Source: Thermosipho japonicus (GTDB lineage Bacteria > Thermotogota > Thermotogae > Thermotogales > Fervidobacteriaceae). Taken from it: a stretch of DNA of 64,000 bases. Location of the stretch: positions 124,001 to 188,000 of the forward strand of contig NZ_JACHEX010000003.1 of NCBI RefSeq assembly GCF_014201655.1, given 5' to 3'. Positions 1-64,000 of this stretch are shown here, in pieces. Numbering within the stretch: the first letter of the stretch is position 1; each line of letters starts with the position of its first letter. The position numbers and the translations under genes are program-made. The notes under the pieces are model-generated. The model searched no databases. It was not told the DNA's origin and was given only the letters and a program-made list of their open reading frames with translations.

Positions 1-907
1 ATAATGAAAAAAAATTTTTTTTATTTAATTTCATATTATAAGTAGATAATTTTATAGAGCTTAAATTCATTACTACTAAAAAAGTCATAATCATCAAAGA
101 AATATATGCTGTAGTGCTTGCAGACAATATTATGAAAATAAAAATAACCAAAGTTAAAAAAATATCTATAAAATTATTTTTTCTCAATGAATTGTACAAA
201 TAAAACGAATAAAATCCTGTCAAGAATGGTGCTAAATTAGATGGCTCAACAAATGTCCCTTGTATTCTAGGTATAGGGAGAAATCCACCAATACTTACAT
301 ACTTGAATTTTCTAACTACTATAGTCCAAAAATATTTTGTAATATCTAATGTTCCAAAAATAGGACTTAAAATTTGGGAAAATGACGTAACAATAACTAA
401 CAACAAAGATATAAATATAATTTTCTTTATTAATTTATATTCTTTTTTGGTCCACGTAAATATTGATATGTAAATTAAAGTAAAAAAATATAAAATAATA
501 AAAATATTAAAGATTATATTATAAACTGAAAAATGCAGAAAACTTATACCAACTTCGAGAGCTCGGGAACTCGGATGATATACAGGATAATTATCAAATA
601 AATTTGGAGCTATAATAGACCATGAAAATGAAAATAAAATAAACAACATACCATATATAAAAATCTCTTTTAAATATGCATTTTTAAATTTCAAAGTACC
701 CCCTGAAACCATATAAAGTATAAATCTAAGTGCTATAAGCAAAATCAAAAATTTATAAATTTGGATAGAATTTTCCCAAATATTAATTAAAGAAGTAATT
801 TGTAAAGTCAGGGATATAATTAAAAAGTAAATCAAAACACGGGGTCTCAAAAAAAATAAGATCATAAATATTGGAATAAGAGCATAAGCATAAATTGTTA
901 ATTCCAT
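1..907 (-). CDS. O-antigen ligase/polymerase-like membrane protein (partial)
   Basis: This reading frame is open from ATG at 907 to the left edge, so its C-terminus lies outside the window; 302 codons are visible. The start follows a GGAGG seven bases upstream. The translation is almost entirely hydrophobic, with many membrane helices and one polar loop containing 'GTFVEPSNLAPF', an E-P-S-N motif typical of Wzy/WaaL-type polymerases and ligases that join or transfer undecaprenyl-linked glycans at the outer face of the membrane. The gene lies in the same direction as two glycosyltransferases and a priming sugar-phosphate transferase, which fits a role in polymerising or ligating a surface polysaccharide. 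Polymerase and ligase cannot be told apart from sequence alone. Confidence 0.75.
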   Translation of the reverse strand, partial: MELTIYAYALIPIFMILFFLRPRVLIYFLIISLTLQITSLINIWENSIQIYKFLILLIALRFILYMVSGGTLKFKNAYLKEIFIYGMLFILFSFSWSIIAPNLFDNYPVYHPSSRALEVGISFLHFSVYNIIFNIFIILYFFTLIYISIFTWTKKEYKLIKKIIFISLLLVIVTSFSQILSPIFGTLDITKYFWTIVVRKFKYVSIGGFLPIPRIQGTFVEPSNLAPFLTGFYSFYLYNSLRKNNFIDIFLTLVIFIFIILSASTTAYISLMIMTFLVVMNLSSIKLSTYNMKLNKKNFFSL

Positions 908-971
908 GTTTAGTCCTCCAAAAGGGAAATTATTAAAAAATATATTTTTATAGTTATTAAATCTATTAATT

Positions 972-1826
972 CTATCTAAATATTTTGATTCTTTTATATC
1001 CTAGCTTGGCAAGTATATGGTTGTTAACATAATCCCTCTCCTTATCAAAAAACCAGCCCCATTTATTAAAATACTTTATAGCGCTATCAATATGATAGCG
1101 AAGAAGTTTAAAGTTTTTATATGATCCTTTTTTATATTCATGATAAACATAAACATAAGGGAAATAAATAGTTCTAGCAACTTTGTGAATCCTTCTTGAT
1201 AAATCAGTATCTTCAAGGTACATAAAAAATCTCTCATCAAATAACCCTGTTTTCTTTAAATATTTCACATTTAAAAACATACAGCATCCTGATAAATTAG
1301 GAACTTCCATCACTTTATCATAATTTGTAAACCTTAGTTCATAAATTTCATTTCTTTTTTCAACAATCTTTTTGAATGGATCAAAATTAAAAAATCTTCT
1401 ACCAATCAAATCTATAGGCGTTGGAAGAAGTTTACACAAATACTGTATTTTCCCATCTGGATATAAAACTTTCGGCATTATTAATCCAATATCATCATTT
1501 TTTTTCATAAAAGTGTATAACTCTTCTAGCACAAATTCTTCAAAAAACACATCAGGATTTAAAACTAAATGATATGGAACACTTTCTTCAATAGACTTTT
1601 TTAAAGCTACATTATGAGCTCTTCCAAAGCCAAAATTAGCATTGTTAAATATATATTCAATTCTCCTATTATCTATACTAATTAAATTTCTTAAATTATC
1701 ATGACAAGAATTATCAATTAGAATAACCTTTAAATCTAATTTGGATTTAAGAATACTGAAAATTGTTCTTTTTACCTGTTCTTCGCTATTATTATACAAC
1801 ACTATTGATATTACAACATCAACCAT
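972..1826 (-). CDS. Family 2 glycosyltransferase
   Basis: This 284-residue enzyme looks like a cytoplasmic GT-A glycosyltransferase that adds a sugar from a nucleotide-sugar donor to a lipid-linked glycan. The N-terminal strand 'VVISIVLYNN' (residues 4-13) and 'LIDNS' near 36-40 are typical of family GT2. 'NPDV' at about 90-93 takes the place of the DXD metal and nucleotide-binding motif, and 'EDTDLSRR' at 205-212 supplies the likely catalytic acidic residues. The layout resembles rhamnosyltransferases of the WbbL/RfbF type, but donor and acceptor cannot be assigned. Its start overlaps the end of the upstream GT4 gene by 8 bases, which indicates translational coupling. Confidence 0.85.
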   Translation of the reverse strand: MVDVVISIVLYNNSEEQVKRTIFSILKSKLDLKVILIDNSCHDNLRNLISIDNRRIEYIFNNANFGFGRAHNVALKKSIEESVPYHLVLNPDVFFEEFVLEELYTFMKKNDDIGLIMPKVLYPDGKIQYLCKLLPTPIDLIGRRFFNFDPFKKIVEKRNEIYELRFTNYDKVMEVPNLSGCCMFLNVKYLKKTGLFDERFFMYLEDTDLSRRIHKVARTIYFPYVYVYHEYKKGSYKNFKLLRYHIDSAIKYFNKWGWFFDKERDYVNNHILAKLGYKRIKIFR

Positions 1827-2892
1827 CCTGTACCACCTTATCTAGTACATTTAAAAATTTCTTCGCAGAATTAATCCATTTATACTTCTTTACATTTTCT
1901 CTACCTTTTTGAATAAGTATTTCTCTTAAATCCTCATTATATAATATCTCCTCAATTTTACTTGCAATATCATCTGGGTTTAAAGGATCAAAATATAGAG
2001 CAGAATCTCCATAAATCTCATAAAAAACAGGAATATTAGACAAAAGAACCGGGCATCCACATGACTGAGCTTCTAGAGGTGGAATTCCGAATCCCTCGTA
2101 CAGTGAAGGAAAAACAAAACAAAGAGCATTTGAATACAACTCAATTAGTTTATCATCAGTCACTCTTCCAAAAAGTCTAACATTCTCATTATTTCTTAGA
2201 TTATTAAAAATTTTTATACTTTCTTTACCAAATACTTTTTCATTTATTCCCCCTACAATATAAAGCTTAACATCTTTGGTATTTAATTTTAGAAATGCTT
2301 CTGCTAAACTAATAAAATTTTTATGTTGGGCTATCGAAGAAACACCTAAAATATATTTTTCCTTATTTTTTATTTTTTTAGGTTTAAATTTTTCATTAAC
2401 TCCATTATAAATTACCTCTATTTTATTTTTGTCAATCCCAAAATAAGAAGATATTTCTTCTTTGGAAAATTCACTTACAGTTATAATTCTTTTAGAATGA
2501 CTAAGCATTATAGGAAGAACTAACTCGTAATATTTTCTATATCTCCTACTAACAGGATACTTCAAGTTTATAACATCATGAATGGTAACTATTTTGTTCT
2601 CATAAAAAATAGGTAAAGTATTTGAAAAATTTACCACTAAAGGGTCCCCTTTACTTTTCAAAAATTTTAACAAAGAAATTTGATCCCATAAATGACCTCT
2701 TAAATTCCCTATTTTTTTAACATTTAAATATTTGGCAACATCATCATGAATTATATTATAGGGGGCTATAAAATCTATATTATACCTATTATTTAATTTT
2801 TTTATAGCTTTACTAAGTTCAATACCATATCTCTGAACACCTGTTACGGGCTGCGTCAAATAACGCGCAGCAATATAAATTTCTCGGTTCAC
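1819..2892 (-). CDS. Family 4 (group 1) glycosyltransferase
   Basis: This 357-residue protein is a GT-B fold retaining glycosyltransferase. The C-terminal half carries the donor-binding signature 'EGFGIPPLEAQSCGCPVL' at about 266-283, where the two glutamates of the E-x7-E motif are E266 and E274. 'ILGVSSIAQHKN' near 181-192 is the usual strand entering the C-terminal Rossmann domain. The N-terminal 'ARYLTQPVTGVQRYG' is the acceptor-side loop seen in mannosyl- and rhamnosyltransferases. The start is GTG behind AAGGGAG. It lies in the polysaccharide operon between the priming transferase and the GT2 enzyme and probably adds an early sugar of the repeat unit; the sugar is unknown. Confidence 0.88.
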   Translation of the reverse strand: MNREIYIAARYLTQPVTGVQRYGIELSKAIKKLNNRYNIDFIAPYNIIHDDVAKYLNVKKIGNLRGHLWDQISLLKFLKSKGDPLVVNFSNTLPIFYENKIVTIHDVINLKYPVSRRYRKYYELVLPIMLSHSKRIITVSEFSKEEISSYFGIDKNKIEVIYNGVNEKFKPKKIKNKEKYILGVSSIAQHKNFISLAEAFLKLNTKDVKLYIVGGINEKVFGKESIKIFNNLRNNENVRLFGRVTDDKLIELYSNALCFVFPSLYEGFGIPPLEAQSCGCPVLLSNIPVFYEIYGDSALYFDPLNPDDIASKIEEILYNEDLREILIQKGRENVKKYKWINSAKKFLNVLDKVVQDG

Positions 2893-3025
2893 TTTACAAT
2901 CTCCCTTTTAAAAATTTTTTATATTAAATTGTGATAAATATCTTAAAGTATATTACAAACTTAAAATTAAAATAAACATACCTTATAAAATTTTAAAAAT
3001 CTTATTTCTAAACCTAAAAAAATAA

Positions 3026-4270
3026 CTATCTAGCCCCTCTTTTCCAAATAATAGCCTCAAGTGTTTGTAAAATAATTTGCAAATCAAGGAAAATATTCCT
3101 ATTCTTTACATAGTACAAATCATACTCTGTCTTTATTTTATATTCTTCTAACGTAGAAGAATGCTTATAATTAAGTTGCGCCCATCCAGTAAGTCCAGGT
3201 TTAAGTAAAAGTCTATACGTATAAAATGGTATATTACCTTTCATCATCCCATGATATTCAACCATTTCAGGTCTTGGACCTACCAGACTCATCTCTCCTT
3301 TTAAAACAAGCCAGAATTGAAGTGTCTCATCTATTCTTGTTTTTCTAATTATTTTTCCTATTTTCAATACTCTCTTTTCTATATCTTTATTAGGTGAATT
3401 TTTATCTATTTTTGTATTTTTTAAAGATCTTAACTTTATAAACTCAAATAAATTTTCGTTCTTCCCCACTCTCTTTTGCCTAAACACAACAGGCCTACCA
3501 TCTTCAATAAGTATAGCTATAGCAGTTATAAGCATAAAAGGAGAAAAAACTATTAACCCTACAATAGATCCAAATATATCTAATACTCTTTTCGCAGGAG
3601 ATTCACTTACATTTCTAAAAGATATTTTATAATACTCTTCAAATTTTTCAATTACCTTAATTGGTATCCTCTTTAACACCTTTTCAACCAAATTTGGCAA
3701 ATATTCCACTTTATAGGTATTACTCAAAATTTCTAGATCATCCTTTACATATTCTTCAAGTTCTAAATCACATACTAATACTCTATCTGCTGCTTTTACT
3801 TTTTCTTTAAGTAAAGCAGGCGTTGGATTGATAAAATCAACAAATTCTATCTTGCCTTTTGATTTTTCCTCTATTTCACTTAAAATATCATAAAATTCTT
3901 CTTTTTTACCAATAACAAGATATCTTTTCACTGGCGTTTTTACAAGTGCAAACTTGTAAATTGCAAAGTGAACAATTGGAAGTAAAGTTATAGCCAAAAG
4001 AAATGAGTAAATGTAGAAAAATTTGGAGATATGAAAATCAAAGGGTAGATTTAGGATTAAAATAATTGCGATACCAAAAAAGTATGAAACTATTATTCTT
4101 AGAAAATGATCATTTTTTACCTCAACATTTTCATATGTTCTAAATGCAAACAAAGATAATACAAGAAAGAGAGAAGAAAACATTGAAAATACCAGTGAGT
4201 TTGTAGCTAAAAATGAAACTATGAAAAAACTTATAAAATCTATAGCAAATAGCAAACGCGACATATTCAT
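3026..4270 (-). CDS. Polyprenyl-phosphate sugar-1-phosphate transferase (priming enzyme)
   Basis: This 414-residue protein belongs to the WbaP/PglC-type bacterial sugar transferases, which start glycan assembly by moving a sugar-1-phosphate from a UDP-sugar to undecaprenyl phosphate. The N-terminal third is a group of hydrophobic segments, followed by a soluble nucleotide-binding-like region. The C-terminal catalytic domain (about the last 190 residues) has 'KRVLDIFGSIVGL', 'RQKRVGKNENLFEFIKLRSL', 'IRKTRIDETLQFWLVLKGEM' and 'SLVGPRPEM', all hallmarks of the family. I prefer ATG at 4270 with GAGGA five bases upstream over the in-frame GTG at 4282, which lies inside the ribosome-binding site. 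It is probably the first gene of the polysaccharide operon extending left. Confidence 0.9.
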   Translation of the reverse strand: MNMSRLLFAIDFISFFIVSFLATNSLVFSMFSSLFLVLSLFAFRTYENVEVKNDHFLRIIVSYFFGIAIILILNLPFDFHISKFFYIYSFLLAITLLPIVHFAIYKFALVKTPVKRYLVIGKKEEFYDILSEIEEKSKGKIEFVDFINPTPALLKEKVKAADRVLVCDLELEEYVKDDLEILSNTYKVEYLPNLVEKVLKRIPIKVIEKFEEYYKISFRNVSESPAKRVLDIFGSIVGLIVFSPFMLITAIAILIEDGRPVVFRQKRVGKNENLFEFIKLRSLKNTKIDKNSPNKDIEKRVLKIGKIIRKTRIDETLQFWLVLKGEMSLVGPRPEMVEYHGMMKGNIPFYTYRLLLKPGLTGWAQLNYKHSSTLEEYKIKTEYDLYYVKNRNIFLDLQIILQTLEAIIWKRGAR

Positions 4271-4539
4271 AATATTCCTCACTTTCTACCTTATGATATA
4301 TCTTCAAGCATCAATTTTTAAAAATTCACAAGCTTTTTCCTTATTACAAGCTCCCTATTTTTAGCCGGAAAAGTGTAATTATCAACATTTCTTAACACAT
4401 TAATCTCTTTTGATTGCAAATTATATTATAACACACAAAAAATTATCTAAACAATATATTTTCAAAAAATTCACATTGTTGCATAAATTTAAATGATTCT
4501 ATTTTTTAACAAATCAAAAATTATCAAACAAAAAATTAT

Positions 4540-5592
4540 TTAAATCATATTTGCGCCAATATTTTCAAATAAATCCTTGAGATTGTTAAAATCTTTTGGG
4601 TTCACATATTTTAGCACTATATTTTTATTCTTACAGGCATCTTCAATTTTGTGCTTTTTTTCTATATCAACTATTATAATTTGTTTATTTTTCTGCTTGT
4701 TATAATACTTTTCAATAAAAAATTTTCGGATAATATCTTCTATGTATAAATCATTTTTTAAAGATTGTCCCCAGATTATAAGATTTTTTGCTTTTCTCAA
4801 TTCTTCTTTAAATAGTTCAAAATACTTACTTAATATTAAAGACCCTTTTATTTGATCTTCTTTTAATTTTGGCGCATTAAAAACTATAACAGGAGTAAGA
4901 TCTGTTTTATTTTGATAGTAAAAATCCCAGCGACGCTTTTTCATCTTTATAAATTTACCAGAAAATGAAAAGTATTTATAGGAACCATGTAAATGTATTA
5001 ATTTTGATTTTTCATAATCTCTAAAGTAATTATCAATTGCAAAAATATTATAATCATTTTCCCCTCCTCCAAACATATCACGTAGTTTTATCCTTGTATT
5101 ACCTTTGTTACCGTTTTTATCATAGCCAACTATCATTTCGGCAATTCCATCATAGTTTGTAGTATATACCGAAATATTATTATTCTTTACAAATTCGTAA
5201 ATGTTATAATTTGTATGTTGATAATAAAAAGTTACTAAATATTGATGCAGCCCCTTTTTTTCTGCTTCAATGAATTTCTCAACAATTTTTAAAAGTTCAT
5301 TATTAATTTTCACAAAAAATTCTTTTTTAAATTTTTGAAGACATCCTTTTAAATCTTCATCCTTTACAAGCGGTAATTTTCCAAGTATTTCTAAAGAATG
5401 ATTTATAATATCTATAATATTTTCATCTGTTAAATCTTTGTACTTTTCAATTTTTCTTATTTCAGAAAAAAATTGCTCAAACCTACTCCAAAGACTTATT
5501 ATACCTTTTATTCTCTCCTTTAAACCATCATCTACAAACTCTAATATACTGTAATTAAAACCGTTTCCAATCAAGAATACATTTTCAATCAT
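4540..5592 (-). CDS. AbiH/SIR2-like protein, possible phage defence
   Basis: The 350-residue protein begins 'FLIGNGFNYSI', the glycine-rich start of AbiH, DUF4917 and other SIR2-like NAD-binding proteins. It then has 'YTTNYDGIAE' (about 143-152), 'IHLHGS' and near the C-terminus 'IIWGQSLKNDLYIEDII', matching the TTNYD, LHG and G-(H/Y/Q)-S-L...D stations of those families. Some relatives abort phage infection by degrading NAD+; whether this one is active is an inference. It is a single gene with its own AAAGGAG ribosome-binding site, separated from the RNase H gene by an imperfect palindrome at 5618-5637. No partner defence gene is visible next to it. The middle section is lysine-rich and has no recognised domain. 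Confidence 0.6.
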   Translation of the reverse strand: MIENVFLIGNGFNYSILEFVDDGLKERIKGIISLWSRFEQFFSEIRKIEKYKDLTDENIIDIINHSLEILGKLPLVKDEDLKGCLQKFKKEFFVKINNELLKIVEKFIEAEKKGLHQYLVTFYYQHTNYNIYEFVKNNNISVYTTNYDGIAEMIVGYDKNGNKGNTRIKLRDMFGGGENDYNIFAIDNYFRDYEKSKLIHLHGSYKYFSFSGKFIKMKKRRWDFYYQNKTDLTPVIVFNAPKLKEDQIKGSLILSKYFELFKEELRKAKNLIIWGQSLKNDLYIEDIIRKFFIEKYYNKQKNKQIIIVDIEKKHKIEDACKNKNIVLKYVNPKDFNNLKDLFENIGANMI

Positions 5593-5617
5593 CTAAAATC
5601 ACTCCTTTACAAATTAT

Positions 5618-5637
5618 ACATGTAAATATTTACTTGT
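5618..5637. promoter_or_regulatory. Near-perfect palindrome upstream of the AbiH/SIR2-like gene
   Basis: ACATGTAAATATTTACTTGT has a perfect 12-base core, GTAAATATTTAC at 5622-5633, with matching outer ACA/TGT arms and one mismatched pair. It fills the gap between the RNase H stop codon and the AbiH/SIR2-like gene, starting 26 bases upstream of that ATG. It could be an operator controlling the gene or a weak RNA hairpin; no T-run follows it, so a terminator is unlikely. Confidence 0.35.
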
Positions 5638-6081
5638 TTACTTTTTGTAGTATTTACTTTTTTTCAACTTTTTTATCAAATACTCTTCAACACTCTTTCT
5701 AGACATTTCATCAACATAATTGTTAAATCTATCATTTTTGTGAGCTTTTACTTTTACAAAGCTCACATCTAACTGTTGATAAAGCTTTCTTAATTTTTTT
5801 GCATATGAATTAATATACGGATTTTTTGTATTCCTATAAAAGGATGCAAGCATTGGAATTTCGTTATAATCATGTATTATAGTAACTTCTTTTACTCCAA
5901 GGTTATTACAATACTCCAATGCTTTAATAACCCCTAATAATTCTGCAATAATGGAATTTCCCCTATTTATTACCATCGCGCCCTTGTATGTAAACTTTAT
6001 TTCCTCATCTTTAACTACACAAAATGCAAAACCTGCAATGTTTAAATTATCGTAGTAGGATCCATCTACATATATTCTCAT
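5638..6081 (-). CDS. RNase H family protein
   Basis: This 147-residue protein has the RNase HI fold signature. 'IYVDGSYY' carries the first catalytic aspartate D6, 'IIAELLGVIKAL' gives E47, 'IIHDYNEI' gives D71 where the family usually has (S/N)D, and 'NNYVDEMSR' gives D124; 'VKAHKN' provides the mobile-loop histidine H114. All four acidic positions are present, so the enzyme should cut RNA in RNA-DNA hybrids. The ATG at 6081 with GGGGGAAGTGC upstream is preferred to the ATG at 6102, which would place the ribosome-binding site inside the gene. It follows the zinc-ribbon gene by 71 bases in the same direction. Confidence 0.82.
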   Translation of the reverse strand: MRIYVDGSYYDNLNIAGFAFCVVKDEEIKFTYKGAMVINRGNSIIAELLGVIKALEYCNNLGVKEVTIIHDYNEIPMLASFYRNTKNPYINSYAKKLRKLYQQLDVSFVKVKAHKNDRFNNYVDEMSRKSVEEYLIKKLKKSKYYKK

Positions 6082-6152
6082 GCACTTCCCCCTTTTCATC
6101 ACACTTACCTTTTATTTAACGAATCTAAATATTAAAATCTGACATTTTAAAA

Positions 6153-6506
6153 TTAGTACCCCAAATCATCTAAATATTGTCCAAGTTCATTTTCATCCTC
6201 GAAATCCGTTCCAAGTTCTGAATTCCAAAATTCTAACATATCTGGATAATCTTCCACTGGTTCATCATCCTCTTCATAATATTCATAGCTATCGTATTCA
6301 TAGTAATCTTCATCATCTTCGCCAATTTCCCTTTCCCAATAAAAATACCAACCACAATCAAAGCAAATCTTAGCATAATCTGGTATATATTTTCCACACC
6401 TTGGACACCTCTTATTATAAAAAACCCATCCACATTCAGGACAATAACCTTCATCATTTTTTACTTCAATTCCACACCTAGGACATTCTTTCCATCCTTG
6501 GTACAT
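6153..6506 (-). CDS. Double zinc-ribbon protein with acidic tail
   Basis: The 117-residue protein has two consecutive four-cysteine zinc ribbons: 'CPRCG' with 'CPECG' in residues 8-26, and 'CPRCG' with 'CFDCG' in residues 34-53. These are followed by a strongly acidic, tyrosine-rich stretch (runs of D, E and Y at about 60-90) and a short acidic tail. Zinc ribbons of this kind (zinc_ribbon_2/DZR-like) usually bind nucleic acid or protein partners. The acidic tail may compete for basic partners or bind cations. Function is unknown. It has an AGGAGG ribosome-binding site and appears to be the first gene of a two-gene unit with the RNase H gene. Confidence 0.7.
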   Translation of the reverse strand: MYQGWKECPRCGIEVKNDEGYCPECGWVFYNKRCPRCGKYIPDYAKICFDCGWYFYWEREIGEDDEDYYEYDSYEYYEEDDEPVEDYPDMLEFWNSELGTDFEDENELGQYLDDLGY

Positions 6507-6888
6507 AATAACTCCTCCTTTCTACAAATCGAAAAAATTATATCATATAATGTTTAATTTAAAATTTAAGAAACTATTTTTTATTGTAAATTTAAACTAA
6601 ATTTACAATATAAATCTTTAAATTACGTATTTCCAAGAAAAGTCTCAATAACGCTCACACATAAATACTATATTTTCGATATTCTTTTATCTTTAAGCAA
6701 CATTAACAAAAGAACAACCATAAAAATTTTCTATCTTCCTATATAAATCCTTGACAGTCTGTATATACGTGTTACAATTTATATACATATGTATACATTT
6801 AGTAAATTACCACCTCCTCACGTAGATATATATAAGTGAAGGCGGCCGCCTGGAAATGAAAAACAAAAACTTTGAAGGGGGTTAAAAC
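6507..6888. other. 382-base intergenic regulatory region between divergent units
   Basis: No gene is seen here. It separates the minus-strand zinc-ribbon gene from the plus-strand small-gene cassette. The right part holds a promoter (6751-6778), a palindromic ATGTATACAT site (6789-6798), an anti-Shine-Dalgarno-like CACCTCCTC (6811-6819), a GC-rich perfect palindrome (6840-6851) and the SD AAGGGGG (6875-6881). The left part (6530-6740) is AT-rich and shows nothing I recognise. Confidence 0.7.
6751..6778 (+). promoter_or_regulatory. Sigma-A-type promoter of the small-gene cassette
   Basis: A perfect -35 box TTGACA (6751-6756) and a TACAAT -10 box (6773-6778) are separated by 16 bases. Transcription should begin near 6785, giving a leader of about 105 bases before the ATG at 6889. 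This is the best consensus match of the promoters picked out in this window. Confidence 0.75.
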
Positions 6889-7080
6889 ATGAAAAAGCTA
6901 TCTATAAAATGGAACGTTGGAACTGATGAAAACGGTGAACCTATGCTAAAGACTCAGTCATTAACTGTACAAGATAGTGTTGACACTCAAAAAGCACTTT
7001 TAATCGCTCAAACAATAGAAAAGTACACAAATTATTCACTCTATTTCGCACAATTAGTTACATATACACCAGTAATGTAA
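6889..7080 (+). CDS. DUF1659-like small protein
   Basis: The 63-residue protein begins 'MKKLSIKWNVGTDENG' and ends in 'YSLYFAQLVTYTPVM', with 'KTQSLTVQDSVDTQKALLIAQ' in between. This resembles the DUF1659 family of short beta-rich proteins from Firmicutes and Thermotogae. Function is unknown. In the Firmicutes cases I recall, DUF1659 genes sit directly before DUF2922 genes, as here, often near YvrJ or sigma-like genes. The SD AAGGGGG lies eight bases before ATG. It is the first gene of a three-gene unit reading from the promoter at 6751 to the terminator at 7534. Confidence 0.7.
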   Translation: MKKLSIKWNVGTDENGEPMLKTQSLTVQDSVDTQKALLIAQTIEKYTNYSLYFAQLVTYTPVM

Positions 7081-7112
7081 GTAAAATAAAAATTTTAAGG
7101 GGGTAGGGGAAT

Positions 7113-7325
7113 ATGAAAAGACTTACACTTGTTTTTAGAAATCAAGAAGATGGTAAAGCATTCAGAGTAAATGTTCAAAATCCTGTCGAAAATATAGATA
7201 CAGCTGCTCTTCAAACAGACGCACAAGTCTTAATAGACAACGGGCTTGTTCCTGAAGGATATGTATTCGATGAGGCAAGAGTTCTCGAATCAAATACAAA
7301 CATATTAATAGACATATTAAAGTAA
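7113..7325 (+). CDS. DUF2922-like small protein
   Basis: The 70-residue protein contains 'KRLTLVFRNQEDGKAFRV' followed by 'NPVENIDTAALQTDAQVL', the pattern of DUF2922: two N-terminal strands, a helix, then strands. Its beginning resembles that of the DUF1659-like neighbour, and both may share a fold, though I have not shown this. No enzyme residues are evident. It is preceded by AAGGGGGTAGGGG and follows the DUF1659 gene by 32 bases. The role is unknown; the conserved pairing suggests that the two proteins work together. Confidence 0.72.
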   Translation: MKRLTLVFRNQEDGKAFRVNVQNPVENIDTAALQTDAQVLIDNGLVPEGYVFDEARVLESNTNILIDILK

Positions 7326-7335
7326 GGTGAACCAT

Positions 7336-7527
7336 ATGATATGGTCAATTGTAAAACTCTTTATGGATCTTGTTGAGCGACCCGGTGAAGGTGAAAAAAA
7401 GAAAAAAGAAGTAATAGAACTTGTAGATAGTATCTTTGATTATTTACACATAGATATAGACAGAGAAGATTTAGAACTAGTGCTTTCACCTGCAATAGAT
7501 TATCTTACAAACATTCTGTTTAAGTAA
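7336..7527 (+). CDS. 63-residue hypothetical protein, holin-like features only
   Basis: I do not recognise this gene with confidence. The start is set at ATG 7336 because AAGGTG lies just upstream; the in-frame GTG at 7327 sits inside that site. The protein has a short hydrophobic start 'MIWSIVKLFMDLV', a charged turn 'RPGEGEKKKKEV', and an amphipathic helical tail 'IDREDLELVLSPAIDYL'. The G-x-G-x-K-K turn before a long helix faintly recalls LLH-type phage holins, and its operon position is where YvrJ may occur in related Firmicutes cassettes, but it is not a clear YvrJ. It is the last gene before the terminator at 7534. Confidence 0.6.
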   Translation: MIWSIVKLFMDLVERPGEGEKKKKEVIELVDSIFDYLHIDIDREDLELVLSPAIDYLTNILFK

Positions 7528-7533
7528 CTTTTC

Positions 7534-7570
7534 GAGGGGAAGGCACAGGCCTTCTCCTCTTTATTTTTAT
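7534..7570 (+). terminator. Rho-independent terminator after the small-gene cassette
   Basis: GAGGGGAAGGC (7534-7544) pairs with GCCTTCTCCTC (7549-7559) around ACAG, with one G-U pair, followed by TTTATTTTTAT. It separates the DUF1659-DUF2922 unit from the sigma-like gene. Confidence 0.85.
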
Positions 7571-7617
7571 CTATTATGTATACATTTGTAAATTTTATAT
7601 GTAAGGGGGAATCTATC

Positions 7618-7947
7618 TTGGATATATACAAAACATACAAAGATGATGTCAAAAATATTGCTGGAAGGTATTATAAAGCATACAAATACAAAATTTTATC
7701 TTTCGAAGATTTAGAACAAACCATCTGGTACATATTAATGTGCGCGCTTTCAAAATTTGATGGTCGTGGAGAGCAAAGAAATTTTGTACTTTTGTTTATA
7801 AAACAAAAGCTCATATCAATACTTAAAAACAATCGAAGACCACCGTATTGTACTGACACACCATTTACGTGTCTGTACTTTGACTACCTTTCCGCAGACG
7901 ATGAAAACACAAAATACTACAGAGAGATGCACGGAGAGTATGAATAA
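7618..7947 (+). CDS. Stand-alone sigma-70 region 2-like protein (RsoA-like)
   Basis: The 109-residue protein contains 'KILSFEDLEQTIWYIL', 'ALSKFDG' and 'FIKQKLISIL', matching the helix pattern of sigma-70 regions 2.1-2.3 (…DL-Q-W…FD…F…). No region 3 or 4 follows; the chain ends in an acidic tail. It resembles Bacillus subtilis RsoA, a region 2-only protein that makes a two-part sigma factor with SigO, and is similar in size to it. The start is TTG at 7618 with AAGGGGG eight bases upstream; the upstream ATG at 7576 lies within a palindrome. It has its own transcription unit after a terminator and ends 46 bases before manC. No region 4 partner gene is in the window. Confidence 0.6.
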   Translation: MDIYKTYKDDVKNIAGRYYKAYKYKILSFEDLEQTIWYILMCALSKFDGRGEQRNFVLLFIKQKLISILKNNRRPPYCTDTPFTCLYFDYLSADDENTKYYREMHGEYE

Positions 7948-7950
7948 TAA

Positions 7951-7959
7951 TGGTATAAT
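7951..7959 (+). promoter_or_regulatory. Extended -10 promoter of manC
   Basis: TGGTATAAT (TG-n-TATAAT) lies 35 bases before the manC ATG. No good -35 box is present at the expected spacing, as is usual for extended -10 promoters. Confidence 0.6.
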
Positions 7960-7993
7960 TAAAAATGATAAAAAAGCAAAGGGAGGAAAAAGT

Positions 7994-9049
7994 ATGAAAA
8001 ACTGTGCCCTTATAATGGCGGGAGGAAAAGGAGAAAGATTTTGGCCGTATTCAACCGATGAAAAACCAAAACAATTTTTAAACCTCTTCGATGAAAAAAC
8101 TATGATCCAGTTAACAGTTGAAAGGCTCAAAGGTATTATACCAATTGAAAATACCTTTGTTGTCACAGGACAAATCTATGTTGATTTGGTAAAAGAGCAG
8201 CTTCCAACCCTTCCTGAAGAAAATATAATAATCGAGCCTGCTGGAAGAAATACGGCACCTTGTATTGCACTCTCTGCATTTTATATAAAAGAAAAACTCG
8301 GCGATGTAAATCTTGCAGTTCTTCCTGCAGACCACCTTGTAGAAGATGTAGAAAATTTTCAAAAAGCACTAACCAATGCATTTGAATTTATAAACAAAAA
8401 TAAAAATGCTATAGTAACACTTGGTATAAAACCAGATAGGCCAGAAACGGGGTATGGCTACATTAAATACCAAAGCGAAGATAATTTAACCATAAACGAA
8501 TCTGTATTAAAAGTTGAACGATTTGTTGAAAAACCAAGCCTTGAAGTTGCAAAAAAATACTTAAGTGAGGGAAACTACCTTTGGAATGCAGGAATATTTG
8601 TCTGGAACACAGAAACTATCCTTGAAAACACAAAAAAGTTTCTTCCAAATACGTATAACATCCTAGAAGAAATTTTTAAATATTCTGGAAAAGAATATTT
8701 GAAAATACTAAAAGAGTTATATCCAAAGGTAGACAAAATTTCCGTTGACTATGGAATAATGGAACATGCAAAAGATATCTATGTTATTCCATCTGAATTT
8801 GGATGGGATGATGTAGGAAGTTGGACTTCTGTTGAAAGACACAGCAAAAAAGATGAAAATGGAAATGTAGTAGATGAAAACACATATTATTTTGATTCAA
8901 AAGCAAATATTGTAAAAAGTAAAAAGATAACTATTTTAAACGATGTTGAAAATCTTGTTGTTATCGAAACAGACGATTACCTTATAATCTCAAGCAAAGA
9001 AAATATCCAAAAAATAAGAGAAATAAAAAATAAAATAACTAAAAAGTAG
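7994..9049 (+). CDS. manC: Mannose-1-phosphate guanylyltransferase
   Basis: This enzyme makes GDP-mannose from GTP and mannose-1-phosphate in the cytoplasm, supplying mannosyl and fucosyl donors for surface glycans. At 351 residues it is the single-domain form without the C-terminal phosphomannose isomerase domain. 'ALIMAGGKGERFWPYS' is the nucleotide-binding signature near residues 4-19 and 'DEKPKQFL' follows; 'LPADHLVED', 'GYGYIKY', 'VEKPS', 'NYLWNAGIFVW' and 'SVDYGIMEH' are further conserved blocks. The ATG at 7994 has GGGAGG upstream; an in-frame extension back to 7880 would overlap the previous gene. It is flanked by an extended -10 promoter and a terminator, so it appears monocistronic and separate from the polysaccharide cluster at 1-4270. 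Confidence 0.93.
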   Translation: MKNCALIMAGGKGERFWPYSTDEKPKQFLNLFDEKTMIQLTVERLKGIIPIENTFVVTGQIYVDLVKEQLPTLPEENIIIEPAGRNTAPCIALSAFYIKEKLGDVNLAVLPADHLVEDVENFQKALTNAFEFINKNKNAIVTLGIKPDRPETGYGYIKYQSEDNLTINESVLKVERFVEKPSLEVAKKYLSEGNYLWNAGIFVWNTETILENTKKFLPNTYNILEEIFKYSGKEYLKILKELYPKVDKISVDYGIMEHAKDIYVIPSEFGWDDVGSWTSVERHSKKDENGNVVDENTYYFDSKANIVKSKKITILNDVENLVVIETDDYLIISSKENIQKIREIKNKITKK

Positions 9050-9055
9050 ACTCTG

Positions 9056-9088
9056 GCGGCTTTGAATTTTTCAAAGCCGCATTTTTTT
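9056..9088 (+). terminator. Terminator after manC
   Basis: GCGGCTTTGA (9056-9065) and TCAAAGCCGC (9071-9080) form a perfect 10-base-pair stem with a five-base loop, followed by A and seven T. Confidence 0.92.
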
Positions 9089-9090
9089 AG

Positions 9091-9099
9091 TGATATAAT
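9091..9099 (+). promoter_or_regulatory. Extended -10 promoter giving a near-leaderless transcript
   Basis: TGATATAAT (TG-n-TATAAT) ends only nine bases before the ATG at 9109. Transcription starting six to seven bases after the -10 box would begin within about three bases of the start codon. No Shine-Dalgarno sequence is present. Confidence 0.55.
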
Positions 9100-9108
9100 C
9101 TAAATGAT

Positions 9109-10005
9109 ATGAAGAATATAACTTTTAAAGAGTTATTAAATCTAAAAAGCAAGAAAATTCTTCATACAACTCATGTAAAATCAGATTGCGATGGAATTGC
9201 CTCCATCTACTGGGGATTATCCATTTTTGGAGGAAGCTACTACATTCCCCCATACGAGCTTAGAAGCGCTGCAGGATTAATTGAAATGCTCAATTTAAAA
9301 AGCAGTACTGACAATATAGATGATTTTGACATCATCTTTATATACGACACAGAAAAAAGGCAAGACCTTCCTTTTAAGATTAATAAACCATACGTTATAT
9401 TCGACCATCACCACAAAAGGGATGGAGATTTTGTAGAAAATGCACTTTTCTGTCATATCGAGCATTCCAGTGCAAACGTTATCAACCTTTACAATCTTTC
9501 AAAAAAAGAAAACCTACCACTTAATGATGAGATCCTCTTTTCGTTTGCTGTTGCACTCTATACAGATACAGCAATGTTTAGAACTGCAAGGGAAGGTGAG
9601 TTTTTCTACTTTTCAAAGTTTTTAAAAAATAGACGTTTTGAAGATATCTTAGATGTGGTATACTACAAAGATATAGACAAAAGGTCTTTTTTAAAAACAA
9701 TTAAAAATGCAAAGTTTTACAATATAAAGGGGTTAAATATCTGTGTGTTAAAATTTAAAGACAACGACCAATTCTATAGCTTCGTAGATGGCCTTTTTAA
9801 TGTCTTAAACTTAGATGTCCTCATTGGCATACTAAAAGAAGGCATAAAAATACACGTAAAAAAGAGCCATGTTCAAAAAATATATCACATGCTTTTTGTA
9901 CCGATACAAAAAAAGCTAAATATACAAAGAGTTCAGGGAATATGGATGAATTTTTTTGACTACAAAATTCTTTTAAAAGCACTTGAAGATTACAAAGGAG
10001 GATGA
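9109..10005 (+). CDS. DHH-family phosphoesterase
   Basis: The 298-residue protein has the DHH superfamily metal motifs: 'SDCDGIAS' near residue 25, 'IYDTEK', 'IFDHHHKRD' near 87 and 'YTDTAMFRTA' near 147. These aspartates and histidines bind two metal ions that hydrolyse phosphodiesters in nano-RNases, pAp phosphatases and cyclic dinucleotide phosphodiesterases. The C-terminal region is shorter and more divergent than a classic DHHA1 domain; 'IHVKKSH' is at most a weak remnant of its GGGH element, so the substrate is uncertain. No ribosome-binding site precedes the ATG. The gene ends five bases before the PHP gene, and both products may act on small nucleotides or short RNAs. Confidence 0.82.
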   Translation: MKNITFKELLNLKSKKILHTTHVKSDCDGIASIYWGLSIFGGSYYIPPYELRSAAGLIEMLNLKSSTDNIDDFDIIFIYDTEKRQDLPFKINKPYVIFDHHHKRDGDFVENALFCHIEHSSANVINLYNLSKKENLPLNDEILFSFAVALYTDTAMFRTAREGEFFYFSKFLKNRRFEDILDVVYYKDIDKRSFLKTIKNAKFYNIKGLNICVLKFKDNDQFYSFVDGLFNVLNLDVLIGILKEGIKIHVKKSHVQKIYHMLFVPIQKKLNIQRVQGIWMNFFDYKILLKALEDYKGG

Positions 10006-10010
10006 ATTGC

Positions 10011-10811
10011 TTGATAGTAGACTTTCACATGCACTCAACTGCATCAGATGGAACGTTAAATCCAAAAGAGCTTGTAGCATTAGTAAAAGAAAGAAAAATT
10101 GAGTATTTCTCGCTAACCGACCATGATACTATAGATGGAGTAAAACAGATAAAAGAAAAAAACTTTATCCCCGGTGTTGAGATAAGTGTGGAACACCCTA
10201 CAACACTTCATATTCTAGGATATGGTTTTGATATAAACAACGAAAAATTAAATAAAGTTCTTGATCAGTTAAAGCAATACAGATACGAAAGAAACGTAAA
10301 GATGGTTGAAAAAGCAAGGGCACTTGGATTTGACATAACCCTTGAAGAGTTATTAGAAGAGGCAAACGGTACTCTCATTGGACGTCCACACTTTGCATCA
10401 CTCTTGTTAAAAAAAGGATACGTTGAAGATAGAAAAGAGGCATTTGAAAAATATCTCAAACGCGGTATGCCACTGTATGAAGATAAAAAAAGATTAGACC
10501 TTGAAAGTGCAATTGAAATAATTACTCAGGCAGATGGAATTGCTGTATTTGCACACCCATATCAAACAAGTAAAGATACAGATGAAATTGAAAAGCTACT
10601 TAAAAAAATGGTGGAGTTAGGACTAAAAGGTATAGAAGTGTATTATTCAAAGCATACAAAAGATATGATCGAAACATATAAAAAACTGGCTAAAAGATAC
10701 AATCTTGTAAAAACAGCAGGCTCAGACTTTCATGGTCAAAATACACCGGATATAGAACCGGGAATAGAAATAGATAAGGAAAAGATAGAAGGATTCCTAT
10801 CACTTTTTTAA
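10011..10811 (+). CDS. PHP-domain phosphoesterase (TrpH/YciV-like)
   Basis: The 266-residue protein is a metal-dependent PHP phosphoesterase. 'DFHMHSTASDG' at the N-terminus, 'SLTDHDTIDG', 'GVEISVEH', 'IGRPHFA', 'VFAHPYQT' and 'TAGSDFHG' supply the nine metal ligands of the family. Characterised relatives (Chromobacterium 3',5'-nucleoside bisphosphate phosphatase, E. coli YciV/RNase AM) remove phosphate from pAp or degrade short RNAs 5' to 3'. The start is taken as TTG at 10011, because the AAAGGAGG box ends immediately before the ATG at 10002 and sits nine bases before the TTG. It is translationally close to the DHH gene. Confidence 0.88.
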   Translation: MIVDFHMHSTASDGTLNPKELVALVKERKIEYFSLTDHDTIDGVKQIKEKNFIPGVEISVEHPTTLHILGYGFDINNEKLNKVLDQLKQYRYERNVKMVEKARALGFDITLEELLEEANGTLIGRPHFASLLLKKGYVEDRKEAFEKYLKRGMPLYEDKKRLDLESAIEIITQADGIAVFAHPYQTSKDTDEIEKLLKKMVELGLKGIEVYYSKHTKDMIETYKKLAKRYNLVKTAGSDFHGQNTPDIEPGIEIDKEKIEGFLSLF

Positions 10812-10829
10812 TTTTACTAACCTAAAATA

Positions 10830-10858
10830 TTGAATTTTTTAATGTTTTGTTATATAAT
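10830..10858 (+). promoter_or_regulatory. Promoter of the murE operon
   Basis: TTGAAT (10830-10835) and TATAAT (10853-10858) are separated by 17 bases. The predicted start is near 10865, leaving a leader of about 30 bases. That leader contains the palindrome CCCTTTTAAAAGGG (10871-10884), which overlaps the murE ribosome-binding site AAAAGGGAG. Confidence 0.7.
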
Positions 10859-10896
10859 TTTTAAAAAGAACCCTTTTAAAAGGGAGTGATTTATTT

Positions 10897-12378
10897 TTGA
10901 AGATCAAGGATATTTTAAGAGAATTAAATTCTTTAATTCTTAAGGTAAACTGCGATGAAAACCTCGAATTTAATTATATCTCTTCAAACTCGAAAGATAT
11001 TCAAAAAAACACCCTTTTTATTTGCAGAAAAGGGACGAGTTTTGATTCGCATAATATTGTAGATGACCTCTACAGGATGGGAGCCAACGTTTTTATTGTA
11101 GAAAGAGAGATAAGAAAATACCCTTACATACAGGTTGTTGATTCAAGAATTGCCGAATCAATAATTGCAAGTATGTTTTACAACAAACCATATGAAAAAC
11201 TTATCACATTTGGTGTTACAGGAACCAACGGAAAAACAACTTCAGTGCACTTATTCCATCACATTATGCACAACTTTGGAATAAAGGGAAGTATAAGCGG
11301 CACAGTGGTAAATGATATAATGGGAGATAAATTTTACCATCCAAACACCACACCGAGTGCTATTGAAGTAATGAGAAATATGTATAAAACCCTTGAAAAC
11401 GGCGGAAAGTACTATGGAATGGAAGTTTCATCCCATGCTCTTTCGCAGTATAGAGTGGAAAGTATAAAGTATGATATTGTAGGTATAACAAATATAACAA
11501 GGGATCACCTTGATTTTCATGAAACTTTTGAAAACTACAAAAAGGCAAAATTTCATATCTTGAATCTTCTAAAACCAAATGGAATTGCAATAGTAAATCA
11601 TGAGCTTTTGCAAGAAGTTAAAAATAAAAACAAAAATATAAAACTTATTAGCTTTGGAGTAGACAGTTCATCGGATTACGTCATACGTGAAATCACAACC
11701 AATTGGTCTGGTACATTCTTTAAGTTAGACACCCCATATGGTGAAAAGAAAGTTGCATCACAATTAATTGGAGAGTACAATGCATTTAATATTACATTGG
11801 TGGTAGCCGCCCTTGCCGAAATAGGCTACGATATAGATGATGTAATTGCATCTGTTGCAACCTTCCGTGGAGTTGACGGTAGATTTGAAATCATACCTGA
11901 GGCAAAGAAACTTGGAATAGAAATAGTTGTTGATTTTGCACATACCCCCGATGCACTTGAAAAGGTAATACTCTCGCTTAGAAAACTCACCAAAGGAAGG
12001 CTTATTACCGTCTTTGGTGCTGGAGGCCAATCAGATATAGGAAAACGACCCATGATGGGAGAAGTAGTATCAAAATACTCAGATATAACCATTATTACAA
12101 CTGATGACCCAAGGGGTGAAGATCCTTTAAAGATAATTAAAGATGTTGAGGCTGGTCTTGTTCCTGGAAGCTTGAGTCTTTCCATTGAAGATAGAAAAGA
12201 GGCTATTGATACTGCAATCACACTTGCAAATCGTGGAGATGTAATATTAATTGCAGGAAGAGGGCATGAACCATATCAAGTATTTGATGAAAATCACAAA
12301 GTACCATTTAAAGATAGGGATGTTGCAATAGATATTATCTTTCAAAAAATAAATAAAGGAGAAAAAACGTTCAAATGA
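10897..12378 (+). CDS. murE: UDP-N-acetylmuramoyl-tripeptide synthetase MurE
   Basis: The enzyme adds the third amino acid to UDP-MurNAc-L-Ala-D-Glu in peptidoglycan synthesis. At 493 residues it has full family length: N-terminal UDP-binding domain, ATP loop 'GVTGTNGKTT' at about 106-115, 'THR/HALSQ'-type central motifs, carbamylated-lysine region 'YKKAKFHIL', and C-terminal 'VFGAGGQSDIGKRPMMG' and 'DDPRGEDP'. Diaminopimelate-adding enzymes usually have DNPR at that last position. DDPR is what I recall for Thermotoga maritima MurE, which adds L- and D-lysine, so lysine is the likely substrate here. The start is TTG with GGGAG upstream. It leads a four-gene unit with an unknown gene, mraY and a WecA-like gene. 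Confidence 0.95.
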   Translation: MKIKDILRELNSLILKVNCDENLEFNYISSNSKDIQKNTLFICRKGTSFDSHNIVDDLYRMGANVFIVEREIRKYPYIQVVDSRIAESIIASMFYNKPYEKLITFGVTGTNGKTTSVHLFHHIMHNFGIKGSISGTVVNDIMGDKFYHPNTTPSAIEVMRNMYKTLENGGKYYGMEVSSHALSQYRVESIKYDIVGITNITRDHLDFHETFENYKKAKFHILNLLKPNGIAIVNHELLQEVKNKNKNIKLISFGVDSSSDYVIREITTNWSGTFFKLDTPYGEKKVASQLIGEYNAFNITLVVAALAEIGYDIDDVIASVATFRGVDGRFEIIPEAKKLGIEIVVDFAHTPDALEKVILSLRKLTKGRLITVFGAGGQSDIGKRPMMGEVVSKYSDITIITTDDPRGEDPLKIIKDVEAGLVPGSLSLSIEDRKEAIDTAITLANRGDVILIAGRGHEPYQVFDENHKVPFKDRDVAIDIIFQKINKGEKTFK

Positions 12379-12725
12379 TTACATTTGAAAAGATAAACAT
12401 AGAACTTCTTAAAAGATTTTTAGGAGATTCAATAAATTTAAATGTTTCCCAAAAGGGAAACAAATTTTTTTGTGATAGTAGCAAAACATGTAATATAGTC
12501 AAAAAAGATGATGCTATAGAAATCGAGTTTGAAGGAGAAAAATATCTTATCTCAAAAACTTCTGGAAACTACTACCTTTTAGATTATAAATCTGCCGATA
12601 ATTTTCATAGGTACATTTTCAATTTAGATGGTGAGAAAGCTTTATTTGTATTTAAAAAAGCACTAGATGAGGAAGAAATTCTACACCTTCTTTTGTCTAT
12701 ATTTTTCATAGAAAAAATTATTTAA
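12375..12725 (+). CDS. 116-residue hypothetical protein between murE and mraY
   Basis: I do not recognise this protein. Its ATG overlaps the murE stop by four bases, so it is translated with murE, and mraY starts 12 bases after it. It is soluble, with alternating short strands ('DAIEIEFEGEKYLI', 'GNYYLLDYK') and a helical C-terminal half ending in a hydrophobic stretch 'LLLSIFFIEKII' that could touch the membrane. In most bacteria murF occupies this place in the cell-wall cluster, but the protein is far too short and lacks the ATP loop. A small accessory or regulatory role in lipid I synthesis is only an inference from position. Confidence 0.75.
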   Translation: MITFEKINIELLKRFLGDSINLNVSQKGNKFFCDSSKTCNIVKKDDAIEIEFEGEKYLISKTSGNYYLLDYKSADNFHRYIFNLDGEKALFVFKKALDEEEILHLLLSIFFIEKII

Positions 12726-12737
12726 GGAGCTGGTGGC

Positions 12738-13604
12738 GTGTATATACTAAACTTTATAATCACAGCTATACTAATATACTACTACATAAAACTTATGAAA
12801 AAAATTAGAGTCGGCCAATACATCAGAGAAGAAGGACCAGACCTTCATAACTACAAGAGTGGAACACCTACTGCGGCTGGCATTGTATTTATATCGACTG
12901 CAAGTATCTTTTTGCTGATTTCCAAAGCACCTATTATTTTTGTTCTTTCCCTAATCCTTTTTGGATTTATTGGCTTTATAGATGATATTTCAAGTATACT
13001 TAAAAAGAATGCTCTAGGCCTTAGGGCATATCAAAAATTTTTGCTTCAAATCATTTTTTCCCTGCTTTTAATCTCCTTTACAAATGTAAGACCAATATTT
13101 GGAATTGAAGTTTCAAAGACTACGTATTACATTTTTTGGACATTTGTAATAGTTGGAGCCTCTAACGCGGTAAATTTAACAGATGGACTTGACGGTCTTG
13201 CAGGATGGGTTTGGATAACTTCGATGGTTCCACTCATGTTTTTTACCAAAGACTATAGCGTGCTTATCATAATATCCTCTGTTCTTGCGTTTTTACTCTT
13301 TAACTCGCGACCTGCATCCATATTTATGGGCGATACAGGCTCACTTGCGCTCGGTGCATTTCTTGCAGTATTTGCAATGCATTACAATATAGAAACACAA
13401 CTTGTATTTTCCTCATCTATCTTTATAGTCGAAACACTCAGTGTCATAATTCAGGTATTTTCTTTCAAAGTATTCAAAAAGAGGGTATTTAAAATGTCGC
13501 CCATACATCACCACTTTGAACTTTTGGGCTGGAAAGAAGAAAAAATTGTTGGGGTCTTTTCGGCAATTAATCTTTTAATTTCTTTATCTATACTAAGATG
13601 GTGA
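12738..13604 (+). CDS. mraY: Phospho-N-acetylmuramoyl-pentapeptide transferase MraY
   Basis: The 288-residue integral membrane enzyme makes lipid I by moving phospho-MurNAc-pentapeptide from UDP to undecaprenyl phosphate. It has about nine to ten hydrophobic segments and the MraY landmarks 'GTPTAAGIVF' (usually GTPTMGG), 'GFIDDISS' with the paired aspartates, 'NAVNLTDGLDGLAG', 'FMGDTGSLALGA' and 'PIHHHFELLGWKE'. The HHH loop is specific to MraY rather than WecA. It is shorter than the E. coli protein (360) but complete in its catalytic motifs. The start is GTG with AAGGAG upstream. It sits directly before a WecA-like paralogue. Confidence 0.94.
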   Translation: MYILNFIITAILIYYYIKLMKKIRVGQYIREEGPDLHNYKSGTPTAAGIVFISTASIFLLISKAPIIFVLSLILFGFIGFIDDISSILKKNALGLRAYQKFLLQIIFSLLLISFTNVRPIFGIEVSKTTYYIFWTFVIVGASNAVNLTDGLDGLAGWVWITSMVPLMFFTKDYSVLIIISSVLAFLLFNSRPASIFMGDTGSLALGAFLAVFAMHYNIETQLVFSSSIFIVETLSVIIQVFSFKVFKKRVFKMSPIHHHFELLGWKEEKIVGVFSAINLLISLSILRW

Positions 13605-13608
13605 AAAT

Positions 13609-14454
13609 TTGAAACTACTTGCATATTTTCTTATAACACTCGTAATATACTTCTTTTCAAAAAAATATAATATATTACTTGACTATCCCACAGAAAGGAA
13701 AAACCATCACAAGCCAACACCTCAAATAGGTGGGGTTATATTATTTACAATACTTCTTTTCTTTTTCGATTATCCCTTTTTAATACTTTTTTCGCTCCTG
13801 CTTTTTGGAATACTAGATGATATGTTCAAGCTTTCATACAAACAAAAGTTTGTATTTGAAATAATAATAGCATTGTATATTGTATTTAAATACAATATAA
13901 CACTATTTGGAATGCGCAATATATTTACAAACATTTTTGCAATATTTTGGATCATTGCATTTTTAAATGGGCTTAATATGATAGATGGACTTAATGGCCT
14001 ATCCACCGGTGTATCAATAATATATCTTTCAATGCTTTCTCAATTTGAACTTGCACTTTCTTACTTTCCAATATACATCTTCAACTTTTTTGGAAAACTT
14101 TTCATGGGAGAAAGTGGGATATTAATTACGGGATTTATACTTCTTTCTTCGGCTTTATTAATAGAAAATGATATGGTGTACCTAACCATCTTTTTTGGAT
14201 ATCCATTCTATGAAGTAGTAGCAAGCTTTATTAGAAGAGTCATTTCAAAAGAAAATCCTTTTCTTGCAGACAGAAAACATCTTCACCACATACTTTCCAA
14301 AAAAATGGGTAATCTCTTTTTACCATTTTCCTATCTGCTCACCTTTCTATTTGCAAGTCTTCCTAAAAGTTATATGAGCATATTCTACTATCTATCAATC
14401 TCCATTATTCTCTTTTTAATCCACTTTGGCCTCATTAAAAAACTGAATAATTAA
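13609..14454 (+). CDS. WecA/TagO-like polyprenyl-phosphate HexNAc-1-phosphate transferase
   Basis: The 281-residue membrane protein belongs to the same superfamily as MraY but has WecA-type motifs: 'HKPTPQIGGVILF', 'FGILDDMFKLSYKQKF', 'NGLNMIDGLNGLSTG', 'FMGESGILITGF' (usually FMGDSG) and 'DRKHLHHIL'. WecA-type enzymes load GlcNAc-1-phosphate or a related sugar onto undecaprenyl phosphate to start surface glycan synthesis. The start is TTG behind GGTG, four bases after the mraY stop. Together with the WbaP-like enzyme at 3026, this gives the organism two different kinds of glycan-priming enzyme in this window; this one may pair with the wecB epimerase at 46202. Confidence 0.85.
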   Translation: MKLLAYFLITLVIYFFSKKYNILLDYPTERKNHHKPTPQIGGVILFTILLFFFDYPFLILFSLLLFGILDDMFKLSYKQKFVFEIIIALYIVFKYNITLFGMRNIFTNIFAIFWIIAFLNGLNMIDGLNGLSTGVSIIYLSMLSQFELALSYFPIYIFNFFGKLFMGESGILITGFILLSSALLIENDMVYLTIFFGYPFYEVVASFIRRVISKENPFLADRKHLHHILSKKMGNLFLPFSYLLTFLFASLPKSYMSIFYYLSISIILFLIHFGLIKKLNN

Positions 14455-14455
14455 G

Positions 14456-14464
14456 TGATATAAT
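14456..14464 (+). promoter_or_regulatory. Extended -10 promoter of the nuclease-Crp/Fnr fusion gene
   Basis: TGATATAAT lies 35 bases before the GTG at 14500, immediately after the stop of the WecA-like gene (the TG falls two bases past it). It is identical to the motif at 9091 and 52785. Confidence 0.6.
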
Positions 14465-14499
14465 TATCTTGAATAGTTAAAAATTGTTGAGGTGAAAAT

Positions 14500-16734
14500 G
14501 TGAAAGGTCTACCCATTGGTCTTCAGGACTTTTCCGATATTGTGAGCAACAATATGATTTATGTTGATAAAACTAAGTTTATATATGACCTTGCTTCTTC
14601 TGGCAATAAATACTTCTTTGTCTCTAGACCAAGAAGGTTTGGTAAAAGTCTTACTCTCAGTGTTTTTGAAAATCTTTTTAAAGGCAACAAAGAATTATTC
14701 AAAGATACTTGGATTTACAATAAATGGGACTTTAGTCAAACTTTTCCTGTTGTTAGAATCAATCTTGTTGGTCTTAACTGTGAAAATCTTGAAAAAGTTC
14801 AATTAGGGCTTTACATGCAAATTTCTACTATTGCTAAAAAGTTTAACTTAAATCTAAAGTTTCTTGAGAAAGATATCTCATACGGTTTCAAAGAACTTAT
14901 TCAATCTCTTTCTGAAAAGACAAATTCCAGAGTTGTTGTACTAGTTGATGAGTATGAAAAACCCGTCTTGGATAATATACACAAAAAAGAAAAAGCTCAA
15001 AAAATGAGGGAATTTTTGAGAAATTTTTATTCAATTTTAAAAGAAGAAGATTCAAACCTACGCTTTGTCTTTATTACTGGCATTACCAAATTTACTAAAA
15101 TGGGTGTATTTAGCTCTCTAAACAACCTCGAAGATATTTCCTTCGATGATAAATTCTCAACCATGTTTGGATATACACAAGAAGAACTTGAAAGCTACTT
15201 TGACGAGTATATAGCTGCTACCTCAAAAGAGTTAAATATAGAAAAAAGTATATTACTAGATGAAATTAAAAAGTACTATAACGGTTTTTCATTCGATGGA
15301 GATAAATTTGTGTATAATCCCTTTTCTATACTTCAATTTTTTCAAAAAAAAGAGTTTAAAAATTCCTGGTTTGAAAGCGGCTCTCCATTTTTTCTGTATC
15401 AATACCTAAAAGAAAAAAAGGTCACATACAAAGATTTAACAAGTTATCCTGTAAGCGAACTTGATTTTTCAAGTCATGAAATTGAAGATGCACCTCCTAA
15501 CATCTTTTTTGCACAAGCTGGGTACTTAACCTTTAAAAAAAGAATATACTATGGCCTTGAATATGAATATATACTCGACTTTCCAAATCTAGAAGTCAAA
15601 AATGGATTTTCAAAATTACTTCTTGAAGCAAGCTATAATATCCCTAGAAATTACATAAAAAAAGCTGACAGAAATATATATCTAGCATTTTCAAACAACA
15701 ATATTGATGCAGCATTTGATGAAATAAAAAGTATCATATCATCTGTGCCATACAACTTACACAAAAAAGAAGAAAGTTACTATCATTCTCTAATATACAC
15801 GATACTTGCCTCAAGTGGTTTGAACGTAAAAGCAGAAGAGGCAAGTAGCACTGGCAAAAGTGATATTGTAATAGAATTTAATGATAGGGTATACATAATA
15901 GAGATTAAAACGGATAAATCTGCAAAAAGTGCATTAAATCAAATCAAAGAAAGAAACTACTCTAACAAGTATAATCAAAAAAAATGTATTTTGATTGGTG
16001 TAAACATAAGCTTGGAAAAGAGAAACATCGATGAGTTATTTACAAGAAACTGTGGAACTTTGGAAAGATCTTGTATTCAAGGATATGGATGGAACGAAAA
16101 AGTGAAAAATAAATCTTTCCAAAGATTTTTAATAGAGAATAAGAATATCTTGGGAAAGTATGGAAAGATAATAAAAGTAAAAAAAAATGATATATTACAT
16201 TCTACAATTGAAGAATTAAAACAAGTTAGTATCATCATAGAAGGTAAGTTGAAGGTGGTAAAATATACCTCTGAAGGTTATGAACAGGTATTAAAATATT
16301 TAGGTAAAAATGAAAGTTTTGGAGAAGGATTAATTTTTTCCGGAGCTAATTATCCTTCATATATAATAGCAGAAGAAGATTCAAAAATTTTAGAAATATC
16401 AAGAGAAGGAATCCTTGAGTTATTTAGTAAAAACGTAGATTTTCTTGTATTGTATCTAAACGAAATATCAAAAAAGTTATTGAACCTATCAAATGTTGTA
16501 GATATTTTGATTATAAAATCCATAAAGGAGAGAATAATAAAGTACTTTTCATCTTTATATAAGCAGCAAAAATCAAATGTTGTTTACTTTAAATCAAAAC
16601 AAAAAATTGCAAACGATATAGGAAGTGTAAGAGAAGTCGTTTCAAGAAAAATTAAAGAACTCATAGATGAAAATATAATTGAAGAGATTGATAAAAACCA
16701 TATAAAATTGATCAATCTAAAAATATTTGAATAA
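14500..16734 (+). CDS. AAA-ATPase/PD-(D/E)XK protein fused to a Crp/Fnr regulator
   Basis: This 744-residue frame joins two normally separate proteins. Residues 1-512 form an AAA_ATPase_like plus DUF1703-type nuclease protein: 'IGLQDFSDI', 'YVDKT', ATP loop 'RPRRFGKSLTL' (43-53), Walker B 'VVVLVDEYEKP' (146-156), and a PD-(D/E)XK core with D455 in 'GKSDIVIE' and E468/K470 in 'IIEIKTD'. Residues from about 535 form a Crp/Fnr-like protein: a cNMP-type barrel 'IIIEGKLKVV' to 'ILEIS', a dimer helix, and a winged helix 'KQKIANDIGSVREVVSRKIK' (700-719). The linker (513-534) fits neither family. A GTG at 16102 (residue 535) could allow internal initiation, but its upstream site is weak. A permease pair lies just downstream. 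Confidence 0.75.
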   Translation: MKGLPIGLQDFSDIVSNNMIYVDKTKFIYDLASSGNKYFFVSRPRRFGKSLTLSVFENLFKGNKELFKDTWIYNKWDFSQTFPVVRINLVGLNCENLEKVQLGLYMQISTIAKKFNLNLKFLEKDISYGFKELIQSLSEKTNSRVVVLVDEYEKPVLDNIHKKEKAQKMREFLRNFYSILKEEDSNLRFVFITGITKFTKMGVFSSLNNLEDISFDDKFSTMFGYTQEELESYFDEYIAATSKELNIEKSILLDEIKKYYNGFSFDGDKFVYNPFSILQFFQKKEFKNSWFESGSPFFLYQYLKEKKVTYKDLTSYPVSELDFSSHEIEDAPPNIFFAQAGYLTFKKRIYYGLEYEYILDFPNLEVKNGFSKLLLEASYNIPRNYIKKADRNIYLAFSNNNIDAAFDEIKSIISSVPYNLHKKEESYYHSLIYTILASSGLNVKAEEASSTGKSDIVIEFNDRVYIIEIKTDKSAKSALNQIKERNYSNKYNQKKCILIGVNISLEKRNIDELFTRNCGTLERSCIQGYGWNEKVKNKSFQRFLIENKNILGKYGKIIKVKKNDILHSTIEELKQVSIIIEGKLKVVKYTSEGYEQVLKYLGKNESFGEGLIFSGANYPSYIIAEEDSKILEISREGILELFSKNVDFLVLYLNEISKKLLNLSNVVDILIIKSIKERIIKYFSSLYKQQKSNVVYFKSKQKIANDIGSVREVVSRKIKELIDENIIEEIDKNHIKLINLKIFE

Positions 16735-16741
16735 TCTGAAA

Positions 16742-16780
16742 AACAAAACCGTGAGTAAAATCACGGTTTTGTTTTTTATT
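16742..16780 (+). terminator. Terminator after the fusion gene
   Basis: AACAAAACCGTGA (16742-16754) and TCACGGTTTTGTT (16761-16773) pair perfectly over 13 bases around GTAAAA, followed by T-rich sequence. Confidence 0.9.
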
Positions 16781-16786
16781 ATACTT

Positions 16787-16798
16787 TATAATTATAAT
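16787..16798 (+). promoter_or_regulatory. Candidate -10 boxes for the permease pair
   Basis: Two tandem TATAAT boxes (16787-16792 and 16793-16798) lie 30 to 36 bases before the ATG at 16828. No clear -35 is seen, and the hairpin terminator lies just upstream. A Crp/Fnr-type activator site could lie in this short gap, but I see no convincing palindrome. Confidence 0.45.
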
Positions 16799-16827
16799 AA
16801 AGAAAAAAGAAAAAAGGAGGTCGATTT

Positions 16828-17304
16828 ATGAATACAGCAATTCTAATTGGTATTGCTTTGATATTTTTAATTTGGTCATTTTTCAAAAACAAAGAAAAAA
16901 CAAAAGAAAGCTTAAAATTATCCAAGAATTTACTTGTAAAAACATTTGTTGAAATCATAGGAGTTATGGCATTAGTAGGGTTAGTTCTTGCTGTATTACC
17001 ACCAGAGTTGATAAAACAACTACTTGGTAATTCAAATGAATTTTTAAGTACGGTATATGGAGCAATTATTGGTGCTTTAACAATTATTCCAGCATTTATA
17101 GCTTTTCCTTTATCAAAATCTCTTTATCAAAGTGGAGCAAACCTAACTGCAATAGCAGCTTTTATTACTACACTAACTATGGTTGGTTTTGCGACAATGC
17201 CTATAGAAATAAAATACTTTGGTAAAAAATTTACATTACATAGATTATGGATAAGCTTTGTAGCTGCGATTTTAATTGCTTCAGGAATGGCGGTGATCTT
17301 ATGA
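16828..17304 (+). CDS. Half-permease (ArsP/DUF318-like), first subunit
   Basis: The 158-residue membrane protein has about four hydrophobic segments. Its central motif 'GALTIIPAFIAFPLSKSLYQ' followed by 'SGANLTAIAAF' corresponds to the repeated unit of the ArsP/DUF318 permease family (PF03773), whose members move organoarsenicals or unknown substrates. The next gene carries the matching half-motif, so the two probably pair into one transporter. The start ATG has AAAGGAGGTCG upstream. The stop overlaps the next start as ATGA. The substrate is unknown, and no arsenic gene is nearby. Confidence 0.78.
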   Translation: MNTAILIGIALIFLIWSFFKNKEKTKESLKLSKNLLVKTFVEIIGVMALVGLVLAVLPPELIKQLLGNSNEFLSTVYGAIIGALTIIPAFIAFPLSKSLYQSGANLTAIAAFITTLTMVGFATMPIEIKYFGKKFTLHRLWISFVAAILIASGMAVIL

Positions 17305-17996
17305 CTAAACTTACAAAACTAATAAAAAACTATAAATTAATATTTATAAGTATAGTTCTGTATTCAATTGCTTTTTTTACAAAACCAGAAATATTTTTTA
17401 GAGGATTAGAAATGACTAAAGGATTCTTAATTGAAATGCTCGAAGTTATGCCCCCCATACTAATAATATCATCATTAATTACAGTTTGGGTGCCTTCTGA
17501 AGTAATAATGAGAAACTTTGGTAAAGAATCTGGTATAAAAGGAAAACTTTTATCAATTTTTACAGGTGCAATTTCTGCAGGACCAATATATGCAGCATTC
17601 CCCGTAGCGCAAGCTTTGTTCTTGAAAGGAGCAAGTATTGGAAATTTAGTTATAATAATTAGCTCCTGGGCAGTAGTAAAAATCGTTATGTTTATGGTTG
17701 AATCCAGTTTCTTAGGATTATCATTTGCTACTACAAGGTATGTTTTGACAATTCCAGCAATTTTAATTATGGGATATATAATGGAAAAATTGGTAAGTAG
17801 AGAAGATATAATTGATGAAATAGAAGATAAAGATATAGTATATGAAAATGAAAAAGAGGTTTTAAGAGATTTACCAAATATGAATTGTGGAGCATGCGGG
17901 TATTCTAATTGTAAAGCATTTGCTGAAGGTGTTATAAAAGGTGAAGTTACAATAGATGATTGTGTAATTAGAAGCAAAGCCAAAGAATATGCATAA
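17301..17996 (+). CDS. Half-permease with C-terminal [4Fe-4S] domain
   Basis: This 231-residue protein has an N-terminal permease half (residues 1-165, four to five hydrophobic segments) with 'GAISAGPIYAAFPVAQALFL' matching the motif in the preceding gene. After an acidic linker it ends in 'NMNCGACGYSNCKAFAEG' and a fourth cysteine, spaced C-x2-C-x4-C-x16-C, the PF04060 Fe-S module found in RnfB and CO-dehydrogenase corrinoid proteins. The cluster should lie at the membrane surface and may couple transport to redox state. The start is ATG at 17301, overlapping the previous stop; an in-frame ATG at 17247 lies deep in the upstream gene and is rejected. Confidence 0.78.
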   Translation: MTKLTKLIKNYKLIFISIVLYSIAFFTKPEIFFRGLEMTKGFLIEMLEVMPPILIISSLITVWVPSEVIMRNFGKESGIKGKLLSIFTGAISAGPIYAAFPVAQALFLKGASIGNLVIIISSWAVVKIVMFMVESSFLGLSFATTRYVLTIPAILIMGYIMEKLVSREDIIDEIEDKDIVYENEKEVLRDLPNMNCGACGYSNCKAFAEGVIKGEVTIDDCVIRSKAKEYA

Positions 17997-17999
17997 AAA

Positions 18000-18031
18000 G
18001 ATGCCAGCCATAACGGTTGGCATCTTGTTTT
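18000..18031. terminator. Bidirectional terminator between the permease and radical SAM genes
   Basis: GATGCCAGCC (18000-18009) pairs with GGTTGGCATC (18015-18024) with one G-U pair, followed by TTGTTTT. On the minus strand the stem is followed by CTTTTT. It can serve the two convergent units. Confidence 0.85.
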
Positions 18032-18045
18032 AATAATAATTTGTA

Positions 18046-18957
18046 CTACACCTTTTTAAATCTAAAAAACACCTTACCGTTGTAGTGATACTTTTCTATA
18101 CTTGGATCCTCTAATAACTTTTCGATAATCCTTTCGCTATCTTTAAAATTCCTTTTTACATCGTCCATCATCAGAGGATGCCTTTTCAAGATATTTACAA
18201 CAGAGGTATAATCATCATGTAAAGTTAAAAAATTACCTTCTGCCATTTTTTCGATTGAGCAAGCTTTCAAAACTCTTTTTGCATATTCAATATTTTCTTT
18301 CTCAGGTATTTTAACCCACGGCTCTGCAGGTGGTCTTACTGGAACATTTACATAAATCCTATCTGGTCTTATCTTTTCAATCTTTTCTTTTAATTTTAAA
18401 ACCTCCTCATACGAATCATTTATCCCTTTAACAAGCATTACCTCAAGCCATATTTGTCTTTTAAACTCTTTTCTTAACTTTAAAAGACCATCGTACATCA
18501 TCTCATATGTGATTTTTCCATATGGCCGATTTATTTTTTTAAAAACTTCCTCACTAGCCGCATCAAATGTAGGCATTATAATATCACAGTTTAAGACTTC
18601 TTTTCTTACATCTTCCCTATAAAAAAGTGAACCATTTGTTATTAAAACTACCTGTCTAGAAGTCATTTTCTTTATACCATCTATTAATTCATCTAGTGGG
18701 GTAAACAAAAGAGGTTCTCCTTCACTGACAATAGTAACTACATCAAAAACATCCTCACCATATACCTTGATATACTCCTTTAATTCACCTAAAATAACAT
18801 TTACATCAAAAAATGTTTTTCTTTCATTTGTCATATTAAATGTTCTTCCAAGCTGGCAATACACACATGAGTAATTACAAACTTTAAAAGGTATAGGAGA
18901 AATTCCAAGTGATCTACCTAGTCTCCTAGATGGTACAATACCATATACAAAGCTCAT
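18046..18957 (-). CDS. Radical SAM protein
   Basis: The 303-residue protein has the CxxxCxxC cluster 'CNYSCVYCQLG' (C27, C31, C34) that binds the SAM-cleaving [4Fe-4S] centre. It is preceded by 'GIVPSRRLGRSLGISPIPFK', a signature of a subfamily of uncharacterised radical SAM proteins found in archaea and anaerobic bacteria. 'VSEGEPLLFTPLDELI' is the glycine/glutamate SAM motif. The C-terminal region has no further recognised cluster; its role is unknown. The start is ATG at 18957 with AGGGGTG; upstream in-frame codons are only the translated terminator hairpin of the previous gene. It appears to be transcribed alone. Confidence 0.85.
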   Translation of the reverse strand: MSFVYGIVPSRRLGRSLGISPIPFKVCNYSCVYCQLGRTFNMTNERKTFFDVNVILGELKEYIKVYGEDVFDVVTIVSEGEPLLFTPLDELIDGIKKMTSRQVVLITNGSLFYREDVRKEVLNCDIIMPTFDAASEEVFKKINRPYGKITYEMMYDGLLKLRKEFKRQIWLEVMLVKGINDSYEEVLKLKEKIEKIRPDRIYVNVPVRPPAEPWVKIPEKENIEYAKRVLKACSIEKMAEGNFLTLHDDYTSVVNILKRHPLMMDDVKRNFKDSERIIEKLLEDPSIEKYHYNGKVFFRFKKV

Positions 18958-18970
18958 TTTTTCACCCCTA

Positions 18971-19007
18971 AATAAAAAATTGGACATACCATTTGGTATG
19001 TCCAATT
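18971..19007 (-). terminator. Terminator of the gyrB-flagellar operon
   Basis: A perfect 13-base-pair stem (18978-18990 with 18995-19007, loop ATTT) starts at the flgJ stop codon. On the minus strand it is followed by TTTTATTTA. Confidence 0.92.
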
Positions 19008-19302
19008 ATTTTTTTGTATTTGGAATCTGATTGTACACCTTTCCACCTAGTGATCTATACACACTCATACTTAAATCCTTCAGATCATTTTTTGCAGCCA
19101 TCTTAGAATACTCATACAACATATTTTCCCTAAACCATTTTTCGCCAAAACTTTCCGGAATCAAAGACGATTTTGGAATAGTATCGTACATCTTTCTAAA
19201 GATTTGAAAGAAAAAATTTGCTACAAATTCTTCTGAAACCTTTTTTAATTTGTCAACATTTATTTGATTTACAGTATTTTGTGAGACCTTTGAAACATCC
19301 AT
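19006..19302 (-). CDS. flgJ: Flagellar rod-binding protein, FlgJ N-domain
   Basis: The 98-residue protein matches only the rod-binding domain of FlgJ: 'LKKVSEEFVANFFFQIFRKM' followed by 'SLIPESFGEKWFRENMLYEY' and 'LSMSVYRSLGG'. It lacks the peptidoglycan hydrolase domain of enterobacterial FlgJ, so another enzyme must open the wall for the rod. It is the last gene of the flgA-flgH-flgI-flgJ series. ATG at 19302 is preferred because GGGGTGA lies six bases upstream; the ATG at 19308 directly abuts that site. The stop codon coincides with the operon terminator hairpin. Confidence 0.85.
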   Translation of the reverse strand: MDVSKVSQNTVNQINVDKLKKVSEEFVANFFFQIFRKMYDTIPKSSLIPESFGEKWFRENMLYEYSKMAAKNDLKDLSMSVYRSLGGKVYNQIPNTKK

Positions 19303-19320
19303 GCACATTCACCCCACATA

Positions 19321-20310
19321 TCACATAACCTTTACCTCTGCATAAATTGCCCCTGCTTTGTGAAGCTCCTCAATGATACCTATTATATCCTGCGGTGTAG
19401 CACCTAATGCCTTTAACGCGGAAATTAGGTTTGAAATTGTAGCTTCCTGCCCATCAATTTCCCCATTTTTTATACTCACAACAAAGTTTCCATAGCTGAG
19501 GGTAAAATCAGAGATCTTTATATTGCCACCAAAAATTACCGTGCCCGTTCTTTCATTTATGACAACCTTTGCAGCTTGGTCAGGTATAACCTCAAGTTCC
19601 TCTATTATGGACAAAAAGGTAATAATATCATCTGAAAATGCATCGGGTATCTGTACTCTAACAGATGCGGGATCAACTGCTTTTGCAAGTTTTACAGAAA
19701 ACTTTTCATTTATTGCCGTTGCAACTCTTGCAGAAGTAGTGATATCTGGATTTTGAAGAAGTATAGTTACACTGTTATCTGAAACAATATTTGCTGGAAT
19801 TTCTTTTTCTATAAGTGCACCGTTTGGAATGTAACCTGTAACCTTGAATCTGCTTTGGAGATTAACTGAAGACTTTACTTCAGAGCCACCGACTGAAACG
19901 GGTCCCTGTGCTACTGCATATATATTGCCATCTGCACCATAAAGTGGTGTTTGAAGAAGCACGCCGTTTTCAAGACTCTTTGCACTACCAAGCGATGCAA
20001 CTATAACATCAAGCCTCATTCCTTCTTTGTAAAAAGGTGGAATATCAGCAACAACCATAACAAGAGCCGTATTATTTGACTTTATATCTTCCTCAGAGAT
20101 AGGTATCCCAAAATTTTTAAACATATTTGCAAGAAGTGGAGAATTTAGCGTTCCTCCATCTCCAGTTCCATTTAATCCAACAACTATTCCAACACCGAAT
20201 AGTTGGTTATCACGTGCACCTCTAAACTTTGCAATATCCTTTATCCTAACAACCGCTGAAAGTGAAAATACTGCTACAACTAACAAGGCAATGATTATTT
20301 TCTTCTTCAT
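19321..20310 (-). CDS. flgI: Flagellar P-ring protein FlgI
   Basis: The 329-residue secreted protein forms the periplasmic P ring round the flagellar rod. A cleavable signal peptide (hydrophobic residues 5-19) is followed by the FlgI start 'VRIKDIAKFRGARDNQLFG' and 'GIVVGLNGTGDGG'. Later landmarks include 'NTALVMVVADIPPF', 'GSAKSLENGVLLQTPLYG', 'GNIYAVAQGPVSVGG', 'VVINERTGTVIFGG' and 'LISALKALGATPQDII'. The length is slightly shorter than the usual 345-370. The start has GAGGTG upstream. It lies between flgH and flgJ. Having P- and L-ring genes fits a cell with an outer envelope such as the Thermotogales toga. Confidence 0.95.
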   Translation of the reverse strand: MKKKIIIALLVVAVFSLSAVVRIKDIAKFRGARDNQLFGVGIVVGLNGTGDGGTLNSPLLANMFKNFGIPISEEDIKSNNTALVMVVADIPPFYKEGMRLDVIVASLGSAKSLENGVLLQTPLYGADGNIYAVAQGPVSVGGSEVKSSVNLQSRFKVTGYIPNGALIEKEIPANIVSDNSVTILLQNPDITTSARVATAINEKFSVKLAKAVDPASVRVQIPDAFSDDIITFLSIIEELEVIPDQAAKVVINERTGTVIFGGNIKISDFTLSYGNFVVSIKNGEIDGQEATISNLISALKALGATPQDIIGIIEELHKAGAIYAEVKVM

Positions 20311-20321
20311 ACATTTTCACC

Positions 20322-20909
20322 TCATCTAAAGAGTTCTGCAAGAGATGATAAAATAAGTCCGAGCCAACTTCCTTCATTTGGATCATCTTCAAATATAATT
20401 TTCCCATTTTCCCAGATTTGTGCATCCATCAAATCTGTTGAATTAACGGTATTTTTTGCTGAAATCATATCGGGATTGACCCATCCTGTAATAATAATCT
20501 CTCTTAAATCATTACCAACTTTTATATTCTTACGACCCTCAACGTATAAATTACCGTACTCATCTACCTTTTTAACAACCGCAGTTATCTGCAAAATAAC
20601 ACTTGTTTGACTTTTATTAGAACTTTTCACTTTATCTGAATCCTTTATCGGTAAAAATCCTGAAAGATCACTTCCAAGTATTTTTGATCCACTACTTATT
20701 GCACCAAGAATTGTATTCTTAAAAGAATCTACCTCAGAACTTGTCGAAAATCTCGGAGACTCATACACCAGTATATTTACAACATCTCCTACCTTTGATG
20801 CACGTGGACTTGCAATTATATTAGAAAATTTGCTATTAGGGTTATATATAGAATTAGCAAAAATAAAAAATGCAAAAAACACCAAAAATACTGTTAAAAT
20901 CTTTTTCAT
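20322..20909 (-). CDS. flgH: Flagellar L-ring protein FlgH without lipobox
   Basis: The 195-residue secreted protein forms the outer (L) ring of the flagellum. 'SPRASKVGDVVNILVYES' and 'VEGRKNIKVGNDLREIIITG' with 'VNPDMISAKNTVNSTDLMDA' are strong FlgH landmarks. In proteobacteria FlgH is a lipoprotein anchored by an N-terminal cysteine. Here the signal peptide 'FLVFFAFFIFANSIYNP' has no lipobox, and the entire protein contains no cysteine, so it cannot be lipid-anchored in the usual way. The ATG overlaps the flgA stop by four bases. The gene lies between flgA and flgI. Confidence 0.92.
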   Translation of the reverse strand: MKKILTVFLVFFAFFIFANSIYNPNSKFSNIIASPRASKVGDVVNILVYESPRFSTSSEVDSFKNTILGAISSGSKILGSDLSGFLPIKDSDKVKSSNKSQTSVILQITAVVKKVDEYGNLYVEGRKNIKVGNDLREIIITGWVNPDMISAKNTVNSTDLMDAQIWENGKIIFEDDPNEGSWLGLILSSLAELFR

Positions 20910-21838
20910 TTCGACACCTCCACGACCTTTAACATAGGTCCTTTCACTATAACTCCGTACACTATCTTTCCACTTTCTATATTTCTTGCCTTAATCACGT
21001 CTCCTACGTTTCCACTCTCAAGCGCCCTAAGCATTGTTTTTACGATAACACCAGGCAATTCTACATATCCCACTATAACCTGACCAACCACCACATCTGG
21101 AACTCTTTCAAAATACTCTTCAAACAGAGGTTCACCAACTTTAAAATACTTTCTAGAAATCATTGGAAGCTTCGATACATCAAGCGGTGTTCCCCTTAAA
21201 GAAAATATATTTACATCTGCAAAGGCTACATCGTCCATATTAACCTGCTCTCCGTAATTAATATTTCTCGCAGCTACGGGAATTTTCCTAATACATTTTC
21301 CTATTAGGTTAACGTTAAAATATCCTCTGGTTCTACCATCTTTCTTTAGAGCAAATCTTACCAAAAAACTCCCGCCAACAGATTGAATTACATCGTAATC
21401 AAAACTATTGTGATCGACAATCTCGCCATACGTTGAAGTAACTTCTACAGTTGAATTTGCTGGAAGCATTGAGAGTGCAACCTCTGTTGCAATTTTTAGT
21501 GCCTCCTCAACAGTTAGAGTAGACATACTACTTTCATTAGTTACAAGATTTGGAAATACAACCCTTACAGTACCAACAGTAGGGGTGGCCTCGATTTGAG
21601 TTGCCACCCTTGAAAGTCTTTGAAGTATGTACTTTATATTAATATCGGTTGAAGAATTCTCAGGAAGATATGCTAAAACAATATTTTGAAGGCTTGTCGC
21701 ATCGATTTGAGTATAAGTTGCCGCCACATCAAATACTGTAACTTCATTTCTTGTAACCGTTGCAACATCCAAAAACTGTATGTACATGGAAAGAGATAGA
21801 ATAGGTAGCAACAAAATAAACAAAATACCTTTTCTCAC
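20906..21838 (-). CDS. flgA: P-ring assembly chaperone FlgA
   Basis: The 310-residue protein has a signal peptide and the C-terminal SAF domain of FlgA, the periplasmic chaperone for P-ring assembly. 'IPVAARNINYGEQVNMDDV' and 'MISRKYFKVGEPLFEEYFERV' mark the SAF part, ending in 'GNVGDVIKARNIESGKIVYG'. The N-terminal extension of about 170 residues is longer than in E. coli FlgA (219 residues total) and has no recognised domain. The start is GTG directly after the gyrB stop, with AAAGGAGAT within the end of gyrB, so it is translationally coupled to gyrase. Confidence 0.88.
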   Translation of the reverse strand: MRKGILFILLLPILSLSMYIQFLDVATVTRNEVTVFDVAATYTQIDATSLQNIVLAYLPENSSTDINIKYILQRLSRVATQIEATPTVGTVRVVFPNLVTNESSMSTLTVEEALKIATEVALSMLPANSTVEVTSTYGEIVDHNSFDYDVIQSVGGSFLVRFALKKDGRTRGYFNVNLIGKCIRKIPVAARNINYGEQVNMDDVAFADVNIFSLRGTPLDVSKLPMISRKYFKVGEPLFEEYFERVPDVVVGQVIVGYVELPGVIVKTMLRALESGNVGDVIKARNIESGKIVYGVIVKGPMLKVVEVSK

Positions 21839-23722
21839 TTATACATCTATCTCCTTTACAGAAAGTGCGTGTCTGAATATAAATTCCTTTCTGCTCTCAG
21901 TATCGCTACCCATAAGCATTTCAAACAACTCATCTGCGGTTTCCGCATCTTCAATTGAAACTTTTAACAATTTTCTTGTGTTTGGATCCATAGTAGTCTC
22001 CCAAAGTTGCTCTGGATTCATTTCACCAAGACCTTTGTAACGCTGTATTTCATATTTTTTATCTCCTAATGTCTTTCTAAAATCTTCCAATTCCTCGTCG
22101 CTGTAGAAATAATAATGATTCTTTCCAACAGTTAATTTGTAAAGAGGGGGCTGTGCTATATATATTCTTCCCTCATCGATTAATTCTTTCATGTACCTGT
22201 AAAAAAGTGTCAAAAGAAGCGTTCTAATGTGTGCACCATCAACATCAGCATCGGTCATTATTATTATCTTCCCATACCTTAACTTTTTAATATCAAAATC
22301 GTCACCAATACCAACACCCAATGCGGTTATAATATCCCTTACCTGCTCATTCTTTAAAAGCTTAAGCCAACTACTCTTTTCCACATTCAAAATCTTTCCG
22401 CGAAGTGGTAAAATTGCCTGGAAATTTCTATCTCTTGCCTGTTTTGCTGAACCACCTGCAGAATCACCCTCGACTATAAAAAGTTCAGATTCTTCAAGCT
22501 TTTTAGTAATACAATCTGCAAGCTTTCCAGGGAGCGAAGAGCTTCCAAAAGCACTCTTTCTCTTCACCATTTCACGAGCATGTTTTGCGGCTTCTCTTGC
22601 TTTCTTTGCTTCCAGTGCTTTTTGTATAATTATCTTAAGCGTATTTTCATTCGTCTCAAAAAATTCAAGAAGCTTTTCTCTCACTACTTTTGCTACAGCT
22701 TCTTGGACTTCTTCGTTACCCAACTTTGATTTTGTCTGTCCTTCAAACTCTGGAGTGCTGCTCATTAAAACACTTATAACAGCAACCATTCCTTCTCTTA
22801 TATCATCTCCACGTAATGAATCTTTCTTTAACTGTCCTGTTTTTTTACCTAATTCATTAACGACTCTTGTAAAGGCAGATTTAAAACCAGTAACATGTGT
22901 TCCTCCATCAACAGTCCTTATATTATTTACAAATGAATAAATCTTTTCAAAATCTGAATCTGTATACTGGAAAGAAACTTCAACTTTAACCTTTTCGTAT
23001 TCTCCGTTAATATATACTGGTTCATGCAAGGATTTGCTTCCCTTGCTCAAATGTGAGACAAATTCTTTAATACCGCCTGTATAATGAAACGTTCTTTCTG
23101 TATTGTTTCTTTCGTCTTTAAAATGAATAGTAATATTTGGATTCAAAAATGCAAGCTCTCTAAGTCTCATTAAAATTGTATCCGTATCAAAATCCGTCGT
23201 TGAAAAAACTAGTGGATCAGGTTTAAATCTAACTATTGTTCCACGTTTTTCAGTCTCACCTATTATCTTTACCTCACAGGTTGGTGTTCCTCTTTCATAC
23301 CTTTGATAGTATACCTTTCCATCCCTGTGTACTTCCACTTCAAGCCACTGAGAAAGTGCATTAACAACCGATGCACCAACGCCATGAAGACCACCACTTA
23401 CCTTGTATGAATCCTTCGAAAATTTTCCACCAGCGTGCAGGGTAGTCATAACAACTTCAAGTGCGCTCTTTCCTGTTTCAGGATGAATATCAACTGGAAT
23501 ACCTCTACCGTTATCTTCTACCTCAACACTTCCATCCTTGAAAATTGTAACCTTTATAGTATCGCAATATCCCTGCAGTGATTCATCTATACTATTATCA
23601 ACAATTTCATATACAAGATGGTGCAGACCTGCCTTTCCAGTAGAACCTATGTACATTCCAGGTCTTTGTCTTACCGGTTCAAGTCCCTTTAATACCTTTA
23701 TATTCTGTGCACTATAGTCCAT
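21839..23722 (-). CDS. gyrB: DNA gyrase subunit B
   Basis: GyrB provides the ATPase and Toprim parts of DNA gyrase, which introduces negative supercoils. At 627 residues it has the short form without the proteobacterial insertion. The GHKL ATPase motifs are 'EIVDNSIDE', 'VEDNGRGIPVD' and 'GLHGVGASVVNALS'. The Toprim region has 'IVEGDSAGGSAKQARDR' and 'IIMTDADVDGAHIRTLLLT', and the C-terminus has 'QRYKGLGEMNPEQLWETT', which contacts GyrA. The ATG has GGAGGG upstream and overlaps the end of dciA. The gene is embedded in an operon between dciA and flgA, away from gyrA. Confidence 0.97.
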   Translation of the reverse strand: MDYSAQNIKVLKGLEPVRQRPGMYIGSTGKAGLHHLVYEIVDNSIDESLQGYCDTIKVTIFKDGSVEVEDNGRGIPVDIHPETGKSALEVVMTTLHAGGKFSKDSYKVSGGLHGVGASVVNALSQWLEVEVHRDGKVYYQRYERGTPTCEVKIIGETEKRGTIVRFKPDPLVFSTTDFDTDTILMRLRELAFLNPNITIHFKDERNNTERTFHYTGGIKEFVSHLSKGSKSLHEPVYINGEYEKVKVEVSFQYTDSDFEKIYSFVNNIRTVDGGTHVTGFKSAFTRVVNELGKKTGQLKKDSLRGDDIREGMVAVISVLMSSTPEFEGQTKSKLGNEEVQEAVAKVVREKLLEFFETNENTLKIIIQKALEAKKAREAAKHAREMVKRKSAFGSSSLPGKLADCITKKLEESELFIVEGDSAGGSAKQARDRNFQAILPLRGKILNVEKSSWLKLLKNEQVRDIITALGVGIGDDFDIKKLRYGKIIIMTDADVDGAHIRTLLLTLFYRYMKELIDEGRIYIAQPPLYKLTVGKNHYYFYSDEELEDFRKTLGDKKYEIQRYKGLGEMNPEQLWETTMDPNTRKLLKVSIEDAETADELFEMLMGSDTESRKEFIFRHALSVKEIDV

Positions 23723-24017
23723 TTATTGCCCTCCTCTTCTTTCTTATTACTACTTTCCTTATAACATATATCCCCAATCTATCATTCAACTTTTCACGAA
23801 TTTTTTCCCTAAAAAAATTAAGTTCAGTTACAAAAAGTTGATCATCACATTCAATATAAATAATCCCATCTTTAAACATAATCACTTTACAATGCTCATT
23901 AAAAGGCTTTCCAATAACATCTTCAAAATACTCTCTTGAAAGTGTTGAAACATAAAGATTTTTTATAAACAAATTCTTCTTTGCAAGCTCCCGTAAAACT
24001 TCACCCAATCTTTGCAT
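23712..24017 (-). CDS. dciA: DciA-like (DUF721) protein
   Basis: The 101-residue protein resembles DUF721, the family of DciA, the widespread loader of the replicative helicase DnaB. The pattern is 'RLGEVLRELAKKN', then 'VIGKPFNEHCKVIMFKDGII', 'DDQLFVTELNFFREKIREKL' and 'IYVIRKVVIRKKRR'. The central strand-helix segment corresponds to the KH-like region of DciA. ATG at 24017 is chosen for GAGGAG seven bases upstream; it lies within the end of the aminotransferase gene (17-base overlap). It overlaps gyrB by 11 bases. The position beside gyrB matches many bacteria where dciA neighbours replication genes. Confidence 0.8.
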   Translation of the reverse strand: MQRLGEVLRELAKKNLFIKNLYVSTLSREYFEDVIGKPFNEHCKVIMFKDGIIYIECDDQLFVTELNFFREKIREKLNDRLGIYVIRKVVIRKKRRAINGL

Positions 24018-24741
24018 GAAGATACTCCTCAAACATCATTGAAAGTTTTTCAGAAAGTTCTGTTTTTAAGGAAAACTTTCCAAGATAGTTTACAGGAACT
24101 ATACCCATGCTCGTATGTGTAAGAAAAATCTCATCTGCATAGAACAGTTCCTTTACCTCGACTATTTTTTCCTCTACTGTATAACCATTTTCTTTTAGCA
24201 TGTCTATAACAAACGTTCTTGTAATACCTTCTAAAATCCCACTTTCAAGTGAAGGAGTGATTAATTTACCATCTTTAACTAAAAAAACATTGGAAAAACT
24301 TCCCTCACATACCTGCCCCTTTTGACCTAACAGTATCACATCGTAGTTATCACCCTTGTTCTGCCTTGCAAGAAAAACATCTGCTCTTGAAAGTGATTTA
24401 AAATTAGGTGGTATTGACGATGGATCGGCATGTCTTACATTTGAAATATCTATTTTGACACTTTCTACCCTTTTAGTTAATATATTTTCGCCAACAGAAT
24501 AAAGCTCCACCTTATCACTCACAATTGCATATACCTTTACCCTGTCAAAGGAAATATTTCTCTCAATTTCTTTTTCAAAATCATCTAAACTTACTTCATC
24601 TTCTCTTCCAAGATACGATAAAGAATTAATTAGCCTTTTGTAATGCTCTCTAATCGCAAAAGGTTTTCCATCATATATACGAACAGTTTCATATACAACT
24701 ATTCCGTTAAGTATCTTATCTATTAGAGACCTTTCGTTCAT
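24001..24741 (-). CDS. Class IV aminotransferase-fold enzyme (PabC/Ilv-type)
   Basis: The 246-residue PLP enzyme has fold-type IV features: 'GIVVYETVRIYDGKPF', the PLP lysine in 'PPNFKSLSRADVFLARQ', 'VCEGSFSNVFLVKDGKL' and 'ESGILEGITR'. The family includes 4-amino-4-deoxychorismate lyase (PabC), branched-chain aminotransferase and D-amino acid aminotransferase. The short length and 'GSFSNVFLV' favour a PabC-like enzyme, but no pabA/B gene is near and the assignment stays open. It overlaps mtaB by 26 bases and dciA by 17, so all three are coupled. A GGGAG sequence lies about 15 bases upstream of ATG. Confidence 0.75.
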   Translation of the reverse strand: MNERSLIDKILNGIVVYETVRIYDGKPFAIREHYKRLINSLSYLGREDEVSLDDFEKEIERNISFDRVKVYAIVSDKVELYSVGENILTKRVESVKIDISNVRHADPSSIPPNFKSLSRADVFLARQNKGDNYDVILLGQKGQVCEGSFSNVFLVKDGKLITPSLESGILEGITRTFVIDMLKENGYTVEEKIVEVKELFYADEIFLTHTSMGIVPVNYLGKFSLKTELSEKLSMMFEEYLHAKIG

Positions 24742-26005
24742 ACTTTTTAGAAATCACTCCCTCGTCGGTTACCGCCTGTATTGTTACATTTTCTATCTTA
24801 CCGAATTCTCCGTGGGAAGTTTCATGTAACACGTAGTATTCATCGTATCCTGAATATATCTTGTTTTTATAACTTTCAATTAAAACTTTTGCTTTTCTTC
24901 CAACAAGTCTTTTTCTATAGTCCTTTGCAACTGATGTGCTTACTTTTTCTAAAACTTCAACTCTTTCTTTTTTTACATTTCCAGGCACTTTTTTAGACAT
25001 CTTTGAAGCAAGTGTGTTAGGTCTATCAGAATATCTAAAGGCATGAACCTTTGAAAATAAAACTTCTCTAACAACTTTCAAAGTTTCTTCAAAGTCTTTT
25101 TCGCTTTCTCCAGGAAATCCAACCATTATATCTGTTGTAATCGAAAAATTAGGATCAATTTTTCTTATACTACCAACAACTCTTAAATAATCATCTTGAG
25201 TATAATTTCTTCTCATATTTTTCAATACATCTGTACTTCCACTTTGAAGAGGAATGTGAAGATGATTACAAATCTTTTCTTCTGTTCCTATCAAATTTAT
25301 TAACTCTTCATCTAAATCTTCAGGATTTATCGAACTCAATCTAATTCTAAAATCACCCTTTATTTTAACAAGACTTCTTAACAGCTCATGCAAAGAAGAA
25401 TCAATATCTTTACCAAATTTTCCAAGATTCAATCCTGTGATTACAATTTCTTTGTAATCCTTATTTACAAGCCTTAAAACCTCACTTACAACCAACTCAA
25501 CCGGTTTACTTCTAATTCTGTTTCCCCTTGCAAACCTTATTGCACAATAACTACATGTATTGGTACAACCATCCTGGACTTTAATAAATGCACGTGTTCT
25601 CTCTGCAAGGGATGAAAAAACAAATTCATCTTCCAAAGTATTCCTATTCCAGTACGCCTTATCTACAAAAACACCAGATTCTCTTAAATATTTATCAATA
25701 TATTTTTTTTCATTATTTCCCAGTACAAGATCAACGCCTTCTTTTTCTAATTCTTCAAATCCAAGTTGAGAATAACACCCTGTTACTACTACCTTTGCTC
25801 CTGGAAATTTCCTCTTTAGTCTTCTTATCTGTTGCTTTATCTTTCTTGTCGCCTCGTTTGTAACAACACAACTATTTATTACAAAAATATCCGATTCTAC
25901 TTCCTCGTTTACCACTATATATCCTTCATTTTCAAGCTTTTCGGCCATAAGTTCTGATTCATATTGATTCAATTTACAACCGTATGTAAGAACGCTGACT
26001 CTCAT
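24716..26005 (-). CDS. mtaB: tRNA t6A37 methylthiotransferase MtaB
   Basis: The 429-residue radical SAM enzyme converts t6A at position 37 of ANN-reading tRNAs to ms2t6A. The UPF0004 domain cysteines are in 'YGCKLNQYES', 'NSCVVTNEAT' and 'VVVTGCYSQL'; the radical SAM cluster is 'GCTNTCSYCAIRFARG'; a TRAM-like region forms the C-terminus ('GRKAKVLIES'). 'YGCKLNQ' rather than 'YGCQMN' separates MtaB from MiaB and RimO. It follows the CBS gene by five bases and overlaps the aminotransferase gene. Confidence 0.93.
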   Translation of the reverse strand: MRVSVLTYGCKLNQYESELMAEKLENEGYIVVNEEVESDIFVINSCVVTNEATRKIKQQIRRLKRKFPGAKVVVTGCYSQLGFEELEKEGVDLVLGNNEKKYIDKYLRESGVFVDKAYWNRNTLEDEFVFSSLAERTRAFIKVQDGCTNTCSYCAIRFARGNRIRSKPVELVVSEVLRLVNKDYKEIVITGLNLGKFGKDIDSSLHELLRSLVKIKGDFRIRLSSINPEDLDEELINLIGTEEKICNHLHIPLQSGSTDVLKNMRRNYTQDDYLRVVGSIRKIDPNFSITTDIMVGFPGESEKDFEETLKVVREVLFSKVHAFRYSDRPNTLASKMSKKVPGNVKKERVEVLEKVSTSVAKDYRKRLVGRKAKVLIESYKNKIYSGYDEYYVLHETSHGEFGKIENVTIQAVTDEGVISKKYERKVSNR

Positions 26006-26010
26006 TCAAA

Positions 26011-26454
26011 TTAGTCCTCCCTGCTAACCGCTTCCAAAATCTTCATCCTTGTTATTACACCAAGCAATTTATCATCTTCGTCCACCACAGGTAAAATTTT
26101 TAAGCTATGTCTTATCATCAAATCAGCAGCATGTAAAAGTGGTGTCGATTCTTTTATAGTAATAGCAGGTTTCGTCATGATCTCAGAAACAGCTCTATTA
26201 GAAATTTTCTTCAGATTTCTAACAAACTGATTTAAATCAGGAATAAATGAAGCTGTTTGTAAAAGCGAAAAATAACTTGGAAGTGCTGCACGAATTATAT
26301 CATTTTCACTTATAAATCCAACCACCTTGTAATCTTCATTTATAACTGGAACTCCAGTAACTTGTTGTCTAGAAAGAATTTTCAGCACCCTCGAAACACT
26401 TTCATCTTCTAAAACAGCGGTTATATCTCTTATATAAAAATCTTTAACTTTCAT
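26011..26454 (-). CDS. Tandem CBS-domain protein
   Basis: The 147-residue protein consists almost wholly of two CBS domains: the first from 'MKVKDFYIRDITAVLED' to 'GFISENDIIRAALPS', the second from 'VSEIMTKPAITIKESTPLLH' to 'LLGVITRMKILEAV'. Paired CBS domains bind adenosine nucleotides and usually regulate a partner. No effector domain is attached. ATG at 26454 follows GGTGGAG and comes one base after the PfkB stop codon. The shared operon suggests, but does not prove, that it senses energy charge for one of its neighbours. Confidence 0.88.
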   Translation of the reverse strand: MKVKDFYIRDITAVLEDESVSRVLKILSRQQVTGVPVINEDYKVVGFISENDIIRAALPSYFSLLQTASFIPDLNQFVRNLKKISNRAVSEIMTKPAITIKESTPLLHAADLMIRHSLKILPVVDEDDKLLGVITRMKILEAVSRED

Positions 26455-26455
26455 C

Positions 26456-27409
26456 TTACTCCACCCTCTCAATCTTAAATTTTTCAAAGGCTTCTTCTAT
26501 GTCTTCAAGTTTAGGTGGAACCTTTGCTCTATACCACGTCTTTGCAAGTGCTGCAGCATAACCATACTTTGCTATATCAACTAAATTATCAGATTTAAAA
26601 CATTTATACACCATAGCCGCCATGTACGTGTCCCCTGTTCCCAAAAGGTGTGAATGCTCTACATCAACAAGAGGCTTTAAAAACCACACACCATCTTGAG
26701 TAACCACTATATCGTAATCTATTTTATACGAGAGGACTACCATTTTTATTCCATACTTTATAAGCTCTTTTCCTGCATCAATGTAATCTTCCTGAGTTAC
26801 CAATTCTTTTCCAAACAAAACCTTATCTTTTCTAAAATCAGGCCTTAAAATACAAGGTGCAGAAATCTTCAAAGATTCTTGGATTATTTCATCTTTTGTC
26901 TCCCAGAAAACCTTTTTTCCATGTTTAAGGGCGATCTTTGTTAAATCACCATATATTTGGTTTGGAACACCTTGAGGAAGACTTCCAGAGATAACAACTG
27001 CATCAGCACTAGAAACTATTAGAGAAAATCTTCTTAAAAAATGGTCAATGTCCTCTATTGGAACCCTGGGCCCTGCAGAATTTATCTCCGTAAAAGTGTG
27101 AGTTGTTTCATCTATAATAGCAATATTTTCCCTTGTTTCACCATCTATATGGACAAAATTTGTAGTTATCAAATCTGAAACTTTTCTAAGTTCAGTAAGT
27201 ACTATATTTCCAATATAACCTCCAATAAAACCCGTAACTATCGTTTTAACACCGTAAGATGACAAATCTATAGCGACATTAATTGCCTTTCCACCAGGAC
27301 TCATTTTGGACATTTCAAAAGAGAGTCTATGCAATTTATCGATCTTAAAATCATTAATATAAAACTCCCTGTCTAATGCAGGATTCATACAAACTGATAA
27401 AACAGCCAA
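26456..27409 (-). CDS. PfkB-family sugar kinase (1-phosphofructokinase-like)
   Basis: The 317-residue kinase belongs to the LacC/FruK branch of the PfkB family. 'SVCMNPALDREFYI' at the N-terminus is typical of FruK and tagatose-6-phosphate kinase. 'SPGGKAINVAIDLSSYG' is the substrate-binding motif, 'VISGSLPQGVP' the central strand, and 'HLLGTGDTYMAAMVYK' the ATP/anion-hole motif with the catalytic aspartate of GTGD. The start is TTG at 27409 with GAGGTGA, five bases after the ABC ATPase stop; upstream in-frame codons overlap that gene. No phosphotransferase gene is visible here, so the actual sugar phosphate is uncertain. Confidence 0.85.
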   Translation of the reverse strand: MAVLSVCMNPALDREFYINDFKIDKLHRLSFEMSKMSPGGKAINVAIDLSSYGVKTIVTGFIGGYIGNIVLTELRKVSDLITTNFVHIDGETRENIAIIDETTHTFTEINSAGPRVPIEDIDHFLRRFSLIVSSADAVVISGSLPQGVPNQIYGDLTKIALKHGKKVFWETKDEIIQESLKISAPCILRPDFRKDKVLFGKELVTQEDYIDAGKELIKYGIKMVVLSYKIDYDIVVTQDGVWFLKPLVDVEHSHLLGTGDTYMAAMVYKCFKSDNLVDIAKYGYAAALAKTWYRAKVPPKLEDIEEAFEKFKIERVE

Positions 27410-27413
27410 AATA

Positions 27414-28133
27414 TCACCTCGCAATCGTATACTCTCTTGGCTCTCCCCTAAATTCAATTTTACCATTTTTCATGGAAATAAACAAATCAGCAAGAGGCAA
27501 GAAGCGTTTAAAAAAACGCGTTGCAATTATTAGTGATTTTTCCTCTGAAACTACGCTTTTTCTTAAAATTTTGGAAATTTTATTCAAATGTTCATCATCA
27601 AGGTGATCAAGAATACAATCCAATATTATCACCTTGGATTTTTTTAGATAGGCTACAAAAAGGAGGGCAGAAATTTTTTCAAGTACATAAAATGTAGAAA
27701 GCTTTGTATTAAACTTATCACTTAATGCCTTTAAAATCCCAAAATCATCCAAAAGGGGTATGTAATCATCAAAAGAAAGCATTTCATTACCTGTAGCAAG
27801 CTCCAAAAATTCACCAAAGCTCAAGTAATCAAGAGCCTCAAAGAAATTAGTATCAACATACAAAACAAGGTTTCTAATTTCTTTGATGCTATAGGAAAAT
27901 AAATCTTGTTGACAAACAAAAGCGCTACCCGTATATTTAATATCATCGTATACTTCCTCGTTCAAACGTGAAAAAGAGCGTAGAAGGGCAGATTTTGAAG
28001 AGCCACGTGGACCGTAAAGGACAAGAATTTCTCCTTCTTTTAACGAAAAAGTAATGTTTTCAAAAAGCGGAACATTATTGGAAAAACCTGAAAAATCAAC
28101 AGCTTCAAGATTTACCTTTTTTGTGTTTTTCAT
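27414..28133 (-). CDS. Degenerate ABC ATPase-like protein
   Basis: The 239-residue protein has the overall plan of an ABC ATPase but with altered motifs. The Walker A is 'GPRGSSKSALL' (about 42-52), keeping the lysine. The Walker B strand is 'KVIILDCILDHLDD', where the catalytic glutamate after the aspartate is cysteine. The LSGGQ signature cannot be found; the expected place reads 'STFYVLEKISALLFVA'. The switch histidine region reads 'LIIATRFFKRF', without histidine. It may bind but not hydrolyse ATP. No permease gene is nearby. The ATG lies inside the end of the upstream 47-residue gene. Confidence 0.75.
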   Translation of the reverse strand: MKNTKKVNLEAVDFSGFSNNVPLFENITFSLKEGEILVLYGPRGSSKSALLRSFSRLNEEVYDDIKYTGSAFVCQQDLFSYSIKEIRNLVLYVDTNFFEALDYLSFGEFLELATGNEMLSFDDYIPLLDDFGILKALSDKFNTKLSTFYVLEKISALLFVAYLKKSKVIILDCILDHLDDEHLNKISKILRKSVVSEEKSLIIATRFFKRFLPLADLFISMKNGKIEFRGEPREYTIAR

Positions 28134-28248
28134 CACTGTTCACCATATCTTTTAATCTTTTTTCAAGCTCTTTTTTTGCTTCAGAATTTCCGGAGGAGGT
28201 TAACTTTATTAGCTCAATTTGAGAGAGAATCTTAACGCTTTTTGCCAC
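28105..28248 (-). CDS. 47-residue basic protein at the head of the operon
   Basis: This short frame begins with GTG at 28248, five bases after a full GGAGGTGA ribosome-binding site, one of the strongest here. The product has an N-terminal helical part 'AKSVKILSQIELIKLT', a run 'SEAKKELEKRLKDMV' and a lysine-rich tail 'KHKKGKS'. No family is recognised. It overlaps the ABC-like gene by 29 bases. The strong ribosome-binding site and tight overlap support a real gene, although it could instead act as a leader peptide coupling translation of the ABC-like gene. Confidence 0.65.
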   Translation of the reverse strand: MAKSVKILSQIELIKLTSSGNSEAKKELEKRLKDMVNSDEKHKKGKS

Positions 28249-28503
28249 TTATTTCACCTCCATTTGCTATGTCTCATTTTTTATTGTACACTCTTTTTAT
28301 TAATTTTACTTTTAATCAAATTTACATTTCATCAAAAAAAGTTACAAAATCCATTAAAAGCTAAAACTTTTAAAATCAAAAACACCATAAAAAACACCTT
28401 TTAGTTACATTATATTAAATAAAAATTACATAATTGATATTTAATTGATAAATAAATAATACCGCCCCATTTAGGAGCGGTATTATTGTAACTATAATAT
28501 TTA
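28249..28503. other. Intergenic region upstream of the twelve-gene operon
   Basis: This 255-base AT-rich gap holds the promoter of the leftward operon, possibly TACAAT read on the minus strand at 28283-28288, without a good -35 box. It also holds the terminator of the secreted-protein unit at 28450-28484. No gene is apparent. Confidence 0.5.
28450..28484 (-). terminator. Terminator of the three-gene secreted-protein unit
   Basis: AATACCGCCCC (28458-28468) pairs with GGAGCGGTATT (28474-28484), with one G-U pair in the minus-strand RNA. It is followed by ATTTATTTATC on the minus strand, 20 bases after the lipoprotein stop. Confidence 0.82.
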
Positions 28504-29094
28504 CTATTTTAAAACTACACTTTTTATTCTAACATCACCTTTTGCTCCGGTCTTAAAATAACCTGTCCCGATCGGTGAACTTTTCAAAATAGAAATAAGA
28601 TAATTTGAAGCAATTATATTTTCATCTGAAGATATAATACTTTTTACACTGGTATTTTTTGCCCAACTTTCTTCAAGTAAATTATCAAGCCATATATTCA
28701 GTTTAGATTTGTTAACTTTATAGGTATAAACAATTATACTTCCATCTAGCTGTTTTTGAAGTTCAACAGTGTTTTTACTCAAATTCGATTTTTTAAACAA
28801 ATTAATTTTAACTTTACCACCCTCAAGGTTATAGTTATAATTAAACATTTGCGTGTTTAAAGATAAACTTTTTATTTCAGAAATTTTTACCGAAACACCA
28901 GTTTGACCATCCTTTAGAATTATTGGATACCCATTTATTTTACCATCCACAAAAATTCTATTTCCATATTCATCATATATTTCAACATAAGTTTTAATAC
29001 TTGAAACACTTGAATTAGATGTATTTAATAATCCACAACTGCTTAAAATTAATATCAAAACTAGATTTATAAAAATTATTATTTTCTTCTTCAT
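28504..29094 (-). CDS. Lipoprotein of unknown function
   Basis: The 196-residue protein has a lipoprotein signal peptide ending in 'ILILSSCGLL' (lipobox LSSC), so it is probably anchored to a membrane on the outside of the cytoplasm. The mature part is beta-rich with 'VEIYDEYGNRIFVDGKINGY' near its start; no named domain is recognised. ATG at 29094 with GGGAGGG is chosen; upstream in-frame codons overlap the previous gene. It is the last gene in a unit with a dockerin-bearing protein and an Ig-like lipoprotein, suggesting a joint cell-surface complex. Confidence 0.75.
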   Translation of the reverse strand: MKKKIIIFINLVLILILSSCGLLNTSNSSVSSIKTYVEIYDEYGNRIFVDGKINGYPIILKDGQTGVSVKISEIKSLSLNTQMFNYNYNLEGGKVKINLFKKSNLSKNTVELQKQLDGSIIVYTYKVNKSKLNIWLDNLLEESWAKNTSVKSIISSDENIIASNYLISILKSSPIGTGYFKTGAKGDVRIKSVVLK

Positions 29095-29107
29095 AACAAT
29101 CCCTCCC

Positions 29108-31855
29108 TTAATTTCCCGAATACTCAATATCAGTTGAAGGTGGTGTATAACCAAACATGACTAGGAAAACGTTTAAATCCATTTCATCTATTTTTCCATC
29201 CCTCTCTGAAAAACCAGGTATAAAACCTCTATTTGGTGGTGAAAAATCTTTACGTGGCCCTATATCATACTTTGGATCATACACTCCATTTTCTACATAA
29301 TTTATCAATGCTGTCCTAAACATTACATAATCATCGTCGTCAACTACACCATCTAAATTGAAATCACCAGGTAAAGTCAAATATTTGTTAGCTATAAACT
29401 TATTCTTCGAATACAACTCTTTCTCAACAGGGTTATTTTTCAATTGTGTATACAATTCTATATTGAAAAGATCAAAGAATTTTGCTTCATTTTGGAAATA
29501 AAGCAGTGCTGGTTCATCAAATTTAAGCCAAAGAGATATCGTAGCAACTCTTGTATCTGTCGATATTCCTGTATGAGAGTTTTCAACAAAAACCATTTTT
29601 ATATAATTTTCATCTAGTTTAGTTAATAGTTCTTCTTCACTAAAGTTTGGATCAACTTCAACTGATGTAACTGTAGAAAGTGTCATTGAAAGTTCAGGGC
29701 TTGTAAGTGTTGCATATAATGTGCTTGAAAGTGCTCCCTTTGCTGCATCTATTAAAATAAACGCTCTTGTCTCACTTTCTGCATACATAGGTACTACAAA
29801 AGTTACAGTCCCTGGAAGATCGGTATAGTAAATTTCAACGTATGTAGGAGCTCTCTTAGTATCATCCACACCTAAAGTTAACTTATCAATCGATTTATAA
29901 TCATAAACACTATATCCTTGCAAATTATCATCCCATTGGTAAACTTTCCATTTATATGCAAAAGTTCCAGAAGGTATTGAAACTTTAGATGAATTATATG
30001 CATCAATCGTTTTAGATGTTTCATCCTTTCCAAATTCTAAAAGTTCTGTTGCATCACTACTTGGAAAATTATATTTAACAAGTATCGCAAATGTAGAATC
30101 AGCAAGAACCTCTGCTATTTTATCATCGTAACCAAAAATGATTGTAGCTTCCTTACTCTCAAGGTATGGTGCTTCATACCCTGGTATTCCTGAAGAAAAT
30201 TGCCTAAAAGAATATGTAGCATCAACAATAGGTGCTGGAATTACATCATTTGTAATATTTTTAATAAAGCTATCGTTAAATAAAAGAGTTAAAGTTGTAT
30301 CCGTAGAAAACTTTACAAGGAGTTTGTCAAGTCCTGCTCTACCACTTGGAATTTTATCATTAGCTTGTTGATCACTGTTATTTGTATTAGGATTGGTCAC
30401 ATATTCTTCGGTGGTATATGTTGATATATCTCCACTATCTGCTATGGAAACAACTGTTGCATCATAAACAAGACCATATTTTCCATTAGCATCGTTTAAA
30501 TTTTCTTTTGAAAGCTCAAGTCCTGAAAATCTATCTTTTGTAACAAGAGTTATACTAGTCCTAAATGTAGGAGCATTAGAATCTACAAACCCTGTTCTAT
30601 ATGAGTTTTGACCCTCCATTGCCCAGAAACCATAAGGACCTTTTGCATCAACAAGATAGGCATAAATTCTATCATGTGTTGTAGAAAAAGCAATAATATA
30701 GTTTTCCTCATTTATAGAGGAAAGGGGCACCATTGCAGGCGAACCAATTAAAGGAAAAGTATCATCTATATCTTTTTCCCATTCTTTAGAAATCTCGTAT
30801 GTATCATAATCCATGGAATATATAACAACTTTTCCTTTCTTTTCTGGATCATTGTTTAAAAGCACAAACATATAAATTTTATTTTCATCACTTTTTTTGA
30901 AAAGAAGCGGAGTAGTTGCAAATCTATATCCTTCAAAATCTGAAACAACTGAATAACTAGTTTGCTTCAACAAATCATCAGCAGCTTGTACAATATGAAT
31001 TGTTCCTAGATCATCAAACACATAAATATAATTTTTGGAATCAACTAATACTCCCGCAGCCATACTTGAGCTTCCAAGTTTTATAAAATCAACATCAGAG
31101 TTTGTTCCCTCGGGAGGTATTCTATATAGTATACCTTCTCTACTAATGGCATATATAAAGCCTTCACTGTATGCCATCGGAGTTTCAAAAGTACCACCCA
31201 ACTTTATAGCATTAACAGTTGTTGTATCAAAATCATATGAAGCGTCCAAAGCAATATTATAAAAATTCCCTTTTGAATCTAAAACGAAAAGTGAATCCTT
31301 TTTTGGTGATAAAATAGGTGCAATCTCTACAGGGCCTTCAGTTTGATAATTGTCATTGGTAGTAGTTACGGTACCAGCGGCAGTATCATAAACTATATGA
31401 TAAACACCATTAAAAGTGCTGCTGCCAAGTCCCACATAAACATGGATGTTATTTCCATCTAAAAACGCTGTCAAAGAGCGCGAAATATTCCCGGATAATT
31501 CGTAATAATTTGAAGTTGTATTACTCCTAAAATAAATTCTACTTTTTCCATCATAGTCGGATGTAACATAAACTATATAGTTACTGCTTACAATAACAGG
31601 ATAGCTAATGTGTTTCCATCCTCTTTCTTCAGGAGTTCCATATTTTCCTGTAATATTCCCCAATCTATTTATGACATAATAATATCCATCTTTTGTAATT
31701 ATGTGAATATCTCCGGTTTGTTTTACAGCAATACCAGATCCTTGAACATAACCAGTCATGGGAAGCTCAATATAATCACTATCCCATAGAGTACTTATAT
31801 TCAGTGAAAAAGCAAATATAGAAACCAAAAACAAAAGTAAAGTCAATTTTTTCAT
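29108..31855 (-). CDS. Secreted beta-propeller-like protein with dockerin-like C-terminus
   Basis: The 915-residue protein has a signal peptide ('TLLLFLVSIFAFS'). Its first ~400 residues contain repeated short strands such as 'YVINRLGNITG', 'YAISREGILYRI' and 'YVFDDLGTIHIV', suggestive of a PQQ/WD-like propeller. A beta-sandwich region follows. The last ~90 residues hold two EF-hand-like calcium loops, 'GDFNLDGVVDDDDYVMF' and 'ERDGKIDEMDLNVFLVMFG', arranged as in type I dockerin repeats. The segment before them ('TRVATISLWLKF') may be cohesin-like, but this is weak. ATG at 31855 follows GGAGGTG; the in-frame GTG at 31864 lies inside that site. Confidence 0.78.
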   Translation of the reverse strand: MKKLTLLLFLVSIFAFSLNISTLWDSDYIELPMTGYVQGSGIAVKQTGDIHIITKDGYYYVINRLGNITGKYGTPEERGWKHISYPVIVSSNYIVYVTSDYDGKSRIYFRSNTTSNYYELSGNISRSLTAFLDGNNIHVYVGLGSSTFNGVYHIVYDTAAGTVTTTNDNYQTEGPVEIAPILSPKKDSLFVLDSKGNFYNIALDASYDFDTTTVNAIKLGGTFETPMAYSEGFIYAISREGILYRIPPEGTNSDVDFIKLGSSSMAAGVLVDSKNYIYVFDDLGTIHIVQAADDLLKQTSYSVVSDFEGYRFATTPLLFKKSDENKIYMFVLLNNDPEKKGKVVIYSMDYDTYEISKEWEKDIDDTFPLIGSPAMVPLSSINEENYIIAFSTTHDRIYAYLVDAKGPYGFWAMEGQNSYRTGFVDSNAPTFRTSITLVTKDRFSGLELSKENLNDANGKYGLVYDATVVSIADSGDISTYTTEEYVTNPNTNNSDQQANDKIPSGRAGLDKLLVKFSTDTTLTLLFNDSFIKNITNDVIPAPIVDATYSFRQFSSGIPGYEAPYLESKEATIIFGYDDKIAEVLADSTFAILVKYNFPSSDATELLEFGKDETSKTIDAYNSSKVSIPSGTFAYKWKVYQWDDNLQGYSVYDYKSIDKLTLGVDDTKRAPTYVEIYYTDLPGTVTFVVPMYAESETRAFILIDAAKGALSSTLYATLTSPELSMTLSTVTSVEVDPNFSEEELLTKLDENYIKMVFVENSHTGISTDTRVATISLWLKFDEPALLYFQNEAKFFDLFNIELYTQLKNNPVEKELYSKNKFIANKYLTLPGDFNLDGVVDDDDYVMFRTALINYVENGVYDPKYDIGPRKDFSPPNRGFIPGFSERDGKIDEMDLNVFLVMFGYTPPSTDIEYSGN

Positions 31856-31875
31856 ATAAAACACCTCCGCAAAAA

Positions 31876-33429
31876 TTAATATCCTGTTATAACTGTAAAT
31901 ACATCCTCACCTTGGTATTCATTTCCTTCTTTATCTGAGACACCTTTGACAAAGAAATAAAAATAACCATATCCAATCGAAGTATTTATAGTAAATGTTG
32001 CTTCCTTTTCATCTGGAGAAATTTCTGAAAGCTTCATCTCCAAAATATCATAATAATCCGAGTAATGATCTTCTCTTATATAAAGAATAGGGGTAGCGTA
32101 TTTTGAAATACCACCAGGATCCATAAAACAAGCACTTATAGAATTCATTCCCAATGGGATATTATTTGTCTTAGATATGTCAAGCTTTTCACCATTAACG
32201 CTCATTGATATCAATCTTGGTGCACTATTATCATTTACACTTATAAATCTTTCGTTAATACCTGCTCTTCCATTTTCGTCTTCCGCATAAACAGTGATAT
32301 AATGCTCTCCTTCTTCAACAGTCCACTCAACAAATGTCTGAACATCCCCATCAAATCTCTTATATTCTTTTCCATCAATAAAATAAACTATCTTTTTGAA
32401 ATTTATACCTTCTTCTGTCGGAACAACAGAAATGATAGTTGAATGACCGGGTATTAGGTTTGTTTCATTTGATATTGCTATTTCAAAATTAAGGTAAGTA
32501 TCTCCTACAAGAATTCTCTTACCTGTCATCGTCTTTTTACCCAACCAATCTGTTGCCTTAACTATTAATGAGTGATCACCTGGACTTAATTTTCCAATTT
32601 GAACTGGTATATTTTTCATCTCTTCTTGATCAACCGTATCTTCTAACTTTAATTCACCATCTAAGTATATTTCATAACTAGATAACTTTACATCATCTGA
32701 GATGTCTACATATACCTGAATATTTGAATTTGTTGGATATGAAAATTTTGAATTAATAATAATCGTTGGGGGCTCCTTATCAATAGGATAAACTTTCAAA
32801 TTAACTTTTGTGGCATACTCCATGCCAACAAGATTATCGACTTTTACAAAAAACTCTTTATCTCCGTCATCAGAAAAACTCCCCACATTCAAAAATATAT
32901 CCCCTGGCTTTGTAGTCATTGAAATTTCTTCCTTTCCATATCTTGAAAGGCCAACTGTTTCAACCTTAACTTCCGGATTAGATGTATTTGCATATAAATG
33001 TAATATAACATCATCATCGGTGAAAATAGTACCCGGAACTATGGTTATCCCATCAACAAGAGGCTTTTCAGGATCATACACAAATATTTTCGGTTTGTAA
33101 TCTACATACTCTTTTCCATCAATCAACGACAATGCTTTTGCCATAACGGAATATTTACCAGGTTTTTCAAAAATAACTTTCGTACTATCTGGAATCTTTT
33201 TCAATTGCAAAATGTTTTTTTCATTATATTCATTTGAAATTTCAACCACAACATTTTTGGCACCTATTATATCTCCATCAACGATTAAATCAACTTCTTT
33301 AGAAGCTTCCGCAACATCAGGTGCTTTTATATTAATATTAAATTTATCATTAGAATTACTTATTGCACAAGACATTAGCAAAAAAAACACGGAAATTATC
33401 CAAAAAATCTTTAGAGTTATTCGCTTCAA
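31876..33429 (-). CDS. Lipoprotein with Ig-like repeats
   Basis: The 517-residue protein starts with a lipoprotein signal ('FFLLMSCAIS', lipobox LMSC). The mature chain looks like several Ig-like or fibronectin-like beta-sandwich repeats: 'EVDLIVDGDIIGAKNVVVEI', 'IQVYVDISDDVKLSSYEIYL', 'PGDHSLIVKATDWLGKKT' and 'GEHYITVYAEDENGRAGIN', the last two being the closing strands of such domains. No catalytic motif is seen. It is the first gene of the secreted-protein unit, 20 bases before the propeller-dockerin gene. A structural or adhesive role outside the cell is likely. Confidence 0.78.
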   Translation of the reverse strand: MKRITLKIFWIISVFFLLMSCAISNSNDKFNINIKAPDVAEASKEVDLIVDGDIIGAKNVVVEISNEYNEKNILQLKKIPDSTKVIFEKPGKYSVMAKALSLIDGKEYVDYKPKIFVYDPEKPLVDGITIVPGTIFTDDDVILHLYANTSNPEVKVETVGLSRYGKEEISMTTKPGDIFLNVGSFSDDGDKEFFVKVDNLVGMEYATKVNLKVYPIDKEPPTIIINSKFSYPTNSNIQVYVDISDDVKLSSYEIYLDGELKLEDTVDQEEMKNIPVQIGKLSPGDHSLIVKATDWLGKKTMTGKRILVGDTYLNFEIAISNETNLIPGHSTIISVVPTEEGINFKKIVYFIDGKEYKRFDGDVQTFVEWTVEEGEHYITVYAEDENGRAGINERFISVNDNSAPRLISMSVNGEKLDISKTNNIPLGMNSISACFMDPGGISKYATPILYIREDHYSDYYDILEMKLSEISPDEKEATFTINTSIGYGYFYFFVKGVSDKEGNEYQGEDVFTVITGY

Positions 33430-33674
33430 GGTACCACCTCCAAAAGCTTTTAGACTTCTTTTCTTATATATTTTTCTATACCCAATTTATTATCTCCTAT
33501 ACTGTCTAATAAAAAAGCTCCAAATCCCTTCTTTTAGGATTTGGAGCTTTACAAGATTTATAAATTATAATGCAAAACTTTTTGTTTCAAACCATTGTGT
33601 TTTTTAGTTTTAATTACACATTCAAGTAGTTCGTGCCATACTCTTATTTACATTTCACTGTAAAAAATCAATAA
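33430..33674. other. Intergenic region with one terminator
   Basis: This 245-base gap holds the terminator at 33510-33550. The remainder is AT-rich and presumably contains the promoter of the leftward Ig-like lipoprotein unit, which I could not pinpoint. No gene is seen. Confidence 0.5.
33510..33550 (-). terminator. Terminator downstream of the CBM48-like gene
   Basis: AAAGCTCCAAATCC (33514-33527) and GGATTTGGAGCTTT (33537-33550) form a perfect 14-base-pair stem; on the minus strand the stem runs into TTTTTT. It lies about 125 bases past the stop codon. Confidence 0.88.
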
Positions 33675-34403
33675 TTATTTATCCTTTAACCCAACCATTA
33701 ATTTTCCATCTTTTTTGAAAACTTCAAAATATCCATTTTCTCCACCAAATCCATCATCTACAAATGCAGGTGCGTTTTTATCAACAACCCATTCACTGCC
33801 ATTTACAACAAATTTGTATTGGTATTGTCCCTCGTCAAGTTCAAGTACAGCTTCCCATAATCCATCATCGACTTCGTAGCATTCAATATCTTGTGCATCC
33901 CAGTTGTTAAAATTCCCCGCAATTGTTACATAATCTGCCTGTCCATCATATTTAAATCTAATTACAACATATCCTTCTTCATCAACAAACATCAATTCAG
34001 GATCAAAGTCTTCATTGATTCTAAGTTTTGGTTTTTCAACTTTTTCTTCTAAAACAACAAGTGTTCCATCTTTGTCAACCAAAGTAAATATACCATTTTT
34101 TCCTCCAAAACCATCATCTACATATCCTGGAGCTTCACTATCTTCTTTCCAATTTTTTCCTTCAATAACGTACTTGTATTGGTAAGTACCTGGTTCAAGT
34201 TCAAGAGAAACTTTCCAAACACCATCCACTTTTTCCATAGCAAGTGTATTAGGAGACCAATTGTTAAAAGTCCCAGCTAGATACACTACTTTTGCATCTA
34301 ACGCTTCGTTAAATGTAAATACAACTTTTCCGTCTTCAACAAAAACTTTAGAAAACGAAATAAGAGAAAGTGCAAGAATTAAAATAATTAAAAATTTCTT
34401 CAT
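33675..34403 (-). CDS. Secreted tandem CBM48/AMPK-type glycogen-binding protein
   Basis: The 242-residue protein has a signal peptide followed by two copies of an E-set carbohydrate-binding domain. Copy one has 'VYLAGTFNNWSPNTLAMEKV', 'GTYQYKYVIEGKNW' and 'YVDDGFGGKNGIF'; copy two has 'VTIAGNFNNWDAQDI', 'GQYQYKFVVNGSEW' and 'FVDDGFGGENGYF'. This is the CBM48/AMPK-beta pattern that binds alpha-glucans. No catalytic domain is present. It probably binds maltodextrins or glycogen-like glucans outside the cytoplasm. ATG at 34403 follows AAGGAGG by six bases. It appears monocistronic. Confidence 0.85.
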   Translation of the reverse strand: MKKFLIILILALSLISFSKVFVEDGKVVFTFNEALDAKVVYLAGTFNNWSPNTLAMEKVDGVWKVSLELEPGTYQYKYVIEGKNWKEDSEAPGYVDDGFGGKNGIFTLVDKDGTLVVLEEKVEKPKLRINEDFDPELMFVDEEGYVVIRFKYDGQADYVTIAGNFNNWDAQDIECYEVDDGLWEAVLELDEGQYQYKFVVNGSEWVVDKNAPAFVDDGFGGENGYFEVFKKDGKLMVGLKDK

Positions 34404-34495
34404 AAGCATCCTCCTTCCATTTTGGAAATATTTCCAAAGAAAATTATACAAAATTTATCAAAAATAAAAAAGAAAAGATTGTGAAAAGTTCCAAA

Positions 34496-34822
34496 TTAAT
34501 CTTTTTCGATTTTCACAATGTCTGTTTTTCTCTTTTTCTCAACAACAAGCATGCTAATCATTAAAAGAAGTGAAAGAGTGGCAAAACCAATAACAATGGA
34601 TGTAATAATAACTGCTTGTGGGAATGGATCGGCATAACTTTTAACGCCTTCGGTCTTTATAGGATAATATTCACCAGCTTTTGAAGCTATGATAACAAAT
34701 AAATACACAACCCCAGTATTTAAAACATCCAACGCTATAATTTTGGAAATTATATGTCTTTTAAACAAAAGCCCGTATATAGAAAGTAAGATAATAACAA
34801 ACGGTGGAATAAAATCTACCAT
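34496..34822 (-). CDS. mrpC: MrpC-like antiporter subunit (NuoK family)
   Basis: The 108-residue membrane protein has three hydrophobic segments and resembles MrpC/NuoK: 'FVIILLSIYGLLFKRHIISK', 'ALDVLNTGVVYLFVI' and 'DPFPQAVIITSIVIGFATLS'. The last block (D-P-x-P-Q-A-(L/V)-(V/I)-(L/I)-T-x-I-V-I) is strongly conserved in MrpC. In Mrp complexes this subunit packs beside MrpD in the membrane arm that exchanges Na+ for H+. It overlaps the mrpD-like gene by seven bases. Other Mrp subunits (A, B, E, F, G) are absent from the neighbourhood. Confidence 0.88.
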   Translation of the reverse strand: MVDFIPPFVIILLSIYGLLFKRHIISKIIALDVLNTGVVYLFVIIASKAGEYYPIKTEGVKSYADPFPQAVIITSIVIGFATLSLLLMISMLVVEKKRKTDIVKIEKD

Positions 34823-36078
34823 ATAACCCCTCCAAAGAGTGAAAAGATAGAAACAGAAAATGTCATCAAAGTTAATATAGTTTCAGTAGTAAATGATAAA
34901 TCTAAATTTATATTTAACAAAACCCCAATCAACATTCCCAAAATTACAACAAACGACTTTAAGTTAAAATATGGGAAAATTAAAATAAGTGATGCTAAAA
35001 ACAAATAAATAAATTTTTTTTCAAATCTAAAATCAATTTTTACTTTTAACATCTTGCCTGCATAAATGGAAGATAAAAACGAAATTAAATATGAAAACAA
35101 TCCATGAATCATCTTACTTTTTACATAACCACCCAATGTTAGGGAAAAACCTGAAAGAGATAGCAAACAAATAAACATAGTTAAAAATAAAAGAATATTA
35201 ACTTCTCTTTTTATTCTCAAATCCCTCTTTTGATATCTTGTTGTTAAAAACAGTATTGCTTTAGAAATCCCATGAGAAAGGGCATAAAGAGGTGCAAAAA
35301 ATGGGTTTAAAAGCATCAATCCAATTTGAGACATTGAACTATAGGCAAGAACCTTCTTTAAATCTGAAGATATAATTGAAAAAAACACTCCAAAAAGAAA
35401 TGTTATTATTCCAACAATAAAAAACTCATTTTCACTGGATATTCTAAGTAGTGGAAAAAGCGCGGATTGAGTATATATACTTGAAAGCATGGCAGAAACC
35501 TCAGGCTCAACATTGGAATGAACTTCAGGAAGCCACATTCCAAACAAAAAAATACCCGATTTTGAAAATAGAGCCGCCTTTATTAAAAAACCTGGAAAAC
35601 CATTAACATCTAGTATATCAAAAGTACCATTGACATAATAATACATACCAACTCCAATAAGATAAAAACTCATTGCAAGAGAGCTTGCAAATATGTATTT
35701 TAATGCAGTAAGTTTATGCTCAAACTTTTCAGATGACAGTATTAAAAGGGTTATTAGCAAAGTTATTGTTTCAAGCAAAACGTAAATATTAAATAAATCG
35801 TGAGAAATAAAAAGTAGATTCAAAATAGGATGCAAAAGAGAAAAGAAAAAATATGTATTTTCATTTGCATATTTAAATATTTGAAAAGAAACCAAAATAG
35901 TAACCACAATATTGGTTAGAATAAAATAAAAAGAGGAAGAATCCATAACAAGATGGACTCCTCCATATCCATTTAAAACAATATCAAACCTTTGAAATAA
36001 AAGATATATAGAAGACAGCGGAATTATAAATAACGTATATCTTGTTTTTTTAATAAGGTAAAGTGTAAATACAAACAA
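34816..36078 (-). CDS. mrpD: MrpD-like proton-conducting membrane subunit
   Basis: The protein (420 residues from TTG at 36078) has about twelve or more hydrophobic helices and belongs to the MrpD/NuoL/M/N family. 'IYVLLETITLLI' holds the conserved TM5 glutamate and 'GFLIKAALFSKSGIFLFGMW' the TM7 lysine; 'SSDLKKVLAYSSMSQIGLML' and 'ALSHGISKAILFL' carry further channel residues. It is shorter than typical MrpD (about 490). The frame stays open, and hydrophobic, for 11 codons before the TTG back to an ATA that lies ten bases after a GAGGAGG site at the end of pfp; no ATG, GTG or TTG exists there. The true start may be non-canonical. Confidence 0.85.
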   Translation of the reverse strand: MFVFTLYLIKKTRYTLFIIPLSSIYLLFQRFDIVLNGYGGVHLVMDSSSFYFILTNIVVTILVSFQIFKYANENTYFFFSLLHPILNLLFISHDLFNIYVLLETITLLITLLILSSEKFEHKLTALKYIFASSLAMSFYLIGVGMYYYVNGTFDILDVNGFPGFLIKAALFSKSGIFLFGMWLPEVHSNVEPEVSAMLSSIYTQSALFPLLRISSENEFFIVGIITFLFGVFFSIISSDLKKVLAYSSMSQIGLMLLNPFFAPLYALSHGISKAILFLTTRYQKRDLRIKREVNILLFLTMFICLLSLSGFSLTLGGYVKSKMIHGLFSYLISFLSSIYAGKMLKVKIDFRFEKKFIYLFLASLILIFPYFNLKSFVVILGMLIGVLLNINLDLSFTTETILTLMTFSVSIFSLFGGVIW

Positions 36079-36107
36079 TATCTGAAAAATTGAAAATACA
36101 ACAAAGG

Positions 36108-37295
36108 CTATTGTTGCTCTACCTCCTCAATTACCAAATAATCAGGAAGACCATTTTTAAATGGTGGGAAAAATTCTCCTTCAATTAACGGTTTTGCATA
36201 CTCTATAAATTTATCAGTCACTTCAAATTCGTTATGAAAATCTTCTGGGAGATACTTTGTCTGTTCTGCAACCTTATTCAATTCTACAGTTTTAAATTCA
36301 ACCTTGTATGGATCATTACTTATTCTTTCAATAGTTACCATTACTCCTGAGACACCAGAAAGTGCTAACCTTACTGCTTCTCTTCCAACACCTTCTGCTT
36401 CTTCAACATCCGTTTTACTTGCTATATGCCTTCCACTTCTTTGAAGATAATCAGGTATTGCAACGTGAGTCTTCAAAGAAAGCTCTGATCTTACCATACC
36501 TGCGATTGTAAATCCTACACCACCAAGTTGTCTATTTCCAAAACTATCCGTATATCCCATATCAGCAACAAAAAATCCATCTTCGTACTTTATACCCTCA
36601 GAAACCGCTACTGAACAATAGCCTTTTCTTCTAATTGTTTCATCTACCTTATCAAGAAATCTCTCTTTATTAAAAACAACTTCCGGGAAAAGAATAATAT
36701 CTGGTCCTATACCGTTTAACCAGCCAAGTCCAGCAGCAGCCGCAAGCCAACCAGCATGCCTTCCCATTATTTCCATTACAAAAACACGTGTGGAATCAGC
36801 ATACATGCTTTTCAAGTCAAGAGTAGCCTCCATCATTGCAGTTGCTATATACTTTGCAGCTGAACCATATCCTGGACAATGGTCAGTATAAGGCAAATCA
36901 TTGTCAATAGTTTTTGGAACACCTATAACCTTGAGTGGAAAGTTTCTTTTTTGAGCTTCGCTATGCAACCTCCATGCTGTATCCATAGAATCATTTCCAC
37001 CGTTATAAAAGAAATACTCTATTTCATGCTTTTCAAAAATTTCAAATAATTTATTGATATCCTCCTGATTTTTGAGTTTCCTCCTACAAGAACCAAAAGC
37101 TGCTGAAGGCGTATATTTAAGACCTTCTATATCAATGTCATTTATCCTTAAAAGATTTTCTCTTAAAACTCCAGAAATTCCATGAATACCAACATATACC
37201 TCAAGTCCAGCTTTTTTAGCTTCATCCAAAACTCCATATGCCGATGCATTGATAACACTGGTTACTCCACCTGATTGTGCGTATAAAACCTTCAT
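36108..37295 (-). CDS. pfp: Pyrophosphate-dependent phosphofructokinase
   Basis: The 395-residue enzyme phosphorylates fructose-6-phosphate using pyrophosphate. 'YAQSGGVTSVINASAYG' starts the fold. 'GGNDSMDT' near residue 100 replaces the ATP-enzyme GGDGS, and 'GVPKTIDNDL' near 126 has the lysine diagnostic of the PPi type. 'MEIMGRHAGWLAAAAGL' and 'YLQRSGRHIASKTDVEEA' follow. The length and motifs match the PPi enzyme known from Thermotoga maritima. An extended -10 promoter at 37321 precedes it, and mrp-like genes follow directly. In fermenters this enzyme saves ATP by using PPi, which may explain the linkage with ion transport. Confidence 0.92.
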   Translation of the reverse strand: MKVLYAQSGGVTSVINASAYGVLDEAKKAGLEVYVGIHGISGVLRENLLRINDIDIEGLKYTPSAAFGSCRRKLKNQEDINKLFEIFEKHEIEYFFYNGGNDSMDTAWRLHSEAQKRNFPLKVIGVPKTIDNDLPYTDHCPGYGSAAKYIATAMMEATLDLKSMYADSTRVFVMEIMGRHAGWLAAAAGLGWLNGIGPDIILFPEVVFNKERFLDKVDETIRRKGYCSVAVSEGIKYEDGFFVADMGYTDSFGNRQLGGVGFTIAGMVRSELSLKTHVAIPDYLQRSGRHIASKTDVEEAEGVGREAVRLALSGVSGVMVTIERISNDPYKVEFKTVELNKVAEQTKYLPEDFHNEFEVTDKFIEYAKPLIEGEFFPPFKNGLPDYLVIEEVEQQ

Positions 37296-37320
37296 TTAAT
37301 AAATACCCCCTTTTAGAGTT

Positions 37321-37329
37321 ATTATACCA
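37321..37329 (-). promoter_or_regulatory. Extended -10 promoter of pfp
   Basis: Read on the minus strand the sequence is TGGTATAAT (TG-n-TATAAT), 26 bases before the pfp ATG at 37295. It is the same class as at 7951, 9091, 14456 and 52785. Confidence 0.62.
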
Positions 37330-37340
37330 CACAATAGATT

Positions 37341-37371
37341 AAATAAAGGTTCCAGCGCTTGCTGGAACCTT
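37341..37371 (-). terminator. Terminator of the pheT-era-bdh operon
   Basis: AAGGTTCCAGC (37346-37356) and GCTGGAACCTT (37361-37371) form a perfect 11-base-pair stem around GCTT, followed on the minus strand by TATTTAATC. The stem overlaps the alcohol dehydrogenase stop codon. Confidence 0.85.
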
Positions 37372-38521
37372 AATATGCTATTTCTAATATCTTTTTAATA
37401 TCATCTCTTTCAAGCTTTTTTAGTTTACCCATAGGAGCCATTTTTGATGCAATTTCGGTTAATTTTTCAATATCTTCTTCTTTAAAACCAAGTTCTTTCA
37501 AAGTTGTTGGTGCCCCTATTTTTTTATACCATTGACTTAGTGCATTAATTGCTTCTTCGGGTTTGCAATTTTTCAATCCAAAGATATTTTCACCAAATTG
37601 GGCAAATCTTTCTGGTACTTGATTATACACATATTTCATCCATGCAGGAAAGACTACAGCAAGTCCTGCACCATGAGCTACATTAGGATTTAGTGCACTA
37701 AGAGCGTGTTCTATAGCGTGAGATGACCAATCTCCACCTTTATGTCCAAGACCGGATACCCCATTTAAAGCAAGGGTAGTAGAAAGGGCAAAATTGGCCC
37801 TGGCATCGTAATTTTTGGGATCATCAAGTAAAACTTCTGTAGTCTGTATTATAGTCTTAATTATACCTTCATCAATTCTATCTGTTAAAGAAACTTCTTC
37901 ACCATCAAAGTAATATTCCATAACATGTGATATAGCATCAACGGCGCCATTTACAAGTTGATTTTGTGGCAATGTATATTGCACTTCCGGGTCAACTACA
38001 GAGACTTTAGGATAAACGTGAATTGAACTAAAAGAAAATTTCTCAAGTGTTTCTTCGTTTGTTACAACAGAATTACCATTCATTTCAGTTCCAGTTGCAG
38101 AAAGAGTTAATATTGTATACAAAGGCATAGCTTCTTTTACCTTTGCTTTTCCGGAATAAAAGTCCCAAACATCTCCTTTGTATTTTACACCAGCTGCAAC
38201 CGCTTTTGCACTATCTATTACACTACCACCACCAACCGCAAGTATTGCATCCACATTCTCATTTTTTGCAACAGAAATTGCTTCCTTTACCTTAGACAAT
38301 ACTGGATTAGGTCTTACTCCCCAAACTTCCACTTTTTCAACACCATTTTCCACAAGTGATCTTACTACCTTTTCATATACTCCATTCTTTTTAATAGAAC
38401 CCCCACCTGCAAGAAGAAGAACCTTTTTAACGTTATCTTTTTTTAAATATTCTCCTATCTTTTCGACGGTATTTTTTCCAAAGACAAGTTTTGTTGGGTT
38501 ATAAAACACAAAATTTTGCAT
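37370..38521 (-). CDS. Iron-containing alcohol dehydrogenase (BdhA/YqhD-like)
   Basis: The 383-residue enzyme reduces aldehydes to alcohols with NAD(P)H. 'FYNPTKLVFGKNTVEKIGEY' begins the family, and 'AILAVGGGSVIDSAKAVAAG' is the dinucleotide-binding motif. The metal ligands are in 'DAISHVMEYYF' and 'HAIEHALSALNPNVAHGAGL'. The overall match is to the butanol dehydrogenase group (BdhA, YugJ). ATG at 38521 has GGGGAGGTG upstream. It is the last gene of a run containing pheT, era and a flavodoxin, and is probably used to dispose of reductant in fermentation. Confidence 0.9.
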   Translation of the reverse strand: MQNFVFYNPTKLVFGKNTVEKIGEYLKKDNVKKVLLLAGGGSIKKNGVYEKVVRSLVENGVEKVEVWGVRPNPVLSKVKEAISVAKNENVDAILAVGGGSVIDSAKAVAAGVKYKGDVWDFYSGKAKVKEAMPLYTILTLSATGTEMNGNSVVTNEETLEKFSFSSIHVYPKVSVVDPEVQYTLPQNQLVNGAVDAISHVMEYYFDGEEVSLTDRIDEGIIKTIIQTTEVLLDDPKNYDARANFALSTTLALNGVSGLGHKGGDWSSHAIEHALSALNPNVAHGAGLAVVFPAWMKYVYNQVPERFAQFGENIFGLKNCKPEEAINALSQWYKKIGAPTTLKELGFKEEDIEKLTEIASKMAPMGKLKKLERDDIKKILEIAY

Positions 38522-38525
38522 ATCC

Positions 38526-38981
38526 TTACACCTCCCCTTCAAGTTTTTCAATTAAACTATTCACCCATTTAAAAACTTCTTTTTTCTCTTCTAAATTTAC
38601 CTTTCTTATCCATCCTTTAAACACGGCACTTTTAAACATTAGATTTTCTACTTTACTTTCAAGGACTTTTAGGTATTGCTTTTCAATATATACCTTACCT
38701 GCTTTTCCAAAAATCTGGGCCATGCATACTATGAACAAAGCTACATTTTTTGTACTAAATTTATCCGAATATTTTTGTAGAAAATCAGTTATGCTCTTTA
38801 AAGGTTTTTCGTAGTAAATAGGAGAGCCAACAATAAACAGATCATATGAAAAATCATTATTGAATTCATTAACTTTAAAAATATCTACAACTGCACCATT
38901 TTCTTGAAAAGCTTCTTTTATCCACTTAGCAAAAAGCTCCGTCGATCTTCTTTTAGTATCATATATTATACATACCCTCAT
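38526..38981 (-). CDS. Flavodoxin-domain protein
   Basis: The 151-residue protein binds FMN, judged by the phosphate loop 'IIYDTKRRSTELFAKWI' (usually Y-x-T-x-T-G-N-T, here with R-R-S-T) and the second loop 'FIVGSPIYYEKPLKSI'. It resembles protoporphyrinogen oxidase-type (HemG-like) and multimeric flavodoxin families more than classic flavodoxin. It should carry electrons in the cytoplasm. The gene lies between era and the alcohol dehydrogenase, four bases before the latter. Confidence 0.82.
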   Translation of the reverse strand: MRVCIIYDTKRRSTELFAKWIKEAFQENGAVVDIFKVNEFNNDFSYDLFIVGSPIYYEKPLKSITDFLQKYSDKFSTKNVALFIVCMAQIFGKAGKVYIEKQYLKVLESKVENLMFKSAVFKGWIRKVNLEEKKEVFKWVNSLIEKLEGEV

Positions 38982-38983
38982 AT

Positions 38984-39883
38984 TTAATCCTTCAAATCAT
39001 CCCTCATTCCAATTTCATTTAATATAATAAAGTCCTTATTACGCCAATCTTTTTTCACCTTTACATGTAAATCAAGAAAAACTTTACCACCAACAAGATA
39101 TTCTATTTCTTTTCTTGCCTCCTGACCAATTGTTTTTATCATATTTCCTTTATGACCAATAATAATTCCCTTCTGACTATTTCTATCAACGTATATATTT
39201 GCACGTATGTACAACACCCCATTATCTCTTTCTTTTATTTCTTCTATTATGACAGCAACAGAATGTGGAACCTCTTCATATGTATGATGAAAAATCTTTT
39301 CCCTTATTATCTCAGATGCCATAAAAGATAGAGGTCTATCAGTTATCATATCTTCAGGATAGAACTGAGGTCCCTCTTCAAGGTTTTCAACAATTAGATC
39401 TAAAAGTTCTTTTATTCCCTCTCCCCTTACAGCAGAGGTCTTTACTATGTCCACACAATTTTCAAGACTATTCTTCATTTCATTATAAATTTGTTCAACC
39501 TTTTTAGCATCTACAAGATCAATTTTATTTATTACACCTATAGTCTTTGTCTTTGATTGATTTACATAATCAAAGACAAACCTTTCCGGTTTTCCAATTC
39601 CTTCTTTTGCATCCACAACGGTCAAGATTAAATCAACACCTTTTAGTGCACTTACTGCTGCCTTAACCATGTATTCTCCAAGCCTGTACAATGGCTTATG
39701 TATTCCAGGTGTATCTACGAAAATTATCTGAAAATCATCACTAGTATGTATAACATTTATTCTATTTCTCGTAGTTTGCGGTTTATCTGAAACAATTAAA
39801 ATTTTCTTACCAACTATCGCATTAACAATAGAAGATTTTCCCACATTTGGCTTTCCAGCAAGTGCGACAAATCCTGATTTCAT
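38984..39883 (-). CDS. era: GTPase Era
   Basis: Era binds 16S rRNA near its 3' end and is needed for small-subunit maturation. The 299-residue protein has G1 '[16 protein letters not shown]', G2 '[11 protein letters not shown]', G3 'VDTPGIHKP', G4 'NKIDL' and a C-terminal KH domain with '[20 protein letters not shown]'. The start ATG at 39883 follows GAGGAGGT by seven bases and lies one base past the pheT stop. Confidence 0.95.
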
Positions 39884-39884
39884 A

Positions 39885-42233
39885 TCAGACCTCCTCAAAT
39901 CTCAATTTCAATGGATATTTGTATATCAAATCTTTCTTGATCTTTTCCCAGATCTTATTTACTTCATCCTCATTTAATGTTTTATCTTCTGCTCTAAACA
40001 CACAATAAACAGTCACACTCTTGTATCCTTCTTCTATTCCTTTTCCAGCATAAACATCAGATATCCCAGCTTCTTCAACGTATTTATACTTATAAAGACC
40101 TTCAATTACCTTTCCCATCAAAAAGTTATTTGGAACAAGAAGTGAAACATCACGTCTTACAGATGGAAATTGTGAACTTTCCCTGTATTCTGGAATCTCC
40201 ACGTAATTTTCATACAAAGGTTGGGTTAATAATTCTAGCACGTAAACTTCATCTTTTACATCGTAGAATTTATCCACCATCTCATCATCGAGCATTCCCA
40301 TAACACCTATTTCTTGACCATTTAAAAGAATCTTTGCACACCTTGTAGGAACAAATCCCTCAACTTCTGCTGGTTCAAATTCAAATTTTAGGTTGAACTC
40401 TTCGGCTAAATTTTCAACATAACCTTTAAAGGTATAAAAATCGATCATTCTTTGATCTGTATAATCTCTTTTATTAATTCTTCCCGTTGCAACAAACGCT
40501 AATTTTTCAACATCTTTAGGTTGGCCGTTTTCTTCAATAAATACCTTCCCAACTTCAAATAGCTTTACATCTCTATTTTGTCTTTTGTAATTATACGAAA
40601 GAGAATCAAGAAGCCCATACAGTAATGATGGTCTCATAACAGCCATCTCTTCATTAATTGGATTTGAAATTCTCACACTAAAACCGGTAAAGTTCCATTT
40701 GCCTACTATATCATTTGATACAAAAGACAAATTCATTGCCTCCAAAAAGCCTTCCGCTTTTAAAGCATCTTTTAATTTATATCTTAGCTTTTGATTTTTA
40801 CTTCTTGAATTGCTATTTATCAATATCCTAAAAGGTTCACTTTCTATCTTTTCCATCCCGTATATTCTTGAAATTTCCTCTACAAGATCGATAGGTCTTG
40901 TAACATCAAAATACCTATACGTTGGAACAAATACTTTATTACCTTCTACCTCAAAACCCAATCTATTTAGAATCTTTCTTTGTACATCTTCTTCAATATT
41001 TTCTCCAACAACCTTGTTTGTAAAATTAAAATCAAAATCGATCTCAGTTCTATCAATTTTTCTTGGATAAAGATCTAGAATATCAGTAGGTGTTCCACCG
41101 GAAAGCTCTAAAATGAGCTCTGTAAGCCTATTTATAACATACATTGCATCGTTTGGATCTACACCTCTTTCAAATCTATAAGAAGAATCTGTTATAATTC
41201 CATGTGCTTTTGATGTTTTTCTTATCCTAACAGGATCAAACATAGCAACTTCAAGGAGAATGTCTTTTGTATCTTCCTTTACTCCTGATTCTTCTCCGCC
41301 CATTACTCCACCAAGTGCTAGTATCTTTTCACCGTCAGTAATCAATACTTCTCCACCCAAAAGCTTGTATTTGTTTTCATCCAAAAGTAGTATCTCTTCT
41401 CCACCTTTTGCATCTTTTACAACTATCTTTGGAACGTTTTTCAAGTCAAATGCATGCACCGGGTGCCCAGTTTCAAGCATTACATAATTTGTGATATCAA
41501 CAATGTTGTTTATTGGTCTTAATCCAGCTGCAATCAGTCTTTTTTTAAGCCACATTGGGCTTTCTTTTACTGTAACATTTCTTATAACCCTTGCAGTATA
41601 CCTATAGCAACCATCACTTTCAATTCTTATTTCAACTGGAAATTTTTCTTTTCCATCTATATTCTTATCTTTCAAATTTAAATCAACATCATAAATTGCA
41701 GAAACTTCCCTTGCAATACCTATAACGCTGAGACAATCAGGTCTATTTGGTGTAATTTCTATATCAAGTACTTTGTCTTTTAATCCAAAGTATTCAACTA
41801 CATCCGTTCCCGGCTCTACTTCTTCTTTAAACTTATACACTCCACTTGATTTTTCTTCAAGACCTAACTCTTGAAGAGAACACATCATACCTTCAGACAA
41901 TATTCCACGCATCTTTCTTGGAACAATCTTTAAATCAAAAAGTCTAGCACCTTCAAGTGCTACTGGCACTGTATCTCCCTTGGAAACACTGAGGTCTCCG
42001 GTTAAAATCGTTTTTATTTGATCACCAACGTCAACCTTACATACAATTAATTTATCTGCATTAGGATGTTTTTCAACATCTATTACCTTTCCAACAACTA
42101 TTTTTCCTTCAACATCGAAAGGATTAATTATTTCTTCTACATTTGTTCCCGTTAAACTAAGCTTTTCAGCAATCTCTTCTGCACTCTTTTCAATATTTAC
42201 AAAATCTTTTAGCCAATTAATTGAAAGTCTCAA
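39885..42233 (-). CDS. pheT: Phenylalanyl-tRNA synthetase beta subunit
   Basis: The 782-residue subunit carries the tRNA-binding domain near the N-terminus ('[20 protein letters not shown]'), the B3/B4 editing domain ('[16 protein letters not shown]'), a B5 domain ('ILNRLGFEV') and the C-terminal ferredoxin-fold anticodon-binding domain ('[15 protein letters not shown]'). It forms the alpha2-beta2 enzyme with PheS, whose gene is not in this window. The start is TTG with GGAGGTGA upstream. Confidence 0.96.
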
Positions 42234-42252
42234 AACAATTCACCTCCAAAAA

Positions 42253-42882
42253 CTATTCTTTTTTCTTTTTAAAATTAATCACAAATCCTAATACTACAAG
42301 AATTAGAAAAATAACTATCGCTATAGAAGAAAATAATGGTTCATTCACTTTTGAAAAATTGCCCCTTAAAATAAAGCCAATTATAACTGCAGAAATAGTT
42401 CCAGCACCTACAAGAATAGATAAAATACCTATTACCTCTGCACTCTTTTTATAAGTTACAATTCCACCTAATATTCCAAGAACAATTGCAACACCTGCGT
42501 ATAAATACAATGGCTCAAACGATAGTGTAATTCCAAAATAACCAATTATAAAGTTTGCTAAATAATATCCAAGAGCTCCAACTATTAAAAATCCAAAAAT
42601 AAATGTTATAGATTTATATATTGCATACAAAACCGCAGCAGCAATAACACCAAAAACAACCATTGAAATTTGGTAATACGTTGGATTCGAAAGCCATTCC
42701 TTAATTTGCGGAACTCTCGCAACTATTGCTGGAAATAACATGTTAATACCAATTATAAACCCAAATATTGCAACAGATAACTTTTCAACAAATTTCGCAG
42801 CAAAAAGAAGAAAAATACCAGCAATCAATGAATAATACCAATAATCATATAAAGGTCGAAGGTAGTGCTCTAATTCAGCCAT
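42253..42882 (-). CDS. Multi-pass membrane protein, TMEM198/DUF4203-like
   Basis: The 209-residue protein has about seven hydrophobic helices with small-residue-rich sequences such as 'SVAIFGFIIGINMLFPAIVA', 'FIFGFLIVGALGYYLANFII' and 'EVIGILSILVGAGTISAVII'. This is the pattern of the DUF4203/TMEM198 family, of unknown function. The start ATG at 42882 follows GAGGGGTG; upstream in-frame codons overlap the TPR gene. It lies between the TPR gene and pheT and shares their operon. Confidence 0.7.
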   Translation of the reverse strand: MAELEHYLRPLYDYWYYSLIAGIFLLFAAKFVEKLSVAIFGFIIGINMLFPAIVARVPQIKEWLSNPTYYQISMVVFGVIAAAVLYAIYKSITFIFGFLIVGALGYYLANFIIGYFGITLSFEPLYLYAGVAIVLGILGGIVTYKKSAEVIGILSILVGAGTISAVIIGFILRGNFSKVNEPLFSSIAIVIFLILVVLGFVINFKKKKE

Positions 42883-42886
42883 GGTT

Positions 42887-43306
42887 TCACCCCTCAATAT
42901 ATTTTAAAACTTCCTGGCGAACTTTTTCATCCTTCATTCGCTCTTGTGCCTTTCTATTATTTCCAGTTGCAAGATAACATAGTGCTAGTTGCACATTAAG
43001 CTCAAAATCCCTAAATCCCAACTTTTCAGCCTTTTCAAAGTTAAATATTGCAAGAGAATAATTATCTATTTCCATGAACGCACAGCCCATGTTAAAATAA
43101 CACTCTGCAAAATCCGGCTTTATCTGTAACGCTTGCTTGTAGTACTCTATTGCCTTTGCAATTAAACCTCTTCTTCTATATATATTTCCAAGGTTATTAT
43201 ACGCTTCAGGTACATTTTCTTTTATAAGTTCTCTGTAAATTTTTTCGGCCTCATCAAATTTTCCTTGCTTTGACAATTCAATCGCCTTTATTAGCTTCTC
43301 CACCAT
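42887..43306 (-). CDS. TPR-repeat protein
   Basis: The 139-residue protein is made of three to four tetratricopeptide repeats, for example 'GKFDEAEKIYRELIKENVPE', 'AYNNLGNIYRRRGLIAKAIE' and 'AECYFNMGCAFMEIDNYSLA'. It has no signal peptide and is likely a cytoplasmic scaffold. The ATG has GGAGG nine bases upstream within the end of the preceding propeller gene, with a 29-base overlap. No partner is known. Confidence 0.88.
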   Translation of the reverse strand: MVEKLIKAIELSKQGKFDEAEKIYRELIKENVPEAYNNLGNIYRRRGLIAKAIEYYKQALQIKPDFAECYFNMGCAFMEIDNYSLAIFNFEKAEKLGFRDFELNVQLALCYLATGNNRKAQERMKDEKVRQEVLKYIEG

Positions 43307-44777
43307 TTACAACTTCCTCCGTATACACAAATATATCAGTAAATTTTTCATCTGCAACTTCAAATTTCACAGATACCTTTACAAGCGGTAAAGGAAATAT
43401 TTTTGCATAGTTGTATGTAATCTTCCATTTAAATTTCCCTCTCTTTTCAAACTCAATTGGAGCTCCTCCCGTAAATTTCCACCTATCATTTTTTACAATT
43501 ACTTTTCCAAGAAATCTATCAGTTAAAAGACTTTTTGAAATTTCAGTTGTTGGATATATTGTGTCTTGTTCTCCTTCAATTTGTGCAAATTCTCTGACAT
43601 CTTCCTCATATATATTTAAAAAATCTTTAGCAAGGTATATATCGTCACCAAAATAATCCTCAAGGCATACATGTGCAGTTAATGTGGCATCACTTGTTTC
43701 AAAACTTTCTACTTTAACAAAAATAGGAAGATCATCTTTTAATAAATACCAATTTATCATATCACTCTTCCAATCAATCACAAAAAGGTGTGGATAAGAA
43801 TATTCAATAAACATCGGAGATGAATTAATTTTAAATTCACTTTCTCCTGCAATTATCTTATTTCCGTCAAAATATATTAATTGGCCTGCAGGAGTTACTT
43901 CAAAACTCCAAATTTTATCTTTTAACTTTATTTTATCCTTTAGCTCAAGTGTATAAAGATTATACACTAATATCTGATTTGAAAATGCATCTAGTATATA
44001 CAAATTTTCATAATTAATATCACAATCTAGTGCAATTGTTGGAAGCGGAAGATTTTTTTCAATCACACCATCTGAAAAGATATAAATCTTTGAAGCATCA
44101 ACAACAACTAATCTATTAGCTCTGTCAACTCCGGCGATTATAGGACTTTTTAAACCTGTGTAGATTGGTTTCTGATCTTCTAGGGTATATATAGAATCCT
44201 CAGATGAAATAAACACTTTCCCAAAAGAATCTACAGCTATACTCCTTGGATTATATGGAAGTTTAATTATATTCGAAATTTTAAAATCGTCTAAAACAAT
44301 AAGCCTTTTATTTTTTTTGTCGATCACATAAACTTTTTCACCGTATACAGCAAGGCCTACAGGGGAATAAAAATACTCTGTAAGACCTTCTTTCCCAGAA
44401 ACACTATTTACAAATTTTAGTTTATAATCTTTCACCTCGAAATTTTCAGGGGAGTTAAAAACCTCTATTTTTTTATACAGCTCCATTATTTCTGGAATAT
44501 TAGTAATAGTTAAAAGTGTTTTCAAATTCTCACGTGCTGCATCAACTTGATCGTTATAAATATCTATCTTTGCTTTAACATACCAAAACCAAGGTATTTC
44601 CCTTGCAGAAATACTTCCAGTCATTGCATCATCCATTTTTAAACTTGCCTCTGCATATTTTCCTTCACTCCAAAGCTTTATAGCCTCACTTAAAAAAGCC
44701 CTGCTTTGCTCTTCAGTTAAAATAGAAAATGATATAACGGAAATTAACAAAAATATCAGAGGAAGGATTTTTCTCAA
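43278..44777 (-). CDS. Secreted protein with TPR-like and beta-propeller regions
   Basis: The 499-residue protein has a signal peptide ('LPLIFLLISVISFS'), a TPR-like helical region up to about residue 105, and then an NHL-like beta-propeller built of repeats such as 'SPVGLAVYGEKVYVIDKKNK', 'PRSIAVDSFGKVFISSEDSI' and 'YENLYILDAFSNQILVYNLY'. A beta-rich C-terminal domain follows. Such proteins mediate protein contacts outside the cytoplasm; the partner is unknown. The start TTG has GGAAAGGGG upstream and overlaps the plsY stop as TTGA. Confidence 0.75.
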   Translation of the reverse strand: MRKILPLIFLLISVISFSILTEEQSRAFLSEAIKLWSEGKYAEASLKMDDAMTGSISAREIPWFWYVKAKIDIYNDQVDAARENLKTLLTITNIPEIMELYKKIEVFNSPENFEVKDYKLKFVNSVSGKEGLTEYFYSPVGLAVYGEKVYVIDKKNKRLIVLDDFKISNIIKLPYNPRSIAVDSFGKVFISSEDSIYTLEDQKPIYTGLKSPIIAGVDRANRLVVVDASKIYIFSDGVIEKNLPLPTIALDCDINYENLYILDAFSNQILVYNLYTLELKDKIKLKDKIWSFEVTPAGQLIYFDGNKIIAGESEFKINSSPMFIEYSYPHLFVIDWKSDMINWYLLKDDLPIFVKVESFETSDATLTAHVCLEDYFGDDIYLAKDFLNIYEEDVREFAQIEGEQDTIYPTTEISKSLLTDRFLGKVIVKNDRWKFTGGAPIEFEKRGKFKWKITYNYAKIFPLPLVKVSVKFEVADEKFTDIFVYTEEVVNGGEANKGD

Positions 44778-45379
44778 TTTTTTTTCCCCTTTCCAAAAAA
44801 GTATTTAACAACATCCGTCTTTCTTTCATTTCCATTTAAAAGCCTTTTTATATTTTCCTTATGCCTGAGCATTGAAAAGAGGGAAAGTGCAAGAAAAATC
44901 ACCCAATAATCTTTTCCAATAAAAAATGTAAAAATTGACGCACCTAAAAGCCCTATTATAGAACCAAGGGAAACATACTTTGTAAAAATTACTATTAAAA
45001 GCCAAATGAGAAAAAATACCAACCCACTCCATGGATTTATTGCAAGAAAAACACCAAATGTTGTAGCAACACCTTTACCACCTTTAAATTTTAAATATAT
45101 AGGAAAACAATGCCCAAAAACTGCAAAACTTCCAGAAAGTAGCATTGCATTAATTCCAAGGCTACTTACAAAAATGACAGCTAAATACCCCTTTAAAATA
45201 TCAAGAAAAAAGGCAAGTGCTCCGTAAAATGCACCTGCACTTCTTAAGACATTTGTTCCACCAACATTTCCACTTCCAACTTTCCTTATATCAATACCTC
45301 TCAATTTCCCAATCAGAAAACTAAAAGGAATTGCTCCCAAAAAGTAACCAATTAATATCGCATAAATATGATGTTCCAC
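44774..45379 (-). CDS. plsY: Acyl-phosphate:glycerol-3-phosphate acyltransferase PlsY
   Basis: The 201-residue membrane enzyme adds the first acyl chain to glycerol-3-phosphate, using acyl-phosphate. The three PlsY motifs are present: 'GAIPFSFLIGKLRGIDIRKV' with 'GSGNVGGTNVLRSAG', 'FKGGKGVATTFGVFLA' and the C-terminal 'LRHKENIKRLLNGNERK'. It has five to six membrane helices. The start is GTG with AAAGGGGGAA upstream, one base after the preceding gene. PlsX is not in the window. Confidence 0.95.
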   Translation of the reverse strand: MEHHIYAILIGYFLGAIPFSFLIGKLRGIDIRKVGSGNVGGTNVLRSAGAFYGALAFFLDILKGYLAVIFVSSLGINAMLLSGSFAVFGHCFPIYLKFKGGKGVATTFGVFLAINPWSGLVFFLIWLLIVIFTKYVSLGSIIGLLGASIFTFFIGKDYWVIFLALSLFSMLRHKENIKRLLNGNERKTDVVKYFFGKGKKN

Positions 45380-45380
45380 G

Positions 45381-46178
45381 TTATTCCCCCTTTAAAATAA
45401 ATGCATAAATATACTCTTTGTTTCTCACATATAAAAGTCTGTATTTTCCATCTTCAAGATTTGCATTTTTTACGATCTTTCCAATTTCAATATCACCTTT
45501 TATAAATACCTTCTTGTTTTTCACTTCAAATATAACAACTTTTCCATTTTTTCTAGCAAATTCAAACTTTTCCTTGTAGCGAGCAATATCGTCTACTCTT
45601 TCAATTTTTATAACTCTACCTTTTTTTACATCGTATACAACAAAGTATAATTGCATACTTTGTTGCTGTTTTTTACTAACACTTTCGATCAAATCAGGAT
45701 CATAAAACACAAGAACGTGATACTCAAAAAATCCTTTTTTCACGGGGACTTTCCATTTTGCAATAACCTTTGAACTTACAACAAAATTATTAACAACCAC
45801 ATTCACATCTTGTTCATATCCAAAAGCTGATCTTACTCCAAAAATTTTTTCATTTAAAGAACTATCAGATGTTATCTTAGTACCTAAAAATGCTGCAAGT
45901 TCTTGCCTTGCCTTATTTGCAGCCTGCTGCCAAGCTTTATTTTCATCTCTTTGAGGTAATGTCACACTACCTTCAAAAACGAAAAGATTACCTTCTTCAT
46001 ATAACTTTTTGATCCTCTCTGCTACAGCAAGATCTTTCTCAACAATTATAGAATTTTTCGGGATTTCTCTTACTACAACCCCGGAAAATTCTATAACACT
46101 TGTTTTTGAAAACATTAAGAATAAAAGGCCTGCTATTAAAATTGCAGAAACTCCAATTAAAACATACATCCTCTCCAT
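45381..46178 (-). CDS. Membrane-anchored LPP20-like protein
   Basis: The 265-residue protein has one N-terminal membrane helix ('VLIGVSAILIAGLLFLMFS') and an outward-facing domain. 'QQAANKARQELAAFLGTKIT' followed by strands with 'VVVNNFVVSSKVIAKWKVPV' and 'EYHVLVFYDPDLI' resembles the LPP20/LpoB-like fold that binds envelope proteins. No lipobox is present. The C-terminal part ('VFEVKNKKVFIKGDIEIGKI') looks like a separate small beta domain. An extended -10 (TGATATAAT on the minus strand, 46201-46209) lies 22 bases upstream, so it may start its own transcript with plsY and followers. Confidence 0.6.
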   Translation of the reverse strand: MERMYVLIGVSAILIAGLLFLMFSKTSVIEFSGVVVREIPKNSIIVEKDLAVAERIKKLYEEGNLFVFEGSVTLPQRDENKAWQQAANKARQELAAFLGTKITSDSSLNEKIFGVRSAFGYEQDVNVVVNNFVVSSKVIAKWKVPVKKGFFEYHVLVFYDPDLIESVSKKQQQSMQLYFVVYDVKKGRVIKIERVDDIARYKEKFEFARKNGKVVIFEVKNKKVFIKGDIEIGKIVKNANLEDGKYRLLYVRNKEYIYAFILKGE

Positions 46179-46200
46179 ACCTTCTCACCACCCGTAAATG

Positions 46201-46209
46201 ATTATATCA
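46201..46209 (-). promoter_or_regulatory. Internal extended -10 promoter within the wecB stop region
   Basis: Read on the minus strand the sequence is TGATATAAT, overlapping the wecB stop codon, 22 bases before the ATG at 46178. It would let the LPP20-like gene, plsY and later genes be expressed without wecB. Confidence 0.5.
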
Positions 46210-47266
46210 CAGCAGATAGTATTTTTTCCGATGCCTTTCCATCACCAAATGGATTATCAAATTTCAATTCTTTATCAAGACCTTCAATTAAACTTTTATA
46301 GACTGAATCTTCTTCAGTACCAGCAAGAACTCCATATCCACTTTCTATTAGTTCCGGCCTTTCCGTTGTATTTCTGCAGACAACCACAAATTTTCCAAAA
46401 CTTGGAGCTTCTTCCTGGATTCCACCACTGTCAGAAGCTACTATTTTTGCTCCAGAGAGTAAACTCAAAAATTCAACATAACCTACTGGATCTAACAATT
46501 TTGCATTTTTAAAATCTCCCAGTTCTTGATTAACTACTTTCCTAACCTTTGGATTCAAATGAATAGGAAACACTATTGGTATATTTTTCTCAACTGAAAA
46601 CCTCTTTATACCTCTCAATATTTTTTTCATCTTCTCTCCCCAATTCTCTCTTCTATGAAGCGTTACAAGAACATAGTCTTTAACATCAATCAAACTTTTT
46701 CTAATTTTTTCAAGATCAAACCTGTTCTTTACATAGCATAGTGCATCAACAACGGTATTACCTGTTATTTTTATTCTTTCATCATCGTATCCTTCCCTTT
46801 TCAAATTTTCATATGCATTTTTTGTAGGAGCAAACATTAGGTCTGATACTTGATCAATAACTCTTCTATTCATCTCTTCAGGAAATGGATCTTTCAAATT
46901 GTTACTTCTTAGGCCTGCCTCTATATGTCCAACCTTTACTCCTCTGTTAAATGCCGCAATGGCACTTGTCATTGCAGTTGTAGTATCTCCTTGAACAAAG
47001 AGCCAGTCAAATTTTTCTCTCTCAAAAATTTTATCAATTCTAGAAAATATACGAGATGAAATCAAATTAAGTGTTTGATTTTCAATCATTATGTTTAAAT
47101 CATAATCTGGATTGATGGAAAATACATTAAGCATCATATCCATCATCTGTCTATGCTGTGCGGTTGCAATTAATTTTACATCAAGCCCCATCTCTTTCGT
47201 CTTTAAATAAACTGGTGCAACCTTAATAACCTCTGGCCTCGTTCCACAAACTATTGCAAGTTTCAT
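46202..47266 (-). CDS. wecB: UDP-N-acetylglucosamine 2-epimerase
   Basis: The 354-residue enzyme interconverts UDP-GlcNAc and UDP-ManNAc, a precursor for surface glycans. 'IVCGTRPEVIKVAPVY' begins the family; 'VQGDTTTAM' and 'GHIEAGLRS' hold the catalytic acidic residues; 'PFPEEMNRRVIDQVSDLMFA' and 'SDSGGIQEEAPSFGKFVVV' complete the signature. The ATG has AAGGAGTGA upstream. It lies after a transporter gene and before the LPP20-like gene, not in the polysaccharide cluster at the left. Confidence 0.95.
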   Translation of the reverse strand: MKLAIVCGTRPEVIKVAPVYLKTKEMGLDVKLIATAQHRQMMDMMLNVFSINPDYDLNIMIENQTLNLISSRIFSRIDKIFEREKFDWLFVQGDTTTAMTSAIAAFNRGVKVGHIEAGLRSNNLKDPFPEEMNRRVIDQVSDLMFAPTKNAYENLKREGYDDERIKITGNTVVDALCYVKNRFDLEKIRKSLIDVKDYVLVTLHRRENWGEKMKKILRGIKRFSVEKNIPIVFPIHLNPKVRKVVNQELGDFKNAKLLDPVGYVEFLSLLSGAKIVASDSGGIQEEAPSFGKFVVVCRNTTERPELIESGYGVLAGTEEDSVYKSLIEGLDKELKFDNPFGDGKASEKILSAVI

Positions 47267-47276
47267 TCTTCACTCC

Positions 47277-48362
47277 TTAATCTCGTAGATTTTTTTGAAG
47301 TAAAAATACAACTGCCAAACCAATTATTGGTACCACAAACATTGCTCTTATACTAAATTTTGAAATGTATCCCATAATGGAAATGAAAAGAAGTGACCCT
47401 ATACCGGTTGCCGAATAAGTAATACCATTTAAAAAGCCAACTTCACTCTTATCCAATTTTATATTAGCATTTCTTTGTATCAATGGAAAAATTGCTCCCA
47501 TTGATAGACCAAAAAGATAAAACAAAAAGGGCATTTTTAAGACAATTAATAAAGATAGAAAGATAAAAGATAAAGAAGTTATCGTTAAAACATATAACCT
47601 GAAATTAACAAATTTAAGGAGAAAATCCATTAAAAAACGCGAAAAAGTAAACACTCCCCAAAAAATACTTAAAAATAATGCAGCTTGTTGTTTTGTAAAC
47701 CCAAATTCTAAAAACAAATTAGATGCCCACGTAATGGCGCTTATTTCACTAGCGGAATAAAAAAATAAAGAAAGTACGGTTATATAAAAGAGTGGCTTTA
47801 AGTATGGTTTAGATTTTGAAAAAGAATTTTCATTAATCTTTATATCAGGAAATTTCATATTTATATTCCAGACAAGGAGAAAAACTCCCAAAAAAAGATA
47901 AACCAAATAAAGATACTTATAAGATATTCGGCTTTTTAAAAAGAAGGAAACAAACATCGGTGATAATATTCCTCCAAGTCCAAAAAAACCATGAAATACT
48001 CCAAATTTTGGATCTTTAAAGTGACTAAGAAAAGTTGTAGAAGATGTAAAAATAATAGAAAGTCCTGCTCCCATTAAAAAAACTCCAATTAATATAAAAT
48101 TCAAGCTTTCAAAGAAAGAAAGTATTAATAAGGAAAATAACAAAAATGTATAACCAATGAAATAAGTTCTTTTTAAACCTAATTTATTAATAAAAAATGA
48201 AATAATAAACGAAAATATTGTAGTACCAGCTGTATTAACTACTGGTATGAAAGAAGAAAACGCAACAGTTGCATTTAATTTTTCCTGAAAAGTAGGCATA
48301 AGCGGTGCTATTGAATTTGCAAGAAGTGCTCCAAGAAAAATATTTAAAAAGATAAAAAGCAA
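47277..48362 (-). CDS. Major facilitator superfamily transporter
   Basis: The 361-residue protein has about twelve hydrophobic helices and the MFS layout of two six-helix halves, with a charged loop 'FFINKLGLKRTYFIG' in the place of the canonical loop 2-3 motif (G-x-L-x-D-R-x-G-R-R). 'FHGFFGLGGILSPMFVSFFL' is similar to the fucose/glucose permease branch. The substrate is unknown. TTG at 48362 is preferred; the in-frame GTG at 48371 lies within the AGAGGTG ribosome-binding site. It may be the first gene of a long leftward transcription run. Confidence 0.82.
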   Translation of the reverse strand: MLFIFLNIFLGALLANSIAPLMPTFQEKLNATVAFSSFIPVVNTAGTTIFSFIISFFINKLGLKRTYFIGYTFLLFSLLILSFFESLNFILIGVFLMGAGLSIIFTSSTTFLSHFKDPKFGVFHGFFGLGGILSPMFVSFFLKSRISYKYLYLVYLFLGVFLLVWNINMKFPDIKINENSFSKSKPYLKPLFYITVLSLFFYSASEISAITWASNLFLEFGFTKQQAALFLSIFWGVFTFSRFLMDFLLKFVNFRLYVLTITSLSFIFLSLLIVLKMPFLFYLFGLSMGAIFPLIQRNANIKLDKSEVGFLNGITYSATGIGSLLFISIMGYISKFSIRAMFVVPIIGLAVVFLLQKNLRD

Positions 48363-48523
48363 CCTATTCACCTCTCTTAAAGAGATTTTAGCATATTTTT
48401 ATCCAATATAAAATAAGAAAAATTATACTTTATTTTCTCTTGTTTATTATTTTTATTTTGAAAATTCAGTCCGTTTCTTATTTTTTCTCTGAAAATCTAC
48501 TCAAAAATATTTTCATACAAATA

Positions 48524-48532
48524 TGTTAAAAT
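48524..48532 (+). promoter_or_regulatory. Extended -10 promoter of the sugar ABC operon
   Basis: TGTTAAAAT (TG-n-TAAAAT) lies 33 bases before the ATG at 48566. The 203-base gap to the divergent transporter gene holds no recognised operator. Confidence 0.5.
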
Positions 48533-48565
48533 AAGTTTAACCAAAAAAACGGGGAGGTGAAAGTG

Positions 48566-49813
48566 ATGAAAAAGATTCTTATAATAACCATTGCAATAAT
48601 CTTATCACTTAGTATCTTTGCTACAGAAAACGCTTTAGAAATATTTAGTTGGTGGACAGGTGGCGGTGAAGAAGAAGGTTTACTTGCATTATTTAATCTC
48701 TTCAACAAATACTATCCAGATATTCATATTATCAATGCAGCAGTTGCTGGTGGTGCAGGAACTAATGCAAAGGCAGTGTTAAAAACCAGAATGCTTGGAG
48801 GAAATCCTCCAGATTCATTCCAAGTTCACGCTGGAATGGAACTTACAGATACTTATGTAATTCCAGGACTTATGGAACCAATTACTTGGATTTTGAAAGA
48901 AATAGGAGCATATGACAAGTTTCCAAAAGACCTTATAGAAATCGTTAGCTACAAAGGTGAAGTTTATTCTGTTCCCGTGAATGTTCATAGAGCAAATGTT
49001 GTTTTCTACAACAAAAAAATTGCAAAAGAAATTGGAATGACAAAAGAACCAACAACATGGCCCGAATTTTTGACATATCTTGATAAGGCTAAAAAAATGG
49101 GATACGTTGGTATAGCACTTGGTGATAAAAACAAATGGACATCACTTCATCTTTTTGAAAGCATAATGCTTGCAGAACTTGGACCAGAAAAATACAACAA
49201 ATTGTGGAAAGGTGAAGCATCATTTAATGATCCAGCTATAAAACAAGCTCTTTCAATTTTAAAAGACATTCTTGCATATGTAAATTCAGACCATTCCGCT
49301 CTAACTTGGCAAGATGCAACAAGAATGGTTTTTGAAGGAAAAGCATTCTGTAACATGATGGGCGACTGGGCAGAAGGATATTTAAAGACACTTGGATGGA
49401 AACCTGGAATTGACTTTGGATGGTTTGCACTTCCAGGTACTCAAGATGCATTCATGCTCGTTTCAGACACCTTCGGATTGCCAAAAAATGCTCCTCATAG
49501 AGAAAATGCTATAAAGTGGTTAAAATTCCTTGCAACAGTTGAGGCTCAAGACACATTTAATCCAATTAAAGGATCAATACCTGCAAGAATTGATGCAGAT
49601 AAGTCAAAATACGATGTATATCTAAAATGGTCAATGAATGACTTTTCTACAAAAGCAATCTGTCCTTCCATAATACATGGTTCAGCTGCTCCAGAATCAT
49701 TTGCCACAGCTCTCATGGATGCAATAAATATATTTGTCACAGAGCAAAATGTAAATCAAACATTCAAAGAAATACTCTGGATCGCAGAAGATAATGGATA
49801 CCTAACAGATTAA
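48566..49813 (+). CDS. Sugar ABC transporter substrate-binding protein
   Basis: The 415-residue secreted protein captures a sugar and delivers it to the membrane permeases. It has a signal peptide ('LIITIAIILSLSIFA') without a lipobox cysteine. 'LEIFSWWTGGGEEEGLLALF' and 'AKAVLKTRMLGGNPPDSFQV' match the family of glucose/mannose-binding proteins (Thermus GtsA-like and Pseudomonas glucose-binding relatives). ATG at 48566 follows GGAGGTG by six bases; the GTG at 48557 is inside that site. It is followed by a hairpin that probably lowers expression of the permeases, which fits the need for excess binding protein. Confidence 0.9.
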   Translation: MKKILIITIAIILSLSIFATENALEIFSWWTGGGEEEGLLALFNLFNKYYPDIHIINAAVAGGAGTNAKAVLKTRMLGGNPPDSFQVHAGMELTDTYVIPGLMEPITWILKEIGAYDKFPKDLIEIVSYKGEVYSVPVNVHRANVVFYNKKIAKEIGMTKEPTTWPEFLTYLDKAKKMGYVGIALGDKNKWTSLHLFESIMLAELGPEKYNKLWKGEASFNDPAIKQALSILKDILAYVNSDHSALTWQDATRMVFEGKAFCNMMGDWAEGYLKTLGWKPGIDFGWFALPGTQDAFMLVSDTFGLPKNAPHRENAIKWLKFLATVEAQDTFNPIKGSIPARIDADKSKYDVYLKWSMNDFSTKAICPSIIHGSAAPESFATALMDAINIFVTEQNVNQTFKEILWIAEDNGYLTD

Positions 49814-49817
49814 AACA

Positions 49818-49842
49818 AACGGGGCATCTTGCCCCGTTATTT
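49818..49842 (+). terminator. Attenuator-like hairpin between binding protein and permeases
   Basis: AACGGGGC (49818-49825) and GCCCCGTT (49831-49838) pair perfectly around ATCTT, followed by ATTTTG. The T-run is short, so read-through to the permeases is expected. Confidence 0.7.
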
Positions 49843-49854
49843 TGAGGTGAGAGT

Positions 49855-50775
49855 GTGAGAAAAAAGAACCTTTTTATTGGACTCTTAGTTATTACACCTT
49901 CCATAATTGCGATTGCCATATTTGTTTATGGATTTATAGGCTGGACCGTTAGAACGTCTTTTTCAAATTGGAATAGTTTTTCTGCACTTTTAAGGGGACA
50001 ATACAAATTCGTTGGTCTAAGAAATTACATTAGGCTTTTTCAAGACAGCAGATTTCAAACGGATCTTTGGAATACTTTCTTTTTTACACTGCTCTTTCTA
50101 CTTGGAACAATTGCACTTGGTATAATCATGGCAATTCTTGTAGATAAAGGCTTAAAAGGTTCCAGATTTTTCCAAAACCTCTTTCTATTTCCAATGGCAA
50201 TTTCTTTTGTGGTAACTGGAACTGTATGGAGCTGGATTTTTGCACCAGGTAATATACCTCAAAATCCACAAGGGTTAAATCTTTTGCTTTCAAAACTTGG
50301 ACTTGAAAAACTCATGTGGGGTTGGTACACAAGTACACATTCAATTGGAAAATTCAATGTTGCACTAATACCAGTCATTATAGCTGCTATCTGGCAACTT
50401 TCAGGTTATACAATGGCAATGTATCTTGCAGGACTAAGAGGTATTTCTGAAGATATCATAGAAGCTGCAAGAGTTGACGGAGCATCAGAATGGAAAATTT
50501 TTTGGAAGATTAAAATGCCACTTTTAACACCAATTACCTTGAGTGCAATGATTATTCTTGGACATATATCTTTGAAGATTTTCGATTTGGTATTTTCAAT
50601 GACAGGTAGTGGACCAAACTTTGTTACTGATGTTCCAGCTATCTACATGTTTGAATTAACCTTTAGAAGCAATAGATACGCAATGGGCTCAGCAATTGCT
50701 ATAATTATGTTATGTTTTGTTGCAGTAGTTATTATTCCATATCTTGCAACAAACTTGAGAGGTGAAAGAAGATGA
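49855..50775 (+). CDS. Sugar ABC transporter permease (MalF-type)
   Basis: The 306-residue membrane protein has six to seven helices and the permease-ATPase contact motif 'EAARVDGASEWKIFWKIKMP' (EAA loop) near residue 200. 'FLFPMAISFVVTGTVWSWIF' and 'MTGSGPNFVTDVPAIYMFEL' match family 1 sugar permeases such as UgpA and MalF. It uses GTG as start behind GAGGTGAGA and overlaps the next gene by ATGA. No ATPase gene is in the operon; a shared MsiK-like ATPase elsewhere is probable. Confidence 0.9.
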   Translation: MRKKNLFIGLLVITPSIIAIAIFVYGFIGWTVRTSFSNWNSFSALLRGQYKFVGLRNYIRLFQDSRFQTDLWNTFFFTLLFLLGTIALGIIMAILVDKGLKGSRFFQNLFLFPMAISFVVTGTVWSWIFAPGNIPQNPQGLNLLLSKLGLEKLMWGWYTSTHSIGKFNVALIPVIIAAIWQLSGYTMAMYLAGLRGISEDIIEAARVDGASEWKIFWKIKMPLLTPITLSAMIILGHISLKIFDLVFSMTGSGPNFVTDVPAIYMFELTFRSNRYAMGSAIAIIMLCFVAVVIIPYLATNLRGERR

Positions 50776-51581
50776 AAAAGTTCTTTTCGTATTTTTTTCT
50801 AATAATAATAGCAATATATATTATTACCCCTCTTTATGTACTGCTTGCAACAAGTTTTAAACCTTTAAGCGAAATTGGAATTTCTGATATGTGGAAATTG
50901 CCAAAAAGCTGGTCTTTAAGCGGGCTTATAAAGGCATTTAATAAACTTTCTCCAAACCTTAAAAATAGTTTTTATTTAACAATCCCTGCTACAATTATTT
51001 CTGCCCTTCTTGGTTCATTAAACGGCTATGTATTATCAAAGGTAAAATTTAAAGGTGTGAATATAATCTTTGCAATTATCCTTTTTGGAATGTTTATTCC
51101 ATACCAAAGTGTATTGTTTCCATTGATTCGTTTTCTTCAAAGAGTTAACCTTTATGGAACAATAACTGGATTAATTATTGTCCATGTTGTCTACGGTATA
51201 CCTATAACATCTTTAATTTTTAGAAATTACTACAGTGAAGTTCCAAACGAACTTATAGAAGCAGCATATATGGATGGTGCAGGTTTTTTTAAAACCTACT
51301 CAAAAGTATTATTTCCTATCTCAATACCTGCCTTTGTTGTAGTTATAATATGGCAGTTTACAAACATATGGAATGAATTTTTATTTGCAGTAACTGTTAC
51401 AAGCAATCCTGCAAAGCAGCCTATAACCGTAGCATTAGTAAACCTGGCAGGGAGCCAGGTTGTAGAATGGAATGTGCAAATGGCTGGTGCACTTATTACT
51501 GCCCTTCCAACACTTGTTGTTTACATTTTACTTGGAAAATTCTTTATAAGAGGACTTCTTTCTGGCTCTGTAAAGGGTTAA
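50772..51581 (+). CDS. Sugar ABC transporter permease (MalG-type)
   Basis: The 269-residue protein has six helices and the EAA loop 'EAAYMDGAGFFKTYSKVLFP' near residue 160. 'YVLLATSFKPLSEIG' and 'FTNIWNEFLFAVTVTS' are typical of the second permease in carbohydrate ABC systems. The ATG overlaps the stop of the first permease as ATGA. Its stop codon overlaps that of the convergent downstream gene (TTAA at 51578-51581), and no hairpin separates the two. Confidence 0.9.
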   Translation: MKKFFSYFFLIIIAIYIITPLYVLLATSFKPLSEIGISDMWKLPKSWSLSGLIKAFNKLSPNLKNSFYLTIPATIISALLGSLNGYVLSKVKFKGVNIIFAIILFGMFIPYQSVLFPLIRFLQRVNLYGTITGLIIVHVVYGIPITSLIFRNYYSEVPNELIEAAYMDGAGFFKTYSKVLFPISIPAFVVVIIWQFTNIWNEFLFAVTVTSNPAKQPITVALVNLAGSQVVEWNVQMAGALITALPTLVVYILLGKFFIRGLLSGSVKG

Positions 51582-52660
51582 AAGGAAAGTTGTGCTTCTA
51601 AAAACTCCTTTTTTATCCTGCTTATTAATTCCTTTACAGAGATGATCTCTTTTACTTTGTACGCATTTTCACCAGCAAAGGCAAAACCTTCTTTTAAAAA
51701 ACCAAGTTTTGCATTGGTAAGTGCTTTTGCAATGCAATAAGGAACTTTTCTAAAGTCGCATGTTTTTAAACATTTCCAAGAACATTTTATTGGCCTTTTT
51801 TCACCTTTTTCTACACTTTCTATAAATTCATTCTTTATAGCTCTCCCAGGAAGCCCCACTGGACTATCTATTATTACAATATCTTCTTTTCTACAATTTA
51901 CATACATCTTTTTAAATTCATCTGATGCATCACATTCTTTTGTTGCAACAAATCTTGTTGCCATTTGAACACCATCTGCTCCCAATTTCAAAAATTTGTA
52001 TATATCTCCTCCACTGTAAATTCCTCCTGCAGCAATTACTGGTATTTTTTTGCCGTATTCTTTTTCATATACATTAACTTGTTTTATAACATCTTTTAAT
52101 ATCTTTTCTAGTGAGTATTCAGGATCAAATATCTGTCCTCTTTTAAAACCAAGATGCCCACCAGCCTTTGGACCTTCAACAACAATTGCATCTGGCATCA
52201 TATCATAATGTTTTTTCCAGTATTTTATAATTAAACTTGCAGCTCTTTTTGAAGACACAATAGGTACTATTTTTACACCAGATTCTTTTATTTCCTTTGC
52301 AGGTATGTCCAATGCAAGACCTGCACCCACAAAAATAATATCTATGTGTTCTTCAATTGAAGCCTTTATCAATTCAGAAAAATCCGATAATGCAACCATT
52401 ATATTAACACCTATTATTCCGTCTGAAAGCTTTTTTGCTTTCCTTATTTCCTTTCTAAGTGCCCTAATGTTCGCCTCTCTGTAGTTCGTATTAAAATCAT
52501 CCTCAAACATCCCTATACCAGCAGCTCCAATAACTCCTATCCCACCTTCGTTTGCAACAGCACTCGCGAGTCCTGAAAGTGAAATCCCAACACTCATACC
52601 ACCTTGAATTATCGGAAGCTTTGATATTAAATTTCCAATTTTTAAAACTGGTAAATCCAT
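51578..52660 (-). CDS. FabK/nitronate monooxygenase-like flavoprotein
   Basis: The 360-residue TIM-barrel protein belongs to the nitronate monooxygenase/FabK family. 'PIIQGGMSVGISLSGLASAV' with 'ANEGGIGVIGAAGI' binds FMN, 'VVEGPKAGGHLGF' carries the family histidine, and 'IPVIAAGGIYSGGDIYKFLK' plus 'GADGVQMATRFVATKEC' bind the flavin phosphate. Near the C-terminus is a four-cysteine stretch, 'CSWKCLKTCDFRKVPYC', which could bind a metal or Fe-S cluster. Whether it reduces enoyl-ACP or oxidises nitronates is unclear. ATG at 52660 follows a run of G and a short A-rich spacer. Confidence 0.8.
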   Translation of the reverse strand: MDLPVLKIGNLISKLPIIQGGMSVGISLSGLASAVANEGGIGVIGAAGIGMFEDDFNTNYREANIRALRKEIRKAKKLSDGIIGVNIMVALSDFSELIKASIEEHIDIIFVGAGLALDIPAKEIKESGVKIVPIVSSKRAASLIIKYWKKHYDMMPDAIVVEGPKAGGHLGFKRGQIFDPEYSLEKILKDVIKQVNVYEKEYGKKIPVIAAGGIYSGGDIYKFLKLGADGVQMATRFVATKECDASDEFKKMYVNCRKEDIVIIDSPVGLPGRAIKNEFIESVEKGEKRPIKCSWKCLKTCDFRKVPYCIAKALTNAKLGFLKEGFAFAGENAYKVKEIISVKELISRIKKEFLEAQLSF

Positions 52661-52763
52661 TTTTTTACCCCCCACAGTTATCAATTATGACTCTTTCAAT
52701 GAAAGACCTCAAAAAAATTATATCATTCTAACTTTTTTAAATCAAGTTAATTTTCGCAGAAAA

Positions 52764-52793
52764 TTGCACAAAAAATTGCATTCATGATATAAT
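52764..52793 (+). promoter_or_regulatory. Promoter of the diguanylate cyclase gene
   Basis: TTGCAC (52764-52769) and TGATATAAT (52785-52793) form a -35 and extended -10 pair with an 18-base spacer before the TATAAT. The ATG follows 39 bases later. Confidence 0.65.
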
Positions 52794-52832
52794 TAAGTAA
52801 ATTTAAATTGAGAAATGAAAGAGTGAAAGATT

Positions 52833-54413
52833 ATGAAGAGTCTAAAAGGTCAATTTTTTTATATATTACTATTTCTCATTTTATTTTCCGCATTATCCTT
52901 TGGTTTAATTTTGACATACACACTATACAAAAGTGAAATAAAACAAGCAAAAGAATTAATCTACCAAAAAAACAAAGCTGTCTCATTTTTTGTGGAAAGT
53001 TATTTTAAAAAATTTTATATTACATTAGATTTCCTCAGTACATTAGACAATGTTATAAATGCCCAGAAATTAAATGAAAAAGAAAAAGAAAATACAATAA
53101 ATTTCTACAAAAAAATTCAAGAAATCGATCCTGATATAAATTATTTGTATTCAGCCTATGAAAATGGCACCCTTTTGATATACAACTATACTCCACCAGA
53201 AGGATTTAATCCAAAGGTTAGACCTTGGTACAAAGCCGCTATTAAGTCTTATCCAAAAATATCAAACGGAATCCCATATAAAGAAATAAAAACAAAAGAA
53301 TGGTTAGTTTCAATGGGGAAGGCTTTATACAATAAAGATGGTAATTTAACAGGGGTTGTAGCTATAGATACTTCTGTTAACAAAATAAATGAACTTATAA
53401 ATAAAAAAGACAATAATTTTGATTCACTATATAGCTATATTCTCAACGAAAATCAAGAAGTAATTTTTCATCCAAAAAAACAATATATCTCAAAAAGTGT
53501 TAAAGAACTAGTAAATAAAAACTTCGATTTTTCAAGTAATGAGGGGTACTTTGAATATAAGTTAAATAAATATGATAAGATAGCATATTATACTAATCTA
53601 GATTTTTTAGGTTGGACTGTTGTTACTGTAGTAAACAAAGAAGAAATAATATCAAAAATCATTCATGGATTATTTTTTCCAATATCGATAGTAGTATTTA
53701 TATCAATTTCAATAGGGATATGGCTCACTTTTTCTTTATATGGAAAAATAATTACACCAATTACAAAACTTAAAGAAAGGATCCAAAAGATTGCAAGCGG
53801 ACATTTAATAAACAATGATTTTAAATATCCAGACAACGAAATTGGAATTATCGCACATGAAGTTGAAAAGTTTACAGAAAAAGAACTCTATAGAAAAAAC
53901 ATTGAATTATTAGAATTAAACAAAAAATTGAAATATTTGTCTGAAAGAGACCAATTAACTGACCTCTACAACAGACACAAAATGAACAAGGAAATAAGAA
54001 AACATTATTATAACTTCAAAAGATATGGTAGACCTTTTTCACTTTTAATGATTGACATTGACAAATTCAAAAACATAAATGATACATACGGACATATGGT
54101 TGGTGATGAGGTACTCAAAAAATTGGCAAAAATACTAGTTAAAAATGTTAGAAAATCAGATGTAGTATCAAGATGGGGCGGTGAAGAATTTTTAATTTTA
54201 CTTTCTGAAACAAATTTAGAACAAGCAATAGAAGTAGCTGAAAAAATTAGGAAAATTATCGAAACCGAGATCTTCCCAAAAGATATAAAAATCACAGTTA
54301 GCATCGGTGTAGATTCTATAGAAAACTATGAACACATAAAAGATTTACTAATCGTAGTTGACGAAAAATTATACAAAGCCAAAGAAAATGGAAGAAATAG
54401 AGTAGAATATTAA
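52833..54413 (+). CDS. Membrane diguanylate cyclase with Cache sensor
   Basis: The 526-residue protein makes cyclic di-GMP. An N-terminal membrane helix (about 9-33) precedes a double-Cache-like extracytoplasmic sensor with 'RPWYKAAIKSYPKISNGIPY' and 'WLVSMGKALYNKDGNLTGVV'. A second helix follows near 275-305, then a HAMP-type linker 'IITPITKLKERIQKIASGHL'. The GGDEF domain starts at 'LSERDQLTDLYNRHKMNKEI', with the active site 'GGEEF' and an upstream R-x-x-D inhibitory site ('RKSD') five residues before it, so feedback control by its product is likely. The ligand sensed by Cache is unknown, typically a small organic molecule. It is monocistronic. Confidence 0.92.
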   Translation: MKSLKGQFFYILLFLILFSALSFGLILTYTLYKSEIKQAKELIYQKNKAVSFFVESYFKKFYITLDFLSTLDNVINAQKLNEKEKENTINFYKKIQEIDPDINYLYSAYENGTLLIYNYTPPEGFNPKVRPWYKAAIKSYPKISNGIPYKEIKTKEWLVSMGKALYNKDGNLTGVVAIDTSVNKINELINKKDNNFDSLYSYILNENQEVIFHPKKQYISKSVKELVNKNFDFSSNEGYFEYKLNKYDKIAYYTNLDFLGWTVVTVVNKEEIISKIIHGLFFPISIVVFISISIGIWLTFSLYGKIITPITKLKERIQKIASGHLINNDFKYPDNEIGIIAHEVEKFTEKELYRKNIELLELNKKLKYLSERDQLTDLYNRHKMNKEIRKHYYNFKRYGRPFSLLMIDIDKFKNINDTYGHMVGDEVLKKLAKILVKNVRKSDVVSRWGGEEFLILLSETNLEQAIEVAEKIRKIIETEIFPKDIKITVSIGVDSIENYEHIKDLLIVVDEKLYKAKENGRNRVEY

Positions 54414-54418
54414 AATAA

Positions 54419-54445
54419 GAACCTCCAAAATGGAGGTTCATTTTT
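54419..54445. terminator. Bidirectional terminator between the GGDEF and mnmG genes
   Basis: GAACCTCCA (54419-54427) and TGGAGGTTC (54431-54439) pair around AAA, followed by ATTTTTC on the plus strand and by TTATTTTAA on the minus strand. Confidence 0.85.
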
Positions 54446-56312
54446 CAATATAACTTATTATATTCGCAATATCTGAAGGCGTAACACCTGGAATTCTCAT
54501 TGCCTGACCAATAGACCTAGGAGAGATTTTTTTCAATTTTTCCCTTGCTTCAGTTGAAAGATTTGGCACTTTATCAAAATTTATTTTAGAAATATCAACC
54601 GACTCATATTCCTCAAAAACTTTAACATCTTCAAGCATCTTTTCAATATATCCTTCATACTTTATTAATATCTCTATCTGTTCTAAAAGTTCTCTATCTT
54701 CGATAGGCTCATTATCAAACCCTTTCACCTCTTCATACCCAATTTCAGGCCTTTTTAATAGATTATACAACTTTGTTCCTTCTTTTAGAGGAGTTGATCC
54801 CAATTCTACAAGTCTATCATTTACAATATCTGATGCTGGAACTTTGACATTCTTAAGCCTTTCTATTTGATATTGGATCTGTTTTTCAAGATTAATTACC
54901 TTTTCATAGAACCACTTTGGAATCAAACCTACTCTATAGCCATACTTTGCAAGTCTTAAATGTGCGTTATCATGGCGCAGTAAAAGCCTATATTCTGCAC
55001 GGGAGGTTAAAAGTCTATATGGCTCATCAACACCCTTTGTAGTTAGATCATCTATAAGTATTCCAATATAGCTTTCGGATCTTTTTAAAATCAATGGCTC
55101 TTCTCCTAAAATTTTCATTGCCGCATTAATTCCAGCGATTAAACCTTGACCTGCCGCTTCTTCATAACCGCTCGTTCCATTAATCTGACCTGCAAAATAT
55201 AGGCCTTCCACTATTTTTGATTCAAGTGTCTGATACAATTGTGTCGGGTCAATGTAATCATATTCGATTGCGTATGCAGGCCTTACAATAACTACATTTT
55301 CAAGACCAGGTACAGTTCTAAGCATTTTTACCTGCGCTGCATATGGAAGACTGGTAGATAAGCCATTTAAATAAAATTCTTGAGAGTCTCTTCCTTCTGG
55401 CTCAACAAAAACTTGATGCGAATCCCTGTTAAACTTTACGACCTTATCCTCAATCGAAGGACAATACCTTGGCCCAACACTTTGAATTAATTTAACATCT
55501 CCATACAACGGCGAATAAACAAGATAGTCCCTTATTATCTTATGTGTTTGCTGATTTGTATGGGTAAGCCAACATGGATGATCCTTTGGTAAAACCTTAG
55601 GTTCACTAAAATATGAAAAAGCCCTAGGCTCATCATCTGTATCCTGGCGAACCATTTTTGAAAAATCAATGCTGCTTTTTAAAACTCTTGCTGGAGTGCC
55701 AGTTTTAAATCTTGAAAGCTTAAAACCAAGTTCTAACAAAGATTTACTCAAACCTTTTGCAGGAAGATCTCCCATTCTTCCTGCTTCCATAGTATCTCTA
55801 CCAATAAATATTTTTCCGCGTAAAAATGTTCCTGTAGTAAGTATTACTGCCTTAGCGTAATAATCTATACCAAAAGAATCCACAACGCCCTTTACTTTTC
55901 CACTTTCCACCAATACCTTTTCTACAACTCCATATCTGAGTATTAAATTTTCTTGAGTTTGAAGCTTGTTTTTCATAAGTTTTGAGTACTCAAACTTATC
56001 AATTTGAGCCCTTAAGGCCCTTACTGCTGGTCCTTTACCAGTATTTAACATCCTAACATTTATCATAGTTTCATCTGTTGTCTTTGCCATTTCTCCACCA
56101 AGTGTGTCTATCTCACGTACAACAATACCCTTTGCAGGGCCTCCTATTGCAGGATTACATGGGGCCCAACCTACGTTATCAAGATTGGTAGTTAATAAAA
56201 GCGTTTTAAGACCAAGCCTTGCAGTTGAAAGTGCCGCTTCAATTCCAGCATGGCCAGCACCAACAACAATCACATCAAAGTTCTTATCATCATCAGGTCT
56301 TTCAAAAAACAA
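54438..56312 (-). CDS. mnmG: tRNA uridine 5-carboxymethylaminomethyl enzyme MnmG
   Basis: With MnmE, MnmG modifies U34 of certain tRNAs. The 624-residue protein has an FAD-binding start '[20 protein letters not shown]', then '[20 protein letters not shown]', '[20 protein letters not shown]' and '[11 protein letters not shown]', and late '[20 protein letters not shown]'. The C-terminal MnmE/tRNA-binding domain is complete ('[17 protein letters not shown]'). The start is TTG with AAGGAGG six to seven bases upstream. A minus-strand TGGTATACT at 56353-56361 is the likely extended -10. Confidence 0.96.
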
Positions 56313-56352
56313 GAAAATACCTCCTTTAACTTTTTTCAGTATATTTTATTTA

Positions 56353-56361
56353 AGTATACCA
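56353..56361 (-). promoter_or_regulatory. Extended -10 promoter of mnmG
   Basis: Read on the minus strand: TGGTATACT, about 40 bases before the TTG start. It shares the 117-base gap with the divergent ArsR-TusA promoter. Confidence 0.5.
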
Positions 56362-56399
56362 CACTATTTTTTCATATGTCTATATATTTTATATATATA

Positions 56400-56408
56400 T
56401 GATAAAAT
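56400..56408 (+). promoter_or_regulatory. Extended -10 promoter of the ArsR-TusA gene
   Basis: TGATAAAAT (TG-n-TAAAAT) lies 21 bases before the TTG at 56430; AGGAGGG follows it. The upstream stretch is an alternating TA-rich run (56380-56400) that may hold an operator, but no clear palindrome of ArsR type is evident. Confidence 0.5.
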
Positions 56409-56429
56409 AAATAAGTAGGAGGGATTGGT

Positions 56430-56999
56430 TTGAAAAATAAATTAACTCTTCAAAATCTCTTTAAAATATTTTCAAGTCAGACTAAACTTGAAATACTAAT
56501 GACCATTTTTGACAACAATCTAACTGCTTCTGAAATAGCAAATAGATTGAACAAAGATCTCTCAACCATTTATAGACACCTTGTTCAATTAAAAAATATA
56601 GGAATTTTAAAATCAAAGAGAGTTAAGGGCATTGAGTACTTTGATTTTTCTTCAACCAAAGTATTTCAATTAATTGAAAATGCTATCGAGTTTTTAAACG
56701 AAATTAATGGTGAGCATGTTATTGATTGTTCCAACTTAAAAGAATGCTTTTTTGCAGAAAGCCCTAATAATCTAAATCCAGATTATGTTCTAGATGTAAG
56801 AGGAGAAATATGTCCGGTTCCAGATGTTAAAACCAGAAAAATGCTTGAAACATTAGAAGAAGGAAAAATATTACTAGTAATTGTGGATTACCCATTATCT
56901 GCTGAAAGGATCCCTATTTCCGTCTCAAAGATGGGGGCAAAAGTGCTTGCAAAAATTTCAGAAAAAGCAGGTGAAGTAAAAATCTTCATACAAAAATAA
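56430..56999 (+). CDS. ArsR-type HTH fused to a TusA domain
   Basis: The 189-residue protein has an N-terminal winged helix of ArsR type (residues 10-75: 'SSQTKLEILMTIFDN', 'SEIANRLNKDLSTIYRHLVQ', 'GILKSKRVKGIEYFDF'). A linker holds two cysteines, C100 and C106, in 'IDCSNLKECF'. A complete TusA domain follows from about 120, with the sulfur-carrying cysteine C128 in 'DVRGEICPVPDV'. By hand alignment 30 of 52 positions match the stand-alone TusA at 60850. TusA domains carry a persulfide on this cysteine, so the protein may sense sulfane sulfur and change DNA binding. The start is TTG with AGGAGGG upstream. The sulfur cluster lies just to the right, on the opposite strand. Confidence 0.88.
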   Translation: MKNKLTLQNLFKIFSSQTKLEILMTIFDNNLTASEIANRLNKDLSTIYRHLVQLKNIGILKSKRVKGIEYFDFSSTKVFQLIENAIEFLNEINGEHVIDCSNLKECFFAESPNNLNPDYVLDVRGEICPVPDVKTRKMLETLEEGKILLVIVDYPLSAERIPISVSKMGAKVLAKISEKAGEVKIFIQK

Positions 57000-57036
57000 A
57001 GGCGCCCTTCTGTAAAAAAAGAGCGCCTTTATTTTA
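56998..57036. terminator. Bidirectional terminator between the ArsR-TusA and gcvH genes
   Basis: AAAGGCGC (56998-57005) pairs with GCGCCTTT (57023-57030), followed by ATTTTA on the plus strand; on the minus strand the stem is followed by TTATTTTTG. It separates two convergent units. Confidence 0.82.
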
Positions 57037-57043
57037 ATTAATT

Positions 57044-57400
57044 CTACAATTTTTTATACTCTTCTTCTGTCATTAAATCTTCTAACTCACTTTCATCACT
57101 AATCTCTATTTTTGCAATCCAGCCTTCTTCTTCCGCAGAATCGCTTATTAATTCCGGATTTGTATCAAGCTTTTCATTAACTTCAATAATCTTTCCACTA
57201 ACAGGTGCATATACGCTACTTGCAGCTTTTACAGACTCGATTGTACATAATTGTTCGCCTTTTTTTACAACTTTACCTACTTCAGGAAGTTCAACGTAAG
57301 TTACATCACCTAAATCTTCTGCTGCTCTCTTTGAAATACCAATTATTCCAATCCCATCATTTACCTTTATCCACTCATGAGTTTTTGAATATTTTTTCAT
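57044..57400 (-). CDS. gcvH: Lipoyl carrier protein, GcvH-like
   Basis: The 118-residue protein is a lipoyl-domain protein like the H protein of glycine cleavage. 'YSKTHEWIKVNDGIGIIGIS' opens the family, and 'TIESVKAASSVYAPVSGKII' contains lysine K58, the attachment site for lipoate. It is slightly shorter than usual H proteins (125-130). It follows the dihydrolipoamide dehydrogenase gene by 35 bases and ends at a terminator. GcvT and GcvP are not in the window, and the upstream genes are sulfur carriers, so it may work as a lipoate-based sulfur carrier (as LbpA does in sHdr systems) rather than, or in addition to, glycine cleavage. This is an inference from context. Confidence 0.9.
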   Translation of the reverse strand: MKKYSKTHEWIKVNDGIGIIGISKRAAEDLGDVTYVELPEVGKVVKKGEQLCTIESVKAASSVYAPVSGKIIEVNEKLDTNPELISDSAEEEGWIAKIEISDESELEDLMTEEEYKKL

Positions 57401-57435
57401 ATTCTATCCTCCCTCAACTCTTAATTTCGACAACC

Positions 57436-58779
57436 TCATATATGAATAGCCCAATTACCTTCAAAAGCGCCAAGGAGTGTTTCGGTTAGTGTTGGATGTG
57501 GATGTATTGCCTCTGCTATTTTTTCTGTAACCATTTCATATTTTACTCCCAATACTCCCTCCATTATCATATCTGTTGCGTTTGCTGAGACTATCGTTAC
57601 TCCCAAGACCTTCCCTGTTTCTTTTTCTTCTATTACTTTTGCAAATCCTAATCTTTCTTCCATTGTTCTTGCCCTTCCATTTGCTGATACCGGAAATTTA
57701 TATATGTTTACTTTTTCTCTATCCACTTCTTTTTCTCTTTTTCCTACACTTGCTACTTCTGGATTTGAAAAGATTATCGATGGTACTGCTCTATAGTCCA
57801 TTTCCATTTCTTCTCCTGCTATATTGTGCGCTGCTACTATCCCTTCATACATTGCAACATGTGCTAGCATTATCTGCCCTCTTATATCTCCTATTGCATA
57901 TATGTTATCTATATTTGTTCTCATACGTTTGTCTGTTTTTACTCCTCTTTCTATTTCTATGCCAAGTCCTTTTATATCTTCACTTATATTCGGTCTTCTT
58001 CCTACTGCAAGTAATACTTTTTCAACTTCTATTTCTTTTCCTGCAACCTTTGCAATGTATTTTTCGCCTTTCTTTTCCACTCCTTCTACCTTTTCTCCTT
58101 CTATTATTTTTACTTTGTTCTTCTTTAATGCCTTTTTTACTTCTTCTGCTACATCACTATCTTCGTTTGGTAAGATATGCTCTGCAAGTTCTACTATCGT
58201 TACATCTACTCCAAAGCTTGAAAAGAATGTCGCAAACTCTACTCCTATTACCCCTCCGCCTATTATCAATATCGACTCTGGCATCTTTTCCATCTTAAAT
58301 ACATCATCACTCGTCCATATACCTTCTATCTGATCAAATGGTGGAAATACAACTGGTACAGAACCATGTGCTAAAATTATGTTTTCTCCTTCTATTTCTT
58401 GTCCACTCTTTTCAAGTAAAATAGTATTTTTGTCTTTCAATATTGCTTTGTCTTTAAATACTTCAATCTTATTCTTTTTCATCAAAAACTCTATACCTTT
58501 TCTAGACATAGTAACAGACTTTTGCATGTGTTTCATGATTAGTGATAGATCATATGAAACATTATCAACTAAGATACCAAATTTTTTAGCCTTTTCATTT
58601 ATCTCAGTAAAAAGGTGTGAGGCTGTAAGCATAGCTTTAGTAGGAATACAACCTTTATTGGTACAAGTGCCACCAAATTCTTCTTTTTCAACAATTGCAA
58701 CTTTCTTACCAAGCTGTGAAAGCCTTATCGCTGCAACATATCCTCCAGGCCCTCCACCTATTACTATCGCTTCATACAT
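57436..58779 (-). CDS. lpdA: Dihydrolipoamide dehydrogenase
   Basis: The 447-residue flavoenzyme reoxidises dihydrolipoyl groups with NAD+. 'AIVIGGGPGGYVAAIRLSQL' binds FAD, 'GGTCTNKGCIPTKAM' has the redox cysteines C39 and C44, 'ILIIGGGVIGVEFATFFSSF' binds NAD, and 'HPHPTLTETLLG' is the C-terminal catalytic histidine-glutamate pair. It is somewhat shorter than the usual 460-475. It lies between the DsrH-like gene and gcvH. The ribosome-binding site is GGAGGT. The hairpin at 58799-58828 lies between it and the upstream sulfur genes, so it may have its own regulation. Confidence 0.95.
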   Translation of the reverse strand: MYEAIVIGGGPGGYVAAIRLSQLGKKVAIVEKEEFGGTCTNKGCIPTKAMLTASHLFTEINEKAKKFGILVDNVSYDLSLIMKHMQKSVTMSRKGIEFLMKKNKIEVFKDKAILKDKNTILLEKSGQEIEGENIILAHGSVPVVFPPFDQIEGIWTSDDVFKMEKMPESILIIGGGVIGVEFATFFSSFGVDVTIVELAEHILPNEDSDVAEEVKKALKKNKVKIIEGEKVEGVEKKGEKYIAKVAGKEIEVEKVLLAVGRRPNISEDIKGLGIEIERGVKTDKRMRTNIDNIYAIGDIRGQIMLAHVAMYEGIVAAHNIAGEEMEMDYRAVPSIIFSNPEVASVGKREKEVDREKVNIYKFPVSANGRARTMEERLGFAKVIEEKETGKVLGVTIVSANATDMIMEGVLGVKYEMVTEKIAEAIHPHPTLTETLLGAFEGNWAIHI

Positions 58780-58798
58780 TTCTTTTACCTCCTACCTA

Positions 58799-58828
58799 AA
58801 AAGACTAACGGGGAAAGTTCCCCGCTAG
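58799..58828 (-). terminator. Attenuator-like hairpin between dsrH-like and lpd genes
   Basis: CTAACGGGGAA (58805-58815) pairs with TTCCCCGCTAG (58818-58828) with one A-C or G-U position depending on strand, followed on the minus strand by TCTTTTTAGG. It overlaps the end of the DsrH-like gene. It should reduce, but need not abolish, transcription into lpd-gcvH. Confidence 0.7.
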
Positions 58829-59094
58829 CCTATAAATTTTTCTTCTTTTTCTATTAGTTCTACAAAGCTATCATAGTCTATCAAACTATATTTTGCTTCA
58901 TCTTCTTTGTATCCTCTTGCAAAAAAATCTTCTTTTAATATATAAACGTTTGCCTTTGTCAATGATGATAAATCTTGTAAATTCCAATATACTCCATCCT
59001 GAATTAATACTATTGAATCACCTTCTTTTGCGCTTTCAATCTTTAGTTTTTCAACAGGATGGTTTATACCATATTTAACTAAAACTAAAGCCAT
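58825..59094 (-). CDS. tusB: DsrH/TusB-like subunit lacking cysteine
   Basis: The 89-residue protein is a DsrH/TusB-family subunit of the DsrEFH (TusBCD) sulfur relay complex. 'GDSIVLIQDGVYWNL' is the family's central strand motif and the end is 'YSLIDYDSFVELIEKEE'. The cysteine known from DsrH of sulfur oxidisers is absent; no cysteine occurs in the whole protein. ATG at 59094 follows GAGAGGTGA; the in-frame GTG at 59103 is within that site. It is the last of three Dsr-like genes in the order E-F-H. Confidence 0.82.
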   Translation of the reverse strand: MALVLVKYGINHPVEKLKIESAKEGDSIVLIQDGVYWNLQDLSSLTKANVYILKEDFFARGYKEDEAKYSLIDYDSFVELIEKEEKFIG

Positions 59095-59106
59095 TAAAAT
59101 CACCTC

Positions 59107-59463
59107 TCACATAAAAATAACCAAATCATATTGATGGAAGAAATCAGATAATTCATCTTTATTAATAAATTGCGCACCATACTCTTCGTCTACATTTTTA
59201 ACATTGTACTTTTCTAAATCCTCTTTAACGGCATATACTGGGGTTTCGTACCTCTTTATAAATCTTTGAACTATCTTTATCGGAAGAAGTCCCAAAGATT
59301 CTGGTTTCGTATCCTTTGATAATGCAACTGTAGCAGCATCAATTAGCATTACAGCAGGTTCAATATCTTCACCGTACATTCCAAATGCTGTTCTAAATCC
59401 TTCATTTACCCATATTGAACCAACTGGAGATTGATATACAACAAATAAAACCTTTTTTTCCAT
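59107..59463 (-). CDS. tusC: DsrF/TusC-like subunit
   Basis: The 118-residue protein is a DsrE/F-like subunit. 'VLFVVYQSPVGSIWVNEGFR', 'TAFGMYGEDIEPAVMLIDAA' and 'LPIKIVQRFIKRYETPVYAV' match TusC/DsrF. No cysteine is present, consistent with DsrF being a structural partner. ATG has GAGGTG upstream. It lies 11 bases after the DsrE-like gene and 12 before the DsrH-like gene, as expected for subunits made together. Confidence 0.85.
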   Translation of the reverse strand: MEKKVLFVVYQSPVGSIWVNEGFRTAFGMYGEDIEPAVMLIDAATVALSKDTKPESLGLLPIKIVQRFIKRYETPVYAVKEDLEKYNVKNVDEEYGAQFINKDELSDFFHQYDLVIFM

Positions 59464-59474
59464 TATTTTTCACC

Positions 59475-59828
59475 TCACGCCATAAGACTTATAAATCTAT
59501 CGCTTGTGTAAATGAGTTCTGCAAGTTCTGGAAGTCCGCTTGGATTAGAACCTTCTATTATCATATCCGTCGTAATTCCCCTATAGTCCATACAAATTCC
59601 ACAAATTTCTACTTTTGCACCTTTATCTATAAGTCCTTTTAAAAGTTGTGAAATATTTCTATCTCCTCTTACGGGTTTCATATGTTTATTAGATGCTATT
59701 GCAGAATCACAGAATAAGAAGATTGTAACTTCATGGCCTTTTTTCAAAGCTGCTTCTGCAATTTTTACAGCAGTATCTAAATCTTGATATGTATATGGTT
59801 GAACCATAACCTGAATTGTTATTTTCAT
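59475..59828 (-). CDS. tusD: DsrE/TusD-like sulfur-carrier subunit
   Basis: The 117-residue protein is the likely sulfur-bearing subunit of the DsrEFH complex. 'QPYTYQDLDTAVKIAEAALK' and 'GHEVTIFLFCDSAIAS' match the family, and 'GAKVEICGICMDYRGI' has C76 and C79, C76 or C79 corresponding to the catalytic DsrE/TusD cysteine that receives sulfur from TusA. A further cysteine, C40, is present. ATG has GAGGAGG upstream. The gene follows the YeeE-like transporter. Confidence 0.88.
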   Translation of the reverse strand: MKITIQVMVQPYTYQDLDTAVKIAEAALKKGHEVTIFLFCDSAIASNKHMKPVRGDRNISQLLKGLIDKGAKVEICGICMDYRGITTDMIIEGSNPSGLPELAELIYTSDRFISLMA

Positions 59829-59840
59829 ATTATCTCCTCC

Positions 59841-60833
59841 TCAGTCCCTTCCAAACAAAATCCATGCCATTGTCCAATTTCCAAGGATAAAGAATAGTGA
59901 AGCTAGTAAAGAACCAATTGCCATTTGTGGAACACCGGTGAAGAAATGTCCGATATTACAACCACCTGCTGTAACAGCACCTAATCCCATTAAAACTCCA
60001 CCGACCATTACTTGAAGATAAGTAATTGGATTCTTAGGCATTCTTAGTTTGAACTCTCCTGCAAGCTTTGCAGAAATCATTGCACCAATTATAATTCCTA
60101 CGATTTCCCAACCTTCCCAACTCAATGGTTGTTTGTTTAAAAATCCTTTAAACAAGCTAATCCAACCACCTGTAATACCAAATCCGTAGTTTCTTCCAGA
60201 AGCTGCACTAGACATCCAAGCAAGGGGTGCTAATATTGCAAGGATTATTGCAGCCGTTTTGTAACCAAGTTTTGTACTTCTTTCCGTTGTTTTTGTTCCA
60301 AAAACGTACCACAAAAGAATTGCCACAAATATAATTCCTACAATCCATGGGTTCACATGAAAAACAGAAGATAGAGTTGGACCAGATTTAGCTGCATACA
60401 ATCCTTCTGTGTGTTCAACCTTCACAGTGAATTTTGAAACCCATTTTAACCATCCAGAAAATACTCCTGCCTTTGTTGCATATGCTGTTAAGCCATAGAA
60501 AATCGCAGCAAACCACGCAGTTGTCATACCTTCACCTGATCTATATGTAACACCAGACGCACAACCTCCGGCAAGCACCATTCCCATTCCAAACAAATAT
60601 CCACCAATTATATTCCCAACCCAGTTTAAAGGTTTAGGATTTAATGTAATCCAACCCATTTGTGCAAAAAATAGGAATGTGAGAACTTGAAGTGCTATTA
60701 CTAAAGCTGCAAATTTCATAAGGTAATTATCTTTAAAAAGTCTTACATCTCTAAACGCTGAATTAAAACATATACGACCTCTTTGAAGAATAATACCAAA
60801 TATAAGCCCAAATACTATTCCTAAATATGCCAT
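59841..60833 (-). CDS. tsuA: YeeE/YedE-type thiosulfate (sulfur compound) transporter
   Basis: The 330-residue membrane protein belongs to the YeeE/YedE family. Three conserved cysteines lie in 'GRICFNSAFRD' (C22), 'AGGCASGVTYRSGEG' (C91) and 'AGGCNIGHFFTG' (C292), at nearly the same positions as the three thiosulfate-relay cysteines of the structurally studied Spirochaeta thermophila YeeE (TsuA). It therefore probably imports thiosulfate or another sulfane compound. ATG at 60833 is preferred over GTG at 60842, which lies in the ribosome-binding site GGGGGTG. The adjoining TusA may receive the imported sulfur, like TsuB. Confidence 0.92.
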   Translation of the reverse strand: MAYLGIVFGLIFGIILQRGRICFNSAFRDVRLFKDNYLMKFAALVIALQVLTFLFFAQMGWITLNPKPLNWVGNIIGGYLFGMGMVLAGGCASGVTYRSGEGMTTAWFAAIFYGLTAYATKAGVFSGWLKWVSKFTVKVEHTEGLYAAKSGPTLSSVFHVNPWIVGIIFVAILLWYVFGTKTTERSTKLGYKTAAIILAILAPLAWMSSAASGRNYGFGITGGWISLFKGFLNKQPLSWEGWEIVGIIIGAMISAKLAGEFKLRMPKNPITYLQVMVGGVLMGLGAVTAGGCNIGHFFTGVPQMAIGSLLASLFFILGNWTMAWILFGRD

Positions 60834-60849
60834 TTTATGCACCCCCAGC

Positions 60850-61092
60850 TTAGCCGTTTACTTTAATATAAATCTTCCATTCACTTCCTCCAACTTCTTC
60901 TATCTCTAATACCTCATGCCCTAATTTCTTTACTGTTTCTGGAATTCTTTCTTTTGACATAGGATAATCAATTAAAACTTCCAAAATTTCACCTGGTTTC
61001 ATCTTTTTTAATGCTCTCTTTGTTTCAACGTCAGGAACTGGACATACCTCTCCTCTTACATCAATAGTTTTTGTAACTTCATACTTTGCCAT
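60850..61092 (-). CDS. tusA: Sulfur carrier protein TusA
   Basis: The 80-residue TusA protein carries a persulfide on C17 in 'DVRGEVCPVPDVETKRAL'; 'PMSKERIPETVKKLG' is the second conserved block. TusA passes sulfur to DsrE/TusD-type proteins. ATG at 61092 has GGAGGTGGGTAGT upstream; the in-frame codons further upstream are not supported. It is the first gene of the sulfur cluster, and its upstream region (61093-61316) holds a TATAAT and a spaced inverted repeat. Confidence 0.93.
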   Translation of the reverse strand: MAKYEVTKTIDVRGEVCPVPDVETKRALKKMKPGEILEVLIDYPMSKERIPETVKKLGHEVLEIEEVGGSEWKIYIKVNG

Positions 61093-61316
61093 ACTACCCA
61101 CCTCCATTTTAAAGATATTTTTCACAAATTTCCCTGCTTAATATTGAGATTTTTTTCACATTTCACTTAAATTATAACTTATCATTTTAACCAATCAGTT
61201 TCTATAAAATTACAGTTTGGTTAACAATACAAGCAAATATAAAAAAACAAAAAACCTTTAAACCATACGTTTCTTCAAGTTATCAAAAAAATGTTTGTAA
61301 CATATTGTTAACTAAA
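61093..61316 (-). promoter_or_regulatory. Promoter region of the tusA operon with spaced inverted repeat
   Basis: On the minus strand TATAAT (61171-61176 in plus coordinates) is the likely -10, with no good -35, giving a leader of about 70 bases. An 8-base inverted repeat, TTAACCAA (61187-61194) and TTGGTTAA (61217-61224), lies just upstream with 30 bases between arm starts, about three helical turns. It may bind a dimeric regulator, for example the nearby ArsR-TusA protein. The region between 61230 and 61316 is AT-rich and shows nothing else. Confidence 0.5.
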
Positions 61317-64000
61317 TTAAAGTCTTATGATATTTTCTGCCATGTGCGTAAATTCTTCATCGTGTGTTATTATAAACACCTGCTTTACATCTTCAAATAA
61401 CTTTTCAATATTTTCTGCAAGGAGTTTTTTTCTTTCTACATCAAGGTTAACGGTAGGCTCATCAAGTATATAAAAATCTGATTTTGAAAGGATCTTTGAA
61501 AGAGCGGCCCTAATGGCAATTGCAACACTTACCTGCTCCCCACCTGAGAGCATAGAAAATGTTCTCTCTATTGATTTTTCAACATTTCTTAGAATAACTT
61601 CATAATCATTTTCCGCGGAGAATTCTATCATTTCAACTTTTCCAGTCATTCTAATGTAATTTTCAGTTGAGAGATTAGAAATCTCATCTGAAATTCTGTG
61701 AGCTACCTTCATTCCCAAATCTCTTAATTTTTCTCTAAATTCTCTTGTCAGTTTTTGCTTTTTTTCTAAAAAATTTCTCTTAGATTCAAGCTCTCTTTTT
61801 TCATTTTCAAGCCTTTCCTTTCTTTCTCTTTCCTTAACAAGAAACTTTACATTTTCCTCTAATTTTCCTACTTGCTGTGAAAGCTCTGATAATTTTTCAT
61901 TTCTTTTATCAATCTCTACAACTAAATTATTTTTTTCGCTTTCTATTTCTTCTATATTGTGAATTTTTTCTAATTCTTTTTCAAGAATACTAGATAATTT
62001 TTGATTTTCTTTTATCTTTTTCTTTGTATCTTTAACTTCTTTTAATATATCTTCTAGCATCTGAGCTTCCTTTTCAAATTTTTTATACAAGTCAAAATCT
62101 TTTCTTAACTTATCCATCTCTTTTTGTTTTTCTTCTATAGAGTTCATTGTACTTTCCATATCTTTCTCAATATCATTATACTTTACCAGAACTTTTCCAA
62201 CTTGCGCTAATTCCTTTGAAGTTTTCTCAAAACTTTCGTTAAATAACGATATTTTTTCATTTATGCCCTTTAACTTTTCATCTTCATCTCCAATTTCTTT
62301 TAAATATTTTTCATGTTCTTTTTCAAGGCTGTTTTTTCTCTCTTTTGTGATTGAAATTTGCTTTACTAAGGATAAATTTTTTTCTTCATACTCTTTCTTT
62401 ATTTTTTCCATATCTTCATAGTTTTGAGTTTTAAGAATATTTTCTATACTCTTTATACTTTCCTTTTCTCTTTCAATTTCCTCAAGCTTTAAATTTATAT
62501 TAGAAAGCTGAATTTCTTTTTCTTTTATATTTTTTTCTAATTCTTCCTTTTCTTTTTTGAAAATTCTTAACTTTTTTAGACTTTTTTCAAGCTCAGATAT
62601 TTTCTCCTCTATTTTTCTCTTTTCAACAATATATACCTCAAATCCTCCTTTTTCTTTTACATTTTTACATTCTTCCTTCAATATCGGACACATTCCACTA
62701 GATAATTCACGACTTACATTTTTTATATTTTCAAGTCTTGCACGCAAATTTGCAAGATCTTGTACTAATTGATCTTCATAGCTTATATTTTTCTCTAATT
62801 CTTCTTTTCGTCGCATTAACCTTGAAATCTCATCTTCAAGCAACTTTCTATTAAAAGAAAGTTGCTCTTCCTCTGAAATTTTTATGTGTTTATGCTGTAA
62901 TTCTACTTTGAGTTTCCCTAGCTCTTCATATTTTTTATTAAACTCCTCTATTTCTGCAGAAAGTTTAGATTGATCATCCAAAAGACTTTTCAAATATTCA
63001 TCTAACTTAAAAATCTCTTTTTTTAAATCACTAATTTTTTCATCCTTTTCAGCTATTCTTTTTTCAATTTCTACCTTTTTTTCTTTTAAACTACTAATTT
63101 TAGACTCTAATAAACTTTTATTTTTTTCTAATTCATTCCTTTTATCTTGAAGCGTTTCTTTCTCACGCTTTTTCTCTTGAAGTTCTTTTTGCTTGGCATT
63201 TAATCTTCTTACTTCTTTTTCAAGCTCTAAATACTTTTCATATCCTTTTTTTGTTTTTTCTACAATATCTTTAGCTTTAGTTGCATCCTCTAATCTTTTA
63301 TTTAAATCATCCAATTTGCTATTTAAATGTTCTTTTTCTTTTTCCAGCACTTGTAAGTCTTTTTTTATTCTGTTATAACTTTCTATTATATCCTCTAAGC
63401 TTTTTTGTCTTTTCCTTAGATTTTGTATTTCTGCTCTTAGGCTCTCTATCTCATTTTTAACTTCTTCTAAATTTTTTTCATGTGATTTTATTCTTTCCTC
63501 TAAATTAGCAAAATCTTCACTTTCAAGTTCTAACTTTATCTTTTCTAACTCAACCTTATTAACTTCTAAATCTTTTTCATAACTTTGCTGAACTTTCGAA
63601 AGTTTGTCAGATATCTCTCTATACACATCTGTTTCAAATAATCTATCAAATAGCTGCTTTCTCTCAGCAGGTGTTTTTGAAAAAATATCCGTAAGTTGAT
63701 TTTGGTAAGCATATATTACTTTATTAAACACCTCTTCGTTTATTCCAACAATGGTTTTAATGTATTCTGAAATATCTTCTTTCCCTTCATATTTCAAGCT
63801 TCCATCTTTTGAATAAAGACTTGATTTGCTTTGTCCTATACTTTTTTCCAAAACGTATTCTTTTCCATCGCTTCCAATAAATTCTACTTTTATTTGAGCT
63901 TTTTTACTTCCATCCTTTGAAATAATAGAATTTAACGTTCCACGTGGTGACTTTGAAAAAAATGCAACGCTCAACGCTTCAAATATTGAGCTTTTCCCCG
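61317..64000 (-). CDS. sbcC: SbcC/Rad50-like DNA repair ATPase (partial)
   Basis: The frame is open to the right edge, so the N-terminus is missing; 894 codons are visible. At the edge the sequence reads 'GKSSIFEAL', the end of the Walker A motif. A very long heptad-rich coiled coil follows, with 'MCPILKEECKN' at its tip in place of the usual C-x-x-C zinc hook. The C-terminal lobe has the signature 'FSMLSGGEQVSVAIAIRAAL', Walker B 'DFYILDEPTVNLD' and switch 'FIITHDEEF'. With SbcD/Mre11 it processes DNA ends. The partner gene would lie beyond the window. The internal TTG near 63974 is not the start. Confidence 0.93.
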   Translation of the reverse strand, partial: GKSSIFEALSVAFFSKSPRGTLNSIISKDGSKKAQIKVEFIGSDGKEYVLEKSIGQSKSSLYSKDGSLKYEGKEDISEYIKTIVGINEEVFNKVIYAYQNQLTDIFSKTPAERKQLFDRLFETDVYREISDKLSKVQQSYEKDLEVNKVELEKIKLELESEDFANLEERIKSHEKNLEEVKNEIESLRAEIQNLRKRQKSLEDIIESYNRIKKDLQVLEKEKEHLNSKLDDLNKRLEDATKAKDIVEKTKKGYEKYLELEKEVRRLNAKQKELQEKKREKETLQDKRNELEKNKSLLESKISSLKEKKVEIEKRIAEKDEKISDLKKEIFKLDEYLKSLLDDQSKLSAEIEEFNKKYEELGKLKVELQHKHIKISEEEQLSFNRKLLEDEISRLMRRKEELEKNISYEDQLVQDLANLRARLENIKNVSRELSSGMCPILKEECKNVKEKGGFEVYIVEKRKIEEKISELEKSLKKLRIFKKEKEELEKNIKEKEIQLSNINLKLEEIEREKESIKSIENILKTQNYEDMEKIKKEYEEKNLSLVKQISITKERKNSLEKEHEKYLKEIGDEDEKLKGINEKISLFNESFEKTSKELAQVGKVLVKYNDIEKDMESTMNSIEEKQKEMDKLRKDFDLYKKFEKEAQMLEDILKEVKDTKKKIKENQKLSSILEKELEKIHNIEEIESEKNNLVVEIDKRNEKLSELSQQVGKLEENVKFLVKERERKERLENEKRELESKRNFLEKKQKLTREFREKLRDLGMKVAHRISDEISNLSTENYIRMTGKVEMIEFSAENDYEVILRNVEKSIERTFSMLSGGEQVSVAIAIRAALSKILSKSDFYILDEPTVNLDVERKKLLAENIEKLFEDVKQVFIITHDEEFTHMAENIIRL

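Follow-up and report, generated by a model that had tools for sequence, protein, structure and literature searches.

What does a bacterial DNA-binding protein read when it carries a sulfur-carrier domain in its own chain and lies next to the genes of a sulfur relay? The question is raised by a regulator gene, here called REG, of the heat-loving bacterium Thermosipho japonicus, found in a 64,000-nucleotide stretch of its genome (contig NZ_JACHEX010000003.1, positions 124,001 to 188,000; hereafter the window). The explanation that we favor, and consider reasonably likely on comparative grounds, is that REG encodes a dedicated one-component regulator of the adjoining thiosulfate-uptake and sulfur-relay operon, with a short promoter site, M1, as operator and sulfur loading of a single cysteine, C128, as input.

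An ArsR–TusA Fusion beside a Sulfur Cluster

REG occupies positions 56430–56999 of the window on the plus strand. Its open reading frame of 189 amino acids is uninterrupted, starts at a TTG preceded by AGGAGG, and ends with a TAA stop codon. An ArsR-type winged helix–turn–helix (wHTH; residues 17–61) and a TusA domain (residues 120–189) share this chain, as the earlier note had proposed: the Pfam models HTH_5 (PF01022) and TusA (PF01206) score 36.4 and 64.5 bits against curated cut-offs of 22 and 28.6, respectively. The only cysteines are C100 and C106 in the linker and C128 in the CPxP motif of the TusA domain. The genome encodes just two TusA domains, those of REG and of the operon TusA, which are identical at 30 of the 53 positions in the core, within one position of the 30 of 52 counted previously, and at 34 of 68 when the full domain is compared.

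The AlphaFold2 model of REG, computed with 33 aligned homologues as input (mean pLDDT 88, pTM 0.79), comprises the wHTH, a long helix at residues 76–93, a linker of lower confidence (pLDDT near 69 for residues 101–110), and a TusA fold. Foldseek matched the ArsR half to HlyU, SmtB, and CzrA, and HlyU is the nearest solved relative of the N-terminal half (E = 1.5e-7). The NCBIfam model for BigR (NF040642) gives 20.5 bits, below its cut-off of 155. The recognition helix is retained in the homologue alignment, with S45 and L51 invariant and T46 and R49 conserved in at least 90% of sequences. An Rfam scan of the window returned no match.

The neighboring genes all lie on the minus strand. The operon TusA, a TsuB-type sulfur carrier (60850–61092), starts at the ATG of MAKYEV at 61092 within a frame that is open to 61125. 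It is followed by the YeeE-type thiosulfate transporter TsuA (59841–60842; NF052577, 581.6 bits, cut-off 400) and by DsrE/TusD-like (59475–59828; profile match), DsrF/TusC-like (59107–59463; assigned by a weak match below cut-off and by gene order), and DsrH/TusB-like (58825–59103; TIGR03011 above cut-off) subunits. Dihydrolipoyl dehydrogenase, Lpd (57436–58779; TIGR01350 above cut-off), and a GcvH-like lipoyl carrier with an ESVKA lipoylation motif (57044–57400; GCV_H, E = 1e-42) complete the series. REG is convergent with gcvH and adjoins the cluster, as had been noted. Between the two genes, a G+C-rich inverted repeat read from the sequence, AAAGGCGC...GCGCCTTTA (57000–57034), is a probable bidirectional terminator; a consensus scan for terminators did not detect it.

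The lipoyl carrier and Lpd (57044–58779) belong to the sulfur cluster; a second GcvH (C4) and the glycine-cleavage P proteins (C5) are encoded elsewhere in the genome. Relay sulfur might be reduced to sulfide along a route from NADH through Lpd and the lipoyl group.

Distribution and Gene Order of REG

Two-domain homologues with 36–97% identity to REG occur across Thermotogota, which bears out the domain architecture and shows that the fusion is not a chance event. In a phylum-wide search, REG was present in 36 of 103 genomes (two of them, G088 and G091, with partial copies). The carriers known by name belong to Thermosipho, Marinitoga, Kosmotogaceae, Mesotoga, and Pseudothermotoga; the closest named relative, own records excluded, is 83% identical and comes from a Thermosipho metagenome-assembled genome. 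TsuA was found in 41 of the 103 genomes, namely in 33 of the 36 with REG versus 8 of the 67 others (Fisher p = 5e-16, kinship ignored). REG is present and TsuA was not detected in genomes G095 and G098.

Many genera share the order tusA-tsuA-dsrE-dsrF-dsrH-REG-(lpd-gcvH), and REG most often follows dsrH within the operon. Thermosipho and Marinitoga types, and likewise the window, have REG relocated to the distal end, where it and lpd-gcvH converge. By these sequence comparisons, REG has long belonged to the thiosulfate cluster of Thermotogota, tsuB/tusA-tsuA-dsrE-dsrF-dsrH-(lpd-gcvH), and is conserved in it.

Several loci depart from this pattern. A diverged ArsR–TusA gene lacking M1 lies upstream of tusA in G023, G042, and G043 (L052 5590–6129, L080 992–1483, and L079 1–306). 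It is perhaps an independent second fusion event; a TusA tree of 71 columns, in which this gene forms a long branch and two E. coli sequences serve as outgroup only, is compatible either way. In the two Marinitoga-type genomes G095 and G098, a short open reading frame that weakly resembles REG (31 bits) lies directly upstream of REG (L073 7766–8041 and L075 3455–3709). In the Marinitoga lauensis-type assembly G096, lpd is split into several frames (L074 6259–7639), by decay or sequencing error.

No ArsR–TusA fusion was found outside Thermotogota in a contig scan with two conserved TusA motifs, DYP[LI]S[AKG]ERI and RG[EQ]xCP[VI]P[DE], a scan that reaches only TusA domains with one of these motifs and could miss fusions that involve TusA of another kind. 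Among the lineages with unfused TusA of the REG type are Coprothermobacter, Dictyoglomus, Thermoanaerobacter, and Asgard archaea, and in 16 such non-Thermotogota genomes the two domains match as separate proteins only. Apart from a separate HTH gene at three Lokiarchaeal loci, the stretches examined outside Thermotogota held no REG-type ArsR gene near TsuB, and viral contigs yielded no REG relatives.

A Predicted Operator in the tusA Promoter

The earlier note had named the region 61093–61316 for a binding test with REG, and a likely operator does fall inside it. This site, M1 (TTAACCAAACTGTAAT; 61209–61224, minus strand), is a 16-bp imperfect inverted repeat of the TTAC-N6-GTAA type. Its consensus, KTWACCAWRYNGNAAY, was derived as an iterated weight matrix from the regions before tusA in 29 clusters with REG. 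M1 was recovered in 27 of these 29 promoters when one family at a time was left out (each p ≤ 0.02), versus none of the 7 clusters that have no REG or a diverged one (p = 4e-6, kinship ignored).

We also searched the genomes of the phylum for the consensus pattern, a pattern search rather than a weight-matrix scan. The pattern matched once per genome, at the tusA promoter, in 15 genomes (G000, which is the genome of the window, G001, G022, G025, G027, G029, G031, G032, G033, G034, G036, G038, G085, G090, and G091); since it was derived from these same sites, its presence there is not independent evidence, whereas its uniqueness is. Two rearranged genomes provide natural tests of the link between M1 and REG. 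In G099, REG (contig 5) and tsuA (contig 9) are separate, and M1 is upstream of both; in G095, tusA-tsuA is missing, and M1 precedes dsrE.

Genomic linkage, together with a predicted operator confined to REG genomes and loci, indicates that REG is a dedicated regulator of the tsu/dsrEFH cluster, a sequence-based assignment with two exceptions: G049 and G100 have REG, and M1 there is weak or absent. Two further points weigh against the assignment. M1 could be read by another factor that travels with the cluster, and no M1 was found in the promoter of the window's own REG gene; in most relatives, REG is simply part of the operon.

Weaker or additional M1-like sequences were also seen, one at 17870–17885 of the window on the plus strand (TTTACCAAATATGAAT, 15.0 bits) and a second site (TTTACCAACTGGTAAG) in the Thermotoga-type genomes G031 and G033, roughly 1.8 kb past REG (L047 4945–4960).

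Promoter Geometry and the Direction of Control

A −10 element, TATAAT (61171–61176, minus strand), lies 32 bp after M1. Across the clusters, TATnAT peaks sharply at this offset from M1 (12 of 28 exact, against 3 at the next best offset), while the −35 hexamers match TTGACA at 2.48 of 6 positions, no better than shuffled sequence (2.60). With TATnAT fixed at offset 32, the core of M1 is centered near −52, and its weaker flanking TTG and CAA reach about −68 and −35. The placement of M1 32 bp before the −10 element and the lack of a −35 box suit an activator-type promoter, which is not proof of one.

Downstream of the −10 element, overlapping the region in which the sulfur operon starts, lies M2 (ATGTGAAAAAAATCTCAA; 61144–61161, minus strand), a Rex-type operator-like site of the form TTGTGAAAAAAATCTCAA. 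It resembles the operator of T. maritima Rex (TM0201), TTGTGATAAATTTCTCAA (PMC8836258). M2 scores 15 to 25 bits in 6 of the 7 clusters without M1; M1 thus follows REG and M2 does not, and this control ties M1 to REG. M2 is conserved throughout the phylum, including most clusters without REG. Its presence suggests NADH/NAD+ control of thiosulfate use.

These features bear on the possibility that REG is instead a repressor, which would block RNA polymerase from M1 until sulfur loading releases it, as in SoxR/sHdrR. ArsR-family precedent is on the side of this mechanism (PMC12423496), and the conserved outer TTG and CAA would stretch the footprint to about −35. The core near −52, the fixed 32-bp spacing, and the missing −35 box suit an activator, and the repressor position is already taken by M2. 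We regard repression by REG as possible but unlikely. ArsR proteins are mostly repressors, which counts against the activator assignment that we prefer, and the argument for a positive direction thus comes from promoter geometry only.

The TusA Half Is of the TsuB Type

By both sequence and fold, the TusA half of REG is closest to TsuB-type proteins, namely T. maritima TM0983 and S. thermophila TsuB of the TsuA–TsuB complex; TsuB in that complex is the best fold match (44% identity, 0.9 Å). In S. thermophila TsuB, C17, the counterpart of C128, reacts with thiosulfate and takes up thiosulfate-derived sulfur, and E15, V16, C17, D42, Y43, E48, and R49 are required for TsuA binding (PMC11073785). 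The KD of TsuB for TsuA is about 1.6 µM. The REG equivalents of E15, C17, D42, Y43, E48, and R49 are E126, C128, D153, Y154, E159, and R160. Among 33 aligned REG homologues, the residues corresponding to C17, D42, E48, and R49 are present in all, Y43 in 32, and E15 in 26, with Q in the other 7. In the TusA tree, the REG domains form a branch separate from operon TsuB, and their rate of evolution is higher.

The retention of this interface could mean that control is coupled to the transporter itself: empty REG would dock through its TsuB face on idle membrane TsuA and be freed when thiosulfate arrives, so that REG would sense whether the transporter is occupied, instead of or in addition to stable loading of C128. 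Conservation of the interface set is indeed 0.88 versus 0.64 for the rest of the domain (permutation p = 0.003), the single Y43-to-C change occurs in G098, where no TsuA was found, and the window TsuA retains C22, R28, R98, and E101 (numbered as in S. thermophila) on the face that binds TsuB. A precedent exists in Hyphomicrobium, where the YeeE-like protein SoxT1B signals to the ArsR repressor SoxR (PMC11582611). However, the same residues are common to TsuB-type proteins generally and may be needed for DsrEFH docking or for the TusA fold, and REG is kept in G095 and G098, the two genomes mentioned above, without detectable TsuA, so docking on TsuA is neither obligatory nor the sole input. We judge transporter occupancy improbable as the signal. 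The faster evolution of the REG domain relative to operon TusA could point to a partner-docking instead of a sulfur-carrying role, and it tells to that extent against C128 loading as the input.

C128, Not the Linker Cysteines, Is Conserved

The earlier note had likened C100 and C106 to the dithiol pairs of SqrR and BigR and had made the case depend on conserved cysteines. The outcome differs between the two parts of the protein. C128, the sulfur cysteine, is present in 35 of 35 homologues and in all 33 that were aligned. Two linker cysteines occur in 15 of the 33, one in 2, and none in 16. The α2 cysteine of HlyU aligns with M24 of REG and its α5 cysteine with about N90, the latter placed by hand extension beyond the printed HlyU alignment; no homologue (0 of 33) has a cysteine in either column. 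With C100 and C106 patchy and the SqrR/HlyU positions devoid of cysteine, the dithiol comparison fails as a family mechanism. A linker dithiol as the general sensor is ruled out, as C100 and C106 are missing in half of the homologues.

A narrower version, in which C100 and C106 form a persulfide-sensing dithiol in REG and the TusA domain merely aids sulfur delivery, could draw on the presence of both cysteines in the window protein and in homologues of the Thermosipho, Marinitoga, and Kosmotogaceae types, where an extra lineage-specific switch is conceivable. It is very unlikely as the explanation for REG, given that the homologues with no linker cysteine include M1-bearing Thermotoga and Pseudothermotoga types and that C100 and C106 do not fall on the sensing positions. 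At most, the pair may be a lineage-specific addition. It is hardly credible that REG is a conventional ArsR metal sensor, or that it carries sulfur and makes no use of its HTH: metal sensors exist in the family and the TusA half is intact, but the 33 homologues share no cysteine ligand set other than C128, no metal genes were seen in the REG clusters, the recognition helix is conserved, and M1 travels with REG.

A Model for Sulfur-Responsive Control

Since REG goes with the thiosulfate-uptake pathway and with a specific promoter site, it probably reads sulfur flow directly. We infer that the ArsR-type domain would bind M1, just upstream of the operon core promoter, and that C128 in the TsuB-type domain would be loaded with sulfur, which could come from thiosulfate, as in TsuB, or be handed over by TsuB or DsrEFH. 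Whether C128 is loaded or empty would alter the DNA binding or activity of REG, and the operon would most likely be switched on while sulfane sulfur flows, the positive direction again being our inference. Transporter docking may add to the C128 input, and Rex, acting at M2, would make control depend on NADH as well. This model of a dedicated regulator draws on the architecture, the conservation of C128 alone among the cysteines, the link to the cluster, and the predicted operator with its geometry.

A more elaborate form is tentative, and we would not expect it to be correct in full. REG would be a one-component activator whose sensor is the very subunit that accepts sulfur from the transporter. 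The same cysteine would serve both in docking on the thiosulfate transporter and in receiving its cargo, thereby coupling transport flux to transcription. Together with Rex, it would form a gate for sulfur present and NADH high on an electron-sink pathway.

Comparison with Known Sulfur Sensors

We found no description of an ArsR–TusA fusion in a literature search made largely without subscription papers, and for T. maritima TM0978–TM0983 the literature yielded a gene list only. The components are already known; what appears to be new is TusA as an in-chain sensor of an ArsR regulator. REG shares its ArsR wHTH with SqrR, BigR, HlyU, and SoxR/sHdrR. Those proteins have two sensing cysteines within the wHTH (in α2 and α5 in SqrR, BigR, and HlyU), whereas REG has no cysteine at either wHTH position and carries its predicted sulfur-reactive cysteine in the added TusA domain. 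CstR/CsoR-type persulfide sensors regulate genes that include TusA-type domains, such as CstA; they have another DNA-binding fold, and it is their target gene, rather than the regulator itself, that encodes the TusA domain. With TsuB (YeeD) of the S. thermophila type (8j4c, 8k1r), REG has in common the fold, the CPxP cysteine, the DYPxSxERI motif, and the TsuA-contact residues, but it is fused to a DNA-binding domain, forms a separate branch, and evolves faster. Rex is related to this system through the likeness of the TM0201 operator to M2 in the sulfur-operon promoter; it would be a separate NADH-sensing layer, and M2 occurs in clusters without REG, too.

SoxR and sHdrR control thiosulfate genes, SoxR in dependence on a YeeE-like protein (PMC11582611, PMC12423496). 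Whether sulfur reaches these regulators through TusA or as the transported species has been stated as an open question (PMC11582611). A natural ArsR–TusA fusion with a predicted operator and one invariant cysteine makes the question of loading directly testable in a small thermophilic protein, and REG offers a candidate regulator, and a promoter logic, by which Thermotogota could control their use of thiosulfate.
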